Assembly (NCBI RefSeq): GCF_014696675.1
Contig: NZ_JACJQN010000007.1
Coordinates: forward strand, 1-64,000
Length of the DNA stretch: 64,000 nt
Direction of reading: 5' to 3'
From: Phormidium tenue FACHB-1052
GTDB taxonomy: Bacteria; Cyanobacteriota; Cyanobacteriia; Phormidesmidales; Phormidesmidaceae
The position numbers and the translations under genes are program-made. This document shows positions 1 through 64,000 of this stretch, one piece after another. The notes below the pieces were generated by a model that was not told the DNA's origin, ran no database searches, and saw nothing but the letters and a program-made list of their open reading frames with translations. How positions within the stretch are numbered: position 1 is the stretch's first letter; every line of letters begins with the position of its first letter.

Positions 1-54
1 CGCTTTAAGCTCATCGGCTGAAAAATGAGGTTCAAGATGGAGGGGTCTTGGCAT
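1..54 (-). CDS. IS630-type transposase, N-terminal fragment cut by window edge
   Basis: Only the first 18 codons lie in the window, reading MPRPLHLEPHFSADELKA from an ATG at 54-52 with a purine-rich GGGAGA stretch just upstream. The pattern 'P..L...L.(S/T).(E/D)EL' resembles the N terminus of cyanobacterial IS630-family transposases as I remember them. The rest is outside the window, so transposase identity, terminal repeats and intactness cannot be judged. It could instead be another helix-turn-helix protein. Confidence 0.4.
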   Translation of the reverse strand, partial: MPRPLHLEPHFSADELKA

Positions 55-63
55 TCTCCCATC

Positions 64-141
64 CTACCCTATTTCAGGGGTAACTAAGTCGGATTTAGTA
101 TGAGTATCTTGGGGCAACGCTTCTACATTTTCGTAAGGCAT
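64..141 (-). CDS. Possible 25-residue leader ORF or truncated gene
   Basis: This short frame reads MPYENVEALPQDTHTKS and continues to a TAG at 64-66. It has a good AGGAGA ribosome-binding site 8 bases before its ATG. It ends 9 bases before the start of the transposase-like frame. I do not recognise it. It may be a leader peptide, the stub of a gene cut by the insertion element, or chance. Confidence 0.25.
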   Translation of the reverse strand: MPYENVEALPQDTHTKSDLVTPEIG

Positions 142-392
142 AGGATTGTCTCCTGAGTCATGCGGTAGTTATTGCATAGACCTTAAAGCACCTGAATCGA
201 CCTCAACCTCTTTCTTCCGTTGTAAAACTCCCTTACTTCTAACCGCTCCTTAGGATGGGAATTGCAACCGTTTTGAGTTTTGAGTAGCGCTGTGGCTCCC
301 CCTTTCTACACTGAGCCACAGTATTGTTTAGCCAATTGCGCTGTTGGTGGCATTTTGCTTCAGACAAACGCTGGGGGATTGAGCCATAATGA

Positions 393-1647
<1,255 letters not shown>

Positions 1648-1832
1648 GGCAAAGTTAGTAATGAGGACAAGAATTCAGTTTTTTGTGCACACCTCGGATT
1701 TTGGTGCAGCAGGAAATAGCGCGAAGGTCGCACAAGACCATCGCAAGGTGAGAAACTGAGTTAGCAAAATCAACAAACTCAGCAACGACAGGGTTAGGCC
1801 TGTCGCCTGAGCTGTAATCCAGAGGCAATACT

Positions 1833-1882
1833 GGAAGCTTACTTCCGCTTGAGCGTCCTGTCAAGCAGTAGGCTTCCGGAAG
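1833..1882. promoter_or_regulatory. Two inverted repeats before the XRE gene, candidate operators
   Basis: GGAAGcttaCTTCC at 1833-1846 and CTTCCGGAAG at 1873-1882 share the half-site CTTCC/GGAAG and lie within 62 bases of the XRE start codon. The second ends 12 bases before it. This is the placement expected of an autoregulatory operator. Binding is inferred, not shown. Confidence 0.35.
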
Positions 1883-1894
1883 TTGAGTTCCGCA

Positions 1895-2137
1895 ATGTCT
1901 GACGAGGCACCTAAACAACAACCATCGCCCTTGAAGCAAATGCGCCAACGGGTGGGTTTAACTCAGGCTGAATTGGCTAGACGCATCGGGGTGTCTGATC
2001 GAGCGGTGAGGGCATGGGAGAAGGGGGAGTACCCACCGACGCTGACAGTTCCGCAAATGCGATCGCTGTGCAAAGAGCTGGCAATCACCTTTGATGAACT
2101 GCCTGATGAATTTGGGCCAAGCAAAAATCAAAACTGA
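1895..2137 (+). CDS. XRE-family HTH transcriptional regulator
   Basis: This is an 80-residue single-domain DNA-binding protein. A Cro/C1-type helix-turn-helix covers about residues 14-70: LKQMRQRVGLTQAELARRIGVSD, then RAVRAWEKGEYPPT as recognition helix and turn, closing with LCKELAITFDELPD. The ATG at 1895 is chosen; the frame opens at a TTG 12 bases earlier. Paired inverted repeats directly upstream suggest autoregulation. It has no partner toxin gene in the usual downstream place; the next gene is convergent and overlaps by 10 bases. Targets are unknown. Confidence 0.85.
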   Translation: MSDEAPKQQPSPLKQMRQRVGLTQAELARRIGVSDRAVRAWEKGEYPPTLTVPQMRSLCKELAITFDELPDEFGPSKNQN

Positions 2138-2427
2138 CGAATGGCCCAAAACTGCAAAACGCTGAGAATGCTGTCCAGACTCAACACCGACAGCACGCTA
2201 CCGGCGCTGCCCACGCTCAAAATGCTGCCCGCACTGCCAATACTTAAGATACTCCCCGCGCTGCCGATGCTAAGAATGCTGCCGGTGCTGCCAATGCTCA
2301 GAATGCTGCCTGCACTGCCCAGACTGAGCAAGCTAAAGTAGCTGCCTCGGCTCAACATGGCGCGACGTCGCAGGGGAAGGGCGTGATTATTAATAGAGGT
2401 AGAGACGGCTTGCTGTCGTTCGAACAT
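2128..2427 (-). CDS. Nonapeptide-repeat protein (GSAGSILSI repeats)
   Basis: This 99-residue protein has a basic N-terminal region of about 30 residues (MFERQQAVS...LPLRRRAMLSRGS). It is followed by about five tandem copies of the 9-residue unit GS(A/T)GS(I/V)LS(I/V), then LSLDSILSVLQFWAIRQF. The regular small/hydrophobic alternation suggests a short beta-solenoid or a self-assembling surface, but no function is known to me. An AGGTAA ribosome-binding site lies 8 bases before the ATG. The opposite strand is also open across the repeats, a by-product of the 27-bp repeat. The coding call rests on the start context and on similar repeat proteins I recall in other bacteria. Confidence 0.7.
   Translation of the reverse strand: MFERQQAVSTSINNHALPLRRRAMLSRGSYFSLLSLGSAGSILSIGSTGSILSIGSAGSILSIGSAGSILSVGSAGSVLSVLSLDSILSVLQFWAIRQF
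2188..2343 (-). repeat. 27-bp tandem coding repeat
   Basis: About five imperfect 27-bp units (on the plus strand, 'atgctgcc.gcgctgcc.atgcttaag' type) encode the GSAGSILSI peptide repeats. The units differ mainly at synonymous or Ala/Thr and Ile/Val positions. That implies selection on the protein repeat rather than very recent slippage. Confidence 0.8.
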
Positions 2428-2494
2428 GCTGTGATTACCTGCTCAAGCTTAGATGTAAAAAACGTTCTCTTGTAAAGCCCAATAGTGAAGTAGT

Positions 2495-3628
2495 TTAGCT
2501 GTTCTCAATTCGCCCCCCCTTTACCGTCAAGATCTGCGATGAAGTCATCCACTGGCTGCCAAAAGCTCCCAAATGCGTAGTGGTGATGATGGTTTGAAAG
2601 CGATCTTGAATTGCTTCCAATAGTTGATTTTGGCGGTTCAAGTCTAGCTCGGCCAGCACGTCGTCGAGCAGCAGCAGGGGCGGTTCGCCCACTACCTCAT
2701 CGATCAGGTGCAGCTCCGCCAGCTTGAGGGCCAGTACCAGGGTGCGCTGCTGCCCTTGGGAACCATACTGGCGGCTGGGGGTGTCGTTGATGGCAAACTC
2801 GATGTCGTCGCGGTGGGGGCCAACCAGGGTAGTGCGCTGGTGCTGTTCTGCGATCGCCCTCAACTTAATCTTCTCCAAAAAGCTAGCCTGAATGATCTGC
2901 GGGTCATCCTCCGCCATCGGCACATTGGGCTGGTAGTGGATCCGCAGGTCTTCGCGCTGGCCGCTGATCGCCTGGTGCCACTGGTGGGCGATCGGGGCGA
3001 GGCGATCGATCGCCCTGGCCCGCCGCCGAATCACCCGTGTACCCAGCGCCGCCAGTTGGGCATCCCACAGGGCAAACTCGGTAGCGTCTACCGATGGCCC
3101 TGCTTCTCCCTCCTCATCGCCGTAGGATTGCTTGATCAGGGCGTTGCGCTGCTTGAGTACCTGGTTGTACTGGCTGAGAATGTGGGCATAGACCGGCTCT
3201 AGCTGAATCAGCAACGTATCAAGCCAGTCGCGCCGCTCCCCCGGCCCACCCCGCACCAGGTCAAGATCGAGGCTAGAGAACTGCACCGCATTGAGCGCCC
3301 CGAGAAAGTCGAGCTGTCGCCTGAGCTTTTCGCCGTTGAGAATGGCCGTGCGCCGCCCCGCCTGGCGCAGCACCAGCGAGAGATCGGCCAGGCCCAGATC
3401 GCGCCGCACCGCAGCGGTGATTTGGGCCATGGGCTGGTCTTGTTGGACGAGATCGCGATCGCGGCTCGTCCGGTGCGACTTTAGCGTCGCCAACAGCTCC
3501 ACCGCCTCCAGCAGATTCGACTTCCCCTGGGCATTTTCTCCCACCAAAATGGTCTTGGGAGCGGCAAAATCAATTTGCTGCTCGCCATAGTTGCGAAAGT
3601 GCCTGAGCGATAGATGGGTGAGGTACAA
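2495..3628 (-). CDS. recF: DNA replication and repair protein RecF
   Basis: RecF is an SMC-like ATPase that, with RecO and RecR, helps load RecA at single-strand gaps. A Walker A motif GENAQGKSN sits near residue 30, a [16 protein letters not shown] segment follows, the signature region is [13 protein letters not shown], and Walker B is [12 protein letters not shown]. At 377 residues from the chosen TTG (start [13 protein letters not shown]) it matches the family's usual length. The frame opens further upstream at a GTG (3697), which would add 23 residues not found in typical RecF. No clear Shine-Dalgarno marks either start. The gene follows glgX closely and may be co-transcribed with it. Confidence 0.93.
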
Positions 3629-3711
3629 GGGGCAAAGCCGGGGCTGAACTTGGTTTAGGATACAGGACAGCGTAGAGAATCTAAGATCTGGGATCACAGA
3701 TCCAGGGGACG

Positions 3712-5781
3712 CTAACCCTGCCCTCGGCTCATCAGCACTACGGTCGATCGCGGCCCCACTGGGTACAGATCGTTTTCAAATACCGGCGCTTCTTCGGGGT
3801 AGCAAAAGTCGCGGGGGGGCGGCACAGCGGTATCGACAATGCGGTGCCAGCGATCGTGGGGGCCAAGCCCTGGCAGGTCAAACATCAGCGCCTCCCAGTA
3901 AGCGTTGAGCATGACGTGAATTTGCTCCTTGGCGTCGGGGTAGCGCAGGGTAAAGGCCAGGGTGCGGGAGTGCTCTGACCAGTCGGGCTGGTTGAGGGTA
4001 GTGCCGTGCCAAACAATATGGGGTTCGTAGTGCCAGGTGGTGGTCACCCGCAGCAGGTGCCGTAGCTGCAACACCTTCAGGCTTTGAATGAAGTGAATCA
4101 GCCCCTGGGTAAAACGCAGCAGCGGCTGTTCTTTCTCCACGGCATCCCAGTTAAACCAGCTTAGGTCATTGTCTTGGCAGTAGGCGTTGTTGTTGCCCCG
4201 CTGGGTGCGGCGCACCTCGTCACCCATTAGCAGCATCGGAGTGCCCTGGGCCATAAACAGCAGGGTGAGAAAGTTTTTGATCTGCCGCTGACGCAGTTGC
4301 TCGACCTCGGGTGGGGCCGAAAGCCCCTCTACGCCGCAGTTCCAGCTGTAGTTGGCGTCGGTGCCGTCGCGGTTATGTTCGCCGTTGGCCTCGTTGTACT
4401 TGTGGTCGTACGACACCAAGTCATTGAGGGTAAATCCGTCGTGGCAGGTGACAAAGTGAATGCTGCGGTTGGGCTCGCGGTTGGGCTTTTGGTAAATGTC
4501 GGGACTGCCCAGCAGGCGGGCGGCCAGATCGGGCACGACGCCCTCGTCGCCTTTAATAAACTGGCGCACGTGGTCGCGGTAGGGGCCATTCCATTCGGCA
4601 AAGCGATCGCCGATAAAGCTGCCGACCTGGTACAGTCCCCCTGCATCCCAGGCCTCGGCGATAATCTTGGTGCCCGCCAAAATCGGCTCCGACTCAATGT
4701 TCCACAAAATCGGTGGGTCTTCGAGAGGGTTGCCCGCCATGTCGCGCGACATCACCGAGGCCAGGTCAAAGCGAAAGCCATCCACGTGCATCTCCGACAC
4801 CCAGTAGCGCAGGCTGTCGAGAATCATGCGCCCGACGACGGCGTGGTTGGGCGACAGGGTATTGCCGCAGCCGCTGTAGTTGGAGTAGTAGATCGGGTTG
4901 TCTTCGAGCATGTAGTAGGTTTCGTTGTCGATCCCCTTAAAGCTCAGGGTGGGGCCTTCGTGGTTGCCCTCGGCAGAGTGGTTAAACACCACATCGAGAA
5001 TGACTTCGATGCCCGCCCGGTGCAGGGCTTTGACCATGTCGCGAAACTCGTTCACCGGCCCCAAGGGGTCTTTGCGCGAGCTGTAGGCGCGGTGAGGAGC
5101 AAAAAAGCCCAGGGTGCTGTAGCCCCAGTAGTTTTCTCGCCCCGGCATGGCATCTTGGGCGTCGAACTGGTGAATGGGCAGCAGCTCCACCGCCGTAATG
5201 CCCAACTCTTGCAGGTAAGGAATTTTTTCGATCAGCCCCGCGTAGGTGCCCCGTTGCTCATCGGGCAGCCCCGAGGAGGGGTGGCGGGTAAAGCCGCCCA
5301 CGTGCATCTCGTAGATGACGCTGCTGGAGTAGGGAATGTGCAGGGGGCGATCGCCTTGCCAATCGTAGTTGCGGGTGTCAACCACCACCCCCTTAATGGC
5401 AGTGGCACAGTTGTCGCCGGGGCCAATGGCGCGACTGCGATCGTAGATGTCGTCACCGACAATGGCGCGGGCGTAAGGGTCGAGCAGCACCTTGGTGGCA
5501 TCAAAGCGGTGGCCGTGGGCCGGATCAAAGGGGCCGTGGACGCGGTAGGCATAAACCTGCCCACTTTTTAGCCCCGGCACAAACATGTGCCAGTAGTAAA
5601 AGGTGCGGTTCCACAGTGGGTCGAAGGTAATCACCCGGCTGGGTTCAGTGAGGTCGTCAGCTTGAAACAGCAGCAGGTCTATGCCGGTGGCGTGTTTGGA
5701 ATACAGGCAAAAATTCACCCCCACGGCGTAGACGGTGGCTCCCAGGGGAAAGCTTTGGCCAGGGAGAACTTTTGGACTCAT
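3712..5781 (-). CDS. glgX: Glycogen debranching enzyme GlgX (isoamylase type)
   Basis: This 689-residue GH13 enzyme hydrolyses alpha-1,6 branches of glycogen or limit dextrin, the step that mobilises the cyanobacterial carbon store. The N-terminal CBM48-like region ([20 protein letters not shown]) precedes the catalytic barrel. [20 protein letters not shown] (nucleophile Asp), [15 protein letters not shown] (acid/base Glu) and [16 protein letters not shown] (transition-state Asp) are all intact, and [20 protein letters not shown] is typical of GlgX/isoamylase. Length is normal. It lies upstream of recF on the same strand. Confidence 0.95.
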
Positions 5782-5955
5782 AGCGCGACCTGTGTGCTGA
5801 AAACATCTCTGCCGGTGATTTCCCTGACCGCTCTGCTAAGGTAGCTAGCGGCCTGGCGAAGGGGGCCGTTCCACCAGCCGCAGAACGTAAGGCTTTACCT
5901 TATCACCGAGAGTTTGCCAGATGCTCAAGCTCAATACTTAGTTAAGCTCTAGGCT

Positions 5956-6699
5956 CTAGTGGGCTGGGGCCGAGCGCTCTAGCTGCCAAAGACCAAGCGG
6001 GTCGTCTAGATCCGGTGGCGTCCATTGAGGTGGTGTGCCTAGGCTGGCCTCAGTGCCAAACAAAGCCTGCCAGGTGCCCTCCCGATATTCCCAGGCGGTG
6101 GCAGAAAACGCGCTAAAGATCTTCGCCTCCTGCAATGGGTCAGCGGTGGGCGATTTTCCCCTGGAGACGCTTTGTGATTCTCCGGGGGAGACGCTGCGCG
6201 AACGCCATTGATGCACCAAGACGGCCCAGTTGCCCACCCGGAGGGCCTGCCCCTGCTGCTCTGCCCGATCCAGACGCCACACCTGCACAGGGCCAGGGTG
6301 AAGGCGATGCCAGTGCTCAACGAAAGTGTGGCGATCGCCCTCGTCATCTTCACAGGTGCCTTGCTCTAAAAAGTCGTCTGGCCCCAACCAGTGATAGTTG
6401 CTGGTGTCGGGCCACTGGCAGGGGGTAAGGGCAAGGCGATGGTGCCAGGTGCATGTCGGGGGGGCCGCAGACCAGCTAAAAGTTCCGGCAAAGCCCAACA
6501 GATCGGCATCAAAGCGCGATCGCCAATCCATCTCCCGATACCGCTCCGGCGTCAGCCGTCCCGCAAAAGGAGCGCTACGCACATCGGCAAAGTAGGTTTC
6601 AGCCTGGATCCATAGGACAGATTGGCTGGTTTCGATCGGGCCTTGGTCAAACTGGATGGAGCGGCGTTGCCAGACGCCGAGGAAGGGGTTGAGGGGCAT
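5956..6699 (-). CDS. Lipocalin-like conserved protein, possibly HRI1-related
   Basis: This 247-residue protein starts MPLNPFLGVWQRRSIQFDQGP; earlier codons in the open frame come from a repeat-rich leader, so the ATG at 6699 is preferred. The GVWQRRSIQF start, repeated aromatic/beta-strand segments and a second half ending LGLWQLERS suggest a calycin/lipocalin-like barrel. I recall similar bacterial proteins annotated as HRI1-like, but I hold this lightly. About residues 186-202 (RSVSPGESQSVSRGKSP) are encoded by a repeat-like insertion. The gene lies 200 bases downstream of the Rieske gene and could belong to that operon. Its leader is C-rich rather than Shine-Dalgarno-like. Confidence 0.65.
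   Translation of the reverse strand: MPLNPFLGVWQRRSIQFDQGPIETSQSVLWIQAETYFADVRSAPFAGRLTPERYREMDWRSRFDADLLGFAGTFSWSAAPPTCTWHHRLALTPCQWPDTSNYHWLGPDDFLEQGTCEDDEGDRHTFVEHWHRLHPGPVQVWRLDRAEQQGQALRVGNWAVLVHQWRSRSVSPGESQSVSRGKSPTADPLQEAKIFSAFSATAWEYREGTWQALFGTEASLGTPPQWTPPDLDDPLGLWQLERSAPAH
6150..6216. repeat. Small dispersed repeat-like insertion inside a CDS
   Basis: Two nearby copies of a GGAGACGCT(T/G) core, each next to a CCCCTGG or CCGGGGG stem, occur in frame inside the lipocalin-like gene. A related GCGTCTCTGGAGGAGAC core occurs at about 17516-17532. The sequence resembles cyanobacterial small dispersed repeats. It translates to a Ser/Gly-rich linker without breaking the frame. Confidence 0.5.
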
Positions 6700-6738
6700 G
6701 GAGGGGTGATGGGGTAACGGAGTTATGGGGTGGGGGAG

Positions 6739-6798
6739 AATTTTGAAGGTTGAATTTTGAGTTTTGAATGTGCCCAATCAATTCAAAATTTAGAATTA
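6739..6798. repeat. TTTTGAA-type heptamer repeat stem-loop, copy 1
   Basis: Direct TTTTGAA/TTGAATT motifs are followed by an inverted ATTCAAAATT arm. A close relative, also just upstream of a minus-strand start codon after a G-rich stretch, occurs at 55304-55388. This fits the STRR class of cyanobacterial heptamer repeats. Confidence 0.6.
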
Positions 6799-6805
6799 GC
6801 TGGTT

Positions 6806-6827
6806 GTAGGGTGGGCATTGCCCACCA
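6806..6827. repeat. Dispersed palindrome TGGGCA-TGCCCA, copy 1
   Basis: GTAGGGTGGGCA followed by TTGCCCACCA forms a palindromic unit. A copy differing by one base lies at 8889-8910. It is between the Rieske gene and the lipocalin-like gene and could act as an mRNA hairpin. This is a known style of interspersed repeat in cyanobacteria. Confidence 0.7.
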
Positions 6828-6899
6828 ATTAACCTAGTGCTATACAACCAGGGCTCCGCGTAGGGGCAAACGGTGTTTGCCCTGCATCAATTCATACTG

Positions 6900-8051
6900 C
6901 TAATCAGCCTCACTAAAAGCGGCAAGGGCGTCCCAGATCAGTTGTTGCTGGTGAATGATGCGGGTTTCTAAACCATTTACCGGGCCGGGGGTGTAGGCAC
7001 CGCTAGCGTAGCCCTGCTGCACGCTTTCGGTGAGCACCATGTCTTCTTGCATAAAGGCGTCAAACTCGGCCAGCAGGGTTTCACTGGGGGGGCAAAAATC
7101 GGGGTCACCGTAGAGGTCGAGGGAAACCTGGCAAGACTCAGCGGTGAGCGGCTCGATGTGCAGCCAGGCCAGCAGGCCGTTGGGCAGGCCCAGCAGGTGC
7201 AGGTTGGGATAGATGCCGTAGGTGAAAAATCCCTCGCGGCTGCGGCCCTGGAGCATGGGCAAGATGGAGTTTTCGGCCTGCCAGTCGGCGGTGGTGGGGG
7301 TGTAGAGCAGGTTGACGAAGGCTTCGAGCTGGTGCTGGTAGTGGCGAATGGGGCCTTGTACCGGGTTGAGGGTGGTGCGGTGGGCGATCGCCACATGATA
7401 GTCACACAGCGTGTTGTCGTGGTAGTTCTTCCAGTTGCAGGCGACGGTGTACTGCTTGGCCGCCAGGGGTTGGGTGGCGGGGGTGCGGTGCTGTCCCAGG
7501 TGCTCAGGGATGCTGCCGAGAAACTCCACCAGCGGCGGCGCACTGTCGTCGAAGCAGACGAACATAAAGCCCGACCAGATTTCTATCCGCACGGGTCGCA
7601 GCGCAAACTCCTGCTTCTTAAACGACTCTGAAAACTGATTTTGGGAGGGCACCCCCACCAAATTTCCAGCCAGGTCGTAAACCCAGGCGTGGTAGGGGCA
7701 CACCAGCTTTTGGCAGGGATGAATGCCCGCCTGGGGCGACAAAATTGCGGCCCGGTGGGGGCAGAGGTTGTAAAAGGCCCGCAGATCGCCCTCGTTGTCG
7801 CGCACGATCAGTAGGGGAGCGCCCGCCACTGATTTGGCCCACACCATGCCTGGCTGGAGGCGATCGCCATCGCCCACATAAAGCCAGGTGCGGCGAAAGA
7901 TCGCCCGCTGCTCTATCGGGAGCCATTGAGGATTGGTGTAGTGGTCGGCGGTGAGCAAAAATCGCTCCGGCAGCCCATGGGCATCGGGGGGCACTGGCGA
8001 GGAGATTGGGGGGTTGGTCGTTGACCATTGCAGCGGCAGTCTGGAAACCAT
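6900..8051 (-). CDS. Rieske non-haem iron oxygenase, alpha-subunit type
   Basis: This 383-residue protein has a Rieske [2Fe-2S] domain with ligands C97, H99, C118 and H121 (CPHR ... CPYH). A catalytic SRPBCC domain follows, with mononuclear-iron ligands H219, H224 and, C-terminally, D337 (QEDMVLTESVQQG). Such enzymes hydroxylate or N-demethylate small substrates using O2 and an external reductase; no reductase gene is adjacent. The residue three before the first iron His, normally the Asp or Glu that bridges the two metal centres, is Cys (C216), with Asp at the next position (D217). The start overlaps the stop of the ABC ATPase by one base, indicating translational coupling. The operon is preceded by a guanidine-I riboswitch, so a guanidino or related nitrogen compound is a plausible but unproved substrate. 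Confidence 0.9.
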   Translation of the reverse strand: MVSRLPLQWSTTNPPISSPVPPDAHGLPERFLLTADHYTNPQWLPIEQRAIFRRTWLYVGDGDRLQPGMVWAKSVAGAPLLIVRDNEGDLRAFYNLCPHRAAILSPQAGIHPCQKLVCPYHAWVYDLAGNLVGVPSQNQFSESFKKQEFALRPVRIEIWSGFMFVCFDDSAPPLVEFLGSIPEHLGQHRTPATQPLAAKQYTVACNWKNYHDNTLCDYHVAIAHRTTLNPVQGPIRHYQHQLEAFVNLLYTPTTADWQAENSILPMLQGRSREGFFTYGIYPNLHLLGLPNGLLAWLHIEPLTAESCQVSLDLYGDPDFCPPSETLLAEFDAFMQEDMVLTESVQQGYASGAYTPGPVNGLETRIIHQQQLIWDALAAFSEAD

Positions 8052-8824
8052 CAGCTCACCAACGCGGGCACTGTCTTGCCCCGCAGCAGATCCATGATGC
8101 CTTCGCGGGTGTCTTGGAAGGCGCGATCGCGGCGAATCATGTAGGTGCGATCGCTGGGCAAATCCACAAATACCTCCCGCTGAATGGTGCCGGGGTGGGC
8201 CGTCAGCACATAGATGCGCTGGGAGAGAAACACGGCCTCATCCACGTCGTGGGTAATCATCAAAATGCTGACCCCGGTGCGGTTCCACAGGTCGAGCATA
8301 AACTGCTGCATGGTTTCTTTGGTCTGCACGTCTAGCGCGCCAAAGGGTTCGTCCATCAGCATGATTTTGGGCCGCGAGGCCAGGGTGCGGGCGATCGCTA
8401 CCCGCTGCTTCATGCCGCCCGAGAGCTGCTTGGGCAGCGATCGCGCAAATTTGGTCAGCCCCACCACGTCTAAATAGTAGGAGGCCATTTCTCGCCGCTC
8501 CTTTGGCCCCACGCCCTGGAGTTTGAGGCCAAATTCCACATTTTTCTGCACCGTCATCCAGGGATAGAGCGTGTAGCTCTGGAAGATCATGCCGCGATCG
8601 GAGCCAGGCCCGGTCACCACCTGGCCGTCTACCGTGATCTCCCCCGTCGTGGGCATGTCTAGCCCCGCCACCAGCCGCAGCAGGGTCGATTTGCCGGAGC
8701 CGGAAGCCCCGACGGCGCAGACAAATTCGCCCGTTTCGACGTGCATGTTGATGTCGTCGAGCGCCAGCACCGACCCCTGGCGGGTGTCGAATTGTTTGCT
8801 GAGATTGTTGATTTCTAAGTGCAT
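8051..8824 (-). CDS. ABC transporter ATP-binding protein (NitT/TauT family)
   Basis: This 257-residue cytoplasmic ATPase energises the adjacent permease. Walker A GASGSGKST, the Q-loop, the ABC signature LSGGMKQRVAIART, Walker B LMDEPFGALD and the switch region ILMITHDVDEA are complete. The class (SsuB/TauB/NrtD) typically imports sulfonates, nitrate, pyrimidine precursors or other small nitrogen compounds. The ATG at 8824 starts MHLEINNLSKQF; the open frame upstream runs through repeat-rich leader and is unlikely to be translated. The leader just before this ATG is C-rich and lacks a clear Shine-Dalgarno. The substrate is inferred only from the operon. Confidence 0.95.
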   Translation of the reverse strand: MHLEINNLSKQFDTRQGSVLALDDINMHVETGEFVCAVGASGSGKSTLLRLVAGLDMPTTGEITVDGQVVTGPGSDRGMIFQSYTLYPWMTVQKNVEFGLKLQGVGPKERREMASYYLDVVGLTKFARSLPKQLSGGMKQRVAIARTLASRPKIMLMDEPFGALDVQTKETMQQFMLDLWNRTGVSILMITHDVDEAVFLSQRIYVLTAHPGTIQREVFVDLPSDRTYMIRRDRAFQDTREGIMDLLRGKTVPALVS

Positions 8825-8888
8825 GGTGGGGTGGGGGTAAGGGGTAGGGGGTGGATGGGTAGGGGGTGAACGATTTAATAGGTACGCC

Positions 8889-8910
8889 GTAGGGTGGGCA
8901 CTGCCCACCA
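8889..8910. repeat. Dispersed palindrome TGGGCA-TGCCCA, copy 2
   Basis: This is the second copy of the palindrome at 6806-6827 with one base changed in the centre. It sits in the 264-base gap between the permease and ATPase genes of the same operon, where the transcript would form a hairpin. Confidence 0.7.
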
Positions 8911-8973
8911 AAGCTAGACTGAATCGGATTTAGGATGAATATAGAAAGTTTGATGGGGTGAGATACCCTGCTT

Positions 8974-9006
8974 TGATCCCCCCTGCCCCCCTTTTCAAGG
9001 GGGGTT
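8974..9006. repeat. CCCCCC...GGGGGG hairpin repeat
   Basis: A run of six C at 8986-8991 pairs with six G at 8999-9004 around a TTTTCAA loop, preceded by ATCCCCCCTG. This matches a common interspersed C/G-run hairpin of cyanobacterial genomes. It is inside the riboswitch-controlled operon and could lower expression of the distal ATPase and oxygenase genes. Confidence 0.65.
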
Positions 9007-9088
9007 ATAGAGTGAAACTGAGAACGCGAGAATCTGGAGGGATCTATCTGAGCGATCGCGCACCTCACAAACTGGGGAACGCCATAGA

Positions 9089-9880
9089 TCAATCCACCGC
9101 CCATTTACAGGTGGCTTTCATCAGCCCTCGCAGCGATAAATCTAGGGCAAAGCCAATCACACCGAGAATGATCAGGCAGGCGAAGATTTCGTCGGTGTTG
9201 AAAAACTTTTGGGCCAGCACAATGCGTTTGCCCAGGCCGTTTTCCGCCGCTACCAGCTCCGCTACTACCACCAGGCTCCAGGAGGTGGCAATGTTGATGC
9301 GGAAGGTGTCGATAATGTTGGGCACCACGTAGGGAGTAATCACCTGAAACAGCGCTTGCCGCCGCTGCCCGCCCAGAGTGTAGGTGGTTTCAAGCAGGGC
9401 CTTGGGCACAAACTTCACCGCATCCATAATCATCAAAATGTTGAAGAACACCGTGCCCATGAAGATCAGAGCGATTTTGGGCGCTTCCCCCAGACCCAGG
9501 TAGATCACCAACAGGGGAATGAAGGCCGGGGGCGGCATGTAGCGCACCACGCCAATGATCGGTTCGAGCAGCGATCGCACGCTAGCAAAGGCCCCCATCG
9601 CGATGCCGATGGGCACCGACACCAAGGCCGCCAGCCCAAAACCCACCGTCACCCGCATGATGCTAGCAGCGGTATCTCCCAGCAAAAAGCCATCTGTCCA
9701 GAGCCGACCCAGCGCTTGGGCCACCTGAATCGGCGACGGCAAAAACTTGTCATTCACTAAATTCAGGCTAGCCACCATCCACCAGAGGGCAAAGGGCACC
9801 GCAATGGAGAGCACCATCAGCACCGTGCCCATGGATTTAGGAATGTCGTCGGCCAGTCGCCAAAAAACGCTGGGCTTCAT
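9089..9880 (-). CDS. ABC transporter permease (NitT/TauT family)
   Basis: This 263-residue inner-membrane permease has about six transmembrane segments. The first is VLMVLSIAVPFALWWMVASL, and there is a typical LPSPIQVAQALGRLW segment and a cytoplasmic EAA loop around ALLETTYTLGGQRRQALFQVITPYVVPNI that contacts the ATPase. The ATG at 9880 (MKPSVFWRLADD) gives normal family length. The frame stays open to a TTG at 10012, four bases before the binding-protein stop, and would add a hydrophobic but atypical N terminus. It is third in the guanidine-riboswitch operon. Confidence 0.92.
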   Translation of the reverse strand: MKPSVFWRLADDIPKSMGTVLMVLSIAVPFALWWMVASLNLVNDKFLPSPIQVAQALGRLWTDGFLLGDTAASIMRVTVGFGLAALVSVPIGIAMGAFASVRSLLEPIIGVVRYMPPPAFIPLLVIYLGLGEAPKIALIFMGTVFFNILMIMDAVKFVPKALLETTYTLGGQRRQALFQVITPYVVPNIIDTFRINIATSWSLVVVAELVAAENGLGKRIVLAQKFFNTDEIFACLIILGVIGFALDLSLRGLMKATCKWAVD

Positions 9881-10015
9881 GCCCTGGGGGGCGGTGGGCG
9901 CGGTGGAAAAGGAAGGGGAATCAGGAGTCACAGGGATTAGCCCAAACGTACAACAAACCTGTAAAACGAGAACCCCCATCATCCACAAAACGGCGATGGG
10001 GGCGGTTATCAACGG

Positions 10016-11059
10016 CTACTGATTGGCGGTGTAGGCCTTAACAAATTGGTCATTGAGAATGGCCTCTAGGTCAGGCGCTTCGGGGATAAACTGAGTCTCC
10101 ACCATGAATTCAGCCATTTTTTGAGCGGCGTAGGGCATGTACTTCATGTCGTCACCGCCCGCGCTAAAGGCTTCTAGGTTTTCGTCCAGGGTGAAGATTT
10201 TGGTGCCCTCGGTGTATTTCTCAAACTCGGTGTCGCTGACACTGGCTCGCTTCGCCATGATCTCGTTGGCCCGCTCAGGGTTTTCCTCAATAAAGGCCAG
10301 AATGTCGAACCAGGTATTGACCAAGGCCTGCACTTGGTCGGGGCGGCTATCGATCAGCTTTTGGCTGACCACCAGCAGGTCAGGAATCGCGCCAGGGTAA
10401 TCCTCCGATGAAACCAACTCTTGGCTGCCCTCGCGAGACAGCGCCGTTTCCCAGAAGGGTACCCAGCCCGCAAAGCCATCTACCTGACCGGCAGCAAAGG
10501 CCGTGGCCGCAGCCCCAGTCTCTAGATTTTTGATGTCTACGTCATCGCGGGTCAGCCCCGCATCTTTGAGGGCCAGGCTGAGCAAAAAGTCGCCCACTAC
10601 ACCTTCTTCTAGGGCAACGGTTTTGCCCGCCAGATCGGCGACGGTGTTGATGCCCTCGGCCCCAATCACCTTGTCGTTACCGGCGGAGTTGTCGTTGACC
10701 AGCACGGCCACCATGCCGTTGACGGCATCCCCCGCAAAGGAAATGGTGTCGTTGAGAGTCTGGCTGTTGGCATCGAGCTGCCCAGCGGCGAGGGCCTGCA
10801 TCGACTCTAGGTAGCCGTCAAACCAGATCAGCTCGACGTTGGCCCCATTCTTTTCGAAAAGGCCCTCTTCTGCGGCGATTGCCCAGGGCCACCAGCCTGC
10901 CCAGCTGCTGTAGCCGAGTTTCACCGGCTCGCCAGTCGTAGCGCTCGCGGGCGCATCGGCAGGGGCATCGGCCTGGGGCGTACTTTGGGCGCAGCTAACG
11001 GTGATCAACAAACTGCAAAAAAAGGCAACCAGCGTGGGTAAAAAGGTACGTCGTTGCAT
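10016..11059 (-). CDS. ABC transporter substrate-binding lipoprotein (NMT1/SsuA-like)
   Basis: This is a 347-residue periplasmic binding protein. A basic N terminus (MQRRTF), a hydrophobic stretch and a lipobox-like TVSC at about residues 21-24 indicate export as a lipoprotein, followed by an Ala/Pro/Asp-rich linker. The mature fold begins VKLGYSSWAGWWPWAIAAEEGLFEKNG, typical of the NitT/TauT binding-protein family. DGYLESMQALAAGQLDANSQTLND and GKTVALEEGVVGDFLL are domain hallmarks. It is encoded just after the glutamine synthetase-like gene. The substrate may be guanidine or a derivative, inferred from the upstream riboswitch only. Confidence 0.92.
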   Translation of the reverse strand: MQRRTFLPTLVAFFCSLLITVSCAQSTPQADAPADAPASATTGEPVKLGYSSWAGWWPWAIAAEEGLFEKNGANVELIWFDGYLESMQALAAGQLDANSQTLNDTISFAGDAVNGMVAVLVNDNSAGNDKVIGAEGINTVADLAGKTVALEEGVVGDFLLSLALKDAGLTRDDVDIKNLETGAAATAFAAGQVDGFAGWVPFWETALSREGSQELVSSEDYPGAIPDLLVVSQKLIDSRPDQVQALVNTWFDILAFIEENPERANEIMAKRASVSDTEFEKYTEGTKIFTLDENLEAFSAGGDDMKYMPYAAQKMAEFMVETQFIPEAPDLEAILNDQFVKAYTANQ

Positions 11060-11151
11060 AGCTGTGGGTCTTGGTCTCAAAAACTACAGGAAAAGCTGTG
11101 GAAAACGCTGTGGAAAAAACTGACGCCGCTGGGAATGGTGCGGCGCGATCG

Positions 11152-12513
11152 CTAGAAAAACTTGAGATACCGCTTAATTTCCCAATCGGAAATGTGGGTG
11201 TGGTACTCCTCCCATTCCCGGCGGCGAAAGTCGATGTAGGTCTGGTACATCAGTGGCCCCATCACCGCCTGGCTTAGGGAATCAGCCTCAAAGGCGTCGA
11301 TCGCCTCTTGCAGCGTGCGGGGCAGCATATCGATGCCCATCGTCTTCAGGTCACTCAGGGAATAGTTGTACATGTTTTCGGTGTGGGGGTCGCCGGGGTC
11401 TAGCCCCTCGGCAATGCCCTCTAGCCCAGCGGCGAGAATCATCGCGGCCCCCAGGTAGGGGTTGGTGGCAATATCGGCGGCGCGGCACTCGACCCGCCCC
11501 CCCGCCAGGGGAATGCGCAGCATGTTAGTGCGGTTGTTGTTGCCGTAGCAGATATAGACCGGGGCCCAGGTAAAGCCCGACATGCTGCCCTGGCGCAGCA
11601 GCCGCTTGTAGCTGTTGACCGTGGGGCAGGTGACGGCGCAGATGGCCTTGGCGTGACGCAGCACCCCAGCAATAAACTGGTAGCCCAGCTTCGACAGCTT
11701 GCAGTCGCGTGGGTCATCCGGGTCTTCAAACAGGTTTTGCCCGGTGTTGATGTCGGCCAGCGACATGTTGTAGTGGGCACCGCTGCCGGTGCGATCGCCA
11801 AAGGGCTTGGGCATAAAGCTGGCAAAGTAGCCGTGCTTGCGGGCGATCTCCTTCACCATCAGCCGAAAGAAGGTGAGGCGATCGGCCATGGTCAGGGCAT
11901 CGCTGTAGGCAAAGTCAGTTTCAAACTGACCGTTGGCGTCTTCGTGGTCAAAGGAGTAGACATCCCAACCCAGATCGTTCATGTACTCGACCAGCTCGCT
12001 CAGCCAGGGGGTGTTATCGAGCAGGCTGGGCAGGTCGTAGCAGGGCTTAGCCAAGGTGTCGCGATCGCTCACCGGCCCAAAGCTCCCGTCGGGGTGCTCT
12101 TTGAGCATGAAAAACTCGGTCTCAATGCCCAGGTTAAAGGAAAACCCCATCGCCGCCGCCTTAGCCAGCATCTGCTTGAGAATGGTGCGGCAGCAGGCCT
12201 CAAAGGGTTGCCCCTTCAGATAAAGATCGCTGGCAAACCAGGCCACCTCGGGCTTCCAGGGCAGCACCGTAGCCGAGGCCGGGTCGGGCATCGCCGCCAC
12301 CTCCTCATCGCTAATCTCTTGGGGCACCCCGTCGAGGGCCGCGCCGGTAAACAGCTCTGAACCCGCCATCATTTGGCCCAGGTGAGCCAGGGGTACCATT
12401 TTGGCCTTGCCCATGCCGTGGATATCCACATAGCTGGCCAGGGCGTACTTGACACCTTTATCCTCCAGGGAGGATTTCAGCGCCTCGATCTCAGGAGCTA
12501 GCGAGTGGGCCAT
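11152..12513 (-). CDS. Glutamine synthetase-like ligase, type III/GlnT family
   Basis: This 453-residue GS-fold enzyme is the first gene of the riboswitch operon. The N terminus (GVKYALASYVDIHGMGKAKMVP) is the beta-grasp region of the GlnT branch. The catalytic part shows FNLGIETEFFML, SFDHEDANGQFE, GSGAHYNMSL, an NSYKRLL segment and RIPLAGGRVECRAADIATNPYLG, so the metal- and glutamate-binding residues look intact. The GlnT branch includes ammonia ligases and gamma-glutamyl-amine ligases, so the acceptor could be ammonia, an amine or a guanidino compound. The ATG at 12513 is preferred; the open frame reaches 12570 inside the leader. Expression is likely to need guanidine to prevent termination upstream, under NtcA control. 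Confidence 0.9.
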   Translation of the reverse strand: MAHSLAPEIEALKSSLEDKGVKYALASYVDIHGMGKAKMVPLAHLGQMMAGSELFTGAALDGVPQEISDEEVAAMPDPASATVLPWKPEVAWFASDLYLKGQPFEACCRTILKQMLAKAAAMGFSFNLGIETEFFMLKEHPDGSFGPVSDRDTLAKPCYDLPSLLDNTPWLSELVEYMNDLGWDVYSFDHEDANGQFETDFAYSDALTMADRLTFFRLMVKEIARKHGYFASFMPKPFGDRTGSGAHYNMSLADINTGQNLFEDPDDPRDCKLSKLGYQFIAGVLRHAKAICAVTCPTVNSYKRLLRQGSMSGFTWAPVYICYGNNNRTNMLRIPLAGGRVECRAADIATNPYLGAAMILAAGLEGIAEGLDPGDPHTENMYNYSLSDLKTMGIDMLPRTLQEAIDAFEADSLSQAVMGPLMYQTYIDFRRREWEEYHTHISDWEIKRYLKFF

Positions 12514-12570
12514 AGGTGAATAGGGATAGATAAGCGGTAAGGATTGGGCGTTTCTTGGGAAAAACGTCAT

Positions 12571-12625
12571 AAAAAACGACAGCCCGAGAGAATGGCAAAG
12601 CAGCGCTTCGCTATCCTCCCGGGCT
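12571..12625 (-). terminator. Riboswitch expression platform: intrinsic terminator
   Basis: On the minus strand AGCCCGGGAG (12625-12616), the 3' conserved segment of the aptamer, can pair with CTCTCGGGCT (12590-12581) over 10 base pairs with one G-U. GTCG and a run of six T (12576-12571) follow. Aptamer and terminator share the same bases and are mutually exclusive, so ligand binding should allow read-through. Confidence 0.88.
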
Positions 12626-12750
12626 TTTATCCCGCCGTGTACCAGATACCGTGAGCGCTGCTATCAAAGCAGGGCCAGTAACTATCTGGCGGTTTCTCTC
12701 GGACCAGACGCCCTAACCGCAGATGCGGCAAGCCGGAACCCTAGAAACCG
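12611..12750 (-). ncRNA. Guanidine-I riboswitch (ykkC class)
   Basis: All conserved blocks of the ykkC/guanidine-I aptamer appear in order on the minus strand. CTAGGGTTCCG is at 12742-12732, CTGGTCCGAGAG is at about 12707-12695, and ACACGGCGGGATAAAAGCCC with GGGAG runs from about 12641 to 12616. P1 is CGGTTTCT (12750-12743) paired with AGAAACCG (12697-12690), and the next stem is CCAGATA paired with TATCTGG. The blocks match the Bacillus subtilis ykkC leader as I recall it nearly base for base. That favours the guanidine class over the ppGpp and PRPP variants. It leads into the glutamine synthetase-like gene. Confidence 0.93.
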
Positions 12751-12838
12751 ATTGGCTATTAAAACTAGTTGAGTGATTGGTGACTTGAGCTGACGATTGA
12801 TGCACTAATAGGCTTAGCAATTGCTCAAACATTAGAAA

Positions 12839-12852
12839 GTAACCGCTGTTAC
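12839..12852. promoter_or_regulatory. NtcA-type box GTAACCGCTGTTAC
   Basis: This is an exact GTA-N8-TAC palindrome (arms GTAAC/GTTAC), the consensus of the cyanobacterial nitrogen regulator NtcA. It lies 89 bases upstream of the riboswitch aptamer on the minus strand. AT-rich -10-like sequence (TAAGCC, TATTAG) lies 22-28 bases downstream, close to class II activator spacing. It also precedes the divergent gene at 13023 by 170 bases. Confidence 0.6.
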
Positions 12853-13022
12853 TAAACCGTCCTTTAAACCAAATTCAAGTCCGGAAGTCGAGTTTTACCA
12901 AGAAAACAACGGATCCCAAGCTGCCCTTGGGTATAGTCAGATCAGCAGAATTCTTCCCCACTTTTCGCCCGATTAACGGTGAAATAAACCTACAATTTAA
13001 GGCAGTCATAATTTCTGCACCC

Positions 13023-13433
13023 ATGGCCCCAGTTGAGTCTGATTACGCCATTACCCTTCGCTATCCCCGGCGATCGCTCAAACGGGCCGAACGCGCCTTT
13101 CGATGCTCATCGTTTCGGCTAGACCTGCTGGGGGATATGCGATCGCAGAGCATCTCCATTCGCCAGGTCAGTGGCCCAGCTGGGGTCAAAAGCCATTACA
13201 GCCGTCGCAACCTGGCCGAGCTTCAGGCCGAAAACGAAATGATGTGGCTGATTGCCGTGGGCATTCTGCGCCGCGAAGTCGATGGCCAGGGCCTCACCGA
13301 CAGCTTTCGCCTCACCCCCATGGGACGGCAGGTGTTTGAGTCCCTAGCCCCCCTGAGCCCGGCCCAGTATCGTCCCACCCTGGGCGATCATCTCTATAAT
13401 GCATGGTGCCGGTGGGTGCGCTGGCTCTACTAG
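13023..13433 (+). CDS. Npun_F0494-family protein
   Basis: This 136-residue cyanobacteria-specific protein of unknown function has the family hallmarks TLRYPRRSLKRAERAFRCS, LLGDMRSQSIS, ENEMMWLIAVGILRREVDGQG and SFRLTPMGRQVFE. The C-terminal half reads like a winged-helix fragment. The ATG at 13023 starts MAPVESDY; the frame is open further upstream, but that part lacks family resemblance. It is divergent from the riboswitch operon and shares its intergenic region, including the NtcA-type box. Confidence 0.8.
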   Translation: MAPVESDYAITLRYPRRSLKRAERAFRCSSFRLDLLGDMRSQSISIRQVSGPAGVKSHYSRRNLAELQAENEMMWLIAVGILRREVDGQGLTDSFRLTPMGRQVFESLAPLSPAQYRPTLGDHLYNAWCRWVRWLY

Positions 13434-13590
13434 GCTGGCGACCATCACCCAGCCGGTGACAGAGCTAGTATCGTCCTGATAAGTTGCGTTGTTCCTGAAG
13501 AATCTGCATAGGCAGTGGCTGCGGCCCGGCAAGTAAACTTACGTCGGCTCTGGCCCTGTCATCGAACTCATTCAATTTTGGAGACGCTCC

Positions 13591-15081
13591 ATGAGAGCAA
13601 TCATGGTAGTGGGAACAGCCTCCCACGTGGGTAAATCGCTGATTACCACGGCCCTCTGCCGCATTCTCAGCCGTCGGGGCTGGCGGGTCGCCCCCTTTAA
13701 AGGGCAAAACATGGCCCTCAACTCCTACGTCACCGCCAACGGTGGCGAAATGGGCTATGCCCAGGCCGTTCAAGCCTGGGCCGCAGGCGTGCCCCCCCAG
13801 GTCGAGATGAACCCCATTCTGCTCAAGCCCCAGGGCGACATGACCTCCCAGGTCATTCTCAAGGGCCGGGCCGTGGGGCGCACCACCGCCATGCAGTACT
13901 ACGAAAACTTTTTTGACCAGGGCTGGCAGGCCATTCAAGAAAGCCTCACTCGCCTCAGCCAAGACTTCGACTTTTTGGTGTGCGAAGGGGCCGGTAGCCC
14001 GGTGGAGGTCAACCTCAAACACCGCGATCTCACCAACATGCGCATCGCCAAGCACCTCAATGCCCCCACCGTGCTCGTGGCCGACATCGATCGCGGCGGC
14101 GTGTTTGCCCACATCATCGGCACCCTAGAGCTGATGGATCCTGAGGAGCGTGCCCTGGTCAAAGGCATCATCATCAACAAGTTTCGCGGCCAGCGCGAGG
14201 TGCTAGAGCCCGGCCTAGAGTGGCTCAAAGAGCGCACCGGCATCCCCGTCCTCGGCGTCGTGCCCTGGATCGAAAACGCCCTGCCCGCCGAAGACTCCCT
14301 CAGCCTGCTCGATCGCACCCCCGGCAGCAAAAAACAGGCCGACCTCACCATCGCCGTCATTCGCCTGCCGCGCATCTCTAACTTCACCGACTTTGACCCG
14401 CTGGAGGCCGAGCCTAACGTGCGGGTGGTCTATCTCAGCCCTAAAGAAAAGCTCAGCTACCCCGACGCGGTGATCATCCCCGGCACCAAAACCACCATCG
14501 CCGACCTGCTGATTTTGCAGCGCACCGGCATGGCCGAAGAAATCCAAAACTATGTTGCCGCTGGGGGCACGGTGATGGGCGTCTGCGGCGGCTTCCAGAT
14601 GATGGGGCAGTTCTTAGCCGATCCCGAAGGCATTGAGGGCCACGAAGGCCGCTTCCCTGGCCTCGATCTATTTCCGCTGAGAACGGTCATCACCCAGCAA
14701 AAGATCGCCCGCCAGCGCACCGTCAGTTCCCGATTTCCCCAGGAGGGGCTGCCGGTGTCGGGCTACGAGCTGCACCAGGGCCGCACCCAGCTCCTGCTCT
14801 CTGACGGGAAAGATGAGAAGGGAAACAAATTTGAGTTTTTGTTCGAAGATCGCAGCCTGGGCGTGGTTGATGCCAGCCAGTCGCTGTGGGGCACCTACCT
14901 CCACGGCATCTTCGACAACGGCCCCTGGCGGCGGGCCTGGCTCAACCGCCTGCGCCAGCAGCGGGGCCTGGGGTCACTGCCCACCGGCATCCCCAACTAC
15001 CGCGAGCAGCGCGAGGTCATTCTCAATGAGCTCACCGAGGCGGTAAGCGAGCACTTGGATTTGACACCGCTGCTGGGCTAG
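13591..15081 (+). CDS. cobQ: Cobyric acid synthase
   Basis: This 496-residue glutamine-dependent amidase amidates side chains b, d, e and g of adenosylcobyrinic diamide in the cobalamin (or pseudocobalamin) pathway. The N-terminal ATPase part begins IMVVGTASHVGKS (P-loop) and contains FKGQNMALNS and the VCEGAGSPVEVNL strand. The C-terminal glutamine amidotransferase domain carries the nucleophile in MGVCGGFQMMG and the His in GTYLHGIFDN. Length is normal. I see no cobalamin riboswitch in the 157-base gap upstream. Confidence 0.96.
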   Translation: MRAIMVVGTASHVGKSLITTALCRILSRRGWRVAPFKGQNMALNSYVTANGGEMGYAQAVQAWAAGVPPQVEMNPILLKPQGDMTSQVILKGRAVGRTTAMQYYENFFDQGWQAIQESLTRLSQDFDFLVCEGAGSPVEVNLKHRDLTNMRIAKHLNAPTVLVADIDRGGVFAHIIGTLELMDPEERALVKGIIINKFRGQREVLEPGLEWLKERTGIPVLGVVPWIENALPAEDSLSLLDRTPGSKKQADLTIAVIRLPRISNFTDFDPLEAEPNVRVVYLSPKEKLSYPDAVIIPGTKTTIADLLILQRTGMAEEIQNYVAAGGTVMGVCGGFQMMGQFLADPEGIEGHEGRFPGLDLFPLRTVITQQKIARQRTVSSRFPQEGLPVSGYELHQGRTQLLLSDGKDEKGNKFEFLFEDRSLGVVDASQSLWGTYLHGIFDNGPWRRAWLNRLRQQRGLGSLPTGIPNYREQREVILNELTEAVSEHLDLTPLLG

Positions 15082-15126
15082 TTAACCCGCACTGGAATCC
15101 GACTGGACTACGCCCGTGCTCTACGC

Positions 15127-16236
15127 TCAAACGCCCCACCGCTGAGAGGCCTTGATCTCGGCGATATTGAGCTGCCGTCTGCGCTGCTTTTGGGTATACA
15201 TGGCGGCATCGGCCTGGGAGACTAGCTGATTCAACGTTAGGTTGCTACCCTCCCCCTGGCTCACCGCTAGGCCCACACTCATTGAGAGGGGATAGGAGAG
15301 ATCGTTTTCTTGGGCAAAGATTTCGGCATTGGCTTTGAGCCGGTTGACCACCTCTTGGCCATCGGCACAGTCGATCGCGAGCACCACAAACTCATCGCCC
15401 CCTAGCCGCGCCACAATATCGCCCTCGCGGAAAGTCTTATGCAGACTGGCGGCGGTGCCCAAAATTAGCCAGTCGCCCGCCTCGTGGCCATAGTGGTCGT
15501 TGACCTGCTTGAGATAGTCAACATCAATAAAGAAGACTGTCACCGACTGTTGCTGACGATGGGCTTGCAGCAGCTGTCGATTGGCCAGCAGAAAAAAGCC
15601 GCGCCGGTTGTACAAGCCGGTTAAGCCATCGGTGAGCGACAGCCGCGTCAGCTCAGCTTCGGTGGTGTGGCGCTGTAAGACCTCGGCCCGCAGTTTGGCA
15701 TTGGTGTGCTCAAGCACTTCGAGCTGCGATCGCGCCTCCGCCTCTGGTATCGCTTGACCGAGGAGGCGATCGAGCACCGTGGCAGTGGTGTCGGCCAAGA
15801 CTTGCAGCAGCTCAACTTCCTCGGTCAGGGGTTGATGGCGTTCGGCCCAGTACACACCGATCACGCCCACCGGGTTGTTTTGGCGCATGGGCACCACGGT
15901 CAGGCTTTTTACAAAGGTTGGGGCATAGGCCTCTACTGGAATTCGCGCATCGCTGTACACGTCTTCAATGATGGCGGCCTGTTTGTGGTTAATCGCCCAG
16001 CCACAGATGCAGCTACAGAGCGGAAACCGCTGTCCCTTCCACAGAGGGGCCACTGCGTTTTCGTGGGCGTAGAAGCACTGATCCCCTTCTTTGAGCACAA
16101 AGGTAGCCCCGTCAGCGTGGGTGAGTTCGCGGGCGGCGACTCCCACCAGGGTCATGAGAATATCGAGGCTGGGGGCGAGGCATAGATCTCGAATAATCTC
16201 AACTAAGCGCTTGGTTGCCTGTAAATCGTTAGCCAT
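15127..16236 (-). CDS. GAF-GGDEF diguanylate cyclase
   Basis: This 369-residue cytosolic signalling protein has a GAF-like sensory domain over about residues 10-170, with SICGWAINHKQ-type strands (CSCICGWAINHKQAAII) and VVPMRQNNPVGVIGVYWAE. A helical linker and a GGDEF domain follow. The catalytic motif RLGGDEF is intact, and an RxxD inhibitory site (REGD) lies five residues before it, so product-inhibited cyclic-di-GMP synthesis is expected. The Cys-rich FPLCSCICGW stretch in the GAF domain might bind a cofactor, but I cannot say which. The ATG at 16236 is preferred over an upstream in-frame start. Confidence 0.92.
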   Translation of the reverse strand: MANDLQATKRLVEIIRDLCLAPSLDILMTLVGVAARELTHADGATFVLKEGDQCFYAHENAVAPLWKGQRFPLCSCICGWAINHKQAAIIEDVYSDARIPVEAYAPTFVKSLTVVPMRQNNPVGVIGVYWAERHQPLTEEVELLQVLADTTATVLDRLLGQAIPEAEARSQLEVLEHTNAKLRAEVLQRHTTEAELTRLSLTDGLTGLYNRRGFFLLANRQLLQAHRQQQSVTVFFIDVDYLKQVNDHYGHEAGDWLILGTAASLHKTFREGDIVARLGGDEFVVLAIDCADGQEVVNRLKANAEIFAQENDLSYPLSMSVGLAVSQGEGSNLTLNQLVSQADAAMYTQKQRRRQLNIAEIKASQRWGV

Positions 16237-16522
16237 TGGTGTCCTCCACCACAGCAGTAGGTGGCTCAATAGAGGCGCTTAGTAGGGCTGTAGATGGGGC
16301 CTTGACGTGTCGGGTCGCGCTATATTGCCGGTCAGCGTGGCAGAGTAGTCGCTACATAAAACGCCCTCACCTCCATTAACTCCGATCTCCAGGGCGATCT
16401 AAATCCGTAAAAACACGGCTTCTTCATATACTCTTCAAGTAGGTTTCCCCCTTACGGGATCGGGCGGCTGCGGTTGTGGGATTCTGGAAGTAGACTAAGT
16501 TCTCCCTGTTTGTTGGCAATCT

Positions 16523-17449
16523 ATGACCGCTTCCCCGCGACCGGCCCCGCGCAAAATCTGGCCCCTGGGTTTCACAGTTCCTCAACGGGTGATTCCCTAC
16601 CTATTTTTGCTGCCCGCCCTAGTGGCCTTGGGGATCTCAGTGTTTTGGCCAGCGCTGCGGGCGTTTTATCTGAGCTTTACGACCTTTGGGGTAGACCTGA
16701 CAGCGGCCCCCACCTGGGTGGGCTGGGCCAACGTGCAGCGGCTGAGAACCGACCCGATCTTCTGGCAGACGGTGCGCAACACCCTGGTGTACTTAGTTGG
16801 AGTGGTGCCGATTTTAACCTTTGCGCCGCTGGGTCTGGCGATCTTAGTGAATCGTCAATTGCGCGGTATTCACTGGCTGCGGGTGGCCTACTATTCGCCT
16901 GTGGTGGTGTCGATGGTGGTGGCGGGCATAGCCTGGCGCTGGCTCTACGCCGAAACGGGCCTATTTAACCAGGTGCTCAAATCGCTAGGGCTTACCGAGA
17001 ACGGCATTCCCTGGCTCACCAGTCCGACCCTAGCGCTGTTTAGCGTCATGGTGGTGACGGTGTGGAAGGGGTTGGGCTACTACATGGTGATCTATCTGGC
17101 GGGGCTCCAGGGCATTCCCCAAGATCTCTATGAGGCGGCGGCGCTGGATGGCTCCGACGGTTGGCGACGCCATTGGGATATTACGCTGCCGCTGATGCGG
17201 CCCTATTTGGTGCTGGTGAGCGTGATCTCGGCGATCGCCGCCACTAAAGTCTTTGAGGAGGTCTACATCATGACCCAGGGTGGGCCGCGCCACAGCTCTA
17301 AAACCGTGGTCTACTACATCTATGAGCAGGCCTTTCAAAAGCTCGAAATTAGCTACGCCTGCACCATTGGGCTAGGGCTGTTTTTGGTCATTCTGGCGCT
17401 GTCTGCCCTACGCCTGGCAGTCAATGACGGTTCTACACCCATGGCCTAA
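16523..17449 (+). CDS. Sugar ABC transporter permease (MalF/UgpA-like)
   Basis: This 308-residue inner-membrane protein has six predicted transmembrane segments (IPYLFLLPALVALGISVFW first) and the EAA loop YEAAALDGSDGWRRHWDITLPLMRP typical of carbohydrate uptake permeases of the CUT1 class. Cyanobacterial relatives transport glucosylglycerol, trehalose or other sugars. No second permease, binding protein or ATPase gene is adjacent, so it must work with subunits encoded elsewhere. Confidence 0.9.
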   Translation: MTASPRPAPRKIWPLGFTVPQRVIPYLFLLPALVALGISVFWPALRAFYLSFTTFGVDLTAAPTWVGWANVQRLRTDPIFWQTVRNTLVYLVGVVPILTFAPLGLAILVNRQLRGIHWLRVAYYSPVVVSMVVAGIAWRWLYAETGLFNQVLKSLGLTENGIPWLTSPTLALFSVMVVTVWKGLGYYMVIYLAGLQGIPQDLYEAAALDGSDGWRRHWDITLPLMRPYLVLVSVISAIAATKVFEEVYIMTQGGPRHSSKTVVYYIYEQAFQKLEISYACTIGLGLFLVILALSALRLAVNDGSTPMA

Positions 17450-17464
17450 GCAATTGATGCAGCG

Positions 17465-17612
17465 TCACGACCAAAAATTAGAGTCCCCGTAGGTGGGTGC
17501 AGCGAAGCCTTACGAAGCGTCTCTGGAGGAGACAAGTTGACAGCAGCGAACCTCGTTGGGTTCTGCGATCGCGCCACCCAACCGACAACTCAGCAACCTG
17601 TGCTGGTTGGAA
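17465..17612. repeat. Intergenic repeat debris
   Basis: The stretch after the sugar permease gene contains GCGTCTCTGGAGGAGAC, a hairpin core related to the one inside the 6.2-kb gene. It also has paired AACC/GGTT-rich motifs around a HIP1 site (AACCTCGTTGGGTT, CCACCCAACC). It looks like accumulated interspersed repeats with no gene. Confidence 0.4.
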
Positions 17613-17617
17613 TTTGC

Positions 17618-18004
17618 TTAAGCTACTCGCACTGACTGGGCTAGCTCTAGAACGTTGACCTGCACGTCGTGTACTTCAACGTGGGTGGTGCCTTCGGTGT
17701 GCAGCGCTAGGTCAACTAGCTGATCAAGCAGTTCTAAGGTATCCACCTGTCCGCTGAGAATGACCGCGGATCCACGCTGTTTCACGGTGAGCTGCTTAAC
17801 GGCCTCACGCCCCACTTGACCGTGAAAACTCGTCTTAATGCGCTTAGCCAAGCCGTAATAGTCATATTCGCCGTTCAGCCCTACCCGCTCGGGGGGAATA
17901 GCCGACAGGGCCGCGATCGACTGGCTCAAATAATTGGTTTTTGCATAACAGACCCCACGAATGGTGTGACCGGTTGCTACCAGCGATTGCATGACGTTAG
18001 CCAT
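17618..18004 (-). CDS. BON-domain-like protein (128 aa)
   Basis: The C-terminal half (RGSAVILSGQVDTLELLDQLVDLA, then EGTTHVEVHDVQV) has the strand-helix-strand pattern and central Gly of a BON domain, a small fold often bound to membranes or lipids. The N-terminal half contains LNGEYDYYGLAKRIKTSFHG. No signal peptide is obvious, so a cytosolic location is likely. The start is the ATG at 18004. It is a single gene with no clear partner. Confidence 0.7.
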   Translation of the reverse strand: MANVMQSLVATGHTIRGVCYAKTNYLSQSIAALSAIPPERVGLNGEYDYYGLAKRIKTSFHGQVGREAVKQLTVKQRGSAVILSGQVDTLELLDQLVDLALHTEGTTHVEVHDVQVNVLELAQSVRVA

Positions 18005-18364
18005 CTAAGCCCTACCCCTTTGCCTCTTGGACAAAAACCGCACCTACAGCCGAAAACCCCCATGGGTTTGCTTCGAGACAAGACCTAAATCGAGGCTCAG
18101 CAGTAGATACACAGCCATTACCGCAAATTTCGTTTCAAACCCTAGTCAAACTTGAAGATATTATAAAGTAGTTTACGGGTTTCCCAAGCAGATTAAGTAT
18201 CTTTTACAACCGTTGCTGAGAGTTATTTAGGTCAAATCTACATCTATGGCGGATTTGCCGTAAAGATTTTACAAAGTGGTTTGACCCCTTACAAAACAAA
18301 AGGTTCCCGCCTCGCGCGAGTCACTTCTCACTATCCAGTAAACCGCTTATGGAGAAGAGCCGTC
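18005..18364. other. 360-base non-coding region, AT-rich
   Basis: No gene is seen. The centre is AT-rich (around 18145-18270, with GATATTATAAAG and several TTTACAA/TTTTACAA motifs) and probably holds the promoter of the minus-strand BON gene. It also lies beyond the 3' end of ispF. I find no stable hairpin or tRNA-like structure. Confidence 0.4.
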
Positions 18365-18847
18365 TTAGTCGACGGTTGTGAGAAGCACTACCGCATAGGC
18401 GGCGATCCCCTCCTGGCGTCCCACGGGGCCGAGTTTTTCGTTGGTGGTTGCTTTTACCCCGACCTGATCGGGGGCGAGGCCCAGTTTTTCGGCTAGGCGC
18501 GATCGCATCGCCTCAATGTGGGGCTTGAGCTTGGGCTGCTCGGCCACCACCACTGAGTCAATATTGCTTACCTGCCAGCCCCGCTCTTGCACCATCGCAT
18601 TCACCTGCGCCAGCAGCTTTAGGCTGTCGGCCCCCGCCCACTCAGGATCGCCGGGGGGAAAGTACAGCCCGATATCGCCTAAACTCAGCGCTCCCAGCAG
18701 CGCATCCATAATCGCGTGGGTCAGCACATCGGCATCGCTGTGGCCATCGAGCCCCAGGTGGTGGGGAATGGTGACGCCGCCCAGGATGAGCGATCGCCCC
18801 TCCACCAGCCGATGAATGTCGTAGCCGTTGCCAATTCTGATCCCCAT
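18365..18847 (-). CDS. ispF: 2-C-methyl-D-erythritol 2,4-cyclodiphosphate synthase
   Basis: This 160-residue enzyme of the MEP isoprenoid pathway forms the cyclodiphosphate with release of CMP. The start [13 protein letters not shown] supplies the metal-binding Asp and His, followed by [19 protein letters not shown], the [12 protein letters not shown] loop and the C-terminal [21 protein letters not shown] nucleotide-binding segment. Length is normal. It lies downstream of trmD on the same strand and could be in one transcript with it. Confidence 0.96.
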
Positions 18848-18919
18848 AGGTTTTTGTCCTAATTATCTATGTGCCGTTAAAGCTGCCTCAGCAATGGTGC
18901 ATCGCTGCGCGGATGCACC

Positions 18920-19678
18920 CTACAGCCGTCCATCCACTGCCCTATCTACCCCATCACCCGCTCCACCCTCACCCATCCACTTCTCATACAAATCTGGCCG
19001 CCGCTGCCGCGTGCGCTCGATCTGCTGCTGCCGTCGCCACTGGGCGATCGCCTCGTGATTGCCCGATCGCAGCACCTCTGGCACCTCCCAGCCGCGAAAG
19101 CTGGCAGGGCGAGTGTATTGGGGGTAGTCGAGTAGCGGAGTCTCAAAGCTTTCGTAGCGCAGGGAGTCGGTCTTGCCAACGGTGCCCGGCAGCAGCCGCA
19201 CCACGCCGTTGATCAGCGCCAGGGCCGGAATTTCACCGCAGGTGAGCACAAAATCCCCCAGGGAAACCTCCCGCGTCAGCAGGTGGCCGACCCGCTCATC
19301 GACCCCTTCGTAGTGGCCGCAGATCAGCACTAGCTGATCCAGCGTGACCAGATGGCGAAACAGGTCTTGGGTCATCGCCTCGCCCTGGGGGGTGAGCAAA
19401 ATCACCTCGCGCCGGGGCAGCACGGGCAGCGATTCTACCGCCGCAAAGATCGGGTCGGGCTTCATCAGCATGCCTACACCACCGCCGTAGGGTTCGTCAT
19501 CGACCCGGTGGTGCTTATCCGTTGTAAAGTCCCTGGGATTGGTAAGATAAACTTCTGCAATTTGGCGGGCCAGGGCTTTACCAATCAGCCCTGACTCTAA
19601 GGGCGATGCAAAAAAGTCTGGAAACAGGCTGACAACATCTACTCTCAGATGGGAAGCCCCCGAAATGCCAGTTGTCAT
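18920..19678 (-). CDS. trmD: tRNA (guanine-37-N1)-methyltransferase
   Basis: This 252-residue SPOUT-class enzyme makes m1G37 next to the anticodon, preventing frameshifting. The family start LRVDVVSLFPDFF, the DDEPYGGGVGMLMKP loop, LICGHYEGVDERV and the trefoil knot segment LTCGEIPALALINGVVRLLPG are present. The C terminus beyond about residue 225 is a variable Gly/Asp-rich tail. It is divergent from cyanophycinase. Confidence 0.95.
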   Translation of the reverse strand: MTTGISGASHLRVDVVSLFPDFFASPLESGLIGKALARQIAEVYLTNPRDFTTDKHHRVDDEPYGGGVGMLMKPDPIFAAVESLPVLPRREVILLTPQGEAMTQDLFRHLVTLDQLVLICGHYEGVDERVGHLLTREVSLGDFVLTCGEIPALALINGVVRLLPGTVGKTDSLRYESFETPLLDYPQYTRPASFRGWEVPEVLRSGNHEAIAQWRRQQQIERTRQRRPDLYEKWMGEGGAGDGVDRAVDGRL

Positions 19679-19746
19679 AGCCTAAGTCTGCTGAGGCCTA
19701 ACGACCTGATGGGTTGAGTAAACGTCATCCAAGTCAAGAGGTGGAG

Positions 19747-19760
19747 TCCTACCGGTAGGA
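19747..19760. promoter_or_regulatory. 14-bp perfect palindrome TCCTACCGGTAGGA
   Basis: This perfect palindrome lies between divergent trmD and cphB, 97 bases before the cphB start codon. It is roughly 30 bases before a TATAAC -10-like hexamer at about 19793. It could be an operator for either gene. The factor is unknown. Confidence 0.35.
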
Positions 19761-19856
19761 AAACTACAGATCTTGAGCTGGACTTGGTATATAACGCTCT
19801 CTATCATGCAGTAATTGAGTCTAGGTAGCAATTTTCGTCCCTTTGTTGAGCGGCCC

Positions 19857-20675
19857 ATGTCTCCCGTTAAGCACCATGCGATTCTGGCCATTGGTGGCGC
19901 AGAAGATAAAGTTCACGGCAAAGAGATTTTGCACACCTTTTTCGAGCGGTCTGGGGGGACGGCGGCTTGCATCGGTATTATTCCCTGCGCTTCGCGGGAT
20001 CCGGTAGCCATTTCGGGTCGCTATCAGGAAATTTTTGCCGAAATGGGCGCTCCCGAGACGGTGGTGATGGATATTCGCGATCGCGCCCAGGGGGAAGACC
20101 CCAGTTGGGAAACCATCGTCGAACCCTGCACGGGTGTCTTTATCACTGGTGGCGACCAGGTGCGCCTCTGCGGCCTCCTGGCCGACACCCCTTTAATTAA
20201 CGTGGTGCGGCAGCGGGCGCAGCTGGGCGAAATCACCCTCGGCGGCACCAGCGCCGGGGCTGCTGTCATGGGCCACCACATGATCGCCGGGGGCGGCAGC
20301 GGCGAGTCGCCCAATCGCTCGCTGGTGGATATGGCGATTGGTCTGGGCTTTGTGCCCGAGGTGATTGTCGATCAGCACTTTCACAACCGCAACCGCATGG
20401 CCCGACTGATGAGCGCCATGGCCATGCAGCCCAACCGGCTTGGGTTGGGCATTGACGAAGACACCTGTGCCCTATTTGAAAGCGACGGTAGCTTTCAAGT
20501 GATCGGCAAGGGGGTGATCGCCGTGGTTGACCCCGGCGATATGACCCACACCAACGAGCCCGATATCACCGCCTCCGATCCGCTCAGCATTCATGGGCTG
20601 CGGCTGCACCTGCTGGCCCACGGCGATCGCTTTGACATTAACCACCGCAAAGTCTTGACTGTGGCCAAGAGCTAG
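19857..20675 (+). CDS. cphB: Cyanophycinase
   Basis: This 272-residue serine peptidase of family S51 degrades the storage polymer cyanophycin to beta-Asp-Arg dipeptides in the cytosol. The start AILAIGGAEDK, the ITGGDQVRL loop, the nucleophile motif GGTSAGAAVMG and VDQHFHNRNRMARL fit the family. An upstream TTG (19815) opens the frame, but the ATG at 19857 gives the normal N terminus. Cyanophycin synthetase (cphA), usually next to cphB in cyanobacteria, is not here; the next gene is convergent and overlaps by 4 bases. Confidence 0.95.
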   Translation: MSPVKHHAILAIGGAEDKVHGKEILHTFFERSGGTAACIGIIPCASRDPVAISGRYQEIFAEMGAPETVVMDIRDRAQGEDPSWETIVEPCTGVFITGGDQVRLCGLLADTPLINVVRQRAQLGEITLGGTSAGAAVMGHHMIAGGGSGESPNRSLVDMAIGLGFVPEVIVDQHFHNRNRMARLMSAMAMQPNRLGLGIDEDTCALFESDGSFQVIGKGVIAVVDPGDMTHTNEPDITASDPLSIHGLRLHLLAHGDRFDINHRKVLTVAKS

Positions 20676-22789
20676 GGCTTAGGGGGTTGGTCTAAACGCC
20701 AGAGCCGAATGTAGGGCTGAGTGCCGCCAATAGTAATAATTTGGCCGTTGGGCTGCACCGCAAAGCGCCAGATATCGGTTTCAAAGCCGGTGATCCGTTG
20801 AGTTGGAGCCTTTTGCTGCAAATCCCACACCAAAATCGTTTTGTCAGCGTCGGCGCTCCAGAGCTGAGGCCCCTCTAGACGCAAGGTGTTGACGTAACCT
20901 TGGTGACCTTCCAGCGCTGCGCTTTGGGATTTTGTAGCCATATCCCAAAGCAGCACATTTTGATCGGCTGAAGCACTCACCAGGGTTTGATCGTCGTCGG
21001 TAATTTCAATGCGGTTGACAAAGCTGGTATGCCCCTCCAGGGTGGTGGGCAAACTAGCCGCGCCCGTTGCGCCATCCCTTAAACTGGCCCAATCCCAAAG
21101 CTGGAGGCTTTTGCCGCCGCTGATCAGCATGGTGTTATCGCGGGTAAATAACAGATCGTTCAGGGTGCCATCGGCCTGAAGAGTGTGACTAGGACCATCT
21201 GCCGACATGCCCGATAAATTTAGGGATCCAGTAGCGTCAGTCAAAGGCCACAGTTTGATGCTCCCCTCGCTGTCAGCACTCACCAGCGTGCGGCCATTGC
21301 GACTCACCTCCAAAGCGCGGATGGGCGTGCCGTGGGCATTATCAAGCTGTCCTAAGGGTTGGCCATCGGGCAGCGACCAAAAACGAATCGCGCGATCGTC
21401 CCCGGTGCTAATTAAGGTTGTCTGATCGACGGTGGTGGCGATCGCCTGAACCACATTGGCATGGGTCAGCGTATGACGCAGGGTGTTGTCCTCTAAATCC
21501 CAAATGCGAACTGTGCTGTCAGCACTGGCGGAGATCAGCGTTTTGCCGTCTCGCAGCAGCAATAGATCGTAAATATCATTCTCGTGTCCGGTCAGGACAG
21601 CTACCGGGCTGACGGTCAAATTCTGGAGAGCTGGTGCTGTCACCCGAGAGTCACTCAATGCCAAGGGCAGCGCCCCTCGGCTTAGCGCGTACCAGCCTAA
21701 GGGCACCGCTAGCGCTAATCCCGTGAGGCCGGCCAGCAGCCAGGGACGCTGGTCTAACCAGGGGGGCAAAAAGCTGCGCGAAGGTTCAGGGAGAGTCTGG
21801 GCCTCGTGGGGATTGAGGGTCGTTAGGGGCCAGGTCGATGTCGAGGTGTTGGTCAAGCGAGGCAGGCCGGAGACTTGGCGCGATCGCACCTGGGCCAGAC
21901 GTTCTAAAATCGCTTCAGTGTTTTGGGGCCGATTGGCCGCCGCTGGAGCGATTAGATGGTCAATCAAATCGGCCAGGGGTGACGAGATCTGCGGCGCTGC
22001 CGATCGCCACCCAAACGCATTGGTGCGCGAGTTGTAGATCGCCGGGTCGTTGGGTAGCTTGGCCGTCATCAAATAAATGAGCGTGCGACCCAGGGCATAA
22101 AAGTCAGACTGGGGAACCGCCTGGCCCTGCTCCTGCTCGGGGGGCGTGTAGCCCGCCGAACTCACGGTCGTAATGCCGCTATCGCCCAGGTTGGCCATGT
22201 AGGTCTGGGTCATCTCGCGAGCCGCACCAAAGTCGACCAGCACCAGCTGCCCTGAGGGACGCAGCATGATGTTTTCGGGCTTGATGTCGCGGTGAAAATA
22301 GTTGTGCTGATGCACCAGATCGAGCACATCGGTCAGCTGGGTGAGCCACAGCATGGCCTGCTTCTCGCTGATCGGGTGGTTGCCCTGCTGCACCATCCAC
22401 TGCTTCAAGTTGGGGCCTTCGATTTTCTCCATCACCAAACAGTGAGAAGGCTCGCCACCATCGGCTGGGTAATAGAGAAAATAGCCCTCCGGCTCTACCC
22501 GAGGCACCCCCGGGTGGTTGAGCTGGCTCAGCACCTGAGCCTCACGGCGAAACAGCTCCACCACTTTGTCGTTGGCGTTGTAGCCCTCTTTCAGCACCTT
22601 GAGAATTTTGGGGACGTTGCGCTCGTAAGCCTCATACACGCGGCCAAAGCCGCTGTCGCTGCTAATCAACCGCATCACTCGGTAGCGACTCTGGAGCACC
22701 AGGGCTGACCCACAGGCCGCGCAGGTAGGGCTACCCCCGTTATCTGGATGGTTAGGCTGACGGCAACGTGGGTTAATACAAAGACTCAT
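20672..22789 (-). CDS. Ser/Thr protein kinase with WD40 repeats
   Basis: This 705-residue signalling protein starts with a four-cysteine zinc ribbon (C4, C9, C23, C26). A Hanks-type kinase domain follows from about residue 35 to 300, with the catalytic HRDIKPENIM and DFGAARE motifs intact. There is a single transmembrane helix near residues 350-370 (PWLLAGLTGLALAVPLGWYAL). A C-terminal beta-propeller of about six or seven WD40 repeats (HENDIYDLLLL...RIWDLED, SFVNRIEITDD...LLWDM) would then lie outside the cytoplasm. The glycine loop SSDSGFGRVYEAYE is slightly degenerate and the usual VAIK lysine is in PKILKVLKE. The architecture is common in cyanobacteria; the signal is unknown. Confidence 0.92.
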   Translation of the reverse strand: MSLCINPRCRQPNHPDNGGSPTCAACGSALVLQSRYRVMRLISSDSGFGRVYEAYERNVPKILKVLKEGYNANDKVVELFRREAQVLSQLNHPGVPRVEPEGYFLYYPADGGEPSHCLVMEKIEGPNLKQWMVQQGNHPISEKQAMLWLTQLTDVLDLVHQHNYFHRDIKPENIMLRPSGQLVLVDFGAAREMTQTYMANLGDSGITTVSSAGYTPPEQEQGQAVPQSDFYALGRTLIYLMTAKLPNDPAIYNSRTNAFGWRSAAPQISSPLADLIDHLIAPAAANRPQNTEAILERLAQVRSRQVSGLPRLTNTSTSTWPLTTLNPHEAQTLPEPSRSFLPPWLDQRPWLLAGLTGLALAVPLGWYALSRGALPLALSDSRVTAPALQNLTVSPVAVLTGHENDIYDLLLLRDGKTLISASADSTVRIWDLEDNTLRHTLTHANVVQAIATTVDQTTLISTGDDRAIRFWSLPDGQPLGQLDNAHGTPIRALEVSRNGRTLVSADSEGSIKLWPLTDATGSLNLSGMSADGPSHTLQADGTLNDLLFTRDNTMLISGGKSLQLWDWASLRDGATGAASLPTTLEGHTSFVNRIEITDDDQTLVSASADQNVLLWDMATKSQSAALEGHQGYVNTLRLEGPQLWSADADKTILVWDLQQKAPTQRITGFETDIWRFAVQPNGQIITIGGTQPYIRLWRLDQPPKP

Positions 22790-22903
22790 AGCCGACGTTA
22801 GAATGCATTCCCTGTGTAGCAACAGTGTTCCACGGAATGCAGGCGGTTTGTCTAGGCAGCGGCCTTTCTTTGCAATTGGTCAACGGCCAAAAGTAGGGTT
22901 TAG

Positions 22904-24046
22904 TTACCACCTACCGCTGGCTCCGCCTCCGGAAGACGAGCCGCCTCCCGAAGACGAACTACCCCCAAAGCTACTGCTAGAGGATGAGCTACTGCTGTGA
23001 CGCAGCTGGGATAGGGTGATGGTCTGTTGGTCGCTATGGTCGCAGTGGCGGCAGTGCCGTTTGGCCAGCGCTTCTCCCGACGAGTGATAGGTCGGCTCTC
23101 TTACTGTGGTGCGCTGCACCTCCTCCAGGGTTTTATAGTGACAGCTCGGACAGGACTCAAAGGCAGTGAATAGATTACCAAACTGACGAGCGGTGTGCTT
23201 ATGGCACTGGGGGCACTCCGCAACAGTATGAAATACCGACTTCAGCTCCAGCTCTAAAATTTGCCCTGCGTCGAGGTGAGCTTTGGCCTCGGTGTCGCTC
23301 AGATCATTCATGTGTACCTGGCATAGCTCACATTTGGGTCGCAATAGGTTGATCAGCAGTTTAGAACCCAGGATCGCAACTCCACCAGAAACGAGTCCGC
23401 CTAGGCCCAGGATCAGCCACCCCCAAGGCAGTTTTTCTAGAGCCGTAGGCGGCGGGCCAGTCAGCTGCCCCACCAGAGCCTGGGTGCCTTCGTACAATCC
23501 CGTGCTGTAGGCCGAAGATCGAAAGCGCGGCAGCATGTAGTCATCAATTACGGTCTGCATGCGAGCGTCGTAGTCGCGGCTGTAGCCCTTACCTAGCTCA
23601 ATGCGCACGGCGCGATCGCCCTGGGAGAACAGCACTAGTACCCCGTCGTTGCGTTGGGCATCGCCAATGCCCCAGCTGTTGAAAAGATGGGTGGCAAAAC
23701 TCTCAATCGCGGCATCCCCGGTTTCATAAACCCCGATTGAGGGCACCGTCACCACCACGATCTCGATGCCGGTAGTCGTCTTAACCTGCTCTAGCAACTC
23801 TCGCAGACGATCGGCATCAGCCGGCAACAGCACCTCGCCATAGTCGTTAATCAAAGCGTCTTGGCGCTGGGGATAGCCGGTTCGAGCCTGGGCTAGCAGA
23901 GGGACGGCAGCGGTTTGACTGAGAATGGACGGGAGGTCAGCGTTGCCTAGGGCGGAGTCAGGAGCGCAGAGCACTAGACCTATCAGGGCACCTACGCCCA
24001 TGACTAAGAGCCATCTCTGCCGCAGTATTCCACTGATTGTTGCCAC
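22904..24046 (-). CDS. TPM-domain membrane protein with zinc-ribbon-like Cys pairs
   Basis: This 380-residue exported, membrane-anchored protein has a signal-like helix at about residues 10-30. A TPM domain spans about residues 60-190 (LINDYGEVLLPADADRLRELL, NDGVLVLFSQGDRAVRIELGKGY), a family linked to photosystem II repair and to YgcG-type proteins. A transmembrane helix follows near residue 205-225. Four CxxC pairs (CELC, CPQC, CPSC, CRHC) suggest bound zinc on the cytoplasmic side, and the tail is Ser/Gly-rich. It is not necessarily the photosystem paralogue. Confidence 0.85.
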   Translation of the reverse strand: MATISGILRQRWLLVMGVGALIGLVLCAPDSALGNADLPSILSQTAAVPLLAQARTGYPQRQDALINDYGEVLLPADADRLRELLEQVKTTTGIEIVVVTVPSIGVYETGDAAIESFATHLFNSWGIGDAQRNDGVLVLFSQGDRAVRIELGKGYSRDYDARMQTVIDDYMLPRFRSSAYSTGLYEGTQALVGQLTGPPPTALEKLPWGWLILGLGGLVSGGVAILGSKLLINLLRPKCELCQVHMNDLSDTEAKAHLDAGQILELELKSVFHTVAECPQCHKHTARQFGNLFTAFESCPSCHYKTLEEVQRTTVREPTYHSSGEALAKRHCRHCDHSDQQTITLSQLRHSSSSSSSSSFGGSSSSGGGSSSGGGASGRW

Positions 24047-24177
24047 TGGTTAACCCCGCCTCCGCCGTGTTGGTTAACTCAAGAATTCCCCTGAACTCGG
24101 CGGCGATCACTCCTATCGCGGGGGAGGAAAGCCTCTATTCAGTTCAGCAGATCGGCGCTTTTTCCAGCCCGCTCAAC

Positions 24178-25083
24178 TCAAACAACCTTAGTGGCGGGCT
24201 GGAATAGGGACACACCGGCGGCGGCGATCGTGACTAAACCAATGGCACCAATCATGGTCAAGCTCAGGGTTTCGCCAAGCCAGAAAAAGCTGATCACGGC
24301 GGCGATCGCAGGCTCTAAACTCATCAGCACGCCAAACACGTTCACCGGCATCCGGCGCAGCGCCGTCATCTCTAGCGAATAGGGTAGGGTCGAAGCCAGC
24401 ATCGCCACCCCCAACCCCAGCAGTAAAATATTGGGTGACAGCAGTAGTCGGCCCTCTGCCATGATCCCAACGGGCAGCAACAACAGTGCTCCTACCGCCA
24501 TCGACAGGGCCAGACCCTCCCCGCCGCGAAAGGCTTGGCCCATGCGAGCCGACAGCACAATATAGGCGCCCCACGCCACTCCAGCCAGCAGCGCCATCAC
24601 CACGCCCAAACTGTCGAGCGCCGGGGTATTGAGGGGCGACAGCAGCACGATGCCCACCGCCGCCAGAGCCACCCAAAGCCCGTCGAGCCAGCGACGCGAG
24701 TGCAGCAGCGCCACCGTCAGCGGCCCAGAAAATTCTAGCGCCACCGCAACTCCGATGGGAATCCGGGCGATCGCACAGTAAAACAGCGCATTCATCACCG
24801 CCAGCGACAGCCCAAAGGTCACCAGCAGCCGGTAGTTAGCCAGCCGGTGCCCGCGCCACCGGGGACGGCACCACGCCACCAGCACCACAGCCGACAACCC
24901 CACCCGCAATAGCACCATGCCCAAAGGCCCCACTTGACCAAACAGGCTCTTAGCCAGGGTCGAGCCCAGCTGAGTCGAGCCCATAGCAGCTATCACCAGC
25001 AGCGACGCTGGCGGGTTGAAAGCAGGCAGCAAGGGCTTGGGTAGCCCAGAATTAGGCAGCACAGGGCAAAGCTTCAGGAGCAA
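24178..25083 (-). CDS. EamA/RhtA-like exporter (DMT superfamily)
   Basis: This roughly 300-residue membrane protein has ten predicted helices in two EamA halves. Similarity to RhtA-type threonine/homoserine exporters is visible in MGSTQLGSTLAKSLF, IPIGVAVALEFSGPLTVAL and STLPYSLEMTALRRMPVNVFGVLMSLEPAIAAV. The start is uncertain: the frame opens at a TTG (25083) with no clear ribosome-binding site, and GTG at 25062 is an alternative. The substrate is likely an amino acid or related metabolite, by family only. Confidence 0.88.
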   Translation of the reverse strand: MLLKLCPVLPNSGLPKPLLPAFNPPASLLVIAAMGSTQLGSTLAKSLFGQVGPLGMVLLRVGLSAVVLVAWCRPRWRGHRLANYRLLVTFGLSLAVMNALFYCAIARIPIGVAVALEFSGPLTVALLHSRRWLDGLWVALAAVGIVLLSPLNTPALDSLGVVMALLAGVAWGAYIVLSARMGQAFRGGEGLALSMAVGALLLLPVGIMAEGRLLLSPNILLLGLGVAMLASTLPYSLEMTALRRMPVNVFGVLMSLEPAIAAVISFFWLGETLSLTMIGAIGLVTIAAAGVSLFQPATKVV

Positions 25084-25295
25084 GGAGGTGAGCAGTCCTC
25101 CAACTTTAACGCCCTCCGACCAACCCGACCTAGCAACGGCATCGATACGCTGTTATTACCCGCATAAATATATAGATGTATGGATGGCCGCACCTCTAGC
25201 CGTCCTGGCGGTGGCCCTGGTTTTGGCTATGATCCGCTTTAGACTGTGGCAATCACTCCAGCACCCTGCCCCTAGAGGTGCAACATTTCTCCAGG

Positions 25296-26018
25296 ATGTT
25301 TTCTATGCCTGATTTAGCCCTTGACCTGACTACATCGCCTTTGCCCCAAGGCCTCTCTGGGGTTTACTCCCAAGTGACCCAGTGGGCTGCTGGCCTAAGC
25401 AGCTCCCTCATTCAGATCGGTCACAGCCTTGCCGCCTTGCCCGCCCAGGTACAGATGCCCACAGCGATCGATACTACCGAGGCGTGGCATCTAGCCCTGT
25501 ACTGGCTGCTGGTGCTGGTCATGGTGGTAGGAGTAATTGGCGCAGTCGTGCCTGCCCTGCCGGGAATCACGCTGATTGTAGGGGCTATTGTGATCTGGGG
25601 CTTGGTGGTTGGGTTTGTCGGCCTGAAATGGGCGTTAGGGGTCGCGATCGCCGCTCTCATCCTCAGCTTTGCCATTGACTATTTGGCTGGAGTGCTGGGG
25701 GCGCAGCGAGTAGGGGCGAGCAACTGGGGCCAAATTGGGGCTTTTGTGGGCATGTTTTTTGGCCTGTTTGGGCTGCTGCCCCTGTTGCCTACGGGCATTC
25801 CCCTACTCGGGCTTTTGGTCGGCACGGTGCTGGGGGCTTTTATTGGCGAATTTTTGCACCGCCGCGAGCTGAAGCTGCCGCAGCGGGTTAAACAGTCGGC
25901 CAAGGTAGGCTTAGCCATCGTGGTTGGTACGCTAGTCGGCAATGTTTTGCAGGGCATTCTTGCCCTAATTAGCCTGATCGTGTTCTTAGTCACCACCTGG
26001 CCCGGCACCTGGGCCTAA
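25296..26018 (+). CDS. DUF456 membrane protein
   Basis: This protein of about 240 residues has a variable N terminus and a DUF456 core from about residue 70. The core holds glycine-rich helices GVIGAVVPALPGITLIVGAIVIW, FAIDYLAGVLGAQRVGASNWGQIGA and LPTGIPLLGLLVGTVLGAFIGE, with five or six transmembrane segments. The family has no established function. Start choice is uncertain between GTG 25278 and ATG 25296 or 25305. It is a single gene. Confidence 0.85.
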   Translation: MFSMPDLALDLTTSPLPQGLSGVYSQVTQWAAGLSSSLIQIGHSLAALPAQVQMPTAIDTTEAWHLALYWLLVLVMVVGVIGAVVPALPGITLIVGAIVIWGLVVGFVGLKWALGVAIAALILSFAIDYLAGVLGAQRVGASNWGQIGAFVGMFFGLFGLLPLLPTGIPLLGLLVGTVLGAFIGEFLHRRELKLPQRVKQSAKVGLAIVVGTLVGNVLQGILALISLIVFLVTTWPGTWA

Positions 26019-26167
26019 TGCCTAGCTCCTGAGCGGCGTTAGACCCGCCAGCACTACCATCTCGCGCCATTTTTAGCCGCAGTCGGCGAGCTGCCATTAG
26101 GACACGGGGTTGGCAGATATAAGGGCGTTTGGCATTGCCCGTCGGGCAGCGCCAAGATTTTCTCAGC

Positions 26168-26317
26168 TCAGGCAAAATCTAGGTTTGGCAAAGCTTCGAT
26201 GTCATGGGTCGTCACTGAGAGCATGACGCGGTGGTAGGCGATCGCCCCATCACGGTAGCGCCCCAACCAATCGGCAGGTTCCACGCCGAGGAATGCCGCC
26301 CTCCCCGCACTCAGGCT
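26168..26317 (-). pseudogene. Gene remnant: 49 open codons without a start
   Basis: Between a TGA at 26320-26318 and a TGA at 26170-26168 the minus strand reads AAFLGVEPADWLGRYRDG, then AIAYHRVMLSV, then TTHDIEALPNLDFA. The composition is that of a real protein C terminus, but there is no ATG and the upstream sequence is AT-rich and closed. It may be the end of a deleted gene. A GTG at residue 12 could start a 38-residue peptide. I do not recognise the family. Confidence 0.3.
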
Positions 26318-26983
26318 TCACATTGACCCCCTAGGCCGCAATTGTGTCATGGGTCTAGATATAGAGCGTTTACCGCTACACTAATCTATCCGTAGCGCAA
26401 GAATGTCAAATCGGTTGGTGATCGCTCAATTAAGTCAGCGATCGCCAACGGCTCAATCGCACCATTTAGACAGTCGCTCGATCAATCTAAAAGGCGACAA
26501 ATTAGAGAAAATCTCGCCCAACATTCAAGCGCCAAGATATAAATTTTCGTTTCGGCCAGATGACGGAAGTACAAAATTACCTCTGCAATACTACGGAAAC
26601 CGGTCACCAATTGTCAGATTCAGCTTAAAAAAACTCGCTATATTTTCGGATTTTTCGGTTGTGATCAAAACCATGGTGCAATTGAAGTCTAAATCTTTAC
26701 GCAGATCTACGGATTGATTTACAGATTCATTTACTTTCAAAAAAACCTGCTTTTCTAAAGGCTTATTTGGGGGTGAAACCCCTCTTAGAATATTTTGACC
26801 TCTTAGATAAACTTAATCTATTGAATCGTGAGCACTCAGATTGAGGCGTAGTTTTCCACAGTTCTCAATTAGTTGGGCCACTGAAAATCTCACCTGAAGT
26901 AATGGCTAAAGTTTTTGTGTTCCCCCTTTTATTCATTAGTAGTTAGCAAGTTTTAGAGAACGCCAGATCAGGGTGCGAGAAAA
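26318..26983. other. AT-rich 0.67-kb region upstream of the caspase-nSTAND gene
   Basis: No convincing gene is seen. The region is markedly more AT-rich than its surroundings. A plus-strand frame at 26403-26717 (104 codons) has unusual composition and no recognised similarity. GGGGTGAAACCCC at about 26772 can form a small hairpin. It probably carries the long leader and promoter of the 26984 gene. The base composition hints at an inserted or degraded segment. Confidence 0.4.
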
Positions 26984-29827
26984 ATGTCAAGGGATGCGCT
27001 TGTTGTCGGGATCAATACTTACCAGCATTTGCCAGTTTTGCAGGCCCCAGCCCACGATGCTGAGTCGGTAGCGCGCTGCCTAGAGAGCTTTGGTGAATGC
27101 CGCGTAGTCAGGTTGCCAGAGGCTATTACCCAGCAAAAACCAGAGATTAGTCAGCGAGGTGGTGTTACCACAGCACTGCTCGAAGCAGCTCTCATTAAGT
27201 TATTTAAGCCAGCCGGCAAAACCATTCCTCAAACCGCCATTTTTTATTATTCTGGCCACGGTTTGCAGCGCCAGGCAGGCATTCAAGAAGGTTATTTAGC
27301 GACCAGCGATGTCAACCCAGCCGCCGGGCATTATGGCCTGTCGCTGCACTGGCTGCGACGACTGCTGCAAGAAAGCCCGGTGCGTCAGCGCGTCATTCTG
27401 CTCGACTGCTGCAACAGCGGCGAGTTTTTTAACATGCTAGAGGCCGATCCCGGTGCTCGATCAGGCACCGATCGCCTCTTTATGGCCGCAGCCCGAGAGT
27501 ACGAAGCCGCCTACGAATCGCTCCACAGTCACCACAGCGTCTTCACCCAGGCGCTACTGTCGGGCCTCAACCCCTACAAAATTAAGGGCGGCATTGTTAA
27601 CGGTCATTCCCTCACCGATACAGTCAACCGACAGCTTAAAGGCGAGCTTCAGCAGCCTTTGTTTGAAAGCTCTGGCAGCGAAATTGTGCTCACTCGCATG
27701 TCAGGCATGACGTCCCAGGCCGCAGATCCATCGCCCCCGCTGCTGGAGAGACTGCAAAAGCTGCGCTATGGCTTTTGCCCCTTTCCAGGCATCGCTTCCT
27801 TCGAGGCGACCCACAGCGAATTCTTTTTTGGCCGTGACGAGATTACCCAAACCCTAGTCGATCGAGCGCAGTCATCGCGGCTGTGCGTGGTCACGGGAGC
27901 ATCAGGCATTGGCAAGACCTCGCTGCTGCGGGCCGGGCTGCTGCCCCGACTCGCCAAAAGCAAAGGTTCCACCGCTTGGACGCTGCGCTACTTGGCTCTG
28001 GGGTCTTCGCCCCTGGCCAGCCTGGCGGAAGCCTTTGTTGACCCCGGTGCGACTGGCCTGCATCGGGCTGAACAGCTGCGTCGGGCCGAATCGTTTTTGC
28101 AGCAGGGAGCGGAGGGGTTTTGCCAACTGATCCAATCCCTGCTAGGAGAACAAGGCACCGAAGCCCGCCTGGTGCTCGTTGTCGATCAGGTGGAAGCACT
28201 GCTGATGCCTGCAATGCCCGATCGCGATCGCCGCCTGGTGATCGATTGCTTGACAGCGGTCGTGCAAAACGCCCATATCCCGGTTCACCTAGTGCTAGGT
28301 CTGCAGGCCCACCACCTTGAGAGACTCAACAAGTTTCCAGAGTTTCAGGCGTTGGTAGTGGCCCACAGTCTGACCGTGCCGACCATGACCTATAACCAGC
28401 TCAAGGCCACCATTGTCGGCCCCCTCGAAAAGGTGGGGCTGCGCTACGATGCCAACCTGGTCTACACACTGCTGCTCGATATCGTCAGTGCTCCCGCCGA
28501 CCTAGCACTGCTTCAGCTGACTTTAAAAGAATTGTGGCTACGACGAGAAAGCACCCCCAACCTCCCCAACCCGCCCCATTTAACGTTAGCGGCCTACGCC
28601 AAAATGGGGGGCGTTCGTCACCTGCTCAACCAGCGGGCCGACGAGCTATATGAGAGCCTGACGGGGCCGGAGCAGGCCATTGCCCAACGCATATTTTTGA
28701 GTCTCTGCGACCTGGGCGATGGTGCTATGGTGACTCGCCGCCCGGTGTCTTTGCCTGAGCTAGTGACCGAGACCATGCCCGAGCCAGCCGTGGTCGAGGT
28801 ACTAGACAAGCTGATGGCCGCTCGGCTGGTGGTGGCCCACACCCAGCTCCAGTTTCCCCGGTGCGATATCACGGCCTTTCCAGTACCCGGATGGGCACCG
28901 GCGGAGCCCAACGGTAGCCTGTCTGCCATGACGGGCGAGCTGTTGAATGCTCAACCAGCCGCCACCAACAGCGTTCCCTACTTTGACATTGCCCATGAGG
29001 CTTTGATTCGCAACTGGCCGCTCCTGCAAGAGTGCTTGCAAACTCAGGGGCCACGGGTCAAGCAGCAGCGAGCTGTTGAGGGTGCCGCCCAAGAATGGCA
29101 ACAGCAGGAGCAGCCCAACCACCCCGACTACTTTTTGACCAAAACCCGCCTCAACGAGGCCAAAGCGTTTCGGCAGTCTCACCCCGACCAGCTCTCGGTG
29201 CTGGCCAATCGTTATTTAGAGGCCTGCGATCGCTATACCAAGCGCTGCAGCCGTCAGCGTCACCTGGTGCGGCTGCTGATTCCGCTGAGCATGGCCACCG
29301 GCATGCTAACGGCCTATGGCCATAGCTACCTCAGCCAGCCAACGACTGGTTTTAGCCTGGCGAAGGAGCCTGAGGTCAGCGCGATTACCCCTTCCTTTAA
29401 CCTTGCTGACCCACCCACTCCTACAGACACAGACATGTCCACTCACTTGGGTTCGCCCCAGACAGGCGTGGTGCGCACCAACATGCTGCCGCTAAACTCG
29501 CCACTTCCCAGCCCACCACCGCAAGCCCATCGGGTGGCTGCACCGCAGCTTCAGGCCGCCTTGACCACCACGGCTCAAGCATTGAAACCGCTCATCCTCC
29601 ACACCAGTGCCGCCAAAGCCGCTCCGACCACCATTAGGACGCCGACCTCAGATGCCTTTAGCAAAAGCGGTAATTTACCGCCAGCCAACCAGGTCGTTGA
29701 GCTTGAGGCCTGGTGGATTTCGCCCGACAATCCAGCGGTGATGATCCAAATCTGGTGCACGCGCACCCAGGAAGAGCCAGTGTGTTTTACCTCCACCGCC
29801 GCCCACAGCCAACCGGGACAACCCTAG
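26984..29827 (+). CDS. Caspase-like peptidase fused to nSTAND NTPase, membrane-anchored
   Basis: This 947-residue protein starts with a caspase (C14/orthocaspase) domain at about residues 1-240. It starts ALVVGINTYQHLPVL and carries the catalytic dyad His92 (YYSGHG) and Cys143 (LLDCCNSGEF). An nSTAND1-type NTPase follows at about residues 265-700: FPGIASFEATHSEFFFGRDE, Walker A GASGIGKT at 305-312 and Walker B-like LVLVVDQVEALL. A predicted helix near 760-780 (LLIPLSMATGMLTAYGHSYL) precedes a low-complexity Pro/Thr/Ser tail of about 165 residues. Most relatives carry WD40 or TPR sensors there; this one has none. Fusions of this kind are associated with regulated cell death and phage defence in multicellular cyanobacteria, which is inference here. 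Confidence 0.92.
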   Translation: MSRDALVVGINTYQHLPVLQAPAHDAESVARCLESFGECRVVRLPEAITQQKPEISQRGGVTTALLEAALIKLFKPAGKTIPQTAIFYYSGHGLQRQAGIQEGYLATSDVNPAAGHYGLSLHWLRRLLQESPVRQRVILLDCCNSGEFFNMLEADPGARSGTDRLFMAAAREYEAAYESLHSHHSVFTQALLSGLNPYKIKGGIVNGHSLTDTVNRQLKGELQQPLFESSGSEIVLTRMSGMTSQAADPSPPLLERLQKLRYGFCPFPGIASFEATHSEFFFGRDEITQTLVDRAQSSRLCVVTGASGIGKTSLLRAGLLPRLAKSKGSTAWTLRYLALGSSPLASLAEAFVDPGATGLHRAEQLRRAESFLQQGAEGFCQLIQSLLGEQGTEARLVLVVDQVEALLMPAMPDRDRRLVIDCLTAVVQNAHIPVHLVLGLQAHHLERLNKFPEFQALVVAHSLTVPTMTYNQLKATIVGPLEKVGLRYDANLVYTLLLDIVSAPADLALLQLTLKELWLRRESTPNLPNPPHLTLAAYAKMGGVRHLLNQRADELYESLTGPEQAIAQRIFLSLCDLGDGAMVTRRPVSLPELVTETMPEPAVVEVLDKLMAARLVVAHTQLQFPRCDITAFPVPGWAPAEPNGSLSAMTGELLNAQPAATNSVPYFDIAHEALIRNWPLLQECLQTQGPRVKQQRAVEGAAQEWQQQEQPNHPDYFLTKTRLNEAKAFRQSHPDQLSVLANRYLEACDRYTKRCSRQRHLVRLLIPLSMATGMLTAYGHSYLSQPTTGFSLAKEPEVSAITPSFNLADPPTPTDTDMSTHLGSPQTGVVRTNMLPLNSPLPSPPPQAHRVAAPQLQAALTTTAQALKPLILHTSAAKAAPTTIRTPTSDAFSKSGNLPPANQVVELEAWWISPDNPAVMIQIWCTRTQEEPVCFTSTAAHSQPGQP

Positions 29828-29885
29828 CCCCAATAAAGAAAGCTATCCTAGTCTTCGGGGCTGACGCGATGGAACGGGGCAAGCA

Positions 29886-32651
29886 ATGCAAATTTTGTCG
29901 GTGGCGCTGCAAAACTTTAAGACCCACCGCGATCGCTACTTTGAGTTTCAGCCGGGCACCAACGCCATCTGCGGCGAAAACGGCGCGGGCAAGACCAGCA
30001 TTTTAGAGGCGATCGCCTGGGTACTCTTCAACTACCAGGGCGACTACGGCAAAGACGATCTGATTCGCAACGGCAGCGGCAGTGCCCAGGTCACGGTAGC
30101 CTTTACCTCCAACTACGATGGCCGCACGTACCACGCCCAGCGTTGCACCCAGCGGGGCTACGCTCTGTTTGACCCCCAGCTTAACGAGCGGCTGCCCTAT
30201 ACCCGCATCAAAGACGAGGTGCTGCCCTGGCTGCGCCAGCACCTGGGGTTAGGCCCCACCACCAACCTGCCGCAGCTGTTTGCCCGCACTCTGGGGGTGC
30301 CCCAGGGCACCTTCACCGCCGACTTTTTGCAGCCTGCCGAGCACCGCAAGGCTGTGTTTGACGCCATTCTCAAGGTTGAAGACTACAAGCTGGCCTTTAA
30401 GCAGATGAACACCCTGCGCCGCTATGCCGAAGATCAGGCGGAGGCCACTAAGCGCGACATTGCTCAATACGACGAAGCGCTCACCCTCTGGCATGATCTA
30501 CACCAGCGGCAGCACCAGCTGTCTGGCGAAATTGGCACCAGCGAGCAGCGCCTAGAGACCTTGCAGACAACGCTTGCCACGCTGCAAACCCAGCGCGACG
30601 CGCTCAAGGCCCAAACCCAGGCATTGCAGACTTTGGCCACCCAGCGCCAGGGGCTGGTGCATCAGCTTGAGGTCAAGCAGACCGCGCAAGCCCGACTTCA
30701 ACAGTCGGTGCAGCAGGCGGAGCAGGCGATCGCCCTGTGCCAAACCCATCAGCAGTCGTTCAAAGCCTATCAGGCGGCGGAGCAGGCGTTGGAATCGCTC
30801 GGTCAGGCCCAGCAGCAGCGCCAGCGCTTACAGATTGAGTACCAAACGCTGCAAACGGCCCAGAGCAAAACCCAGGTCGAGCTGGCCCGGTGGCAAACCC
30901 AGCTCGAATCGTTTGCGGCGACAGAGCGGGAGCTAGCCCAGCTAGAGCCTCAGATCGCGACCCAGACACAGCTGGAGGCCCAGCGCCAGGAGCTGGTGCA
31001 GCAGCTAGAGCAGGGCCAGCGGTGGCAGCTCCAGCAGCTGCAATATCAAGCGGAGCTGAAGCAGCTCGACCAGCAGCGGCAGCAGGCGATTCAAACTCGC
31101 GATCGCCTGCTAGCCCTACAGCCCCAGGTCGAGACCATTGCCGCCCTCGAAGACCAGCGCGATCGCCTCCAGCAGCAGCTCAGCCGCCTGGCTGCGGCCC
31201 GCCAGTTTGAAGCGGAGATCAATGCCTTGGTGGCAGACAGCCGCCGCCAGGGCCAAGCCCAGCAGTCTGAGATTGAGGCCGTGCTAAAGGATTTAGCGGC
31301 CTTAGCCGAGAGCCTGCCGCTGCTCTCAGACCCAACTCTAAATCGTTTAGAGCAGTCGCTTCAGGGAGCCACCAACTTGCATGGGTCGCTACTCTCGGCC
31401 CTAGACGCTATTCTTCGCGACCTGGCCGATCAAACCGATGAAGCCGCCCTCAAAACCACGCTGCAAACCCTGGAAAACGACCTTAACCAGCGCTATGGCT
31501 GGCGGGCCGAGCTGGCGCAGCTCGATGGCATCACCGTTCAGCTAGAGCACATTCAGCAAGCCCAGGTTGAATTGATCGCCCAGGGAGAAACCCTGACCCA
31601 GCAGCTAGCCCAGCACACTCAGGTACAGACCACTCTAGAAAAGCTAGAGGGCGAGCTTAAGACCCTGGGACGACCGCGCGAAAAAAGCCAAATTCTTGGG
31701 CGCACCCTGCAAGACAAAGCCCGAGTAGAGCAGGCTGCCACCGCCCAAGCCACTGCCCTAGACGCGCTGGATCAACAGCTCAAAGCGCTGACCAGTCAGC
31801 TAGCGCCTTTCGCCGACCTAGACCAGCGCCTGGCCCAGGTGCAGCGCGATCGCGCCCAACACCAAACAGGCTACAGGCTATACCTACAAAACCAATCGCT
31901 GGCCAACCAGCACAGCCAACTGGAGGCCGAACTCGCCGCAGCCCAGGCCGAACTCGCTCAGGCGCAGCAGCAGCAGCAGGATGCTGACCAGGCCTACCAG
32001 GCGGCCCTAGCGCAGTTTAATCCTGAGGCCGCTGCTACGCTAGAAACCAGCTACAGCACGACTAAGTCTGAAGCCGACCAGCTGGCAGGGAGTCTACCCC
32101 AGCAGCGCCAGCGACTAGCAGACATCGACCAGCAAATCGTCGGGCTTAAGGCGATCGCCCAGCGGCGCGACACCGCCAAACAGCAGCTCCAGGCCCAGGA
32201 AAAGGTCAGGCGCTTTATCAACTTTGCTCGCAAGGCCTACAACGAGGCGGGGCCACGCATTACGGAGCAATACCTGCGCAGCATTTCGCAGCAGGCCGAT
32301 CGCCTGTTTCGCGATCTGCTCAACCGCCCCAACGTGGCTCTGCAATGGACCAAAGACTACGAGATTGTGGTGCAGGATGGGCCTAACCAGCGGCGGTTTG
32401 TCAACCTATCGGGGGGCGAACAGATGTGTGCGGCTCTGGCGGTGCGCCTGGCCCTGCTCAAGGTGCTGGCCGATGCCGACATTGCCTTTTTTGACGAACC
32501 CACTACCAACATGGATCGCCCCCGCCGCCAGGGGTTGGCCGAGGCGATTAGCCGCATCAAAACCTTTGAGCAGCTATTTGTGATTAGCCACGACGACACC
32601 TTTGAGCAGGTGACCGAAAACGTCATCGTAGTCGAGCGAGAGGTCAGCTAA
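29886..32651 (+). CDS. SbcC/Rad50-like ATPase lacking a zinc hook
   Basis: This 921-residue SMC-type ATPase has an N-terminal half with MQILSVALQNFKTHRD and Walker A CGENGAGKTS at about residues 33-42. A long Gln/Leu-rich coiled coil runs from about residue 190 to 790. The C-terminal half has the signature LSGGEQMCAALAVRLALLKVL, Walker B ADIAFFDEPTTNMD and the His-switch VISHDD. These proteins act with SbcD/Mre11 nuclease on DNA ends and hairpins. No CxxC hook is present anywhere in the coiled coil, and no SbcD gene is adjacent. The helix around residues 440-540 may mark the hinge. It follows the caspase-nSTAND gene by 58 bases in the same direction. Confidence 0.88.
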   Translation: MQILSVALQNFKTHRDRYFEFQPGTNAICGENGAGKTSILEAIAWVLFNYQGDYGKDDLIRNGSGSAQVTVAFTSNYDGRTYHAQRCTQRGYALFDPQLNERLPYTRIKDEVLPWLRQHLGLGPTTNLPQLFARTLGVPQGTFTADFLQPAEHRKAVFDAILKVEDYKLAFKQMNTLRRYAEDQAEATKRDIAQYDEALTLWHDLHQRQHQLSGEIGTSEQRLETLQTTLATLQTQRDALKAQTQALQTLATQRQGLVHQLEVKQTAQARLQQSVQQAEQAIALCQTHQQSFKAYQAAEQALESLGQAQQQRQRLQIEYQTLQTAQSKTQVELARWQTQLESFAATERELAQLEPQIATQTQLEAQRQELVQQLEQGQRWQLQQLQYQAELKQLDQQRQQAIQTRDRLLALQPQVETIAALEDQRDRLQQQLSRLAAARQFEAEINALVADSRRQGQAQQSEIEAVLKDLAALAESLPLLSDPTLNRLEQSLQGATNLHGSLLSALDAILRDLADQTDEAALKTTLQTLENDLNQRYGWRAELAQLDGITVQLEHIQQAQVELIAQGETLTQQLAQHTQVQTTLEKLEGELKTLGRPREKSQILGRTLQDKARVEQAATAQATALDALDQQLKALTSQLAPFADLDQRLAQVQRDRAQHQTGYRLYLQNQSLANQHSQLEAELAAAQAELAQAQQQQQDADQAYQAALAQFNPEAAATLETSYSTTKSEADQLAGSLPQQRQRLADIDQQIVGLKAIAQRRDTAKQQLQAQEKVRRFINFARKAYNEAGPRITEQYLRSISQQADRLFRDLLNRPNVALQWTKDYEIVVQDGPNQRRFVNLSGGEQMCAALAVRLALLKVLADADIAFFDEPTTNMDRPRRQGLAEAISRIKTFEQLFVISHDDTFEQVTENVIVVEREVS

Positions 32652-32702
32652 TCCTCCTTAAGGAAAAGCAATGCTTCTTGCTAAAACCTGACTTTAGTAG
32701 CA

Positions 32703-32734
32703 ACAAAAAGCCGCCCCCGCGTTGGGGACGGCGC
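32703..32734 (-). terminator. Intrinsic terminator of the Psb35-like gene
   Basis: On the minus strand GCCGTCCCC and GGGGGCGGC form a GC-rich stem around AACGC, followed by TTTTTG. It lies 67 bases past the stop of the 32801-33031 gene. It also follows the plus-strand SbcC-like gene but lacks a T-run in that direction. Confidence 0.8.
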
Positions 32735-32800
32735 TAGAGAGGTAGGAGCCCTACAGGAAACGACTGATGCCGCTGGCAGAGGGGAGTCAGCGGCTAGCGA

Positions 32801-33031
32801 CTAGCTAGCAATCACGTTGCTCGAAAAGGCGTCGCCGCTGTAGGCGGGTACGCGATCGCCGAAGTCAGTGGACTGGCCGGTCACCGACTGAGCTAGCTGA
32901 TCAAAGGAATCAGAACGCCAGTTGCGCTCGTGAATTGGCTTAGTCTGCTCACCCCGGAAATAAGCCTGGGTGCCAATCAGCGCAGCAGCGACCCAGCCAA
33001 TCACAAACAGAGAAATCAATAGGGCAGTCAT
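32801..33031 (-). CDS. Small thylakoid-type membrane protein, probable Psb35
   Basis: This 76-residue protein has one N-terminal transmembrane helix (MTALLISLFVIGWVAAALIG), then YFRGEQTKPIHERNWRSDSF and a soluble C terminus. Size, topology and the YFRGEQ.KP.H.RNWRS block recall Psb35 (Ssl2148 of Synechocystis), which binds the CP47 module with high-light-inducible proteins; this is memory-based. GGAGG seven bases before the ATG sets the start. An array of HLR1 repeats about 90-125 bases upstream supports RpaB/high-light control, and a strong terminator follows. Confidence 0.75.
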   Translation of the reverse strand: MTALLISLFVIGWVAAALIGTQAYFRGEQTKPIHERNWRSDSFDQLAQSVTGQSTDFGDRVPAYSGDAFSSNVIAS

Positions 33032-33119
33032 AAATAAACCTCCAGTGCAGGATGGTGACAGTCGCAAAACGCGCCGCTCACCTAACTCAGCGACGCAATC
33101 AATATCGTTGCCTTTCGCT

Positions 33120-33158
33120 CATGTAACTCAATGTAAACCAAATGTAACGAAATGTCAA
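33120..33158 (-). promoter_or_regulatory. HLR1 (RpaB) repeat array upstream of the Psb35-like gene
   Basis: On the minus strand four copies of (G/T)TTACATT-type octamers follow each other: TTGACATT, GTTACATT, TTTACATT and GTTACATG, with gaps of 2, 3 and 2 bases. The known HLR1 element is two such octamers with a 2-base gap. A -35/-10-like pair (TTGAGT and GATATT) overlaps its downstream end. Confidence 0.75.
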
Positions 33159-33459
33159 ACAAAGTTGCAGAAGCATAGCTGCAAATGATAAGTGTTTCTG
33201 CTTAAATTACGGAATCATGGCAGGCCCACCCTCCCTCTGTAGAACCTGCGACAGGGACGCGTTAGGAGGACACAAATATTAAGAGGCCCATCGGGTATAA
33301 GCTCTGCCAAAGCGTCTAGGATGAAACTCAGGGCAAATGGGTTGATGTCCCTCGCTACAAGGGTTTGGGGCAACTGCTGAGGCGCATAGATCATCCACAG
33401 TGCCCAAACGGTTGTCTATCTGCGATCGCTCAACCCAGACTTCTCTCAACGGCCTTCCC

Positions 33460-34020
33460 ATGCATGCCTACACGCGCTACTCCCTCGACCTGCTCACCCA
33501 AAACTACAGCCGTGGGCAGATCCAGTTTCACCATTTAGACCTGCGGCATGTATCCCTAGAGGGCATCAAGCTGCCCTTTGTTGAATTTATCGACTGCAAC
33601 CTCTCAGGGTTGAATCTATCGGGGGCCTTTATGCCAGGGGGCGTGTTTACCCACAGCATTTTGCGCAAGAGCAAACTCAACTGGGCCAACCTCATCGGTA
33701 GCGACTTTTTTCGGGCCGATTTATCTGGCGCTCAGCTCAACCGTGCCCTGCTTTCAGGGGCTAAACTGACCGGCATCAAGCTTCAGGGCGCTGTTCTCAG
33801 AGAAGCCGTACTCAGCGGCAGTGACCTGCGGGGTGCTAACCTTAAACAGGCCTGCCTGCGGGGCGCTAACCTTAGCCACGCCAACCTCCAGGGAGCCGAT
33901 CTGCGCGAAGCTGACCTGACCAACGCTGACCTCGACGGCGCTAACCTGATCGGGGCCATGATGCCCGACAACACATACATGGACTACAGTTTTGACATGC
34001 TGCCTGCTGGGGCAGAGTAG
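33460..34020 (+). CDS. Pentapeptide-repeat protein
   Basis: This 186-residue protein has an N-terminal segment (YTRYSLDLLTQNYSRGQIQFHH) followed by roughly 22 A(D/N)LXX-type pentapeptides: ANLIGSDFFRADLSGAQLN, GANLKQACLRGANLSHANL, GADLREADLTNADLDGANL. These form a right-handed beta-helix. No signal peptide is seen. Function cannot be set from repeats alone; such proteins range from stress proteins to gyrase-interacting DNA mimics. The ATG at 33460 is preferred over the longer open frame from 33400. A strong intrinsic terminator follows. Confidence 0.88.
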   Translation: MHAYTRYSLDLLTQNYSRGQIQFHHLDLRHVSLEGIKLPFVEFIDCNLSGLNLSGAFMPGGVFTHSILRKSKLNWANLIGSDFFRADLSGAQLNRALLSGAKLTGIKLQGAVLREAVLSGSDLRGANLKQACLRGANLSHANLQGADLREADLTNADLDGANLIGAMMPDNTYMDYSFDMLPAGAE

Positions 34021-34090
34021 CTTTCCAGCAGTTGTGTCTAACTGTTACTGCCGCAAAAATTAGGCGGTTTGGGCAGACTCTGAGACGGCT

Positions 34091-34120
34091 AAACGGCAGC
34101 TAGTCGCTGCCGTTTTTTTG
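34091..34120 (+). terminator. Intrinsic terminator after the pentapeptide gene
   Basis: CGGCAGC and GCTGCCG form a 7-bp stem around TAGTC, extended by AAA/TTT and followed by seven T. It serves the plus-strand pentapeptide gene and separates it from the convergent MlaE gene. Confidence 0.85.
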
Positions 34121-34154
34121 CGATCGCCCAACTTTGGCCTGAGCGAGCCATGCC

Positions 34155-35021
34155 TCAGTGCGGTGCCAGCCCAGTACCGCCGAACAGCACCAGCGACAAA
34201 AAGAAGTCGACCATAAACAGCCCCACCCAAGTAGTAACCACCGCAGACGTCGCGGCTCGACCGACCGACCGACTACAGGTGGTCGTCAGCCCCCAGGTGC
34301 AGCCTGCCAAAGCGACAATGACCCCAAACAAAACCGATTTGATCAAGACAGCGATCAGGTCGTTGAGCACCATCAGCGATCGCACTGAGTCTAAAAACTG
34401 ACCCACCGGCATTTCGTAAAGTAAAAATGCCACCCCGGCCCCACCCACAATCCCCAACACTAAGCCCAGCACAGTGAGCACGGGCAGCATCACGCAGCAG
34501 GCCACCACCCGAGGCACCACTAGGTAGTCAATGGGATCTGTGCGCAGCACCTTGAGGGCGTCGATTTGATCCGTCACCTTCATACAGCCAATTTCGGCGG
34601 CGTAGGCCGTGCCCACCTGTCCAGCCATAATAGCCGCCGTCAAAATAGGGGCCAGTTCTCGACAAAAGGCCATAGCAAACGCCCCGCCCAGGGCATGCAT
34701 GGCCCCAAAACGCTCCAGTTCGCGGGCGGTTTGCACGGTAAAAATCATGCCGGCAAACACATTGGTCAGCAGCACGGGAGTTAGGGTCAACGGCCCTGCC
34801 GTCACCATTTGCTCTAGGGTGCGCTGGCCATTGACCCGGCCACGCAAAATGCGCATGAGCACCTGTCCACCTAGAAAGCAGGCCATCACAATGTGATAGG
34901 GACAAGATTTTGCCCGCACGGTCGTTGCTGGTCGGGGGCCAGGCCGGGGGCCACAGCCTGAGTTGGCCACCGCAGGTAGGGCAAAGGAACGCCGTAAGGT
35001 TTTGTCGTAGGCCTTAACCAT
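34155..35021 (-). CDS. MlaE-family ABC permease (lipid transport)
   Basis: This protein of about 288 residues is an MlaE/YrbE-type permease with five predicted membrane segments. The core is LGGQVLMRILRGRVNGQRTLEQM, LTPVLLTNVFAGMIFTVQTARELERFGA, AAIMAGQVGTAYAAEIGCMKVTDQIDALKVLRTDPIDYLVVPR. In cyanobacteria these permeases act with an MCE-domain protein and an ATPase in envelope lipid or plastid-TGD-like transport; neither gene is adjacent. The start is uncertain: the frame runs to 35108 and the N-terminal 60 residues are not conserved. Expression is convergent to the pentapeptide gene. Confidence 0.88.
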   Translation of the reverse strand: MVKAYDKTLRRSFALPAVANSGCGPRPGPRPATTVRAKSCPYHIVMACFLGGQVLMRILRGRVNGQRTLEQMVTAGPLTLTPVLLTNVFAGMIFTVQTARELERFGAMHALGGAFAMAFCRELAPILTAAIMAGQVGTAYAAEIGCMKVTDQIDALKVLRTDPIDYLVVPRVVACCVMLPVLTVLGLVLGIVGGAGVAFLLYEMPVGQFLDSVRSLMVLNDLIAVLIKSVLFGVIVALAGCTWGLTTTCSRSVGRAATSAVVTTWVGLFMVDFFLSLVLFGGTGLAPH

Positions 35022-35121
35022 GGCAACAACTCGTAGGGTAGATGGGCTGAGGCAAATTACCAAGCTTAGGATGCCCCAATAGAGTAATTCTGTGGAGCTG
35101 TACTGCAACGACAGCGACGCT

Positions 35122-35167
35122 AAAAGGCCTTTTACCCGATCGCGAAATCAGGCCTTATTAGGCCTGA
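35122..35167. promoter_or_regulatory. AGGCCT palindromes upstream of the MlaE gene
   Basis: AAAAGGCCTTTT (about 35123-35134) and TCAGGCCTTATTAGGCCTGA (35148-35167) place three AGGCCT cores in 45 bases, about 100-145 bases before the MlaE start. The second is an 8-bp perfect inverted repeat. Either operator sites or mRNA hairpins are possible. Confidence 0.35.
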
Positions 35168-35452
35168 TGCCCCGCCCCAAGCCAGTGCAGCCATCCTTGC
35201 TAAGGCCAAGCACCAAAGGCAATTGTGATAAATCGTCACCCAGTTGCCCCCAATTTACAGAGTCTGACCGGGTTACTGAGGTTTCTTCGGACAATTTTCA
35301 CAATATTGGCCGCTTTTTGAAGCGAAACCTGTCCCTAAGGGGGTGCCTAGCACTGCCGCCGCTTCAAACCACCCCAACTCTTGTCGGCTGCCAACTCTCC
35401 TAACCCAACTTCCTTAGAGTCGAAAATATAGTACATTTTTAGTACGAATATC

Positions 35453-35487
35453 AAAAGAACTATGGTACGCTTGTACCAAATTCTTTT
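35453..35487. promoter_or_regulatory. LexA-type box inside a larger inverted repeat
   Basis: GGTACGCTTGTACC (35464-35477) fits the cyanobacterial LexA consensus RGTACNNNDGTWCB as I recall it. It is enclosed by AAAAGAA/TTCTTTT arms, giving a near-palindrome of 35 bases. AGTACATTTTTAGTAC lies 20 bases upstream. The next gene on the plus strand starts 117 bases further on. Confidence 0.5.
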
Positions 35488-35603
35488 AGAACTGCCCCTT
35501 GGCTAGGTAACTGGCGATCGCAAACGATTGCTTCACACCGGCCAGCTTGAGTTGATGGGCAGAGATTGTGGTTTTTGGCTGCTCTCCACACGGTTACCAG
35601 GCA

Positions 35604-36620
35604 ATGGATTTTCAAAGCATTCAGACCAAGCTCACCAACACAGTCAACGCTCTCAGCCAAAGCGATGCCAGCGTAGAGGTTGACTGGGCCAGTGAACCGT
35701 CGCTGCCAAGCACGGCAGAGAGAGGGGCTCAGGCCAGCTTTGGCAGGCTATCGCGCTCCAGCGTAGATTTTTCTACGGCCATTGATGCCCTGCAATGGCG
35801 CTCTGAACAGGCCGGGAGAAGCAAGCTAACGGCCAACCCACCCGCTGGAGCACCGCCCATGGAAGTCTACCTCAAACGCCTGAACACCATGGCTCACAAG
35901 ATTAACCAGCTATCGTCAGAGCAGGAACGGGCGATCGCGGAAATGCAGCTAATTCAGGCTCGCTTGACCCGCACCCATCCCAGTGCCAACGCCCAGGGGC
36001 AACCGGTAGCACCGCCGTATCTCAATGTTGAGCGAGCCGTCTTAGCTTCAGCAGAGATGGATCACCAGGGCAACATCGTCCTGGCTTACCGCACCGTTGG
36101 CCCCTACCCATCCCCCGCAGGGGCTAATCCTATTGCAGCCGAGGTCAACTCCCTAGCTAGCCACCTACGCATCACCTATGGCCCTTCTAAACGTCGGGGG
36201 CGAGGCCAGTGGAGTGCTCTAGCCTCTGATCTGGTGGCCCTAGGGCAAGAGCCCTCCGAGCTAATTGCCCACCTGGGCCGCACCGTTTGGGATGCCGGTT
36301 TAGCGATCGCCCGCTTTGTAACCCCTCAGCAGGCCAAGCCCTCGGTCACCCCTAGTTCCCCCCTGGGGTATCCGAGTCGAGGCGCGTCTCTGTCTGTGGT
36401 GGATGGGGTGCTGTGGCTAGGGGGTGGCGTCATCGGTCGCCTAGCTTTGAATCTGCTATTGGCTGCTTTTCCGGCCCTTTGGTCAGTGGCGGTAGCCGCG
36501 ATTACCGCGATCACAGCCTATGCTCTCTACCAAGCCACCTTGGCCCCCCGGCTGGCGTTTGGCCCAGCCATTCGAGTGTTTTTGCTGGTTTTAGGGCTGG
36601 TTGTGGGCGGCCAGCTCTAG
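35604..36620 (+). CDS. Cyanobacterial hypothetical protein with C-terminal membrane anchor
   Basis: This 338-residue protein of no family I can name has a soluble N-terminal part. It has a helical segment near residues 85-125 (MEVYLKRLNTMAHKINQLSSEQERAIAEMQLI) that may form a coiled coil, then a conserved-looking middle (AVLASAEMDHQGNIVLAYRT). The C terminus has two or three membrane helices (LALNLLLAAFPALWSVAVAAITAITAYALY and AIRVFLLVLGLVVGG). The ATG at 35604 is chosen over an upstream in-frame start. A LexA-type box lies upstream. It may form a transcription unit with the two small genes that follow. Confidence 0.7.
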   Translation: MDFQSIQTKLTNTVNALSQSDASVEVDWASEPSLPSTAERGAQASFGRLSRSSVDFSTAIDALQWRSEQAGRSKLTANPPAGAPPMEVYLKRLNTMAHKINQLSSEQERAIAEMQLIQARLTRTHPSANAQGQPVAPPYLNVERAVLASAEMDHQGNIVLAYRTVGPYPSPAGANPIAAEVNSLASHLRITYGPSKRRGRGQWSALASDLVALGQEPSELIAHLGRTVWDAGLAIARFVTPQQAKPSVTPSSPLGYPSRGASLSVVDGVLWLGGGVIGRLALNLLLAAFPALWSVAVAAITAITAYALYQATLAPRLAFGPAIRVFLLVLGLVVGGQL

Positions 36621-36664
36621 CGCGGTGTAGCGCTATTCTTCACTGAGTTTCAAGGAGACAGCGG

Positions 36665-37078
36665 ATGGTTTCAATGCATCCCCAGGGGAAAAAAATCACT
36701 TTGGCAAACGCCAAGCCTTTTGTTGCGGGGGCAATTGTTCTGGCCATTGGGCTACTGGCCCTCGATGATCAGAGGCTAGGTAGCTGGTTGCAGGCCGCTA
36801 CCCCCCAGAGCGCTGAGGGATGCGAAAAGATTGTGCAGAGCACTGCCCAGCTGAGTCGTGAGCAGCTCGCTCAGCTGCTGGTCGTGCCCGAGCGTGATCC
36901 AAAAGAGAATGTGCGTAAGATTGTTGCCGAGCCCTACTGTAGCCTGCCCCAACTCCAGGTGCGCTCTGGGGTGATCTCAGAGCGCGAAGCATATCCGATG
37001 GCGTGGGATCCGACCGTTCAGCTAGTAATTCTGTACGAAAATGACGAGTACGCTGGCTACCGCTTTCGGTTTCAATAG
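36665..37078 (+). CDS. Exported or anchored hypothetical protein (137 aa)
   Basis: A basic N terminus and one hydrophobic helix at about residues 18-36 (FVAGAIVLAIGLLAL) anchor a soluble domain. That domain has EGCEKIVQSTAQLSREQLAQLL, VPERDPKENVRKIVAEPYC and a C-terminal WDPTVQLVILYENDEYAGYRFRF. This last pattern recurs in cyanobacterial hypothetical proteins; no function is known to me. It is preceded by an AAGGAG site and follows the previous gene by 44 bases, so co-transcription is likely. Confidence 0.7.
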   Translation: MVSMHPQGKKITLANAKPFVAGAIVLAIGLLALDDQRLGSWLQAATPQSAEGCEKIVQSTAQLSREQLAQLLVVPERDPKENVRKIVAEPYCSLPQLQVRSGVISEREAYPMAWDPTVQLVILYENDEYAGYRFRFQ

Positions 37079-37649
37079 CGCCCTGCCAATAATTGGCTGC
37101 TTTGGCTGGAGACCTCCAGTCCCCTGGGCGAGAGGTCAGGTTTCTCAGCCGTTCTCGCGCTTGGGTAGACGCTCCCTCAGCCGACTGGCCCTCGGTTTGG
37201 GTTTAGGCATGCTGCTGCTGGGTCTGGGCGGTTGCGACAGGCTGACGCCAACGGTGCCCCGTCAGATTGTGCTGAAGCAGACTTGGGAGATCGAATCGGG
37301 CGATCGCGTGGCGGGTCAATTAGTCACTGGCAGCCTGGGCGATATTTCGATTCGGCTAGAGGGTGCCAGGCTACGCGCTCCGTTTACCGGCCAGGTAGAG
37401 CTGGCGGCCCAGGGCTTCAACTGCATTTACTTTTCGACCCCAGAGGTACCGGCCTACCTGTTTCGCTACTGCGGGGTTAGCCATCCGCATTTGGGCCCGA
37501 TTGAGGCTGGAACCGTCATGGGGCGCGGGCGCTACATTCACTTTGCCACCCTGCGACGGCAGCCCGATGGCTCCTGGGCTATGGTCGAGCCCTCCGATCG
37601 CGTGCTGGAGCGATCGCTCAATCGACCGCCGCCACGCCTGCCATTCTAG
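37041..37649 (+). CDS. Putative lipoprotein (about 160-200 aa)
   Basis: A hydrophobic stretch ending LLLGLGGCDRL is a good lipobox, so the mature protein would be lipid-anchored at that Cys (residue 65 of the longest frame). The mature part is rich in beta-strands (ISIRLEGARLRAPFTGQVEL, GFNCIYFSTPEVPAYLFRYCG). The start is uncertain. The ATG at 37041 overlaps the previous gene by 38 bases and gives a long pre-sequence. TTG at 37161 would give a standard 24-residue signal. Unknown function. Confidence 0.65.
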   Translation: MTSTLATAFGFNSALPIIGCFGWRPPVPWARGQVSQPFSRLGRRSLSRLALGLGLGMLLLGLGGCDRLTPTVPRQIVLKQTWEIESGDRVAGQLVTGSLGDISIRLEGARLRAPFTGQVELAAQGFNCIYFSTPEVPAYLFRYCGVSHPHLGPIEAGTVMGRGRYIHFATLRRQPDGSWAMVEPSDRVLERSLNRPPPRLPF

Positions 37650-37728
37650 GCTCAGTCATTCCTTACTGAGTCAGAGCCTCAGTTACGCCCTCAGCCCAAC
37701 AGTCTTGGCAATTTACCCCCGCTGTCCC

Positions 37729-39795
37729 ATGAAGCTACATCCCACTCTCCTAGCCGCCAGTGCTCTGTTGGCCCTGGTTAGCCCCACTGCCGTACGGGCC
37801 GACGACGGCATTCTCAGCTTTGAGCTCTCACAGCCCCAGTGGGCCGGGCAGCCCCCTATTGCCGAAACCGTGGCCGCTGCCCCTGCGATCGATGTCACCA
37901 GTCAACCCCTGCCTATTCCGGCCCAGGCGGCCAACCCGCCCATGCGCTATCACTCTCCCCAGCAGTTGCCCGCTGGGGTGTATCGGCGCGGGGTCGCCGT
38001 TGCCCTCAACGCAAGCACGTCGGCCACAGCCCTGCTGCCCCCGGCACCGCCGTTGCCCGAGGCCTCGGTGATGGTCGCAGTGGCTCCCGCGCCAGTTGTC
38101 CCGGAGCCCGAGGCCGAACGCCCCAAAGAAACCCCGCTTTTAGCCCTCGATTTTGGTCTGGAGCCCTCAGCCGCAGTGGTTATGGCCCAGGCCCAGTTAG
38201 CTGAACCTAACGTTCCAACAAACCCGTTGCCGGGTTTGTTCGAAGGTCATTCAGACTCGCTGGTGGCCTGGGCCGTGGGCAGTGCTGAGGGCACTCGCAC
38301 CCCCAATGGTGCTATCAATTCTGCCTACTTTGGCCACACTGACCCTGGCAACCGCGTGTGGAACATGGGTACCTTTTCGTATCAGCACGGGGCCAAAACA
38401 CCGGCAGAAGCCGATCAGAAGCAGCTAGCCCGGCTTCAGAACCAGGGAGATATATTGCGAGAAAGGGCGCTTAAACACGGCCTCAATCTCACCCTTGAAG
38501 AAACCCTCAACGGGCTAGATCTGGCGAACCAGTCACCCCTGGCAGCGATTGGGCGGGTGGGCTACATTGAGCGGCTGGCCGAAGCTAAAGCTAACGGCTA
38601 TGAGGGGTCGGAAGCCATTTTGGTAGCCCGCACCCGGTCTTACATCAACCCCAACACTGGGCGCTGGAATGCTCCTGGGTTAGGCAATACAGAGCCCAGC
38701 ATTCGTCGCGATCAGCAGCGCCGCGCCCATGCTGTCGCCCTGGCGATCGCCGCCTATGAGGCCCAAAATCCTGACCTTCGTGCCCAGACTTGGGTGCTGA
38801 CCCCCGCTCCCAGGCCAACAAGCCCGGTTGCTCTAGACATTGCAGCGGCGGAACCTGTGGACGAGGTGCTCCAGATGTGGACTTCCCCCAGCGACCCTGT
38901 TGCCCAAGCTGAACCGACCAACGAGGCGATCGCCACCGCCCCTGAGCAGAACGCGCCAGGAACTGATCCCTTGGCAGCGCTGTGGCAAGTCACCGTCGAG
39001 CGCTTCACTCAGGCTGCGTTTCCGTCTGGGGGTAACACCTCCCCCCAAACGGCCTCTGTTGCTAACCTGTTGTTCAACCGAGGCGATACCCCTGCTCCCG
39101 CAGCCAATGCCGACGATAACGGCGATTTGCAACTTCTCTCAGAGGAACCATCTGACGGCAGTGCAAACCTTACCAACCCAAAAGAGCCAATGCCCCCAGA
39201 AACAGCCCCCGTTGCTGAAAGCGACAATGCCGAGGCTGTAGCAGAGGCAAGGTCGCTGGCGATCGCACCCCCAGCCCATGAGGTAGAGGTGGAGCCCGCT
39301 GCGATTCCGGATCGGCTCGCGCCCTCCGCCTGGGCCAATGCCAAAGAAGGCAGCCAACCCGTTACTGCTCCAGTGACGACGATATCCCCGATACCTGGAG
39401 CATTTCCTGACAGCACCATCTATCGGCCCCAACCCAGTGCCCCAGCGCCCGAAGCCCCGGAAGCAGTCATGTCTCAAGAAGAGGCTGGGGTTTTAACTAA
39501 CCCATTGCCGACTTTAGCTCCCAGCCCAGAGGCTGCTGAGCCAGGAACCACCCATGTCGTTCCAGCCGCCGCACCCCAGGCATCCCCCTTAGAGATCCCC
39601 AGCCCGACTGACTTAACAACTGCCCCAGCGCAGGAGGAACCCCTGGGATTTGAACAGGTTAGCACCGACGATCTATCGGTTGAGACAGTTCCAGCGCAGG
39701 TGAAACGCGCAGGAGAAGAAGCGATCGCTCCACCAATGCCACCGAGTCAGGTCATCACCCCAGATGCGGCCAGAGAGGGTGCATCGGTACAGTAG
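37729..39795 (+). CDS. Secreted Pro/Ala-rich hypothetical protein (688 aa)
   Basis: A clear signal peptide (MKLHPTLLAASALLALVSPTAVRA) is followed by a Pro/Ala/Glu-rich segment. A conserved-looking globular domain sits at about residues 165-330: GHSDSLVAWAVGSAEGTRTPNGA, AYFGHTDPGN, WNMGTFSYQHG, GYEGSEAILVARTRSYINPNTGRWNAPGLG. The remaining 350 residues are acidic and Pro/Ala/Thr-rich, probably disordered. The domain may be peptidoglycan- or polysaccharide-associated, but I cannot name it. The ATG at 37729 is chosen for its signal peptide. Confidence 0.75.
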   Translation: MKLHPTLLAASALLALVSPTAVRADDGILSFELSQPQWAGQPPIAETVAAAPAIDVTSQPLPIPAQAANPPMRYHSPQQLPAGVYRRGVAVALNASTSATALLPPAPPLPEASVMVAVAPAPVVPEPEAERPKETPLLALDFGLEPSAAVVMAQAQLAEPNVPTNPLPGLFEGHSDSLVAWAVGSAEGTRTPNGAINSAYFGHTDPGNRVWNMGTFSYQHGAKTPAEADQKQLARLQNQGDILRERALKHGLNLTLEETLNGLDLANQSPLAAIGRVGYIERLAEAKANGYEGSEAILVARTRSYINPNTGRWNAPGLGNTEPSIRRDQQRRAHAVALAIAAYEAQNPDLRAQTWVLTPAPRPTSPVALDIAAAEPVDEVLQMWTSPSDPVAQAEPTNEAIATAPEQNAPGTDPLAALWQVTVERFTQAAFPSGGNTSPQTASVANLLFNRGDTPAPAANADDNGDLQLLSEEPSDGSANLTNPKEPMPPETAPVAESDNAEAVAEARSLAIAPPAHEVEVEPAAIPDRLAPSAWANAKEGSQPVTAPVTTISPIPGAFPDSTIYRPQPSAPAPEAPEAVMSQEEAGVLTNPLPTLAPSPEAAEPGTTHVVPAAAPQASPLEIPSPTDLTTAPAQEEPLGFEQVSTDDLSVETVPAQVKRAGEEAIAPPMPPSQVITPDAAREGASVQ

Positions 39796-40172
39796 CCTTC
39801 AGACCACCTAGGTTAACCACCACAGCCCGAGTTATAGCGTCACCCAGCATCATCGCCGGTGTCAGAGTTGCCTGCAAAGCTCTGCGGGGAAACAGATACA
39901 ATTGCCCAAAAGAGGCGATCGCGCGCGCACTAACTGGCGAAATCAGACGATAACAGCACGAATGAAAACGCGACGAAACACTTTTTTAGCAGCGTTCTAG
40001 TCCTTAGCAAACCCTTTTTCAGCATCACCAGTTCTTAACCGGTTAGATTTAGACAAACCAGTGGCATGGTAAAGCCTCCCATAAAGATTAATAGGTTGAT
40101 CTTAAGAAATGCCCCCTGCGTCTTGCCTCACGCCTAGCATAGGGTAATCCTGATCGTTAACTTGCCAGGCCC
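39796..40172. other. 377-base intergenic region
   Basis: No gene is seen. The first half is GC-rich with a HIP1 cluster near 39915. The second half (39960-40120) is AT-rich and probably contains the promoter of the gene at 40173. No stable hairpin with a T-run and no tRNA-like fold was found. Confidence 0.4.
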
Positions 40173-41378
40173 ATGCCGGAGCCCGACACCCACGCCTTAT
40201 TCAACGACCTTTCTGCCCTAGACATACAAAGCGGCAGTGAGGCCGTTGATAGCCGCCTCAATGTCGCCCAAATGCTGTCTCTAATCGATAGCATTTTGCC
40301 CTTTGAAGCCTGCCTTTACCACGAAATTATTCCGCTCTCGGTAGAGTCAAGTTGCCTACACCTCGGGGTAGTCAACCCGTCTGACACTGTTGCTACAGAA
40401 TACGCCCGCAAGCAAGTCTCATTCATTCACTGCTCGGTGAAGTCATGGCCTGTGACCTCTGACTGGCAGCGCAAGATGCTTTCCAAGTATCTAAGCTATG
40501 CCTCTCGTCAAAAGGCTCGGCCTCAGCCACAGATTGAGGCACCACCCCAGACCCAAAACCAGGGTGATGAGTTTCTGACCTTTATCGTTGACAGCCCCGA
40601 AGATCTGCGCGGCGATCGCCCTTTTGAGCCGGTCTCTGACCATCGCCCCGCTCCGACCCCCAACCTGCCCACAGATCCTCCACCGCTATCGGTAGACCTA
40701 CCTCGCCCCGTAGAACCACCTCCCGCAGTTGAGCCAGAACCTCAGCCACTCGCCCTTACCCTCGATCCCATCCTCAGCCAGGTGCCCCTCGATCAGCTAC
40801 ATCGATTGTCGCCCCCCAAACTCACCCAGGCACTGCTTTATCAGGTGTTAACCGAGGGTATTGGGCGTCTATATCTAGAACGACGACCCGATCACGGCCA
40901 AGTACTTTGGAGCAGAGACGGCGTAGTCCAAGCTGCCCTCAAAAACTTGAGCCTCGACCAGGTTCAAAGCGTCATCAACGAGCTCAAGCGGCTGACGCAC
41001 CTGCCCCTACTGCCCACTGCTCAGCCAAAACAGGCCGACATTGAGCGGCTGTACAAAGGCGAGCGCGTGCTGCTGCGCCTGCGGCTGATGGCAGGCTCCC
41101 ACGGCGAAGAAGCCACTCTTCAAGTGCTGCGAGGAGCGGCGCTGAAATTTTATCAACAGCAGCAAATCAAACAGATGGGAGAAGATGCCCTCGGCGTCGC
41201 CCAAACCCTGCAAAAACGGATTTACGAGATTCGCCAGCGGGCTCGCCAGTCGCTTATCATCGAACCCCCCTCAGCACGGACACTAGAGGCCCTGAGCCAG
41301 CTGCTCAGAATGATGGAAGAACAGCTAGAGCAAATTATGCAAGCGTCTGTCGAACCAAGCAGCGAGAAACTGCCCTGA
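40173..41378 (+). CDS. PilB/GspE-related protein without the ATPase core
   Basis: In this 401-residue protein, residues about 25-110 (MLSLIDSILPFEACLYHEIIPL, LHLGVVNPSDTVATEYARKQ) look like the MshEN domain of type II secretion/type IV pilus ATPases, a known cyclic-di-GMP-binding module. After a Pro-rich linker, residues about 215-330 (LTQALLYQVLTEGIGRLYLER, RDGVVQAALKNLS, KGERVLLRLRLMAGSHGEEATLQVLRG) resemble the N2 domain of PilB. No Walker A or B follows; a coiled-coil tail ends the protein. It may modulate pili or bind nucleotide; this is inference. Confidence 0.7.
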   Translation: MPEPDTHALFNDLSALDIQSGSEAVDSRLNVAQMLSLIDSILPFEACLYHEIIPLSVESSCLHLGVVNPSDTVATEYARKQVSFIHCSVKSWPVTSDWQRKMLSKYLSYASRQKARPQPQIEAPPQTQNQGDEFLTFIVDSPEDLRGDRPFEPVSDHRPAPTPNLPTDPPPLSVDLPRPVEPPPAVEPEPQPLALTLDPILSQVPLDQLHRLSPPKLTQALLYQVLTEGIGRLYLERRPDHGQVLWSRDGVVQAALKNLSLDQVQSVINELKRLTHLPLLPTAQPKQADIERLYKGERVLLRLRLMAGSHGEEATLQVLRGAALKFYQQQQIKQMGEDALGVAQTLQKRIYEIRQRARQSLIIEPPSARTLEALSQLLRMMEEQLEQIMQASVEPSSEKLP

Positions 41379-41506
41379 GCAAACGAGCCGGTGCTATGAC
41401 AAACAGGCCGCATCCCAGGAGAAAACGGCGTTTACCGTACCTAACCAGGTAATACAGCTAGGCCGCAGAAATCATTTCACAGCTTAGCTGTAGTCTACCT
41501 ACGACC

Positions 41507-42031
41507 TTAACGCTCCGACTTAGCACCCCAAGCGCTAGTCATACGACCAAAGTTAAGCCGAAACTCGTCAAGGCCCAGCCGGGTGCCGGGGCGTTCTTCA
41601 TCCCAAGAAGCCGATAGTACACCGTAGGTAAGACCCACGACCCCCAGGCCAAAGCAGCCTAAGGTGATCAGCAGCACAAAGTAAGAGGGCAACTCCACCA
41701 CCTGATTTACCACCAGATAGTAGCTAACGAAAAATGTTAGTATTCCTAACCCAGTTGGGACGCCGGAGAAGGCTAGCATGCGCCGCAGCATGCGATCGCT
41801 CACCACTTCAGGGATAGCGGTTGCTGCCCTAGCCGACGACTTACCGCCACTTTTCTTTTTGGAAACCACTCCGGGCTTAGGAGGAACAGTTTTTTTAGCA
41901 GCGGTCGATTTCTGAGCGGTGTTTTTAGCAGAAGATGGCTTAGCTTTAGCCTGTTTGGGTTCTTCGGCAGGCTTGGCAGCGCTCTTACGGGGTTCAAAGG
42001 GCAGGCGCTTGCGAGACGAATCAGGGGCCAT
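41507..42031 (-). CDS. PAM68-family photosystem assembly protein
   Basis: This 174-residue protein has a Lys/Ala/Pro-rich soluble N terminus of about 90 residues (many KK and AAK motifs). A segment IPEVVSDRMLRRMLAFSGVPTGLGILTFFVSYYLV follows, with two transmembrane helices and the closing SASWDEERPGTRLGLDEF. This is the PAM68 (DUF3464, Sll0933) pattern; PAM68 helps early photosystem II assembly at the CP47 and ribosome interface. The ATG at 42031 gives MAPDSSRKRLPFEPRK, the conserved N terminus. Placement beside rpsO is, as I recall, common in cyanobacteria. Confidence 0.92.
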   Translation of the reverse strand: MAPDSSRKRLPFEPRKSAAKPAEEPKQAKAKPSSAKNTAQKSTAAKKTVPPKPGVVSKKKSGGKSSARAATAIPEVVSDRMLRRMLAFSGVPTGLGILTFFVSYYLVVNQVVELPSYFVLLITLGCFGLGVVGLTYGVLSASWDEERPGTRLGLDEFRLNFGRMTSAWGAKSER

Positions 42032-42209
42032 AGCGCTAGACAACAACAACTGACAATGGGGAAACCAGACTGCAATTGCTAGATTATCCAGCCTGGATGC
42101 GCAGCCTGTAAAAATGACCGATGGGCTTGACGTGGGCTAATTGCTGCAACCACTAGCTCAGATCAGCCCATCCCAGTCTACGCATAGCTTTAGTTTTGGC
42201 AGACCAACC

Positions 42210-42479
42210 CTAGCCGCGAATGCCAAGCTTTTGAATCAGCGCCCGATAGCGCTCAGAGTCTTGCTTTTGCAGATAGGCCATGAGGCGCTTGCGGTGACCA
42301 ATCATCTTGAGCAGGCCACGGCGAGACGAGTAGTCTTTTTTGTTCTTTTGCAGGTGGGCACTTAGCTGATTGATGCGATCGGTGAGCATAGCAATCTGCA
42401 GATCGGCGGAGCCGGTGTCGGTTTCGTGCACCTGATAGTCGGAAATAAGTTCCTGCTTACGCGCTTGCAACAGAGTCAT
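42210..42479 (-). CDS. rpsO: 30S ribosomal protein S15
   Basis: This 89-residue primary 16S rRNA-binding protein has its hallmarks intact: HETDTGSADLQIAMLTDRINQLSAHL, KKDYSSRRGLLKMIGHRKRLMAYL and the C-terminal YRALIQKLGIRG. It lies between PAM68 (downstream) and ruvA (upstream) on the same strand, with gaps of 178 and 92 bases. Confidence 0.98.
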   Translation of the reverse strand: MTLLQARKQELISDYQVHETDTGSADLQIAMLTDRINQLSAHLQKNKKDYSSRRGLLKMIGHRKRLMAYLQKQDSERYRALIQKLGIRG

Positions 42480-42571
42480 GGGACAGACAGCTTCTCTAGA
42501 AGAATAATTTTGAGCCAGGATTTTTCACTATAGCATAGGGGCTGCGGCACCCATCTTGTCTCAGCGGAGGA

Positions 42572-43198
42572 TTACTGACTGAGCCAGGCGATCGCCTCGC
42601 GCACCCAACTTTCTGGATCCGCTGTCTTTTGCAAAGTTGAGCTACGCCCTACCGCCTGAAGCGCCTTGAGAATCTCGCTCTGGCTATAGCCTAGGGCGCT
42701 CAGGGTTGCCTCAACCTCTTCGTAGAGGGTTGGTACTGGTCCAGCATCAGGCACCAGGCCCACCCCCGACTGAGTTTGCCAGTCTTGCAGCTTGGTTTTA
42801 AGCTCTAGCACCAGCCGTTCGGCGGTTTTGTTGCCTACCCCTGGGGTACGCGACAGTAGACGGGTGTTACCACTAACGACCGCCTGGGTCAGCTCAGCCT
42901 CGCCTAGAGTATCGATCAAGGCCAGCGCCATCTGGGGACCGATGCCGCTAACACTGATCAGCAGACGAAACAGGTCGCGCTCCTGGCGTTGACCAAAGCC
43001 AAACAATACCGCCTGGTCTTCGCGAAAGTAGAGGTGGCTAAAGAGCTGCACCACCTCCCCTAGGGGAGGCAGCAGCGATAGATGACGGGCGGGCACCTGC
43101 ATGTCATAGCCCACCTGATTGACGTCTAAGGTAACGATGATTTTGTGGCTACCGGGCTTTTGAATATCGGCCAGCACCCCTTTGAGATAGCTGATCAT
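42572..43198 (-). CDS. ruvA: Holliday junction helicase subunit RuvA
   Basis: This 208-residue DNA-junction-binding tetramer subunit directs RuvB to Holliday junctions. An OB-fold N domain ([12 protein letters not shown]) is followed by two HhH motifs (LLISVSGIGPQMALALI and LLSRTPGVGNKTAERLVLELK) and a C-terminal UBA-like RuvB-binding domain (EEVEATLSALGYSQSEILKAL). Its ATG overlaps the stop of the upstream coiled-coil gene (ATGA), so translation is probably coupled. Confidence 0.97.
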   Translation of the reverse strand: MISYLKGVLADIQKPGSHKIIVTLDVNQVGYDMQVPARHLSLLPPLGEVVQLFSHLYFREDQAVLFGFGQRQERDLFRLLISVSGIGPQMALALIDTLGEAELTQAVVSGNTRLLSRTPGVGNKTAERLVLELKTKLQDWQTQSGVGLVPDAGPVPTLYEEVEATLSALGYSQSEILKALQAVGRSSTLQKTADPESWVREAIAWLSQ

Positions 43199-44019
43199 GC
43201 CAAGGGATCAGGCTTTTGCGGTGGACGAGGGCGACTTGTAGGGCGATCGCTTCCCGCATCGGCACGGGGGTCAGATAGCACCGCACTGGGCGACGCACCC
43301 TTACTCGATTTAGGTCGCTGAGTTGGAGCAGGTGCTGGGGCTTCTTTCACCGGTTGAAGGTGGCTGCGCCCGTTTTGGATAATCCGCAACATCTGCGAGA
43401 GCTGCTGCTCGACGCTAGAGAGCACCTGATCGGCGTAGCCATCGGCCTCCTGCTGAATCATGTCTTGCTCGTCTAAAGCCTTTTGGCGCAGGGACTCCCA
43501 CTCACGCTGGGCCTGAACCTGCATTTGCTCAATGTCACTCATCACCTGGGTACGCAGGCTATCGCAGTCTTGCTGGGCCTGGGTTTTGAGTTGTTGGGCC
43601 ATGTGCTCAGCCTGGCGCACAATGCCCAGTTCATCGAGCATTTGGGCCGCCTGCTGCTCGGCAGCAGCGATCAGTTCTTGGGCATAGCGCTCAGCTTCGG
43701 CAAGCAGGCTGTTGCGCTGCTGCAAAATTTGCACCGCCTGGCGGAAGGCCGGTGGCAGATTGAGGCGAATCGCGTCGAGTTGGTCAAGCAACTGATCCTC
43801 ATCGACCAGGGTACGGCCACTGAAGGGCACCCGAGGACTAGCCAAAATCAGCTCTTCAAGCTTATTCAGCTCCTGTTGAATATCGATGTCGCCGGGGTTA
43901 GGCAGACCCGAGTTTGTTTCCGCCGCCTCTACAGACAATCCATTGGCTTGGGTACCGGCACTGCGGGACTGGGCGCTGCGGTGTTGGGCATTAAGGCGGG
44001 CGGGGTCTGGGCGTAGCAT
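43195..44019 (-). CDS. Coiled-coil protein, DivIVA-like
   Basis: In this 274-residue cytosolic protein, a conserved start ([42 protein letters not shown]) precedes about 120 residues of coiled coil ([29 protein letters not shown]...). Then comes a basic/Pro-rich tail. Cyanobacterial relatives between coaD and ruvA are often annotated as DivIVA-like or as ATP synthase b subunit, the latter wrongly. A role in cell-shape or membrane organisation is a guess. The annotated start overlaps coaD by 91 bases; a later TTG (43938) would nearly remove the overlap. Confidence 0.75.
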
Positions 44020-44480
44020 TGGTAAATGTCTCGCGCTACATGGTGGGGAACAAGGTGGTCGATGGGGCCGCCAAAGCGAGCGATTTCTTTGACCAGGCTG
44101 CTGCTAAGAAAGCTGTACTCGGTAGAGGTTGACAGAAAAAGAGTTTCGATATCGTCAGCCAAGGTCTTATTAGTATGCGCCATTTGCAGCTCTTTTTCGA
44201 AATCGGAGAGCACGCGCAGCCCTCGCAGCAAGACCTGGGCATGGCGCTGCCTGGCATAGTTGATGGTGAGACCGTCGTAATGGTCAATGTCAATATTGTT
44301 GAGATGCCCCACCGATCGCTCAATTTGCCCAATGCGCTCGTCGGTGGAAAACATGGGCACCTTGTTGGGGTTGCTAGACACCAGCACAATCACCCGCTCA
44401 AACAATCGACTGCCGCGGGTAATGATGTCTAAATGGCCCAAAGTAATGGGGTCAAAACTGCCGGGATAGATGGCAATCAA
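43929..44480 (-). CDS. coaD: Phosphopantetheine adenylyltransferase
   Basis: CoaD makes dephospho-CoA from 4'-phosphopantetheine and ATP. The nucleotidyltransferase start [20 protein letters not shown] with TxGH, the [21 protein letters not shown] substrate loop and [14 protein letters not shown] are typical. At 183 residues it is about 20 longer than usual. The extra C terminus ([20 protein letters not shown]...) is encoded in the 91-base overlap with the next gene. Confidence 0.96.
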
Positions 44481-44557
44481 AACTGCTTAGTCAGTATTCC
44501 AGGATTAATGTGGCGATTATAGCTAACTTCTGGCCATTAAGGCCCAGACTCGCGTTT

Positions 44558-45090
44558 CTATAGGATGGGATGGTGGGCCAGAGAGGGCAGGCGCTTACGG
44601 TAGACGCGATCGCACCGAGCCGTCTCAACCCCAGTGGCAGCTTCATAACCGCTGGCTTCGTACAGCCCTACCGCCTCCTTTAGCACCGAGGCCGTTTCTA
44701 ACCAAATATCGGCGAAACCGCGCTGCTGAATGGCAGATTCTAACGTGTTGAGCAGGTAGCGCCCCAGCCCTTGCCCGCGCGTCTGAGGCAGCAGATACAT
44801 CTTGCGCAGCTCCACTGCGCTATCCCCGCGCTGGGTAGGACGATAGCCAGCGGTACCGACCAGCACGCCGTCAAGCTCTACTACCCAAAATTCGCCGCCC
44901 GTCTTCCAATAGCACCCTTCTACTAGCACCCTTCTACCTCTAGGGCATCGCGATCGCTATCGGTCGGTTCACAAGTGAGGCGATATTCCTGCAGCACCTC
45001 GCCAATGATGGCAACGGCGGCGGCGCGATCGCTCGGCTGCCAGCTGCGAATTAAATAAGGACCAAAGGTGCTGCGGTGGTCTAGCGGCAT
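44558..45090 (-). pseudogene. GNAT acetyltransferase gene disrupted by a 14-bp tandem duplication
   Basis: The minus strand from ATG 45090 reads MPLDHRSTFGPYLIRSWQPS and continues to ALEVEGC, then hits TAG (44925-44923). In another frame, from about 44929, the protein continues VEGCYWKTGGEFWVVELDGV, LVGTAGYRP and LPQTRGQGLGRYLLNTLE (the acetyl-CoA loop) to 44558. At the junction, TAGCACCCTTCTAC occurs twice in tandem (44910-44923 and 44924-44937 on the plus strand). Removing one copy joins both halves into one 172-residue GNAT protein. A shorter product from an internal GTG might still be made but would lack the first 55 residues. Confidence 0.88.
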
Positions 45091-45099
45091 CGAACTTCT

Positions 45100-45690
45100 C
45101 TAGCTATGAATGCGGGGCTGGGGGTGAAGGCGAGCTAAAATCTCGCTTTCGGCAGCGGCTAATTCAGATAGCCGCCCTTCTACCTCGGCACGGGGGAAGC
45201 GGCCAGTAGCCAGTACCCAATAGACCCCGTAATGGCGAGCTTCTGAAGCCATGAGACTGCGATAAAACTGGGCGAGTTCAGGGTCGGGGCAATACTGGCC
45301 CAACAACCCTAACCGCTCGTGGCTGCGAGCTTCGATTAAAGCCGACACCAGTAGCACATCAAGCTGACGATGGGGTTCGTCGCCTCGCACCTGCTGACGC
45401 AGAGCGGCTCCATAGGGAGGTGGCGGCAAGGGGCCAAAGGGAATGTTGCGACGCTCTAGCCACTGGTTGACCTGGGCAAAGTGGGCCAGTTCTTCCTGGG
45501 CGATCGCGGTTAGCGCCTTTACTAACTCAGCATCCGATGGATAGCGGTTGATCAGGCTCATGGCCACCCCCGCCGCCTTGCGCTCGCACTGGGCGTGATC
45601 AAGCAATATCATGTCCAGGTTAGCCAGAGCTTGCTCAACCCACGCTTGGGAGGTTGGCGTCTCTAAAAATTTAATCGTGGCGGTGGCCAT
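45100..45690 (-). CDS. miaE: tRNA-(ms2io6A)-hydroxylase
   Basis: This 196-residue ferritin-like di-iron enzyme hydroxylates the ms2i6A-37 modification of tRNA. Carboxylate/His iron ligands lie in DHAQCERKAAG, AIAQEELAHFAQV, EARSHERL and SEARHYGVYW. Length and motif order fit MiaE. It follows aroQ by 60 bases on the same strand, an association I recall from other cyanobacteria. Confidence 0.93.
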   Translation of the reverse strand: MATATIKFLETPTSQAWVEQALANLDMILLDHAQCERKAAGVAMSLINRYPSDAELVKALTAIAQEELAHFAQVNQWLERRNIPFGPLPPPPYGAALRQQVRGDEPHRQLDVLLVSALIEARSHERLGLLGQYCPDPELAQFYRSLMASEARHYGVYWVLATGRFPRAEVEGRLSELAAAESEILARLHPQPRIHS

Positions 45691-45750
45691 ACAACTTTGG
45701 GGAGAGCTGAGCGCAAATCCCAGTCTAAACCACTAGGAATCTGCGGGCAC

Positions 45751-46194
45751 TTAATGTCGGTCGTTGAGGTGTGTCACCAACGCGTGCAGTCCTAGGCGGT
45801 AGCTATCGGCCCCAAAGCCGCAGATTTGACCCACGGCCACCGCAGCGATATACGAGTGATGACGAAAAGCTTCGCGCTTGTGAATATTGCTGAGATGCAC
45901 CTCGACGGTGGGAAGGCCAACGGCTGCGATCGCATCTCGAAGGGCCACACTGGTGTGGGTATAGGCCCCAGGATTAATTAAAATGCCGTCTTTTTGCCCG
46001 AAGGCCGCCTGGATGCAGTCTACAAGCGCCCCTTCACTGTTGGATTGAAAGTAATCCAATGAAACGCCTAGGGCGATCGCTTCAGTCTCTAAGGACGCTT
46101 CGATGGTAGCCAGGGTTTGCCGACCATAGATATCGGGTTCGCGCAAGCCCAGCATGTTGAGATTTGGGCCATGAACAACTTGAACCCTTAGCAA
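45751..46194 (-). CDS. aroQ: 3-dehydroquinate dehydratase, type II
   Basis: This 147-residue dodecameric enzyme of the shikimate pathway carries the family motifs [19 protein letters not shown] (with catalytic Tyr and Arg loop), [30 protein letters not shown] and [19 protein letters not shown]. Length is normal. It is the first gene before miaE. Confidence 0.97.
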
Positions 46195-46351
46195 TGATCG
46201 TTGCCCTTTGTATTAGTATCTACGCTAGTCAGCTCACTTGCTTGCTCATTCTCTACACAAGCACAGCAGTCTAAGTATCAAGTGCTGCACTCAAGAACAA
46301 TATCAAGCGACAGCATCGCTAGACTCTAGTTAAAATCTTTCAAGAGCACCC

Positions 46352-46483
46352 CTAACGGCGGGGTTCTTCTACCGGAATAGGAATCAAGTCAGGTTCTGCC
46401 TGATGCTCAGGGCCAAATAGAGCTTCAATGACTCTATCAACCCAGTCGCTCAGTTTTTCGAGAGCCTTTTCGATGTAATCCAT
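46352..46483 (-). CDS. 43-residue conserved-type small protein
   Basis: This short frame reads MDYIEKALEKLSDWVDRVIE, then ALFGPEHQAE and PDLIPIPVEEPRR. An amphipathic helix is followed by an acidic/Pro-rich tail with the IPIPVE motif, a layout I associate with tiny cyanobacterial proteins of unknown function. AAGGAG lies 10 bases before the ATG. It occupies an otherwise empty 416-base gap between aroQ and cinA. The amphipathic helix could bind membrane; this is inference. Confidence 0.65.
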   Translation of the reverse strand: MDYIEKALEKLSDWVDRVIEALFGPEHQAEPDLIPIPVEEPRR

Positions 46484-46610
46484 TAGGGCAAACTCCTTAC
46501 TGGCACATGCCACCCTGGTTGCTCTTACCTAAAACCAGCTCTAGGCCAGATGGGGGCTGCATTCATCCATAATTACATAATAGCCATTTGAAGCAAATGA
46601 TCAACCTACG

Positions 46611-47936
46611 TTACAGCAGGTTGCGCCGTAGAGCATCCAAGGCAGAGAGGGCGCTGAGCTGGCGCACCCAGTCGCGCCCCCGGTAGCCAGAAAACTCGTG
46701 TTTATACGTCAACACATTGCCCTCGGGAGTAGCCAGGCCAATATAAACCAAGCCTACAGGTTTAGTCTCGCTGCCCCCGTCTGGACCGGCAATGCCAGTG
46801 ATGCTCAAGGCCCAATCGGTTTGCAGCAGGGCCTTTGCGCCTAGAGCCATCTGCTCGGCTACGATCGCACTCACCGCTCCCTGATCCTCTAAAACAGCGG
46901 CATCCACCTTGAGAAGATTGACTTTAACCTGGTTGTCGTAGGCAATCACGCCGCCATGGAAGTAGGCAGAGCTGCCGGCAATGTCGGTCAAGAGCTGCCC
47001 CAAGCCACCGCCCGTACAAGATTCGGCCACGGCTACAGTTTGATGTCGAGCTAGCAGCAGTTTGCCAACCACCGAGGCTAGAGTATCGTCATCGGCACCG
47101 TAGCAGTCGGCGCCGACTAGCGCCCGAATGCCAGCTTCGACCGGCTCAATTTTGGCCAAGGCCGCAGCGGTGGAGTTGGCCCGCGCGCTAATGCGCAGCT
47201 TGGCTTCGCCTTTGCTGGCATAGGGGGCGACCGTCGGGTTGCCCTGGCTGAGGTAAGCCGCGACCTGCTCCGCCAGAGCCGATTCACTAATGCCCCAAAA
47301 CCGCAGCATGCGGCTGACAATGGTGGTCGTCACCCAGCCCTGGGCGCGCAGATAGGGTACGGCGGTCTCTTTCCACATGGCCTGCATTTCTCGCGGCACG
47401 CCGGGAAAGGTCATTAGGGTGAGGCCAGGTCGGGGTGACCAGATGATACCCGGGGCAGTGCCCTGGGGATTGGGGAGCACCATCGCCCCCTCAGGCAGCA
47501 GCGCCTGTTTGCGGTTGCTGGGGGGCATAGCTCGGCCTCGAGCGGTAAATTTAGCCTCAATATCGGCCAGCAGGTCAGGGTGCTCAATCATGGGGGCACC
47601 AAACAGGTCAGCCAGCGTCTCTATGGTGAGGTCATCAGGGGTGGGACCCAGACCACCGGTGAAGAGCAGAAGCTGCGCTTCCGTACCGGAAGGCTTCGCA
47701 AACCGCTCGGCCGCAGTAGACACTGCTTGCTGAATGCGAGCCGGGTTGTCGCCTACGACGGTTTGGTAGTAGTGGGCAATGCCTAGAGTGGCCAGCTCTT
47801 TAGCCAAAAACTGGGCGTTGCCATTGAGAATATCCCCCAGCAGTAGCTCAGTACCCACGCAGATAATCTCGGCACTTCTGGTGCCAGAGGGCAAATTGTC
47901 TGTCTCGGAGGGCTGAAACGCTGGGCTTGGGGTCAT
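46611..47936 (-). CDS. cinA: CinA-family protein (competence/damage inducible)
   Basis: This 441-residue protein starts with an MoCF/COG1058 domain (SAEIICVGTELLLGDILNGNAQFL, FTGGLGPTPDDLTIE) with ADP-ribose/NMN-type chemistry in relatives. The C-terminal CinA amidase domain (VAVAESCTGGGLGQLLTDIAGSSAYFHGG, SITGIAGPDGGSETKPVGLV) deamidates NMN in pyridine nucleotide recycling, with the active-site Ser and Lys region present. Length is typical. It is divergent from the glycosyltransferase at 48090. Confidence 0.94.
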   Translation of the reverse strand: MTPSPAFQPSETDNLPSGTRSAEIICVGTELLLGDILNGNAQFLAKELATLGIAHYYQTVVGDNPARIQQAVSTAAERFAKPSGTEAQLLLFTGGLGPTPDDLTIETLADLFGAPMIEHPDLLADIEAKFTARGRAMPPSNRKQALLPEGAMVLPNPQGTAPGIIWSPRPGLTLMTFPGVPREMQAMWKETAVPYLRAQGWVTTTIVSRMLRFWGISESALAEQVAAYLSQGNPTVAPYASKGEAKLRISARANSTAAALAKIEPVEAGIRALVGADCYGADDDTLASVVGKLLLARHQTVAVAESCTGGGLGQLLTDIAGSSAYFHGGVIAYDNQVKVNLLKVDAAVLEDQGAVSAIVAEQMALGAKALLQTDWALSITGIAGPDGGSETKPVGLVYIGLATPEGNVLTYKHEFSGYRGRDWVRQLSALSALDALRRNLL

Positions 47937-48089
47937 AGAACGTCCTAAGGTCTAAATGGGCCGATGGGATGGCCGAGGCGCAATAGTGTCATTATGGCCA
48001 TTGCAGGGAAGCCAGGAAAAGCCTTTTGGGGCCGATTGGCAAAGTCCCTAAATTATGTCGCGCATTGGTTGTTTAGGGGAGGCTACCCG

Positions 48090-49835
48090 ATGGCAGGTTG
48101 GAGCGAGGGGAATGAACCGGCCCTAGGGGGCGATGGTCAAAGACCCGCCCTAGGAGGCGATCGCAAACCAGGTTGGGCTACCGGGCTGCTAGCCCTGGTG
48201 TTAGGGGGCCTGCTCTACCGCGCGATCGTTGCGCTCTGGCTATTTCCAGGGTTTGACGAAGCCTACTACTATCTCTACAGCCGCTACTTGAGCCTGAGCT
48301 ATTTCGACCATCCCCCCATGGTGGCCATCACAACCGGGATAGGCTGGTGGCTCACGGGAATCATTTCACCTTTCACCATTCGCCTAGGGGCGCTGCTGCT
48401 CTACTGTCTCAGCTTAGGGCTGCTGTACCTGGCGGCAACGCGGCTGTTTTCAGCGGCGGTGGGGCAGATGACCGTGGCCATTGTCACGTTGATACCGCTG
48501 TTTAACATTGGCTTTGGTATTCTCACCTCCCCCGACAACGGGCTGATTTTGTTTTGGAGCGCCACGTTACTGGTCGCCGCTTGGGAGTTTTTTCCCCATA
48601 GCGGCCGGATTGAGGACCCTATGGCAAAAGCTTACGTACCCACCTGGCGCATTGTGTTGTTGGGGCTGACGGTAGCCCTGGCAGGGTTGAGTAAGTATCA
48701 CGGCTTTGTGCTGGGCATGAGCCTGGTGGGGTTTTGTGCCGCCTATCGGCCCTATCGCGCGGCGCTGCGATCGCCCTGGACACTGCTTGCCCTGGGGGTT
48801 TTCATTCTCACCCTTTTCCCCCTGTGGTACTGGAATAGCCAGAACGACTGGATTTCCTTTCGCTTTCAGCTAGGCATGCGATTTGACGGGGGCACTGAGA
48901 GCAGTGGGTTTAGCCTGGGACAAATGGTGGGCTACTGGCTGCTGTCAAATGTGTATCTGTTTCCCCTAATTGGCTTTCCGCTGTGGTGGGTGGCGGCAAG
49001 ACAGAGCGCTAAGCAGGCGATGTTCTGGCGTTCCCCCAGCCTGGGCGACCATGAAGTCCAGGAGCACTACAAACAGGGTTTCGTCCTGTGGCTATCGCTG
49101 CCGATTATGCTGCTGTTTACCCTGCTGGGGGGCAAGCAGCAGATTTTGCCCGCCTGGCCTGCCCCTGGCTACTGGGGTATCGCCATTTTGCTGGCCGCTC
49201 AGGTGCTGGTTTGGCGGCGCGATCGTCCCCGCCTTATTCGCCGCTGGCTGTGGGGTTCGGGGCTGTTTTTAGGCTCGCTTTCCATGGTGGCGCTGCTGCA
49301 CCTAAAGCTCGGCGTTTTACAAAAACCGAGCACCTACGCCCTGTTTGGTGGACTAGTGCCCGTCGAGCAGGATGGCTCTACAGAACTGATCGACACTAGC
49401 CAGCTCAAGCGGCGGTTTGCCGATATCCCCGAAATTCGAGCGGCCCTAGATGAGGTGGGGTTTGTCTTTACCAATGAATACTACCTGGGGGGCTACTTTG
49501 CCATGGCTATTCACCCCCTAGTCGATTTGCCGGTGACGGCCTTTAGCCAGGACGCGCGCGGATTCGCCTACTGGTTTAACCCCCAGGACTGGGTTGGTCA
49601 AGATGGACTCTATATGACGTTGAATCGCTTTGCCCAAGACGACGAGATTGTAGTGGGCTATCGGCCCCTCTTCGACAGTATTGAGCCGCTAGGCACGGTG
49701 CCGCTCATGCGCGGCGGCGAAGTGACCGAAACTATTCACGTCTATCGCGCCAGCAATTTGCGGCAGGCCTACCAATACCCCTACGGCCCCTCAGCGAGTG
49801 CGCTGCCGCAGCCGCCAACCGGTGTAGCTGAGTAG
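48090..49835 (+). CDS. Membrane glycosyltransferase, GT39/ArnT-like
   Basis: This 581-residue protein has about ten transmembrane helices and the catalytic first loop FDEAYYYLYSRYLSLSYFDHPPMV. The Asp-Glu and the second acidic/His-Pro motif are typical of lipid-linked sugar transferases that glycosylate protein or lipid at the membrane. SKYHGFVLGMSL and DFLYWN-like segments follow. A GGGGAGG site eight bases before ATG 48090 sets the start, although the frame is open from 47964. Its 3' end overlaps the convergent WecA-like gene by 45 bases. Confidence 0.88.
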   Translation: MAGWSEGNEPALGGDGQRPALGGDRKPGWATGLLALVLGGLLYRAIVALWLFPGFDEAYYYLYSRYLSLSYFDHPPMVAITTGIGWWLTGIISPFTIRLGALLLYCLSLGLLYLAATRLFSAAVGQMTVAIVTLIPLFNIGFGILTSPDNGLILFWSATLLVAAWEFFPHSGRIEDPMAKAYVPTWRIVLLGLTVALAGLSKYHGFVLGMSLVGFCAAYRPYRAALRSPWTLLALGVFILTLFPLWYWNSQNDWISFRFQLGMRFDGGTESSGFSLGQMVGYWLLSNVYLFPLIGFPLWWVAARQSAKQAMFWRSPSLGDHEVQEHYKQGFVLWLSLPIMLLFTLLGGKQQILPAWPAPGYWGIAILLAAQVLVWRRDRPRLIRRWLWGSGLFLGSLSMVALLHLKLGVLQKPSTYALFGGLVPVEQDGSTELIDTSQLKRRFADIPEIRAALDEVGFVFTNEYYLGGYFAMAIHPLVDLPVTAFSQDARGFAYWFNPQDWVGQDGLYMTLNRFAQDDEIVVGYRPLFDSIEPLGTVPLMRGGEVTETIHVYRASNLRQAYQYPYGPSASALPQPPTGVAE

Positions 49836-50849
49836 CGCTGTGGCGGCTAGGGCATAGACCAAACCGCTGGGCATGCCCGCAAACGCAAGGGCTAGACTGC
49901 CCGCCCACAGCGTCAGCACGTAGATGAAGAGCACCGTCACCCGATGAGACAGCCCCGCCTGAAGCAGCCGGTGGTGTAGATGGCGCTTGTCGGCCACGAA
50001 GGGGGATTTGCCCGCTCGCAGACGATCGAGGATCACGGCCGACATATCGAGAATCGGCACTGCCAGAATCAGGTACGGCAGCAGTACAGCAGCGGTAGTG
50101 ACCGTTTTGACCAAGCCGATAACGCCAACTCCGGCCAGGGTAAAGCCCATAAAGTAGGCGCCCCCATCTCCCATGAAAATTTTGGCTGGGTTGAAGTTGT
50201 AGCGCAAAAAGCCTAGGGCTCCGCCGGCTAGAGCAGCAGCAATCAGCGCCGCCGCTGGCTGATTCATGTAGAGACTTACCACCAGCATGACGACTGCAGC
50301 GATGCCAGATACCCCTGCTGCCAGGCCATCAAGGCCGTCGATCCAGTTAATGGCATTGGCCATGCCCACCAACCACAGAATGGTGACTGGCAGGCTGATG
50401 AAGTCGGGCAGCTGGGTGAGCCCGTAGAAGGGAATAGTGAGAAAGTCAATGCTCACGCCCACGTACCAAGCCATAGTGGCGACCACCGCCTGCATAAACA
50501 GGCGACTGAGGGGCGATAGGCCAAACAGGTCGTCGGTGAGACCAATCAGAAAAAAGGCCAGCCCGCCAAGGGTAACCCCCCAGATCTGGAACTCTTGAGG
50601 TGGAGCTAAATGGGCTCCGGCAGCATCAATAAAGCCGCCCATGGACCATACGACCAACAGGGCTAGCAGCGTACCAATAAAAATTGACACCCCACCCAAC
50701 CGCACCATGGGCTTGTCGTGTACCTTGCGTTCGCCGGGCTGATCGACTCGCCCACTTTTAAGGCCGATGCGGCGCACGATTGGTGTCGTGCCCAGCACCA
50801 CCGCGGCGGAGATACCAAAGGCCAACACGTGATACAGATAAAACGGCAT
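49791..50849 (-). CDS. Undecaprenyl-phosphate GlcNAc-1-phosphate transferase (WecA/MraY family)
   Basis: This 352-residue integral membrane enzyme transfers a sugar-1-phosphate to undecaprenyl phosphate, starting surface polysaccharide synthesis. Motifs: KVHDKPMVRLGGVSIF (first cytoplasmic loop), LTDDLFGLSPLSRL (DDxxG-type), NAINWIDGLDGLAAG, NFNPAKIFMGDGGAYFMG, and the HLHHRLLQAGLS histidine motif that marks WecA rather than MraY. GGGGAG five bases before ATG 50849 supports this start over 50894. Confidence 0.92.
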   Translation of the reverse strand: MPFYLYHVLAFGISAAVVLGTTPIVRRIGLKSGRVDQPGERKVHDKPMVRLGGVSIFIGTLLALLVVWSMGGFIDAAGAHLAPPQEFQIWGVTLGGLAFFLIGLTDDLFGLSPLSRLFMQAVVATMAWYVGVSIDFLTIPFYGLTQLPDFISLPVTILWLVGMANAINWIDGLDGLAAGVSGIAAVVMLVVSLYMNQPAAALIAAALAGGALGFLRYNFNPAKIFMGDGGAYFMGFTLAGVGVIGLVKTVTTAAVLLPYLILAVPILDMSAVILDRLRAGKSPFVADKRHLHHRLLQAGLSHRVTVLFIYVLTLWAGSLALAFAGMPSGLVYALAATALLSYTGWRLRQRTR

Positions 50850-51053
50850 CTCACTCCCCTCTATGGTTGGAGAAACTCTCTCCTGGCTAGCCACCTCCCT
50901 AGCCCAGGCCTAACCCCAGCAAACTAGTTCTTTGGCCATCGCTAATCACCTCGGGTAGCCCTAGGGACTGCCCTGACCAAGGCCGACCAGGCCAAAGGGT
51001 ATTTTGGCCCGAAACAGTCCATAGGATAGGCCGAGTCTTGTCAAATAAGCAAA

Positions 51054-51119
51054 AACTCCATGCAATTATGACAGATCATTAAGGGGTAACCCTAACTTTC
51101 TGCGGTTTTGCATGGAGTT
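51054..51119 (-). terminator. Long-loop terminator or small structured RNA after glyA
   Basis: AACTCCATGCAA (51054-51065) and TTGCATGGAGTT (51108-51119) form a perfect 12-bp stem around 42 bases that include GGGGTAACCC. On the minus strand the stem is followed by TTTTTG, 50 bases past the glyA stop. The long loop is unusual for a simple terminator. Confidence 0.6.
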
Positions 51120-51169
51120 AACGCCTAACCCACGGGGTTCAAAGGCTTGCCCGAAAAGGTATTACACCC

Positions 51170-52453
51170 TTACACCAGGGCCGGAACTAGCCCGCCCAAG
51201 TGGGCATAGAGGGGGAAGCGATCGCACAAGGCCGCCACCCGACGCTTGCAGTGCTCAGCGATCGCCGCATCCTCGGGGCTGAGCAGGCGATCGGCGATGA
51301 TGTTGGCGATCTCGGCGAACTCAGTCTCGCCCATACCACGGGTGGTCATGGCCGGAGAACCCAGGCGCAGGCCGCTGGTGACAAAGGGCGACTCGGGGTC
51401 GTAGGGCACGGTGTTTTTATTGGCCGTGATGTTGACCTCGCTGACTAGCTGGTCAGCCCGCTTGCCGGTCATGCCGATGGAGCGCAGATCGACTAGCACC
51501 AGGTGGTTGTCGGTACCGTCAGACACCACCTTGATGCCTCGCTGCTGGAGCTGGGCAGCCATACGCTGGGCATTGGCAATCACCTGAGCCGCATAGGCGC
51601 GAAACTCAGGCTTGAGGGCTTCGCCAAAGGCCACGGCCTTGGCCGCAATCACGTGCTCCAGGGGGCCGCCCTGGCTACCGGGGAACACCGCCTTGTCAAA
51701 CTTTTTACCTAGTTCGCCGTCGCGGGTCAGAATCAGGCCGCCGCGAGGGCCGCGCAGGGTTTTGTGGGTGGTAGTGGTCACCACGTCACAGTGGGGCAAG
51801 GGGTTGGGGTGATAACCGGCGGCCACCAATCCGGCGATGTGGGCAATGTCAGCCATCAGGTAGGCGCCAACTTCGTCTGCGATCGCGCGAAACCTCTCAA
51901 AATCGATGACGCGGGGGTACGCCGAATAGCCACAGATGATCAGCTTGGGCCGGTGCTCCAACGCCAGCTCACGAATTTGGTCAAAATCAAGCTGTTCACT
52001 GTCGCGGCTAACGCCATACTGCACGACCTTAAACCACTTGCCCGACACGTTCACGGGCGAGCCGTGGGTCAGGTGCCCGCCGTGGGAAAGATCCATGCCC
52101 AAAATGGTGTCGCCGGGCTGAAGCAGGGCCAGAAACACAGCAAAGTTGGCCTGCGCTCCAGAGTGGGGCTGCACGTTGGCATGGGCGGCACCGAAGAGTT
52201 CCTTGGCGCGATCGATCGCCAGCTGCTCAGCCTCATCGACAAAGGCACAGCCGCCGTAGTAGCGCTTGCCGGGCAGCCCCTCGGCATACTTGTTGGTCAA
52301 TACCGACCCCTGGGCCGCTAGCACCGCAGACGAGGTAAAGTTCTCGCTGGCGATTAGCTCCAGGTGGTCGCGCTGGCGCTGCAGCTCGCGTTGAATAATG
52401 CTGGCCAGCAGCGGATCAGACTCTTGCAGAAAATCAAAGTTAGTTTGAGGCAC
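51170..52453 (-). CDS. glyA: Serine hydroxymethyltransferase
   Basis: This PLP enzyme interconverts serine and glycine with tetrahydrofolate; it supplies one-carbon units and takes part in photorespiration. With GTG 52453 as start the protein has 427 residues, the usual length. A GGGAG site lies nine bases upstream; the TTG at 52471 is less likely. Motifs: [20 protein letters not shown], the PLP-lysine segment [16 protein letters not shown], and [15 protein letters not shown]. The region upstream (52454-52904) shows no recognisable riboswitch. Confidence 0.97.
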
Positions 52454-52904
52454 GGGCAAGGCTCCCAACAATCGACAGAACTAGACAGACAAAGGGGACC
52501 GTTAACGGGTAGCCGATAGAGCGCCTTCCCCCACGGTGCTGCTTGCTGCCCTGCAATTCCCTCAGAAATCGCTTCGCGAGGCGCAGCCCATGGTGGAGCG
52601 AAGAGAACCCACGGGGGCTTGGCATCGAGCAGCTTAATACGCAGTCTATTATCTTATCTGGATGGCCTTCAAATGGGTAGTCAGCCCTGAAGATGCTGGG
52701 AACAGAGAGCACGCATTTGGAATTTGCGGGCAAATGTTACGGATTGCAACATATAATCTTTAGGAACGGCAGAGGCAGAGTTGCTTCGGAGAATGGGCCG
52801 ATTTCAACTGTTTTGCCAAAGTTGGGTGCAGTTGTGAGAGGCTAGGTTAAGCAGAATTGCCTGTAGTCGGTTTGAGATTTATATTCTCCAGGTTTGGGTC
52901 ATTA
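52454..52904. other. 450-base divergent intergenic region, glyA/crtB
   Basis: No gene is seen. It contains a repeat-like stretch near 52565-52600 (CGCTTCGCGAGGCGCAG). A TATAAT at 52752-52757 could be the -10 of crtB, lying inside ATGTT/AACAT inverted arms (52734-52752). I compared the transcript with SRP RNA and glycine/THF riboswitch patterns and saw no match. Confidence 0.4.
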
Positions 52905-53831
52905 ATGCTGCAACTGACGGACTCTCCCCCCATCCAATCGCTATCCTCCGTTGAGGATGCCTACGAGGTGTGCCGACGCGTCACGGCGAAGTATTCCAAG
53001 ACGTTTTACACCGGCACCATGCTGATGGCTCCCGCCAAGCGGCGCGCCATCTGGGCTATTTACGTCTGGTGCCGCCGCACCGATGAACTTGTGGATGGGC
53101 CGCAGGCGCAGTTCACCAGCGAGAAGACGTTGGATCGGTGGGAGTCGCAGCTAGAGTCAATTTTTGCCGGTTGCCCAGTGGATGACGAAGATGTCGCCCT
53201 GGTGGATACCCTGGAGCAGTTTCCCCTCGATATTCAGCCGTTTCGCGACATGATCGCGGGCCAGCGGATGGATTTACACCGCAATCGCTACGACACCTTT
53301 GAAGACCTAGAGCTGTACTGCTACCGCGTAGCCGGCACCGTAGGGTTGATGTCGACCACAGTGATGGGCGTTGACACTCAACTGCAAACCGCCCCCTGGA
53401 GCCAGCAACAGCAGCTCGACCCCACTCCCCAGGCGATCGCCCTGGGCATTGCCAATCAGCTCACCAACATTCTGCGCGACGTGGGCGAAGATGCCCGCCG
53501 AGGCCGCATTTACCTACCTCTAAAAGATTTAGCTGCCTTTGACTACACCGAGGCTGACTTGGTCGCTGGTGTTGTGGACGATCGCTGGCGGGCCCTAATG
53601 GCCTTTCAGATCGATCGCGCCCGTCGGTTTTATGCCGAAGCAGAGAGCGGCATTGGGCTGCTAAGTGAAGACGCCCGCTGGCCTGTATGGTGTGCCCTGG
53701 CCCTCTACCGCCAGATTTTGGACGTAATTGAAAAAAATGGCTACGACGTGTTTAGCCAGCGAGCCTACGTGCCCTCTCTGCGCAAGCTACTCACCTTGCC
53801 CAGCACCCTGGTAAAAGCTCGAGTGCTTTAG
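52905..53831 (+). CDS. crtB: Phytoene synthase
   Basis: This 308-residue prenyl-condensing enzyme joins two geranylgeranyl diphosphates to phytoene, the first carotenoid step. Both Asp-rich motifs are present (RRTDELVDG and RDVGEDARRGRIYLP), with AIWAIYVWCR and the Arg-rich substrate pocket. The ATG at 52905 gives normal length. Phytoene desaturase (crtP/pds), often its neighbour in cyanobacteria, is not here. Confidence 0.96.
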   Translation: MLQLTDSPPIQSLSSVEDAYEVCRRVTAKYSKTFYTGTMLMAPAKRRAIWAIYVWCRRTDELVDGPQAQFTSEKTLDRWESQLESIFAGCPVDDEDVALVDTLEQFPLDIQPFRDMIAGQRMDLHRNRYDTFEDLELYCYRVAGTVGLMSTTVMGVDTQLQTAPWSQQQQLDPTPQAIALGIANQLTNILRDVGEDARRGRIYLPLKDLAAFDYTEADLVAGVVDDRWRALMAFQIDRARRFYAEAESGIGLLSEDARWPVWCALALYRQILDVIEKNGYDVFSQRAYVPSLRKLLTLPSTLVKARVL

Positions 53832-53957
53832 ATTAGGGGCGTTTAGCCGGTCAACAAGCACCAAATTCGATGGCCTTTGCAGCAGACCAATGTTGAGGTT
53901 GTTAAGATATGTGTAGGGACAATCTCCCTCTCTTCACTATCTTGGCCCCAAATTTCT

Positions 53958-54473
53958 ATGACGACTGCTGCATCTTCTGCCCAAGCACCCCGCGCGATCG
54001 CTTGGAGAATCAAGCTGCTCTATGATGGCGATTGTCCCCTATGTTTGCGGGAAGTCAATTTTCTGCGCAAACAGGACAACGGGCGTGGCCTGATCGCCTT
54101 TACCGACATTGCGGCTGATGACTATAGCCCCGAGGACAACGGCGGCGTCGATTTTGCCACGGCCATGGGTCGCATCCACGCCGTGAAGGCCGACGGCACG
54201 GTGATCCAAAACGTGGACGTGTTTCGCCAAGTGTATGACGTTCTAGGCATTGGCTGGATCTACGCGCCGACCCGCTGGCCCTTGCTTGGCCCACTGGTCG
54301 ATTGGGTCTACGGTCTATGGGCTAACTGGCGTCTAGCGGTTACCGGAAGGCCGAGTTTGAAGACGATTCTGGCCGAGCGTGAAGCCCGACTGGGCAAGGG
54401 TTGCGGCAACCCAGCGATTGGCTCTGATTCCGAGGCGGTTGACGAATCCGTTGCCAATCGCTGCCGCATTTAG
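53958..54473 (+). CDS. DCC-family thiol-disulfide oxidoreductase-like protein (DUF393)
   Basis: In this 171-residue protein, the YDGDCPLCLREVNFLRKQD start has the DxxCxxC motif of the family, with a thioredoxin-like fold predicted. FTDIAADDYSPEDNGGVDFATAMGRIHAV and VFRQVYDVLGIGWIYAPTRWP follow, the latter partly hydrophobic. Redox function is inferred from the two Cys. The ATG at 53958 is chosen. A strong bidirectional terminator lies 40 bases after the stop. Confidence 0.9.
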   Translation: MTTAASSAQAPRAIAWRIKLLYDGDCPLCLREVNFLRKQDNGRGLIAFTDIAADDYSPEDNGGVDFATAMGRIHAVKADGTVIQNVDVFRQVYDVLGIGWIYAPTRWPLLGPLVDWVYGLWANWRLAVTGRPSLKTILAEREARLGKGCGNPAIGSDSEAVDESVANRCRI

Positions 54474-54513
54474 GACGGGAGCTATCCCCAGATTTCTAGG
54501 CACATATTAAATT

Positions 54514-54553
54514 AAAAAGGCTGAGTTCCGTCTTGAGAGAACTCAGCCTTTTT
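54514..54553. terminator. Bidirectional intrinsic terminator
   Basis: AAAAAGGCTGAGTTC and GAACTCAGCCTTTTT form a 15-bp perfect stem with a 10-base loop, giving a T-run on both strands. It sits between the convergent DUF393 and DUF2973 genes and should end both transcripts. Confidence 0.92.
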
Positions 54554-54581
54554 GTTTAAGAATGTTGATTAACGAGTAACG

Positions 54582-54908
54582 TTAGCGCTCGGACTCAGAA
54601 CCGCTGTCTTCTGGCTCATCGAGGGCGCTGCCGGTGCCGTTGTAGAGGGCGTCAAGCTGTTCGCGAGCGTCTTTTACCGAAATGGATCGCATCACCAGCA
54701 GCGGTTCGCGGATCACCTGTCCGTCTTGGTCAAGCAGTTCAGGATGGGGCATGGGGCGATCGCTCGAAGCGTTCTGCTGACCGCTATAACTTCTAGACGA
54801 TTGAGGATTGCGGGCGTTACCGCCGAGCAAAATCAAGTTTCTGACCAGGTTGGCGATCGCCATAATCGCCAGAACCGCAAACGCAATAATGTAAACCACG
54901 TGCCACAT
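54582..54908 (-). CDS. DUF2973-like small membrane protein
   Basis: This 108-residue protein has an N-terminal transmembrane helix (VVYIIAFAVLAIMAIANLVRNLILL), a Ser/Asn/Gln-rich linker, then PHPELLDQDGQVIREPLLVMRSISVKDAREQLDALYNG. This is the conserved C-terminal block of a cyanobacterial family (DUF2973 as I recall it). The tail is acidic. No function is known. It ends at a bidirectional terminator. Confidence 0.85.
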   Translation of the reverse strand: MWHVVYIIAFAVLAIMAIANLVRNLILLGGNARNPQSSRSYSGQQNASSDRPMPHPELLDQDGQVIREPLLVMRSISVKDAREQLDALYNGTGSALDEPEDSGSESER

Positions 54909-55011
54909 AGCTGCTGTCCTCTGGCGAACCTTTGCCTGTACTGACTTTAACGCGTTTCAGGTCTGCGTGCTTCGCCAGATCGAAAACTCAAATGTCAGTA
55001 CCTTTTAACCT

Positions 55012-55278
55012 TTAGTTTAACCAAAATAAGTCTTCCTCAACCGGGGGAGCGACCGGGTTGAGGGGTTGCCACCCCGGCTGCCAGAGCGCGCGATTTTTGA
55101 GCTGCTTGGCATTCACCCACAGCCTCACCGTGGGGTCACAGGAAGCCACCAGCTCCGCAAATACCCACGGGCCATCCTGCTTGCGGTTGACCACCTGAAA
55201 ATGTCGCCAGCCCTCGGTCTTTTGGCAGGCGGTCCATTTTGAGCCGAGTAGGTGGGGGTACTTTTGCTTGCGGGGCAT
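55012..55278 (-). CDS. Small Trp-rich protein (TIGR02450 family)
   Basis: In this 88-residue protein, the pattern HLLGSKWTACQKTEGWRHFQVVN, WVFAELVASCDPTVRLWV and RALWQPGWQPL fits the small tryptophan-rich family TIGR02450, seen mainly in cyanobacteria and some marine bacteria, function unknown. The start codon is preceded by a C-rich leader and a heptamer-repeat element rather than a clear Shine-Dalgarno. Confidence 0.88.
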   Translation of the reverse strand: MPRKQKYPHLLGSKWTACQKTEGWRHFQVVNRKQDGPWVFAELVASCDPTVRLWVNAKQLKNRALWQPGWQPLNPVAPPVEEDLFWLN

Positions 55279-55303
55279 TGGGGGGGGTGAGGGGGTGGGG
55301 GAG

Positions 55304-55388
55304 TTTTGAATTTTGAATTTTGAATTTTAAGTTTTGAATTCTTCTGATACGACTCAAACGCAAAATTCAAAACTAAGCACTCAAAACT
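55304..55388. repeat. TTTTGAA heptamer tandem repeat stem-loop, copy 2
   Basis: Five heptamers (TTTTGAA, with one TTTTAAG) stand in tandem at 55304-55338. They are followed by an inverted arm with CAAAATTCAAAACT and CTCAAAACT at 55371-55388, so a long stem-loop can form. It is related to the element at 6739-6798 and sits in the same position relative to a minus-strand start. Confidence 0.75.
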
Positions 55389-55400
55389 TTGATCGCTTTT

Positions 55401-55853
55401 TTATCGTATGCCGCTGGCTTCGAGGCGTTTTTTAATGCCGCTCATGTGGATGACCCGACTGCTGATTTGGGCCTGTTTTTCACCCAGCAGCACGTAGACG
55501 CGACCGGAGAGAAGCTGGCGCACAAAGGGACGGCGATAGACTAGAACACCATCCAAGCTGGGTTCACCATCTTCGGTATAGCCCATTTCAGCTAAGGCCG
55601 CATCTAGCTCGCGCTTAAAGGTTTTGCGGCTATTGACCGGCAGAGTCAGCGTGGTGCTGCGGTTGACGAAAGCCCCCATGAAGCCGCCCACGGTGCCAAA
55701 TAGAGCACCATAGAGGTTCGGTAAGCCAGTGTCTAGGCCCAAGCCGAGAGACTTGACCGCCAGCAGGGCTGTGACTAGAGCAGTGCCAGAAAAGTAATAC
55801 AGAAATGTGAGGCCGAAGCCGGGGCCGGAGGGCAAGGTGGGTTCGTCAGACAT
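55401..55853 (-). CDS. Conserved cyanobacterial membrane protein (150 aa)
   Basis: Two transmembrane helices (FGLTFLYYFSGTALVTALLAV and LYGALFGTVGGFMGAFVNRST) precede a soluble domain with FKRELDAALAEMGYTEDGEPSLDGVLVYRRPFVRQLLSGRVYVLLGEKQAQISSR cut by short turns. The ATG at 55853 is preferred. It is divergent from the PheRS-like gene with a 109-base gap. Function unknown. Confidence 0.75.
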   Translation of the reverse strand: MSDEPTLPSGPGFGLTFLYYFSGTALVTALLAVKSLGLGLDTGLPNLYGALFGTVGGFMGAFVNRSTTLTLPVNSRKTFKRELDAALAEMGYTEDGEPSLDGVLVYRRPFVRQLLSGRVYVLLGEKQAQISSRVIHMSGIKKRLEASGIR

Positions 55854-55962
55854 AGTAGAAAATCTCTTGAATCCGGGCACTGGTGTCTATCTTTTCATCA
55901 ATCTTGGCCCTTGGGAATGGGGGAAGATTGATAGGCTGATAGAGATTTTCTCAACCTTGGCT

Positions 55963-57432
55963 ATGCTCGACCTGCTTCAGCTCACTGGCAAACAGCGGCA
56001 GTTTATTGAACTGTTGCAGCGGCAGCACGTGGTGGAGAGTCTGCGATCGCTCTGTGTCCAGGCCGGGTTCGACTTCAACTTTATCAACGGTTTTTTGCTC
56101 AGCGGGGCGCTAAATAGTTATGTGCAGTGGCAGGAGCATACTCAGCGAACCTGGGCGCTGACGGCTAAAGGGGAGGATTTGACCGGCGTGCTGCCGGGGT
56201 CTCTGCTAGCAGATAAGCTGTTGCAGGGTCAGCGCGATGGCGGAGCCTCCCCTGGGGGAAATCGCGCCTTGCTTCAGGCTGAACTCGGCGCTGCCTTTAG
56301 CCTCCACTACGGTGCCCTGCGGCGCGAGCAGGCCGTCGATTTGATCGATGGCGACGGGGAAGGCACTGTGGCCGTGCTGAAATCATCGGTGCTAGGTGCT
56401 TTCCAGCAGCGGCAGGGGGTATTTGAGGCGATCGCGGCGGGCAAGAGTTTAGATGCCAGCGCGTCGTCCTCTCTGGAGTGGCTCCAGCAGCAGGGCTACA
56501 TTGTCAGTCGGGTCGAAACCGACTACAGCCTCACCGTGCTTCCGGCCCTGCAAACCCTGGACTTGGGGGATGTGGTGACGACCCTGACCAGCGAGCTGAT
56601 TTTGTCGGGTCAGTGGCGGCAGGCTGACCTCAAGCCCTACGACATCCAGGCCGAGGTGCCCGATGTTGCCTACGGACGACCCACCATTCTCACTCAGTGC
56701 ATTCAGCGCATCCGCGACATCTTTTTGAATATGGGCTTCGACGAGATGTCGGGATATATGGTGGAGTCGGCCTTTTGGAACTTTGACGCCCTGTTTACCC
56801 CCCAAGACCACCCAGCCCGCGAGGTGCAGGACACGTTTTATCTGGCCAATCCCCAGACCCTGCCCCTGCCCGACGACCCAGTCCTGGTGCAGCGCGTCAA
56901 ACAGGTGCACGAAGCCAACTACGGCGGACAGTGGACTGAGGCCGAAGCCAGCCGCGCCATTTTGCGGGCCCACACCACCACTTCTACGGCCCGCCGCCTG
57001 CACCAACTCCAGGGCAAAGACGGCAAATATTTCTCCATCGATCGCGTCTTTCGCAACGAAACCGTCGATCGCACCCACCTGGCCGAGTTCCACCAGATCG
57101 AAGGCGTGGTGGTGGGCGAATTGCTCAGCGTGCGCACCTTGATGGGCTACCTGACCTATTTCTACGAGCGCTTGGGCTTTAAGGATCTCAAGTTTAAACC
57201 CACCTATAACCCCTATACGGAGCCGTCGCTGGAGGTATTTGCCTACCATCCGCCGAGCGATCGCTACATCGAAGTCGGCAACTCAGGCCTGTTTCGCCAA
57301 GAAATGCTTGCCCCTCTGGGCTGCGGCGAAAAAGCTACCGTCGCCTGGGGTCTCGGTTTAGAGCGCATCGCCATGCTGCTCTACGGGGTTGAAAAACTCT
57401 CTGACCTGATCGGCCCCGATATTCAACTTTGA
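55963..57432 (+). CDS. Phenylalanyl-tRNA synthetase alpha subunit, archaeal/eukaryotic type
   Basis: This 489-residue class II synthetase subunit has an N-terminal part of about 200 residues with winged-helix-like modules (LTGKQRQFIELLQRQHV, WALTAKGEDL, LEWLQQQGYIV). The catalytic core then reads RPYD-type KPYDIQAEVPD, ESAFWNFDALFTPQDHPAREVQDTFYL, motif 2 VFRNETVDRTHLAEFHQIEG, NPYTEPSLEVF, EVGNSGLFRQEML and motif 3 AWGLGLERIAMLLYG. These match archaeal and eukaryotic cytosolic PheRS alpha, not the 330-350 residue bacterial PheS. No beta subunit gene is adjacent. The usual Pro in FRPEML is Gln here. Confidence 0.9.
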   Translation: MLDLLQLTGKQRQFIELLQRQHVVESLRSLCVQAGFDFNFINGFLLSGALNSYVQWQEHTQRTWALTAKGEDLTGVLPGSLLADKLLQGQRDGGASPGGNRALLQAELGAAFSLHYGALRREQAVDLIDGDGEGTVAVLKSSVLGAFQQRQGVFEAIAAGKSLDASASSSLEWLQQQGYIVSRVETDYSLTVLPALQTLDLGDVVTTLTSELILSGQWRQADLKPYDIQAEVPDVAYGRPTILTQCIQRIRDIFLNMGFDEMSGYMVESAFWNFDALFTPQDHPAREVQDTFYLANPQTLPLPDDPVLVQRVKQVHEANYGGQWTEAEASRAILRAHTTTSTARRLHQLQGKDGKYFSIDRVFRNETVDRTHLAEFHQIEGVVVGELLSVRTLMGYLTYFYERLGFKDLKFKPTYNPYTEPSLEVFAYHPPSDRYIEVGNSGLFRQEMLAPLGCGEKATVAWGLGLERIAMLLYGVEKLSDLIGPDIQL

Positions 57433-57455
57433 AAAGCTAGTTTTGAGCGCTTGCC

Positions 57456-57767
57456 CTAGGCCGCAGACTCTTGGGGCAGGTCATCACCGGGCATGTTGTC
57501 GCCGGGCAAGTTATGGACAGTTTCCACCAAAACCTCTAGCTCTAAGGTGAGCTGCTCATCAGGTTCAGGCTCGGCCTCGGTATCTAGCGGCGCTGCGGCT
57601 TCATCGGCCACTTCACCGTCGCGCTCTAGCCAAGGGGAATCAAAGTGGTGCCAGGGCAGCACCGGCTCGTTGGGCAAACTCTCGGTGAGCACGGTAATGT
57701 TGCTCACATCGGGCTCGGGCAACGCTACGCGCCGCTCTAGAGTCGTTTCTTGCTGTCCATCACTCAT
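57456..57767 (-). CDS. Acidic hypothetical protein (103 aa)
   Basis: This 103-residue very acidic protein (DEAAAPLDTEAEPEPDEQLTL) has a motif-like middle VLPWHHFDSPWLERDG and a C-terminal LELEVLVETVHNLPGDN. Nothing is recognised. It lies 75 bases downstream of the three-helix membrane gene on the same strand and may be co-transcribed. The frame has normal codon use and a clean start. Confidence 0.55.
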   Translation of the reverse strand: MSDGQQETTLERRVALPEPDVSNITVLTESLPNEPVLPWHHFDSPWLERDGEVADEAAAPLDTEAEPEPDEQLTLELEVLVETVHNLPGDNMPGDDLPQESAA

Positions 57768-57842
57768 ACTGGTTTCCCGCTAAATGCGGTCAAAAACGTT
57801 AGAGCCAGAGCTTCTAGCTAGAGTCTCTAGACTGGCGCTAGA

Positions 57843-58460
57843 TTACCCAGAAGATGACCCGGTAGCCACGTAAATTACCAGGATATGTACCAGCATGATA
57901 ACAGTTGTGCTCCAGATGGTGTAGGCCGCATATTTAAGGCTTTGCGAAGTGTCTTCTAGCCGCTGCTTGTTGGCGTTGTAGGTTTCAGACAGGTTGACCA
58001 GCATTTGTAGCTGGTAGTCTTGCTCAGGCAAGGCCAGATAGGTTTCTAAAAATTTACGATCTTCTAGGTTGGGGGTGACGGCCACCTGGCGGGGCAAAAA
58101 CGCCCCCATCAGCAGCGAGAAGCTGGCCAAAAACCCAATGATTTCGGCGATGCTAAACACGCTGCCGCTCACCAGCAGCCGCGAAATGCTGAGGCTAGTC
58201 AGCAGCGCCCCGTTGGCCACGAATAAGATATTGAGCTTGGTGGTCAATATTTGGCTTTGCTCATTTTGCTCGCGCAGCACCATACGCACGTCCTGGGCCG
58301 CCAGCGCTAGCGTCGCCGGGGGAACGGTCAGCGGCTCTGGAGCTGGCTCTTCGACGGGCAAACTGAGCTGCACCTCATCGAGTGGGTCATCGACTAGAGG
58401 CAGCGTATCAACAGCGGGAGGGGCAGGGGTAGAAACAGCATTGACCATGGCAGTAGCCAC
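57843..58460 (-). CDS. Three-helix membrane protein, SLATT/PycTM-like layout
   Basis: This 205-residue protein has an N-terminal Pro/Glu-rich 50 residues. Two transmembrane helices follow (KLNILFVANGALLTSLSISRLL and IAEIIGFLASFSLLMGAFLP), then a soluble helical segment (NLEDRKFLETYLAL...LSETYNANKQRLEDTSQSLKYA) and a third membrane helix at the C terminus (IWSTTVIMLVHILVIYV). The 'K.NI...ANG..L' start and 2+1 helix plan recall SLATT and Pycsar effector (PycTM) domains, but no nucleotide cyclase is adjacent. Function open. Confidence 0.7.
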   Translation of the reverse strand: MATAMVNAVSTPAPPAVDTLPLVDDPLDEVQLSLPVEEPAPEPLTVPPATLALAAQDVRMVLREQNEQSQILTTKLNILFVANGALLTSLSISRLLVSGSVFSIAEIIGFLASFSLLMGAFLPRQVAVTPNLEDRKFLETYLALPEQDYQLQMLVNLSETYNANKQRLEDTSQSLKYAAYTIWSTTVIMLVHILVIYVATGSSSG

Positions 58461-58629
58461 TCAGACGACCCTTTTGAGGTGAACAGATGGATGGGAACCC
58501 GGCTAGGTTCCAGAAACTCGATTTTACAAAACTTGACCGGCTGCCGTGCTCTATTCTGCGGCGGCTGCCCTGCATCTATGGTAGTCAGAATTCTCTCTGC
58601 TGAGCGGGGTTTGAGCGCTAAATCTGCCG

Positions 58630-59805
58630 CTAAATCAAGGTTTGGTAATGGGCTACGTGCAGGCTGGCCGATTTGCCCCAGGTGTAGTTGGGCAGCACCG
58701 CCTGGCTATGTTGAACGAGCTGATCAGCCACTTCAAGATCCAGTGCTGCCGCCATGCTGGCAGCGATCGCATCTGCCGACTCAGGGTTGACCAATAAGGC
58801 CTGTTTTGAGCTAAGAAATTCGGTGAAGGGCGGCTGGTTAGCGGTGATAACGGGGAGTCCTGAGGCGATCGCCTCTAGCACCACCAATCCCCAGCCTTCT
58901 TTAGTTGAGGGAAAGCAAAACACATTGGCGGTGCGATACAGAGCAGGCAGTTCATCATCAGCAATTACTCCCGGCAAAATTACTGACTTACCGATCAGTG
59001 GCCCGTGCTGCTGCGCTAGGTTTTTGGCTAGCGCGAGAAATTCTTGCCGGTAGGGTTCGTAGTCAAACAGGGTGGCCCCTCCGGCAATGACTAGCTGAGC
59101 CTGGGGGTGGGTAGTTAGCACTTGGGCAAAAGCCTCTAACAAGCGCAGGGAATTTTTGCGCGGCTCAATGCCACCCACCGTAAGGTAGATAGGGGAACCT
59201 GTCAGGCTGTAGCGAGCCTTGAGGACATTTTCCTGACCTGAAAGGGTTGAGGAAAATCGGCGTAGGTCTACGCCGTTGAGCACTCTGGGGGCGGTGATGC
59301 CGTACTGATTGTAGAGAGCTTGGTGCCAGCGATCGCTCACACACAAACACAAATTCGGGTCGCGAATCGACTTATCTTGGCACTGCTGAAGATAAATACT
59401 GGGGTAGTCTTCGATATGGTGAACGGTACGCACCACGTTGGGCACTCGGTCCTGCTGCCGCAGCTGCACCAGAGCGTTGGCCCCGATACAGTCCTGGGCG
59501 TGGTAGATGTCGTGACAGTCTTCGGGATGGGCCAAGAAGTAATCGACAAATTCTTGAATGCGCTGGTGAATGAGCGCGTCGATGGCCTGGTCAGGAGGCA
59601 GACCAGCCGGGGGCGGCTTAGCAGGTACTAACTGAACGTTAGATGGGATGGCCCGCTCAAAACCTTGACCGTCTTTATCGAGGGCATAAACGCAAACTTG
59701 ATGACCTAAATCGCTGAGCGCTGTTGCCAGCTCTAGGGTATGCACAACACTACCTCTGAGCTTGGTGGAGTAGGTGAGCAACGCAATCTTGAGAGGTTGA
59801 ACCAT
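58630..59805 (-). CDS. Glycosyltransferase of the nitrilase cluster (MSMEG_0565 type)
   Basis: This 391-residue GT-B enzyme has an N-terminal half KIALLTYSTKLRGSVVHTLELATAL. The C-terminal half has YLTVGGIEPRKNSLRLLEAFA, the donor-binding motif FCFPSTKEGWGLVVLEAIASGLPVITA (Glu-x7-Glu region) and a family-typical end. It matches the glycosyltransferase that accompanies Nit1-type nitrilase clusters (MSMEG_0565 family). It begins two bases after the AIR-synthase-like gene, so it is in the same operon. Acceptor and donor are unknown. Confidence 0.88.
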   Translation of the reverse strand: MVQPLKIALLTYSTKLRGSVVHTLELATALSDLGHQVCVYALDKDGQGFERAIPSNVQLVPAKPPPAGLPPDQAIDALIHQRIQEFVDYFLAHPEDCHDIYHAQDCIGANALVQLRQQDRVPNVVRTVHHIEDYPSIYLQQCQDKSIRDPNLCLCVSDRWHQALYNQYGITAPRVLNGVDLRRFSSTLSGQENVLKARYSLTGSPIYLTVGGIEPRKNSLRLLEAFAQVLTTHPQAQLVIAGGATLFDYEPYRQEFLALAKNLAQQHGPLIGKSVILPGVIADDELPALYRTANVFCFPSTKEGWGLVVLEAIASGLPVITANQPPFTEFLSSKQALLVNPESADAIAASMAAALDLEVADQLVQHSQAVLPNYTWGKSASLHVAHYQTLI

Positions 59806-59807
59806 AT

Positions 59808-60800
59808 TTAGACCCCATCGACCTGGCCACTAAATCCGGTGAGGGCTGCAGTGGCAAAGTCCCAAAAGCAAAGAGATGCCTCCCCCAGTTTCAAGGTAAG
59901 CGTTTGTCCCTCAGTAATTCTGCCTACGGGTTCACACACTAACCCTCGATCGTGGAACTGGGGCTGTATTTGTTCCACAGCTTTGGGGCGCACGCTGAGC
60001 AGATAGCCGTAGCTGGGGAAGCTGAGCAGCCACGGTAGCAAATCTACTTGAGGGGGCGGGGCGATCGCCCCTAAATCCACCACTGCCCCACAATTCGATG
60101 TTTCTAGCAGCATCAGTGTGGTGCCGACAATGCCGCCCATGCTGATGTCTTTGCCGGTGTCGCAGAGGCCCGATTCGGCCAGGGTAGGCAGCAAATTTAG
60201 GTTGGCTTGCAGGCGATCGCGACTTGCCTGCGTCGCCGCATTCCAAAAGGGATACCGGGGATGCATTTTGCCCTGCCTATCCACTACATGTAGCAGCACA
60301 TCCCCCGGCTGAGCGCTGAAGCTGGTGATTAGGCGTTGGGCGCGACCTAGGATGGCGACCGATAGAGCAGCGTAAGGGCTATGGCAGCTGGTATGCCCCC
60401 CGACAATAGGGACGTTGAAGGCCTGGGAGGCGGCGACCATGCCTTGCCAGAGTGGATCCACTGCCTTGGGGGACTGGCTCCAGATCGTATCAACTACAGC
60501 GATCGGGTGGCCCCCCATCGCGTAGATGTCGCTGACGTTGACCATCACGGCGCACCATCCGGCAAACCACGGGTCGGTCTCTACCAGGGTAGGCAACATG
60601 CCCTCTGCGGCTAGCAGCAGATAGCCCTCGCCGTCAGGAATGGCGGCGCAGTCATCCCCCAGCAAAATCGGCTCTTGGTGGGTTGAGTGGACGTGCTTCC
60701 CCAGCTGAGCTGCCGCTGTCTGGATGTCGCGCTTATGGAGAATGCCGAGCGATCGCCGCAGTTCAGCGGCCAGTTCCAAGAGCTGTAACTCGTCTGACAT
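59808..60800 (-). CDS. AIR synthase-related protein (Sll0787/NitF type)
   Basis: This 330-residue member of the PurM/SelD/ThiL ATP-dependent fold has an N-terminal region LLGDDCAAIPDGEGYLLLAAEGMLP (metal/ATP-binding Asp pair). WFAGWCAVMVNVSDIYAMGGHP, GHTSCHSPYAAL and the C-terminal KDISMGGIVGTTLMLLE follow as in AIR synthases. It is the NitF-type member of Nit1C clusters. The phosphorylated substrate is unknown. Gaps to neighbours are 2 and 6 bases. Confidence 0.92.
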   Translation of the reverse strand: MSDELQLLELAAELRRSLGILHKRDIQTAAAQLGKHVHSTHQEPILLGDDCAAIPDGEGYLLLAAEGMLPTLVETDPWFAGWCAVMVNVSDIYAMGGHPIAVVDTIWSQSPKAVDPLWQGMVAASQAFNVPIVGGHTSCHSPYAALSVAILGRAQRLITSFSAQPGDVLLHVVDRQGKMHPRYPFWNAATQASRDRLQANLNLLPTLAESGLCDTGKDISMGGIVGTTLMLLETSNCGAVVDLGAIAPPPQVDLLPWLLSFPSYGYLLSVRPKAVEQIQPQFHDRGLVCEPVGRITEGQTLTLKLGEASLCFWDFATAALTGFSGQVDGV

Positions 60801-60806
60801 AAAAGC

Positions 60807-61325
60807 CTAAGACACCTGCTGAGTCGGCCAGGACAGCGCTGGGCGCGCCTCAGTGCCAGGGGGATAGTGGGCCAGATCGGCTTCCATCAGGTGGTGATTG
60901 CGATCGCACAGCACCATCTCCTCTAGCGAGTCCCAGTGGAGACGCTGAAAGAACCGGACGTTTTGCTCTTGCACGGTGGCAAGGAAGCGATCGCAGCCCC
61001 AGGCATTCGCCGTCGTCACTGCTTTGTGAATCAGTCCTTTGCCGATGCGACCCACCCGGCGATAGTTAGGATGCACCCCCAACCGTCCGCCATACCAAAG
61101 TCGAGGTGACTTTTCGTAAATGCGCACCACACCCACCACGCGATTTTCTAGGGATGCCTCGTGGTCAATGGCAACGATGGGATAGGCGACGCCATCCAAG
61201 TTGTCGGCGTCATCGTGGTCAAACAGCCCCTGTTCTTCGCAGAAAATGGCCTGACGAAGGGCGAAATAGCCTTCTAGATCATGGAAAGTCGTAGCCAGTT
61301 CAAAGCTATAGCGATGGAGAGCCAT
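60807..61325 (-). CDS. GNAT acetyltransferase of the nitrilase cluster (Sll0786/NitE type)
   Basis: This 172-residue N-acetyltransferase has the start FELATTFHDLEGYFALRQAIFCEEQ and the strand VVGVVRIYEKSPRLWYGGRLGVHPNYRRVGRIGKGL, which contains the acetyl-CoA pyrophosphate loop RRVGRIGKG. FLATVQEQNVRFFQRLHWDSLEEM is also typical. It matches the N-terminal domain of the MSMEG_0567 family; in some genomes it is fused to the AIR-synthase-like protein encoded next door. Gaps are 5 and 6 bases. Confidence 0.92.
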   Translation of the reverse strand: MALHRYSFELATTFHDLEGYFALRQAIFCEEQGLFDHDDADNLDGVAYPIVAIDHEASLENRVVGVVRIYEKSPRLWYGGRLGVHPNYRRVGRIGKGLIHKAVTTANAWGCDRFLATVQEQNVRFFQRLHWDSLEEMVLCDRNHHLMEADLAHYPPGTEARPALSWPTQQVS

Positions 61326-61330
61326 AATCG

Positions 61331-62419
61331 TTAACCCTCAAAGGTAGACAACGCCGAACAAGCGCCACACTTGGCGCAGCCTGCCTTCATATCTGCCGAA
61401 GCCATGCCCGACTGCTTTAGCAGTGCCCCCACCCGCTGATAAAGCGTGAACATAAACTCGCTGCTGGGGGAAGGATAGTGAGCTAGCGGCGTTTCACCGA
61501 TAGGGACAAAGGGCACCACGAAGGGGTACACGCCCATTTGAATGAGGCGATCGCTGGCTTCCACCAGGGTTTCTAAACTGTCGCCCAGGCCCGCCAGCAG
61601 GTAGGTGCTCACCTGACCCCAGCCAAACACGTTTACTGCGGCCTCAAAGGCTTGGTAATAGACCGTTAGGGGAACTTCGGCCTTGCCCGGCATGATTCTG
61701 GCTCGCACTTCGGGATCCACTGCTTCCAGGTGCATGCCCAAACTGTCGATGCCCGCTGCCTTCATGCGCTCAAACCAGACGAAATCGTCGGGCGGTTCGC
61801 ACTGAGCCTGAATGGGCAGGTTTGGCACCCGCTGGCGAATGGCAGCGGCGCATTCAGTTAGGTAGGCAGCGCCGCGATCGCTCGTATTCGGCGTCCCCGT
61901 CGTCATGATTAGGTTGGTTACCCCGTCGAGCCGCACGGCAGCTTCGGCTACCTCCGCTAGTTGTTGCGGCGTTTTGCGGGCAATGGTGCGCCCCGCGTCT
62001 AGGGATTTTTCAATAGCGCAGAATTGACAAGCCGTAGCTGGGTCACGGTAGCGCATACAGGTCTGCTGCACGGTGGTGGCCAGCACATCGCGCCCGTGGA
62101 GCAGGGCAATCTTCGAGTAAGGAATACCATCGGCGGTGGTCAGACCGTAGAATTTGGGGGCATTGGGCACGTCGATGGGGGTGATGGCTTCTCCCGAGGC
62201 CTCTATGTGCAAGGGGCTGGCGGCGGTAGCCCTGAGGGTGTAGGGAGAGTGGGCGGCGCTATCGGTGTAAACGGGCACCATGACAGTTGTGCCGTCGATG
62301 GTGATAGCGCGGTGGTCAGAGGGGCCTGCTCCACCTCGCCGCCCCGCTGCCCCAGGGGTAGATTCCACCAGCCGCAGCCCGTGGGTTTGTAACTCTGTAA
62401 TCAACCGCTGCTTGTTCAT
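61331..62419 (-). CDS. Radical SAM protein of the nitrilase cluster (MSMEG_0568/NitD type)
   Basis: In this 362-residue radical SAM enzyme the cluster-binding cysteines lie in TCMRYRDPATACQFCAIEKS, a Cys-x9-Cys-x2-Cys spacing instead of CxxxCxxC. MTTGTPNTSDRG (GGE-like/SAM ribose region), QAQCEPPDDFVWFERM and LLAGLGDSLETL follow. The C terminus has an extra Cys group (AGCAKCGACSAL), possibly for an auxiliary cluster. The ATG at 62419 is preferred over a TTG at 62440. The reaction is unknown. Confidence 0.92.
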   Translation of the reverse strand: MNKQRLITELQTHGLRLVESTPGAAGRRGGAGPSDHRAITIDGTTVMVPVYTDSAAHSPYTLRATAASPLHIEASGEAITPIDVPNAPKFYGLTTADGIPYSKIALLHGRDVLATTVQQTCMRYRDPATACQFCAIEKSLDAGRTIARKTPQQLAEVAEAAVRLDGVTNLIMTTGTPNTSDRGAAYLTECAAAIRQRVPNLPIQAQCEPPDDFVWFERMKAAGIDSLGMHLEAVDPEVRARIMPGKAEVPLTVYYQAFEAAVNVFGWGQVSTYLLAGLGDSLETLVEASDRLIQMGVYPFVVPFVPIGETPLAHYPSPSSEFMFTLYQRVGALLKQSGMASADMKAGCAKCGACSALSTFEG

Positions 62420-62519
62420 GGCCTGATGTTCAATACCCAATAAAAATCTGCGTCGATCAGTGCCGCTAAAGACTGGTTAGCGAGCACATTCAAACCTATT
62501 GAGCTGCGAAAGTTTTGAC

Positions 62520-63569
62520 CTATGAGGCTGGCAGACCAAGGCTGTTGGGGGGTAGGCCAACGGCTGCTTCGTCTACCAATACTGGGGCAGTCTGAGAAGC
62601 TCCGTTCATGCCGGAGGAAACCTGGGCCGCCGCCTGAGCAGGCGTTTCTACCACCGACCAGGGTTCAGCATTCAACCGCAGGCGCAGCAGGTCGGGGCGG
62701 GCGTAATGGCCCACCGAGTCCATCATGCGCTTGCGCTTGGTAATTAGGGAGAAGTCGAGATCGGCGATCGCCAACCCCTCCCCCTCACTAATCGGCTCCG
62801 TCAAGGGCACTCCCTCAGGGCTAATAATGGCGGTGTAGCAGCCCCCCGACAGCACCCGCTGCATCCCCTCATCAGCAGTAATCTGCTGCTTTTGCTCTGG
62901 CGTGAGCCAGCCGGTGGCGTTAACCACAAAGCAGCCCGACTCTAGAGCATGGTGGCGCATGGTGACCTCCATCTGGTCGCCAAAAATTTGGCCCACCATC
63001 GACCCCGGAAACTGACCGCAGTGAATTTGCTCGTTCTGGGTCATCAGCGCGTAGCGAGCGAGGGGATTGTAGTGCTCCCAGCAGGCCAGCGCCCCGACGC
63101 GCCCCACCACCGTTTCTACCACCCGCAGCCCAGCCCCATCTCCCTGCCCCCACACCATGCGTTCATGGTAAGTGGGGGTAATTTTGCGCCGCTTCAGCAC
63201 CAAGGTACCGTCAGCATCAAAGATTAGCTGGGTGTTATAAATCGAGCCGGCCTCCCGCTCGTTTACCCCCAGCACCACCACCATGCCGTAAGATCGGGCC
63301 GCTCGACCCACCGCATCGGTCACCGGCCCCGGCACTACCACGGCCTCTTCGTACAGCCGCATGTGCTCTTTACCCATCAGCACCGGCGGCTGCACAAATG
63401 AGAAATAGGGATAGTAAGGGATAAAGGTTTCTGGAAAGACGATGAGCTTCACCCCGGCCTGGGCGGCCTGGGCGATCGTCTCCAGCACCTTTTCGGTGGT
63501 ACCGTCGCAGCTAAACAGCACAGGGCTGATCTGCGCAGCAGCGGCTCGAATGGTTTTGGTGTAATCCAT
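62520..63569 (-). CDS. Nit1-type nitrilase (Sll0784/NitC type)
   Basis: This 349-residue carbon-nitrogen hydrolase has the catalytic triad of Glu in [17 protein letters not shown], Lys in [21 protein letters not shown] and Cys in [19 protein letters not shown]. It closely fits the Nit1 branch, whose members hydrolyse nitriles to acids and ammonia. In Pseudomonas the cluster is needed for growth on cyanide. It is encoded 100 bases before the radical SAM gene and 62 bases after the Sll0783-like gene. Confidence 0.95.
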
Positions 63570-63631
63570 AGGATTCGGTGGTGGGAGGAGGAGTGGGAGG
63601 CAGTGCCTACCCGAAGCAGGCTAACGAGTCT

Positions 63632-64000
63632 CTACATAGTCCAGGTGTCGAGAATGAAGGCCCCTTCTTTGCGGTGCATGAGCACGAGGTCGAGCACGTC
63701 GAGGGGATTGATGGGGCGAATGCCGGGGATAAGAGAGGGCTCGCCGTGGCCGTAGAGGGCTTGAAGGGCAAAGCGGCAGGCGTAGACCTTCCCGCCCAGT
63801 TCCATTACCTTGACGATCTGGTTGTTCATCGCCATGTGGCCAGGGAAAGCTTCATCGCCTAGCTTGGGGAAGCCACGCTGCACGCCCAGGGTGACGCCAG
63901 GGCCGTAGAGCAGTACCGAGGTGTCAAATCCCTTGCGAATCAGGCGAGTGGCCTGAAGCAAGTTCACCAGGCCAATGGATCCTTCAAAGGCCACCGTGTG
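63632..64000 (-). CDS. Sll0783/NitB-type protein, partial (N terminus beyond window)
   Basis: The last 122 codons are seen, entering at the window edge with [20 protein letters not shown] and ending DTWTM. The pattern [29 protein letters not shown] and [16 protein letters not shown] looks like a DsrE/MSMEG_0572-type fold with a single conserved Cys. It is the first known gene of Nit1C clusters. In Synechocystis the homologue sll0783 is strongly induced by nitrogen starvation and needed for polyhydroxybutyrate accumulation. The start and promoter are outside the window. Confidence 0.9.

What the first reader, a model, noticed from the sequence alone, without database searches (positions are those of the whole stretch)
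6900..12750. Guanidine-sensing operon encoding a GS-like ligase, an ABC importer and a Rieske oxygenase
A near-consensus guanidine-I riboswitch stands before five consecutive minus-strand genes. None is a guanidine hydrolase (GdmH), guanidine carboxylase or SMR exporter, the genes I associate with this riboswitch. Known facts: the ykkC class I aptamer binds guanidine; GlnT-like GS proteins can ligate amines; Rieske oxygenases N-dealkylate or hydroxylate. Inference: the operon imports guanidine or a methylated/alkyl guanidine, with the oxygenase trimming the substrate and the ligase gamma-glutamylating the product. That would be an alternative assimilation route.
Basis: partly seen in the sequence, partly recalled or inferred. 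Interest (0 to 1): 0.93.

Follow-up and report, generated by a model that had tools for sequence, protein, structure and literature searches.

The report
Split guanidine-uptake operon with accessory enzymes
A cyanobacterium appears to switch on, in response to guanidine, an importer together with two unassigned enzymes (an amine-glutamate ligase and an iron-sulfur oxygenase) that recur beside guanidine-degrading genes in many relatives, pointing to an unexplored branch of guanidine metabolism.

Summary
A guanidine-I aptamer (80 bits, cut-off 63) with a strong terminator precedes five minus-strand genes: GS-like ligase, binding protein, permease, ATPase, Rieske oxygenase. The 'route without a hydrolase' reading does not hold: the same genome carries GdmH-HypA-HypB under a second guanidine-I riboswitch, and relatives have one fused operon, riboswitch-GdmH-HypA-GS-HypB-SBP-PERM-ATP, some with the Rieske gene. 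The window operon is the importer half of a split guanidine-hydrolase regulon plus two accessory enzymes. In 388 cyanobacterial genomes, 80 of 85 ligase carriers and 50 of 53 oxygenase carriers have a guanidine-I riboswitch or GdmH. The oxygenase also sits beside guanidine-carboxylase genes and often without the ligase, so it most likely produces guanidine from a substituted guanidine. The ligase is nearest to glutamate-methylamine ligase, lacks the ammonia-binding residues, and its clade shares two pocket changes (Gln to Ser, Asn to Asp). That it ligates guanidine or a related amine is inferred, not shown. The oxygenase in marine Synechococcus guanidinase clusters is already in print; I found no report of the ligase in a partial library.

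The parts
12614..12755 (-). Guanidine-I (ykkC class I) riboswitch aptamer
   Evidence: cmscan RF00442, 80 bits vs 63 gathering, full length; second match in the genome on C6
12571..12625 (-). Intrinsic-terminator expression platform overlapping the aptamer 3' strand (ON switch expected)
   Evidence: 13-pair outer stem then U6, -32.6 kcal/mol, z -5.3, 0 of 200 shuffles as stable; sequence read
11152..12513 (-). GS-like gamma-glutamyl amine ligase (GlnT/GmaS family); the ORF opens at 12570, right after the U-run, so the ATG at 12513 is the likely start
   Evidence: TIGR03105 592 bits vs 470; best PDB chain glutamate--methylamine ligase 9qur, 436 bits; pocket residues
10016..11080 (-). Periplasmic substrate-binding protein, SsuA/NMT1 type; likely start ATG 11059
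   Evidence: TIGR01728 276 bits vs 163.5; 47-77% identical to the SBPs in fetched loci with GdmH outside the window's genus
9089..10012 (-). ABC importer permease
   Evidence: PF00528; nearest NCBIfam models taurine/nitrate type, below cut-offs; 52-69% in loci with GdmH
8051..8824 (-). ABC importer ATPase; start at M of MHLEINN
   Evidence: PF00005; ORF runs to 8911
6900..8051 (-). Rieske non-heme iron oxygenase, alpha subunit only
   Evidence: PF00355 and PF00848; C97-H99, C118-H121, H219, H224, D337 invariant in 19 aligned sequences; AF2 model pLDDT 88.5, nearest folds CntA and stachydrine demethylase

Best explanation
The window holds one half of a split guanidine-assimilation regulon. Guanidine binding to the class I aptamer prevents the terminator and turns the operon on (platform shown in sequence; binding inferred). 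SBP-PERM-ATP import guanidine and possibly substituted guanidines (inferred from homology to the importer genes of GdmH operons). GdmH with HypA and HypB, at the second riboswitch locus on contig C6, hydrolyses guanidine to urea and ammonia (inferred from close homology to the solved enzyme). The Rieske oxygenase N-dealkylates a substituted guanidine, most likely methylguanidine, to guanidine, a different-fold counterpart of MgdH (inferred). The GS-like protein is not an ammonia-assimilating glutamine synthetase; it ligates glutamate to a cationic amine of this pathway, most likely guanidine or an alkylguanidine, for detoxification or storage (inferred, weakest step). Step likelihoods: split guanidine regulon 0.9; oxygenase acting upstream of guanidine 0.55; ligase acting on a guanidino compound 0.4.
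For: Two guanidine-I matches in the genome. The C6 locus reads riboswitch-GdmH-HypA-HypB; its hydrolase matches 7esr/7oi1 at 833 bits. Fused operons in same-family and distant relatives: L052-L057 and L059 with riboswitch-GdmH-HypA-GS-HypB-SBP-PERM-ATP; L119-L123 and L125 with GdmH, HypA, HypB, GS, SBP, PERM, ATP and Rieske. Of 50 riboswitches mapped in L131-L180, 19 head GdmH-HypA-HypB-SBP-PERM-ATP, 7 GdmH-HypA-HypB alone and 5 SBP-PERM-ATP alone, so the split is a recurrent arrangement. Same 388 genomes: ligase with riboswitch 75 of 85 (OR 10), with riboswitch or GdmH 80 of 85; oxygenase 45 of 53 and 50 of 53. Oxygenase beside carboxyguanidine deiminase/guanidine carboxylase genes in L191-L193, L067, L108, and with degradation genes but no ligase nearby in 13 of 46 oxygenase loci. 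Window-type and f20-type oxygenases fall in one clade, 100/99. Nearest folds are N-dealkylating Rieske monooxygenases. Ligase: Ser at RhGmaS Q175 in 88 of 88 and Asp at N188 in 87 of 88 orthologues, Gln and Asn in 18 of 18 paralogues.
Against: No ligand, substrate or transcript was measured, and a 2025 paper says no study has addressed guanidine importers (PMC12508155, section 10). 38 of 89 ligase genes mapped have no riboswitch, GdmH or deiminase/carboxylase gene within 8 kb (some on short contigs); 13 of these have GATase and mostly Fe-ADH/ALDH genes beside them and no sign of guanidine, yet keep the same pocket, so the pocket is not proof of guanidine. 6 of 46 oxygenase loci have neither guanidine genes nor this importer nearby (L187, L188, L190, L195, L196, L197). 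The one class I aptamer tested in PMC12508155 did not bind methylguanidine up to 1 mM, so an oxygenase substrate would not itself induce the operon. The oxygenase has Cys216 where CntA has Glu at its bridging position (alignment; the role of that Glu is recalled), and no reductase gene lies in the operon. Fisher tests ignore shared ancestry.
Confidence: 0.5

Rival explanations
1. The ligase is a plain glutamine synthetase that captures the ammonia released by GdmH and urease; the oxygenase is a separate accessory.
For: NCBIfam names the family type III glutamate--ammonia ligase; GdmH releases ammonia, and the ligase gene lies among gdmH, hypA and hypB in fused operons.
Against: The flap Glu position is Trp and the Asp50 position Thr (in 86 and 85 of 88 orthologues); GmaS likewise lacks both ammonia-site residues (PMC7948447 passages). 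The closest solved chain is a glutamate--methylamine ligase, 436 bits against 271 for the best chain named glutamine synthetase.
Confidence: 0.2
2. Ligase and oxygenase act in series as in aniline or 1-naphthylamine degradation: the ligase gamma-glutamylates the guanidino compound and the Rieske enzyme oxidises the conjugate.
For: Direct precedent for GS-like plus Rieske pairs in which the oxygenase needs the glutamylated amine (PMC11335346 passages). Both genes lie together in the window operon and in 21 of 46 oxygenase loci.
Against: 13 of 46 oxygenase loci have guanidine-degradation genes but no ligase nearby, and all 7 oxygenase-bearing genomes of that kind that I searched whole lack a ligase orthologue (10 genomes). 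Ligase operons L052-L057 and L059 show no oxygenase. No small subunit, reductase or glutamyl hydrolase gene in the window operon.
Confidence: 0.12
3. One reading: oxygenase then ligase replaces guanidine hydrolase.
For: No hydrolase in the operon itself.
Against: GdmH-HypA-HypB under its own guanidine-I riboswitch in the same genome; fused GdmH operons in relatives.
Confidence: 0.06
4. The ligase is a true methylamine (GmaS-type) ligase disposing of methylamine from methylated guanidines, and the oxygenase does an unrelated oxidation.
For: Family and catalytic residues match GmaS; a second cluster type pairs the ligase with creatininase-family and isochorismatase-family genes.
Against: Two residues that line the proposed methylamine pocket are replaced in nearly every orthologue. 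No methylamine source is evident: a comammox guanidinase made no urea from the other guanidino compounds tested (PMC11410670 passage, which prints 'methylguanine').
Confidence: 0.15

Closest known systems
Cyanobacterial GdmH operon (Synechocystis sll1077 with hypA, hypB, sll1080-1082; PMC8390497 passages)
   Same: Guanidine-I control, SsuA-type importer, GdmH and Ni chaperones present in the genome
   Different: Here split into two riboswitch loci, with added GS-like ligase and Rieske oxygenase
Marine Synechococcus guanidinase cluster with a Rieske Fe-S protein (PMC10119275 passages)
   Same: By description the same layout: ykkC riboswitch, guanidinase, hypA/B, TauABC-like importer, Rieske gene. 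I take the unnamed f20 genomes (L119-L123, L125, L169, L174, L180, L198, L199) to be of this kind
   Different: The paper gives no substrate and, in the passages I saw, no ligase; f20 oxygenases are 31-36% identical to the window's
MgdH/MgdL methylguanidine demethylation in Vreelandella (PMC12508155, abstract and sections 6 and 10 read)
   Same: Oxygenase inside a guanidine-riboswitch operon feeding guanidine degradation
   Different: MgdH is a 2-oxoglutarate dioxygenase; here Rieske; no MgdL counterpart was sought
GmaS / glutamate--methylamine ligase (PDB 9qur, 7cql; PMC7948447 passages)
   Same: Family; Asp177, Glu186, Arg312; Trp300; no ammonia-site Asp
   Different: Q175 to Ser and N188 to Asp in the amine pocket
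AtdA/NpaA aniline and 1-naphthylamine systems (PMC11335346 passages)
   Same: GS-like ligase plus Rieske oxygenase in one cluster
   Different: No small subunit, reductase or amidotransferase; the two genes are separable in guanidine regulons
Carnitine monooxygenase CntA and stachydrine demethylase
   Same: Closest folds of the oxygenase; oxidise carbon next to nitrogen
   Different: About 26% and 22% identity; bridging Glu of CntA replaced by Cys

Membership tests
Guanidine-I riboswitch (RF00442) | Covariance-model score over gathering cut-off | tested here: met
   80 vs 63 bits
Guanidine-I riboswitch (RF00442) | Terminator overlapping the aptamer 3' strand | tested here: met
   Stem and U-run, by sequence and folding only
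Guanidine-I riboswitch (RF00442) | Binds guanidine | not testable with these tools
   Needs in-line probing
GdmH guanidine-hydrolase operon | GdmH and Ni chaperones in the same transcription unit | tested here: not met
   Absent from the window operon; present on C6 under its own riboswitch
GdmH guanidine-hydrolase operon | SsuA-type SBP, permease and ATPase homologous to those of GdmH operons | tested here: met
   Outside the genus, in loci with GdmH: SBP 47-77%, PERM 52-69%, ATP about 49-77% (one unrelated 27% ATPase in L150 left out)
Type III GS / GlnT-GmaS (TIGR03105) | Score over curated cut-off | tested here: met
   591.9 vs 469.6 bits
GmaS methylamine ligase | Catalytic Asp177, Glu186, Arg312; Trp in place of flap Glu | tested here: met
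   residue roles from PMC7948447
GmaS methylamine ligase | Methylamine pocket Gln175 and Asn188 | tested here: not met
   Ser and Asp in the window protein
Type I glutamine synthetase | Ammonium-site Asp50 and flap Glu; TIGR00653 cut-off | tested here: not met
   Thr and Trp; 343.5 vs 429.15 bits
Rieske oxygenase alpha subunit | Rieske CxH/CxxH plus 2-His-1-carboxylate iron site | tested here: met
   C97-H99, C118-H121, H219, H224, D337 invariant in alignment A1
Glycine betaine monooxygenase GbcA | NF058607 equivalog cut-off | tested here: not met
   119 vs 670 bits
Aniline-dioxygenase-type system | Alpha and beta subunits, reductase, GS-like ligase, amidotransferase | tested here: not met
   Only ligase and alpha subunit found in the operon
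Methylguanidine hydroxylase (function of MgdH) | Hydroxylates methylguanidine, leading to guanidine and formaldehyde | not testable with these tools
   Needs enzyme assay

The most novel reading that the evidence does not exclude
The GS-like clade is a gamma-glutamylguanidine (or gamma-glutamyl-alkylguanidine) synthetase, a third biochemical fate of guanidine besides hydrolysis and carboxylation, and the Rieske family is an alkylguanidine N-dealkylase. Cyanobacteria would then hold a modular, guanidine-switched pathway for substituted guanidines.
Probability: 0.3. Interest if true: 0.85.

Novelty: new variant of a known kind. Interest (0 to 1): 0.62.

Why it matters
The natural origin of guanidine, and the role of methylated guanidines, are stated as open in the 2025 review (PMC12186494, section 6) and the MgdH paper (PMC12508155, section 10). 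An oxygenase that follows guanidine-degradation genes whichever degradation route is present, and a ligase clade with a changed amine pocket under the same riboswitch, give two concrete enzymes to test for producing or conjugating guanidine in photosynthetic bacteria.

Tried and rejected
Rejected: 'no hydrolase, hence a new assimilation route' (GdmH on C6). Rejected as leading idea: plain glutamine synthetase (ammonia-site residues absent). Rejected as leading idea: obligate ligase-then-oxygenase series (separable genes).

Led nowhere: structure of the binding protein (pLDDT 54.8, not used). No binding-pocket analysis of the oxygenase model was made, only a fold search. I built no covariance model of my own: in the test alignment 4 of 19 rows were on the wrong strand, so I mapped riboswitches by a pattern with mismatches, which missed 1 of 50 known riboswitch-site loci (L168); six fetched loci were rechecked with Rfam and all six have a guanidine-I match. 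The promoter/terminator scan did not report the riboswitch terminator. At C6 the hairpin overlapping the aptamer 3' strand is strong (-47.1 kcal/mol) but has no clear U-run. L276 (Lysinibacillus) has a riboswitch about 8 kb from a Rieske gene on the other strand; I took it as unrelated. Not held in the library: the papers asked for (2022 GdmH paper, 2017 guanidine-I paper, 2025 PNAS paper on cyanobacterial guanidine assimilation); of the last I saw only a reference-list entry, and it may bear on the importer. The statement that I found no report of the ligase rests on searches; some searches listed only part of what they matched, and I opened few of the papers listed.

Rows dropped; the ligase set is the 85 of 175 matching genomes with identity of at least 56% (the others have only paralogues, 47% or less in the part listed); the oxygenase set is the 53 of 64 matching genomes with at least 42% identity or in the f20 family (11 with 30-34% left out); 107 rows scored; L119 was read from a wrong ORF and is left out (88 orthologues with the window's, 18 paralogues). 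G555's ligase is cut by a contig end and not counted. A first count of 56 of 89 ligase genes near guanidine markers included five that rested on 32-33% matches to the deiminase; the strict count is 51 of 89. Likewise 41 of 46 oxygenase loci became 40 of 46. The 50 riboswitches are my choice from about 70 class places.
Full report
OBSERVATION. At gathering threshold the window has a single Rfam match, a full-length guanidine-I aptamer at 12755-12614 minus, 80 bits against 63. The aptamer's 3' strand can pair into a hairpin with a 13-pair outer stem that ends in UUUUUU (12625-12571; -32.6 kcal/mol, 0 of 200 shuffles as stable), as expected of a switch that terminates without ligand. The ORF listed from 12570 would start right after the U-run, so the ligase most likely starts at the ATG at 12513. 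Five minus-strand genes follow: GS-like ligase, SsuA/NMT1 binding protein, permease, ATPase, Rieske oxygenase.

THE REST OF THE GENOME. The genome (5.82 Mb, 36 contigs, 99.99% complete) has two guanidine-I matches. The other, on C6, heads an arginase-family gene followed by HypA and HypB. A strong hairpin overlaps that aptamer's 3' strand too, without a clear U-run. The hydrolase matches 7esr/7oi1 at 833 bits (that these entries are Synechocystis GdmH is recalled, the depositors' name being 'probable agmatinase 2'). So the genome has the known hydrolase, under the same kind of control.

RELATIVES. Guanidine-I matches occur in 121 of 386 genomes of the phylum sample and 205 of 388 of the class sample. 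The ligase gave matches in 175 of 388 class genomes, of which 85 carry an orthologue of at least 56% identity. I fetched neighbourhoods of 90 ligase places (one, L130, a 46% paralogue), 50 riboswitch places and 20 oxygenase places and mapped them. Same-genus genomes carry riboswitch-GS-SBP-PERM-ATP-RO (L041-L051; L050 truncated). Named relatives with this layout are Tildeniella torsiva, Nodosilinea sp. FACHB-131, N. nodulosa PCC 7104, Leptolyngbya sp. ULC186bin1 and filamentous cyanobacterium CCT1 (L201-L203, L205, L206). In other genera of the family the order is riboswitch-GdmH-HypA-GS-HypB-SBP-PERM-ATP (L052-L057, L059; HypB of L055). Distant f20 genomes have riboswitch-GdmH-HypA-HypB-GS-SBP-PERM-ATP-Rieske (L119-L123, L125; HypA of L122). 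Of 50 riboswitches mapped in L131-L180, 19 head GdmH-HypA-HypB-SBP-PERM-ATP, 7 GdmH-HypA-HypB alone, 5 SBP-PERM-ATP alone; 7 have the oxygenase downstream. A split into hydrolase and importer units is therefore recurrent. One genome of the window's genus (L183) keeps GdmH-HypA-HypB-SBP-PERM-ATP-Rieske together without the ligase.

CO-OCCURRENCE. In the same 388 genomes (table): ligase and riboswitch together in 75 of 85 ligase genomes (odds ratio 10, p 1.6e-14), ligase with riboswitch or GdmH 80 of 85 (18.4); oxygenase and riboswitch 45 of 53 (6.2), with riboswitch or GdmH 50 of 53 (16). The three oxygenase exceptions are 68-70% complete genomes. Of the five ligase exceptions three are 72-83% complete, and one of the other two (G439) has deiminase and carboxylase genes beside the ligase (L084). 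Conversely 130 of 205 riboswitch genomes have no ligase and 160 of 205 no oxygenase, so these are optional modules. Fisher tests ignore phylogeny. Locally, 51 of 89 ligase genes have a riboswitch, GdmH (60% or more) or deiminase/carboxylase gene (50% or more) within 8 kb, and 38 do not; a riboswitch lies upstream on the same strand within 9 kb in 37. For the oxygenase, 33 of 46 loci have such a marker, 40 of 46 a marker or this importer, and 6 have neither.

THE OXYGENASE. It has the Rieske and mononuclear-iron motifs, invariant in 19 aligned sequences. Its AF2 model (pLDDT 88.5) is nearest to carnitine monooxygenase and stachydrine demethylase, which take the first 17 places of the PDB list as repeated chains of the two enzymes; both oxidise carbon next to nitrogen. 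Window-type and f20-type enzymes fall in one clade (100/99, midpoint root, long branches flagged). The gene accompanies GdmH operons, and also guanidine-carboxylase clusters (L191-L193, and divergent in L067 and L108). Thirteen of 46 loci have degradation genes and no ligase nearby, and the 7 such genomes that I searched whole (G054, G121, G368, G139, G205, G288, G378, among 10 searched) have no ligase orthologue (two have a 41% paralogue). A gene that follows guanidine degradation whichever route is used, and without the ligase, is best explained as producing guanidine. MgdH in Vreelandella does that to methylguanidine with another fold (PMC12508155, abstract and sections 6 and 10). The marine Synechococcus Rieske gene in this cluster is already in print, without function (PMC10119275, passages). 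Against: Cys216 replaces the CntA bridging Glu, there is no reductase gene in the operon, and six loci lack guanidine genes.

THE LIGASE. It scores above the type III cut-off. Its closest solved chains are glutamate--methylamine ligase 9qur (436 bits) and 7cql (357; taken to be RhGmaS, whose residue pattern fits), ahead of chains named glutamine synthetase (271). By the residue roles in PMC7948447 (passages), it keeps Asp177, Glu186 and Arg312, has Trp at the flap position and Thr at the Asp50 position, so it is not built like an ammonia ligase. In 88 orthologues pocket residue Gln175 is Ser in 88 and Asn188 is Asp in 87; in 18 paralogues they are Gln and Asn in all 18. An extra carboxylate and a smaller side chain would suit a larger cation such as guanidinium; this is inference. 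One branch of the clade (15 rows, 13 with GATase or Fe-ADH genes beside them, support 100) also has an ALDH gene and a second GS in most loci and no riboswitch nearby, yet the same pocket. So either that branch changed partners or the substrate is an amine common to both settings.

VERDICT. The operon is the importer half of a split guanidine-hydrolase regulon with two recurrent, unassigned accessory enzymes. Their reactions are inferred, not shown.

Noticed in passing
L256 (Acidobacteriota REEB343) 7521-12120: Guanidine-I riboswitch (83 bits) followed by an arginase-family gene, a Rieske oxygenase, a metallo-beta-lactamase-fold protein and a GdmH-like gene (70%): a Rieske enzyme in a guanidine operon outside cyanobacteria.
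   Followed up: partly
L071, L073, L077, L080, L087: A second riboswitch-linked cluster: another ABC importer with the same ligase, a metallo-beta-lactamase-fold protein, a creatininase-family protein and an isochorismatase-family protein (the L063 one nearest to biuret amidohydrolase, below cut-off); candidate pathway for a larger guanidino compound.
   Followed up: partly
L070, L078, L081: f5-family loci with two further Rieske oxygenases (about 30% to the window's) flanking a creatininase-family gene, beside the ligase.
   Followed up: no
L061, L062, L067, L108: A MetX/esterase-like alpha/beta hydrolase lies next to the oxygenase in two lineages.
   Followed up: no
L142 (G170:C1) 1001-2725: A guanidine-I riboswitch stands before a sodium:solute symporter gene, a possible alternative guanidine carrier.
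   Followed up: no
window 5956-6777 minus: ORF downstream of the oxygenase with a borderline match to HRI1 (27.3 vs 27.0 bits).
   Followed up: no
L074 2442-4607: One open frame fuses the metallo-beta-lactamase-fold protein to the ligase (721 aa).
   Followed up: no
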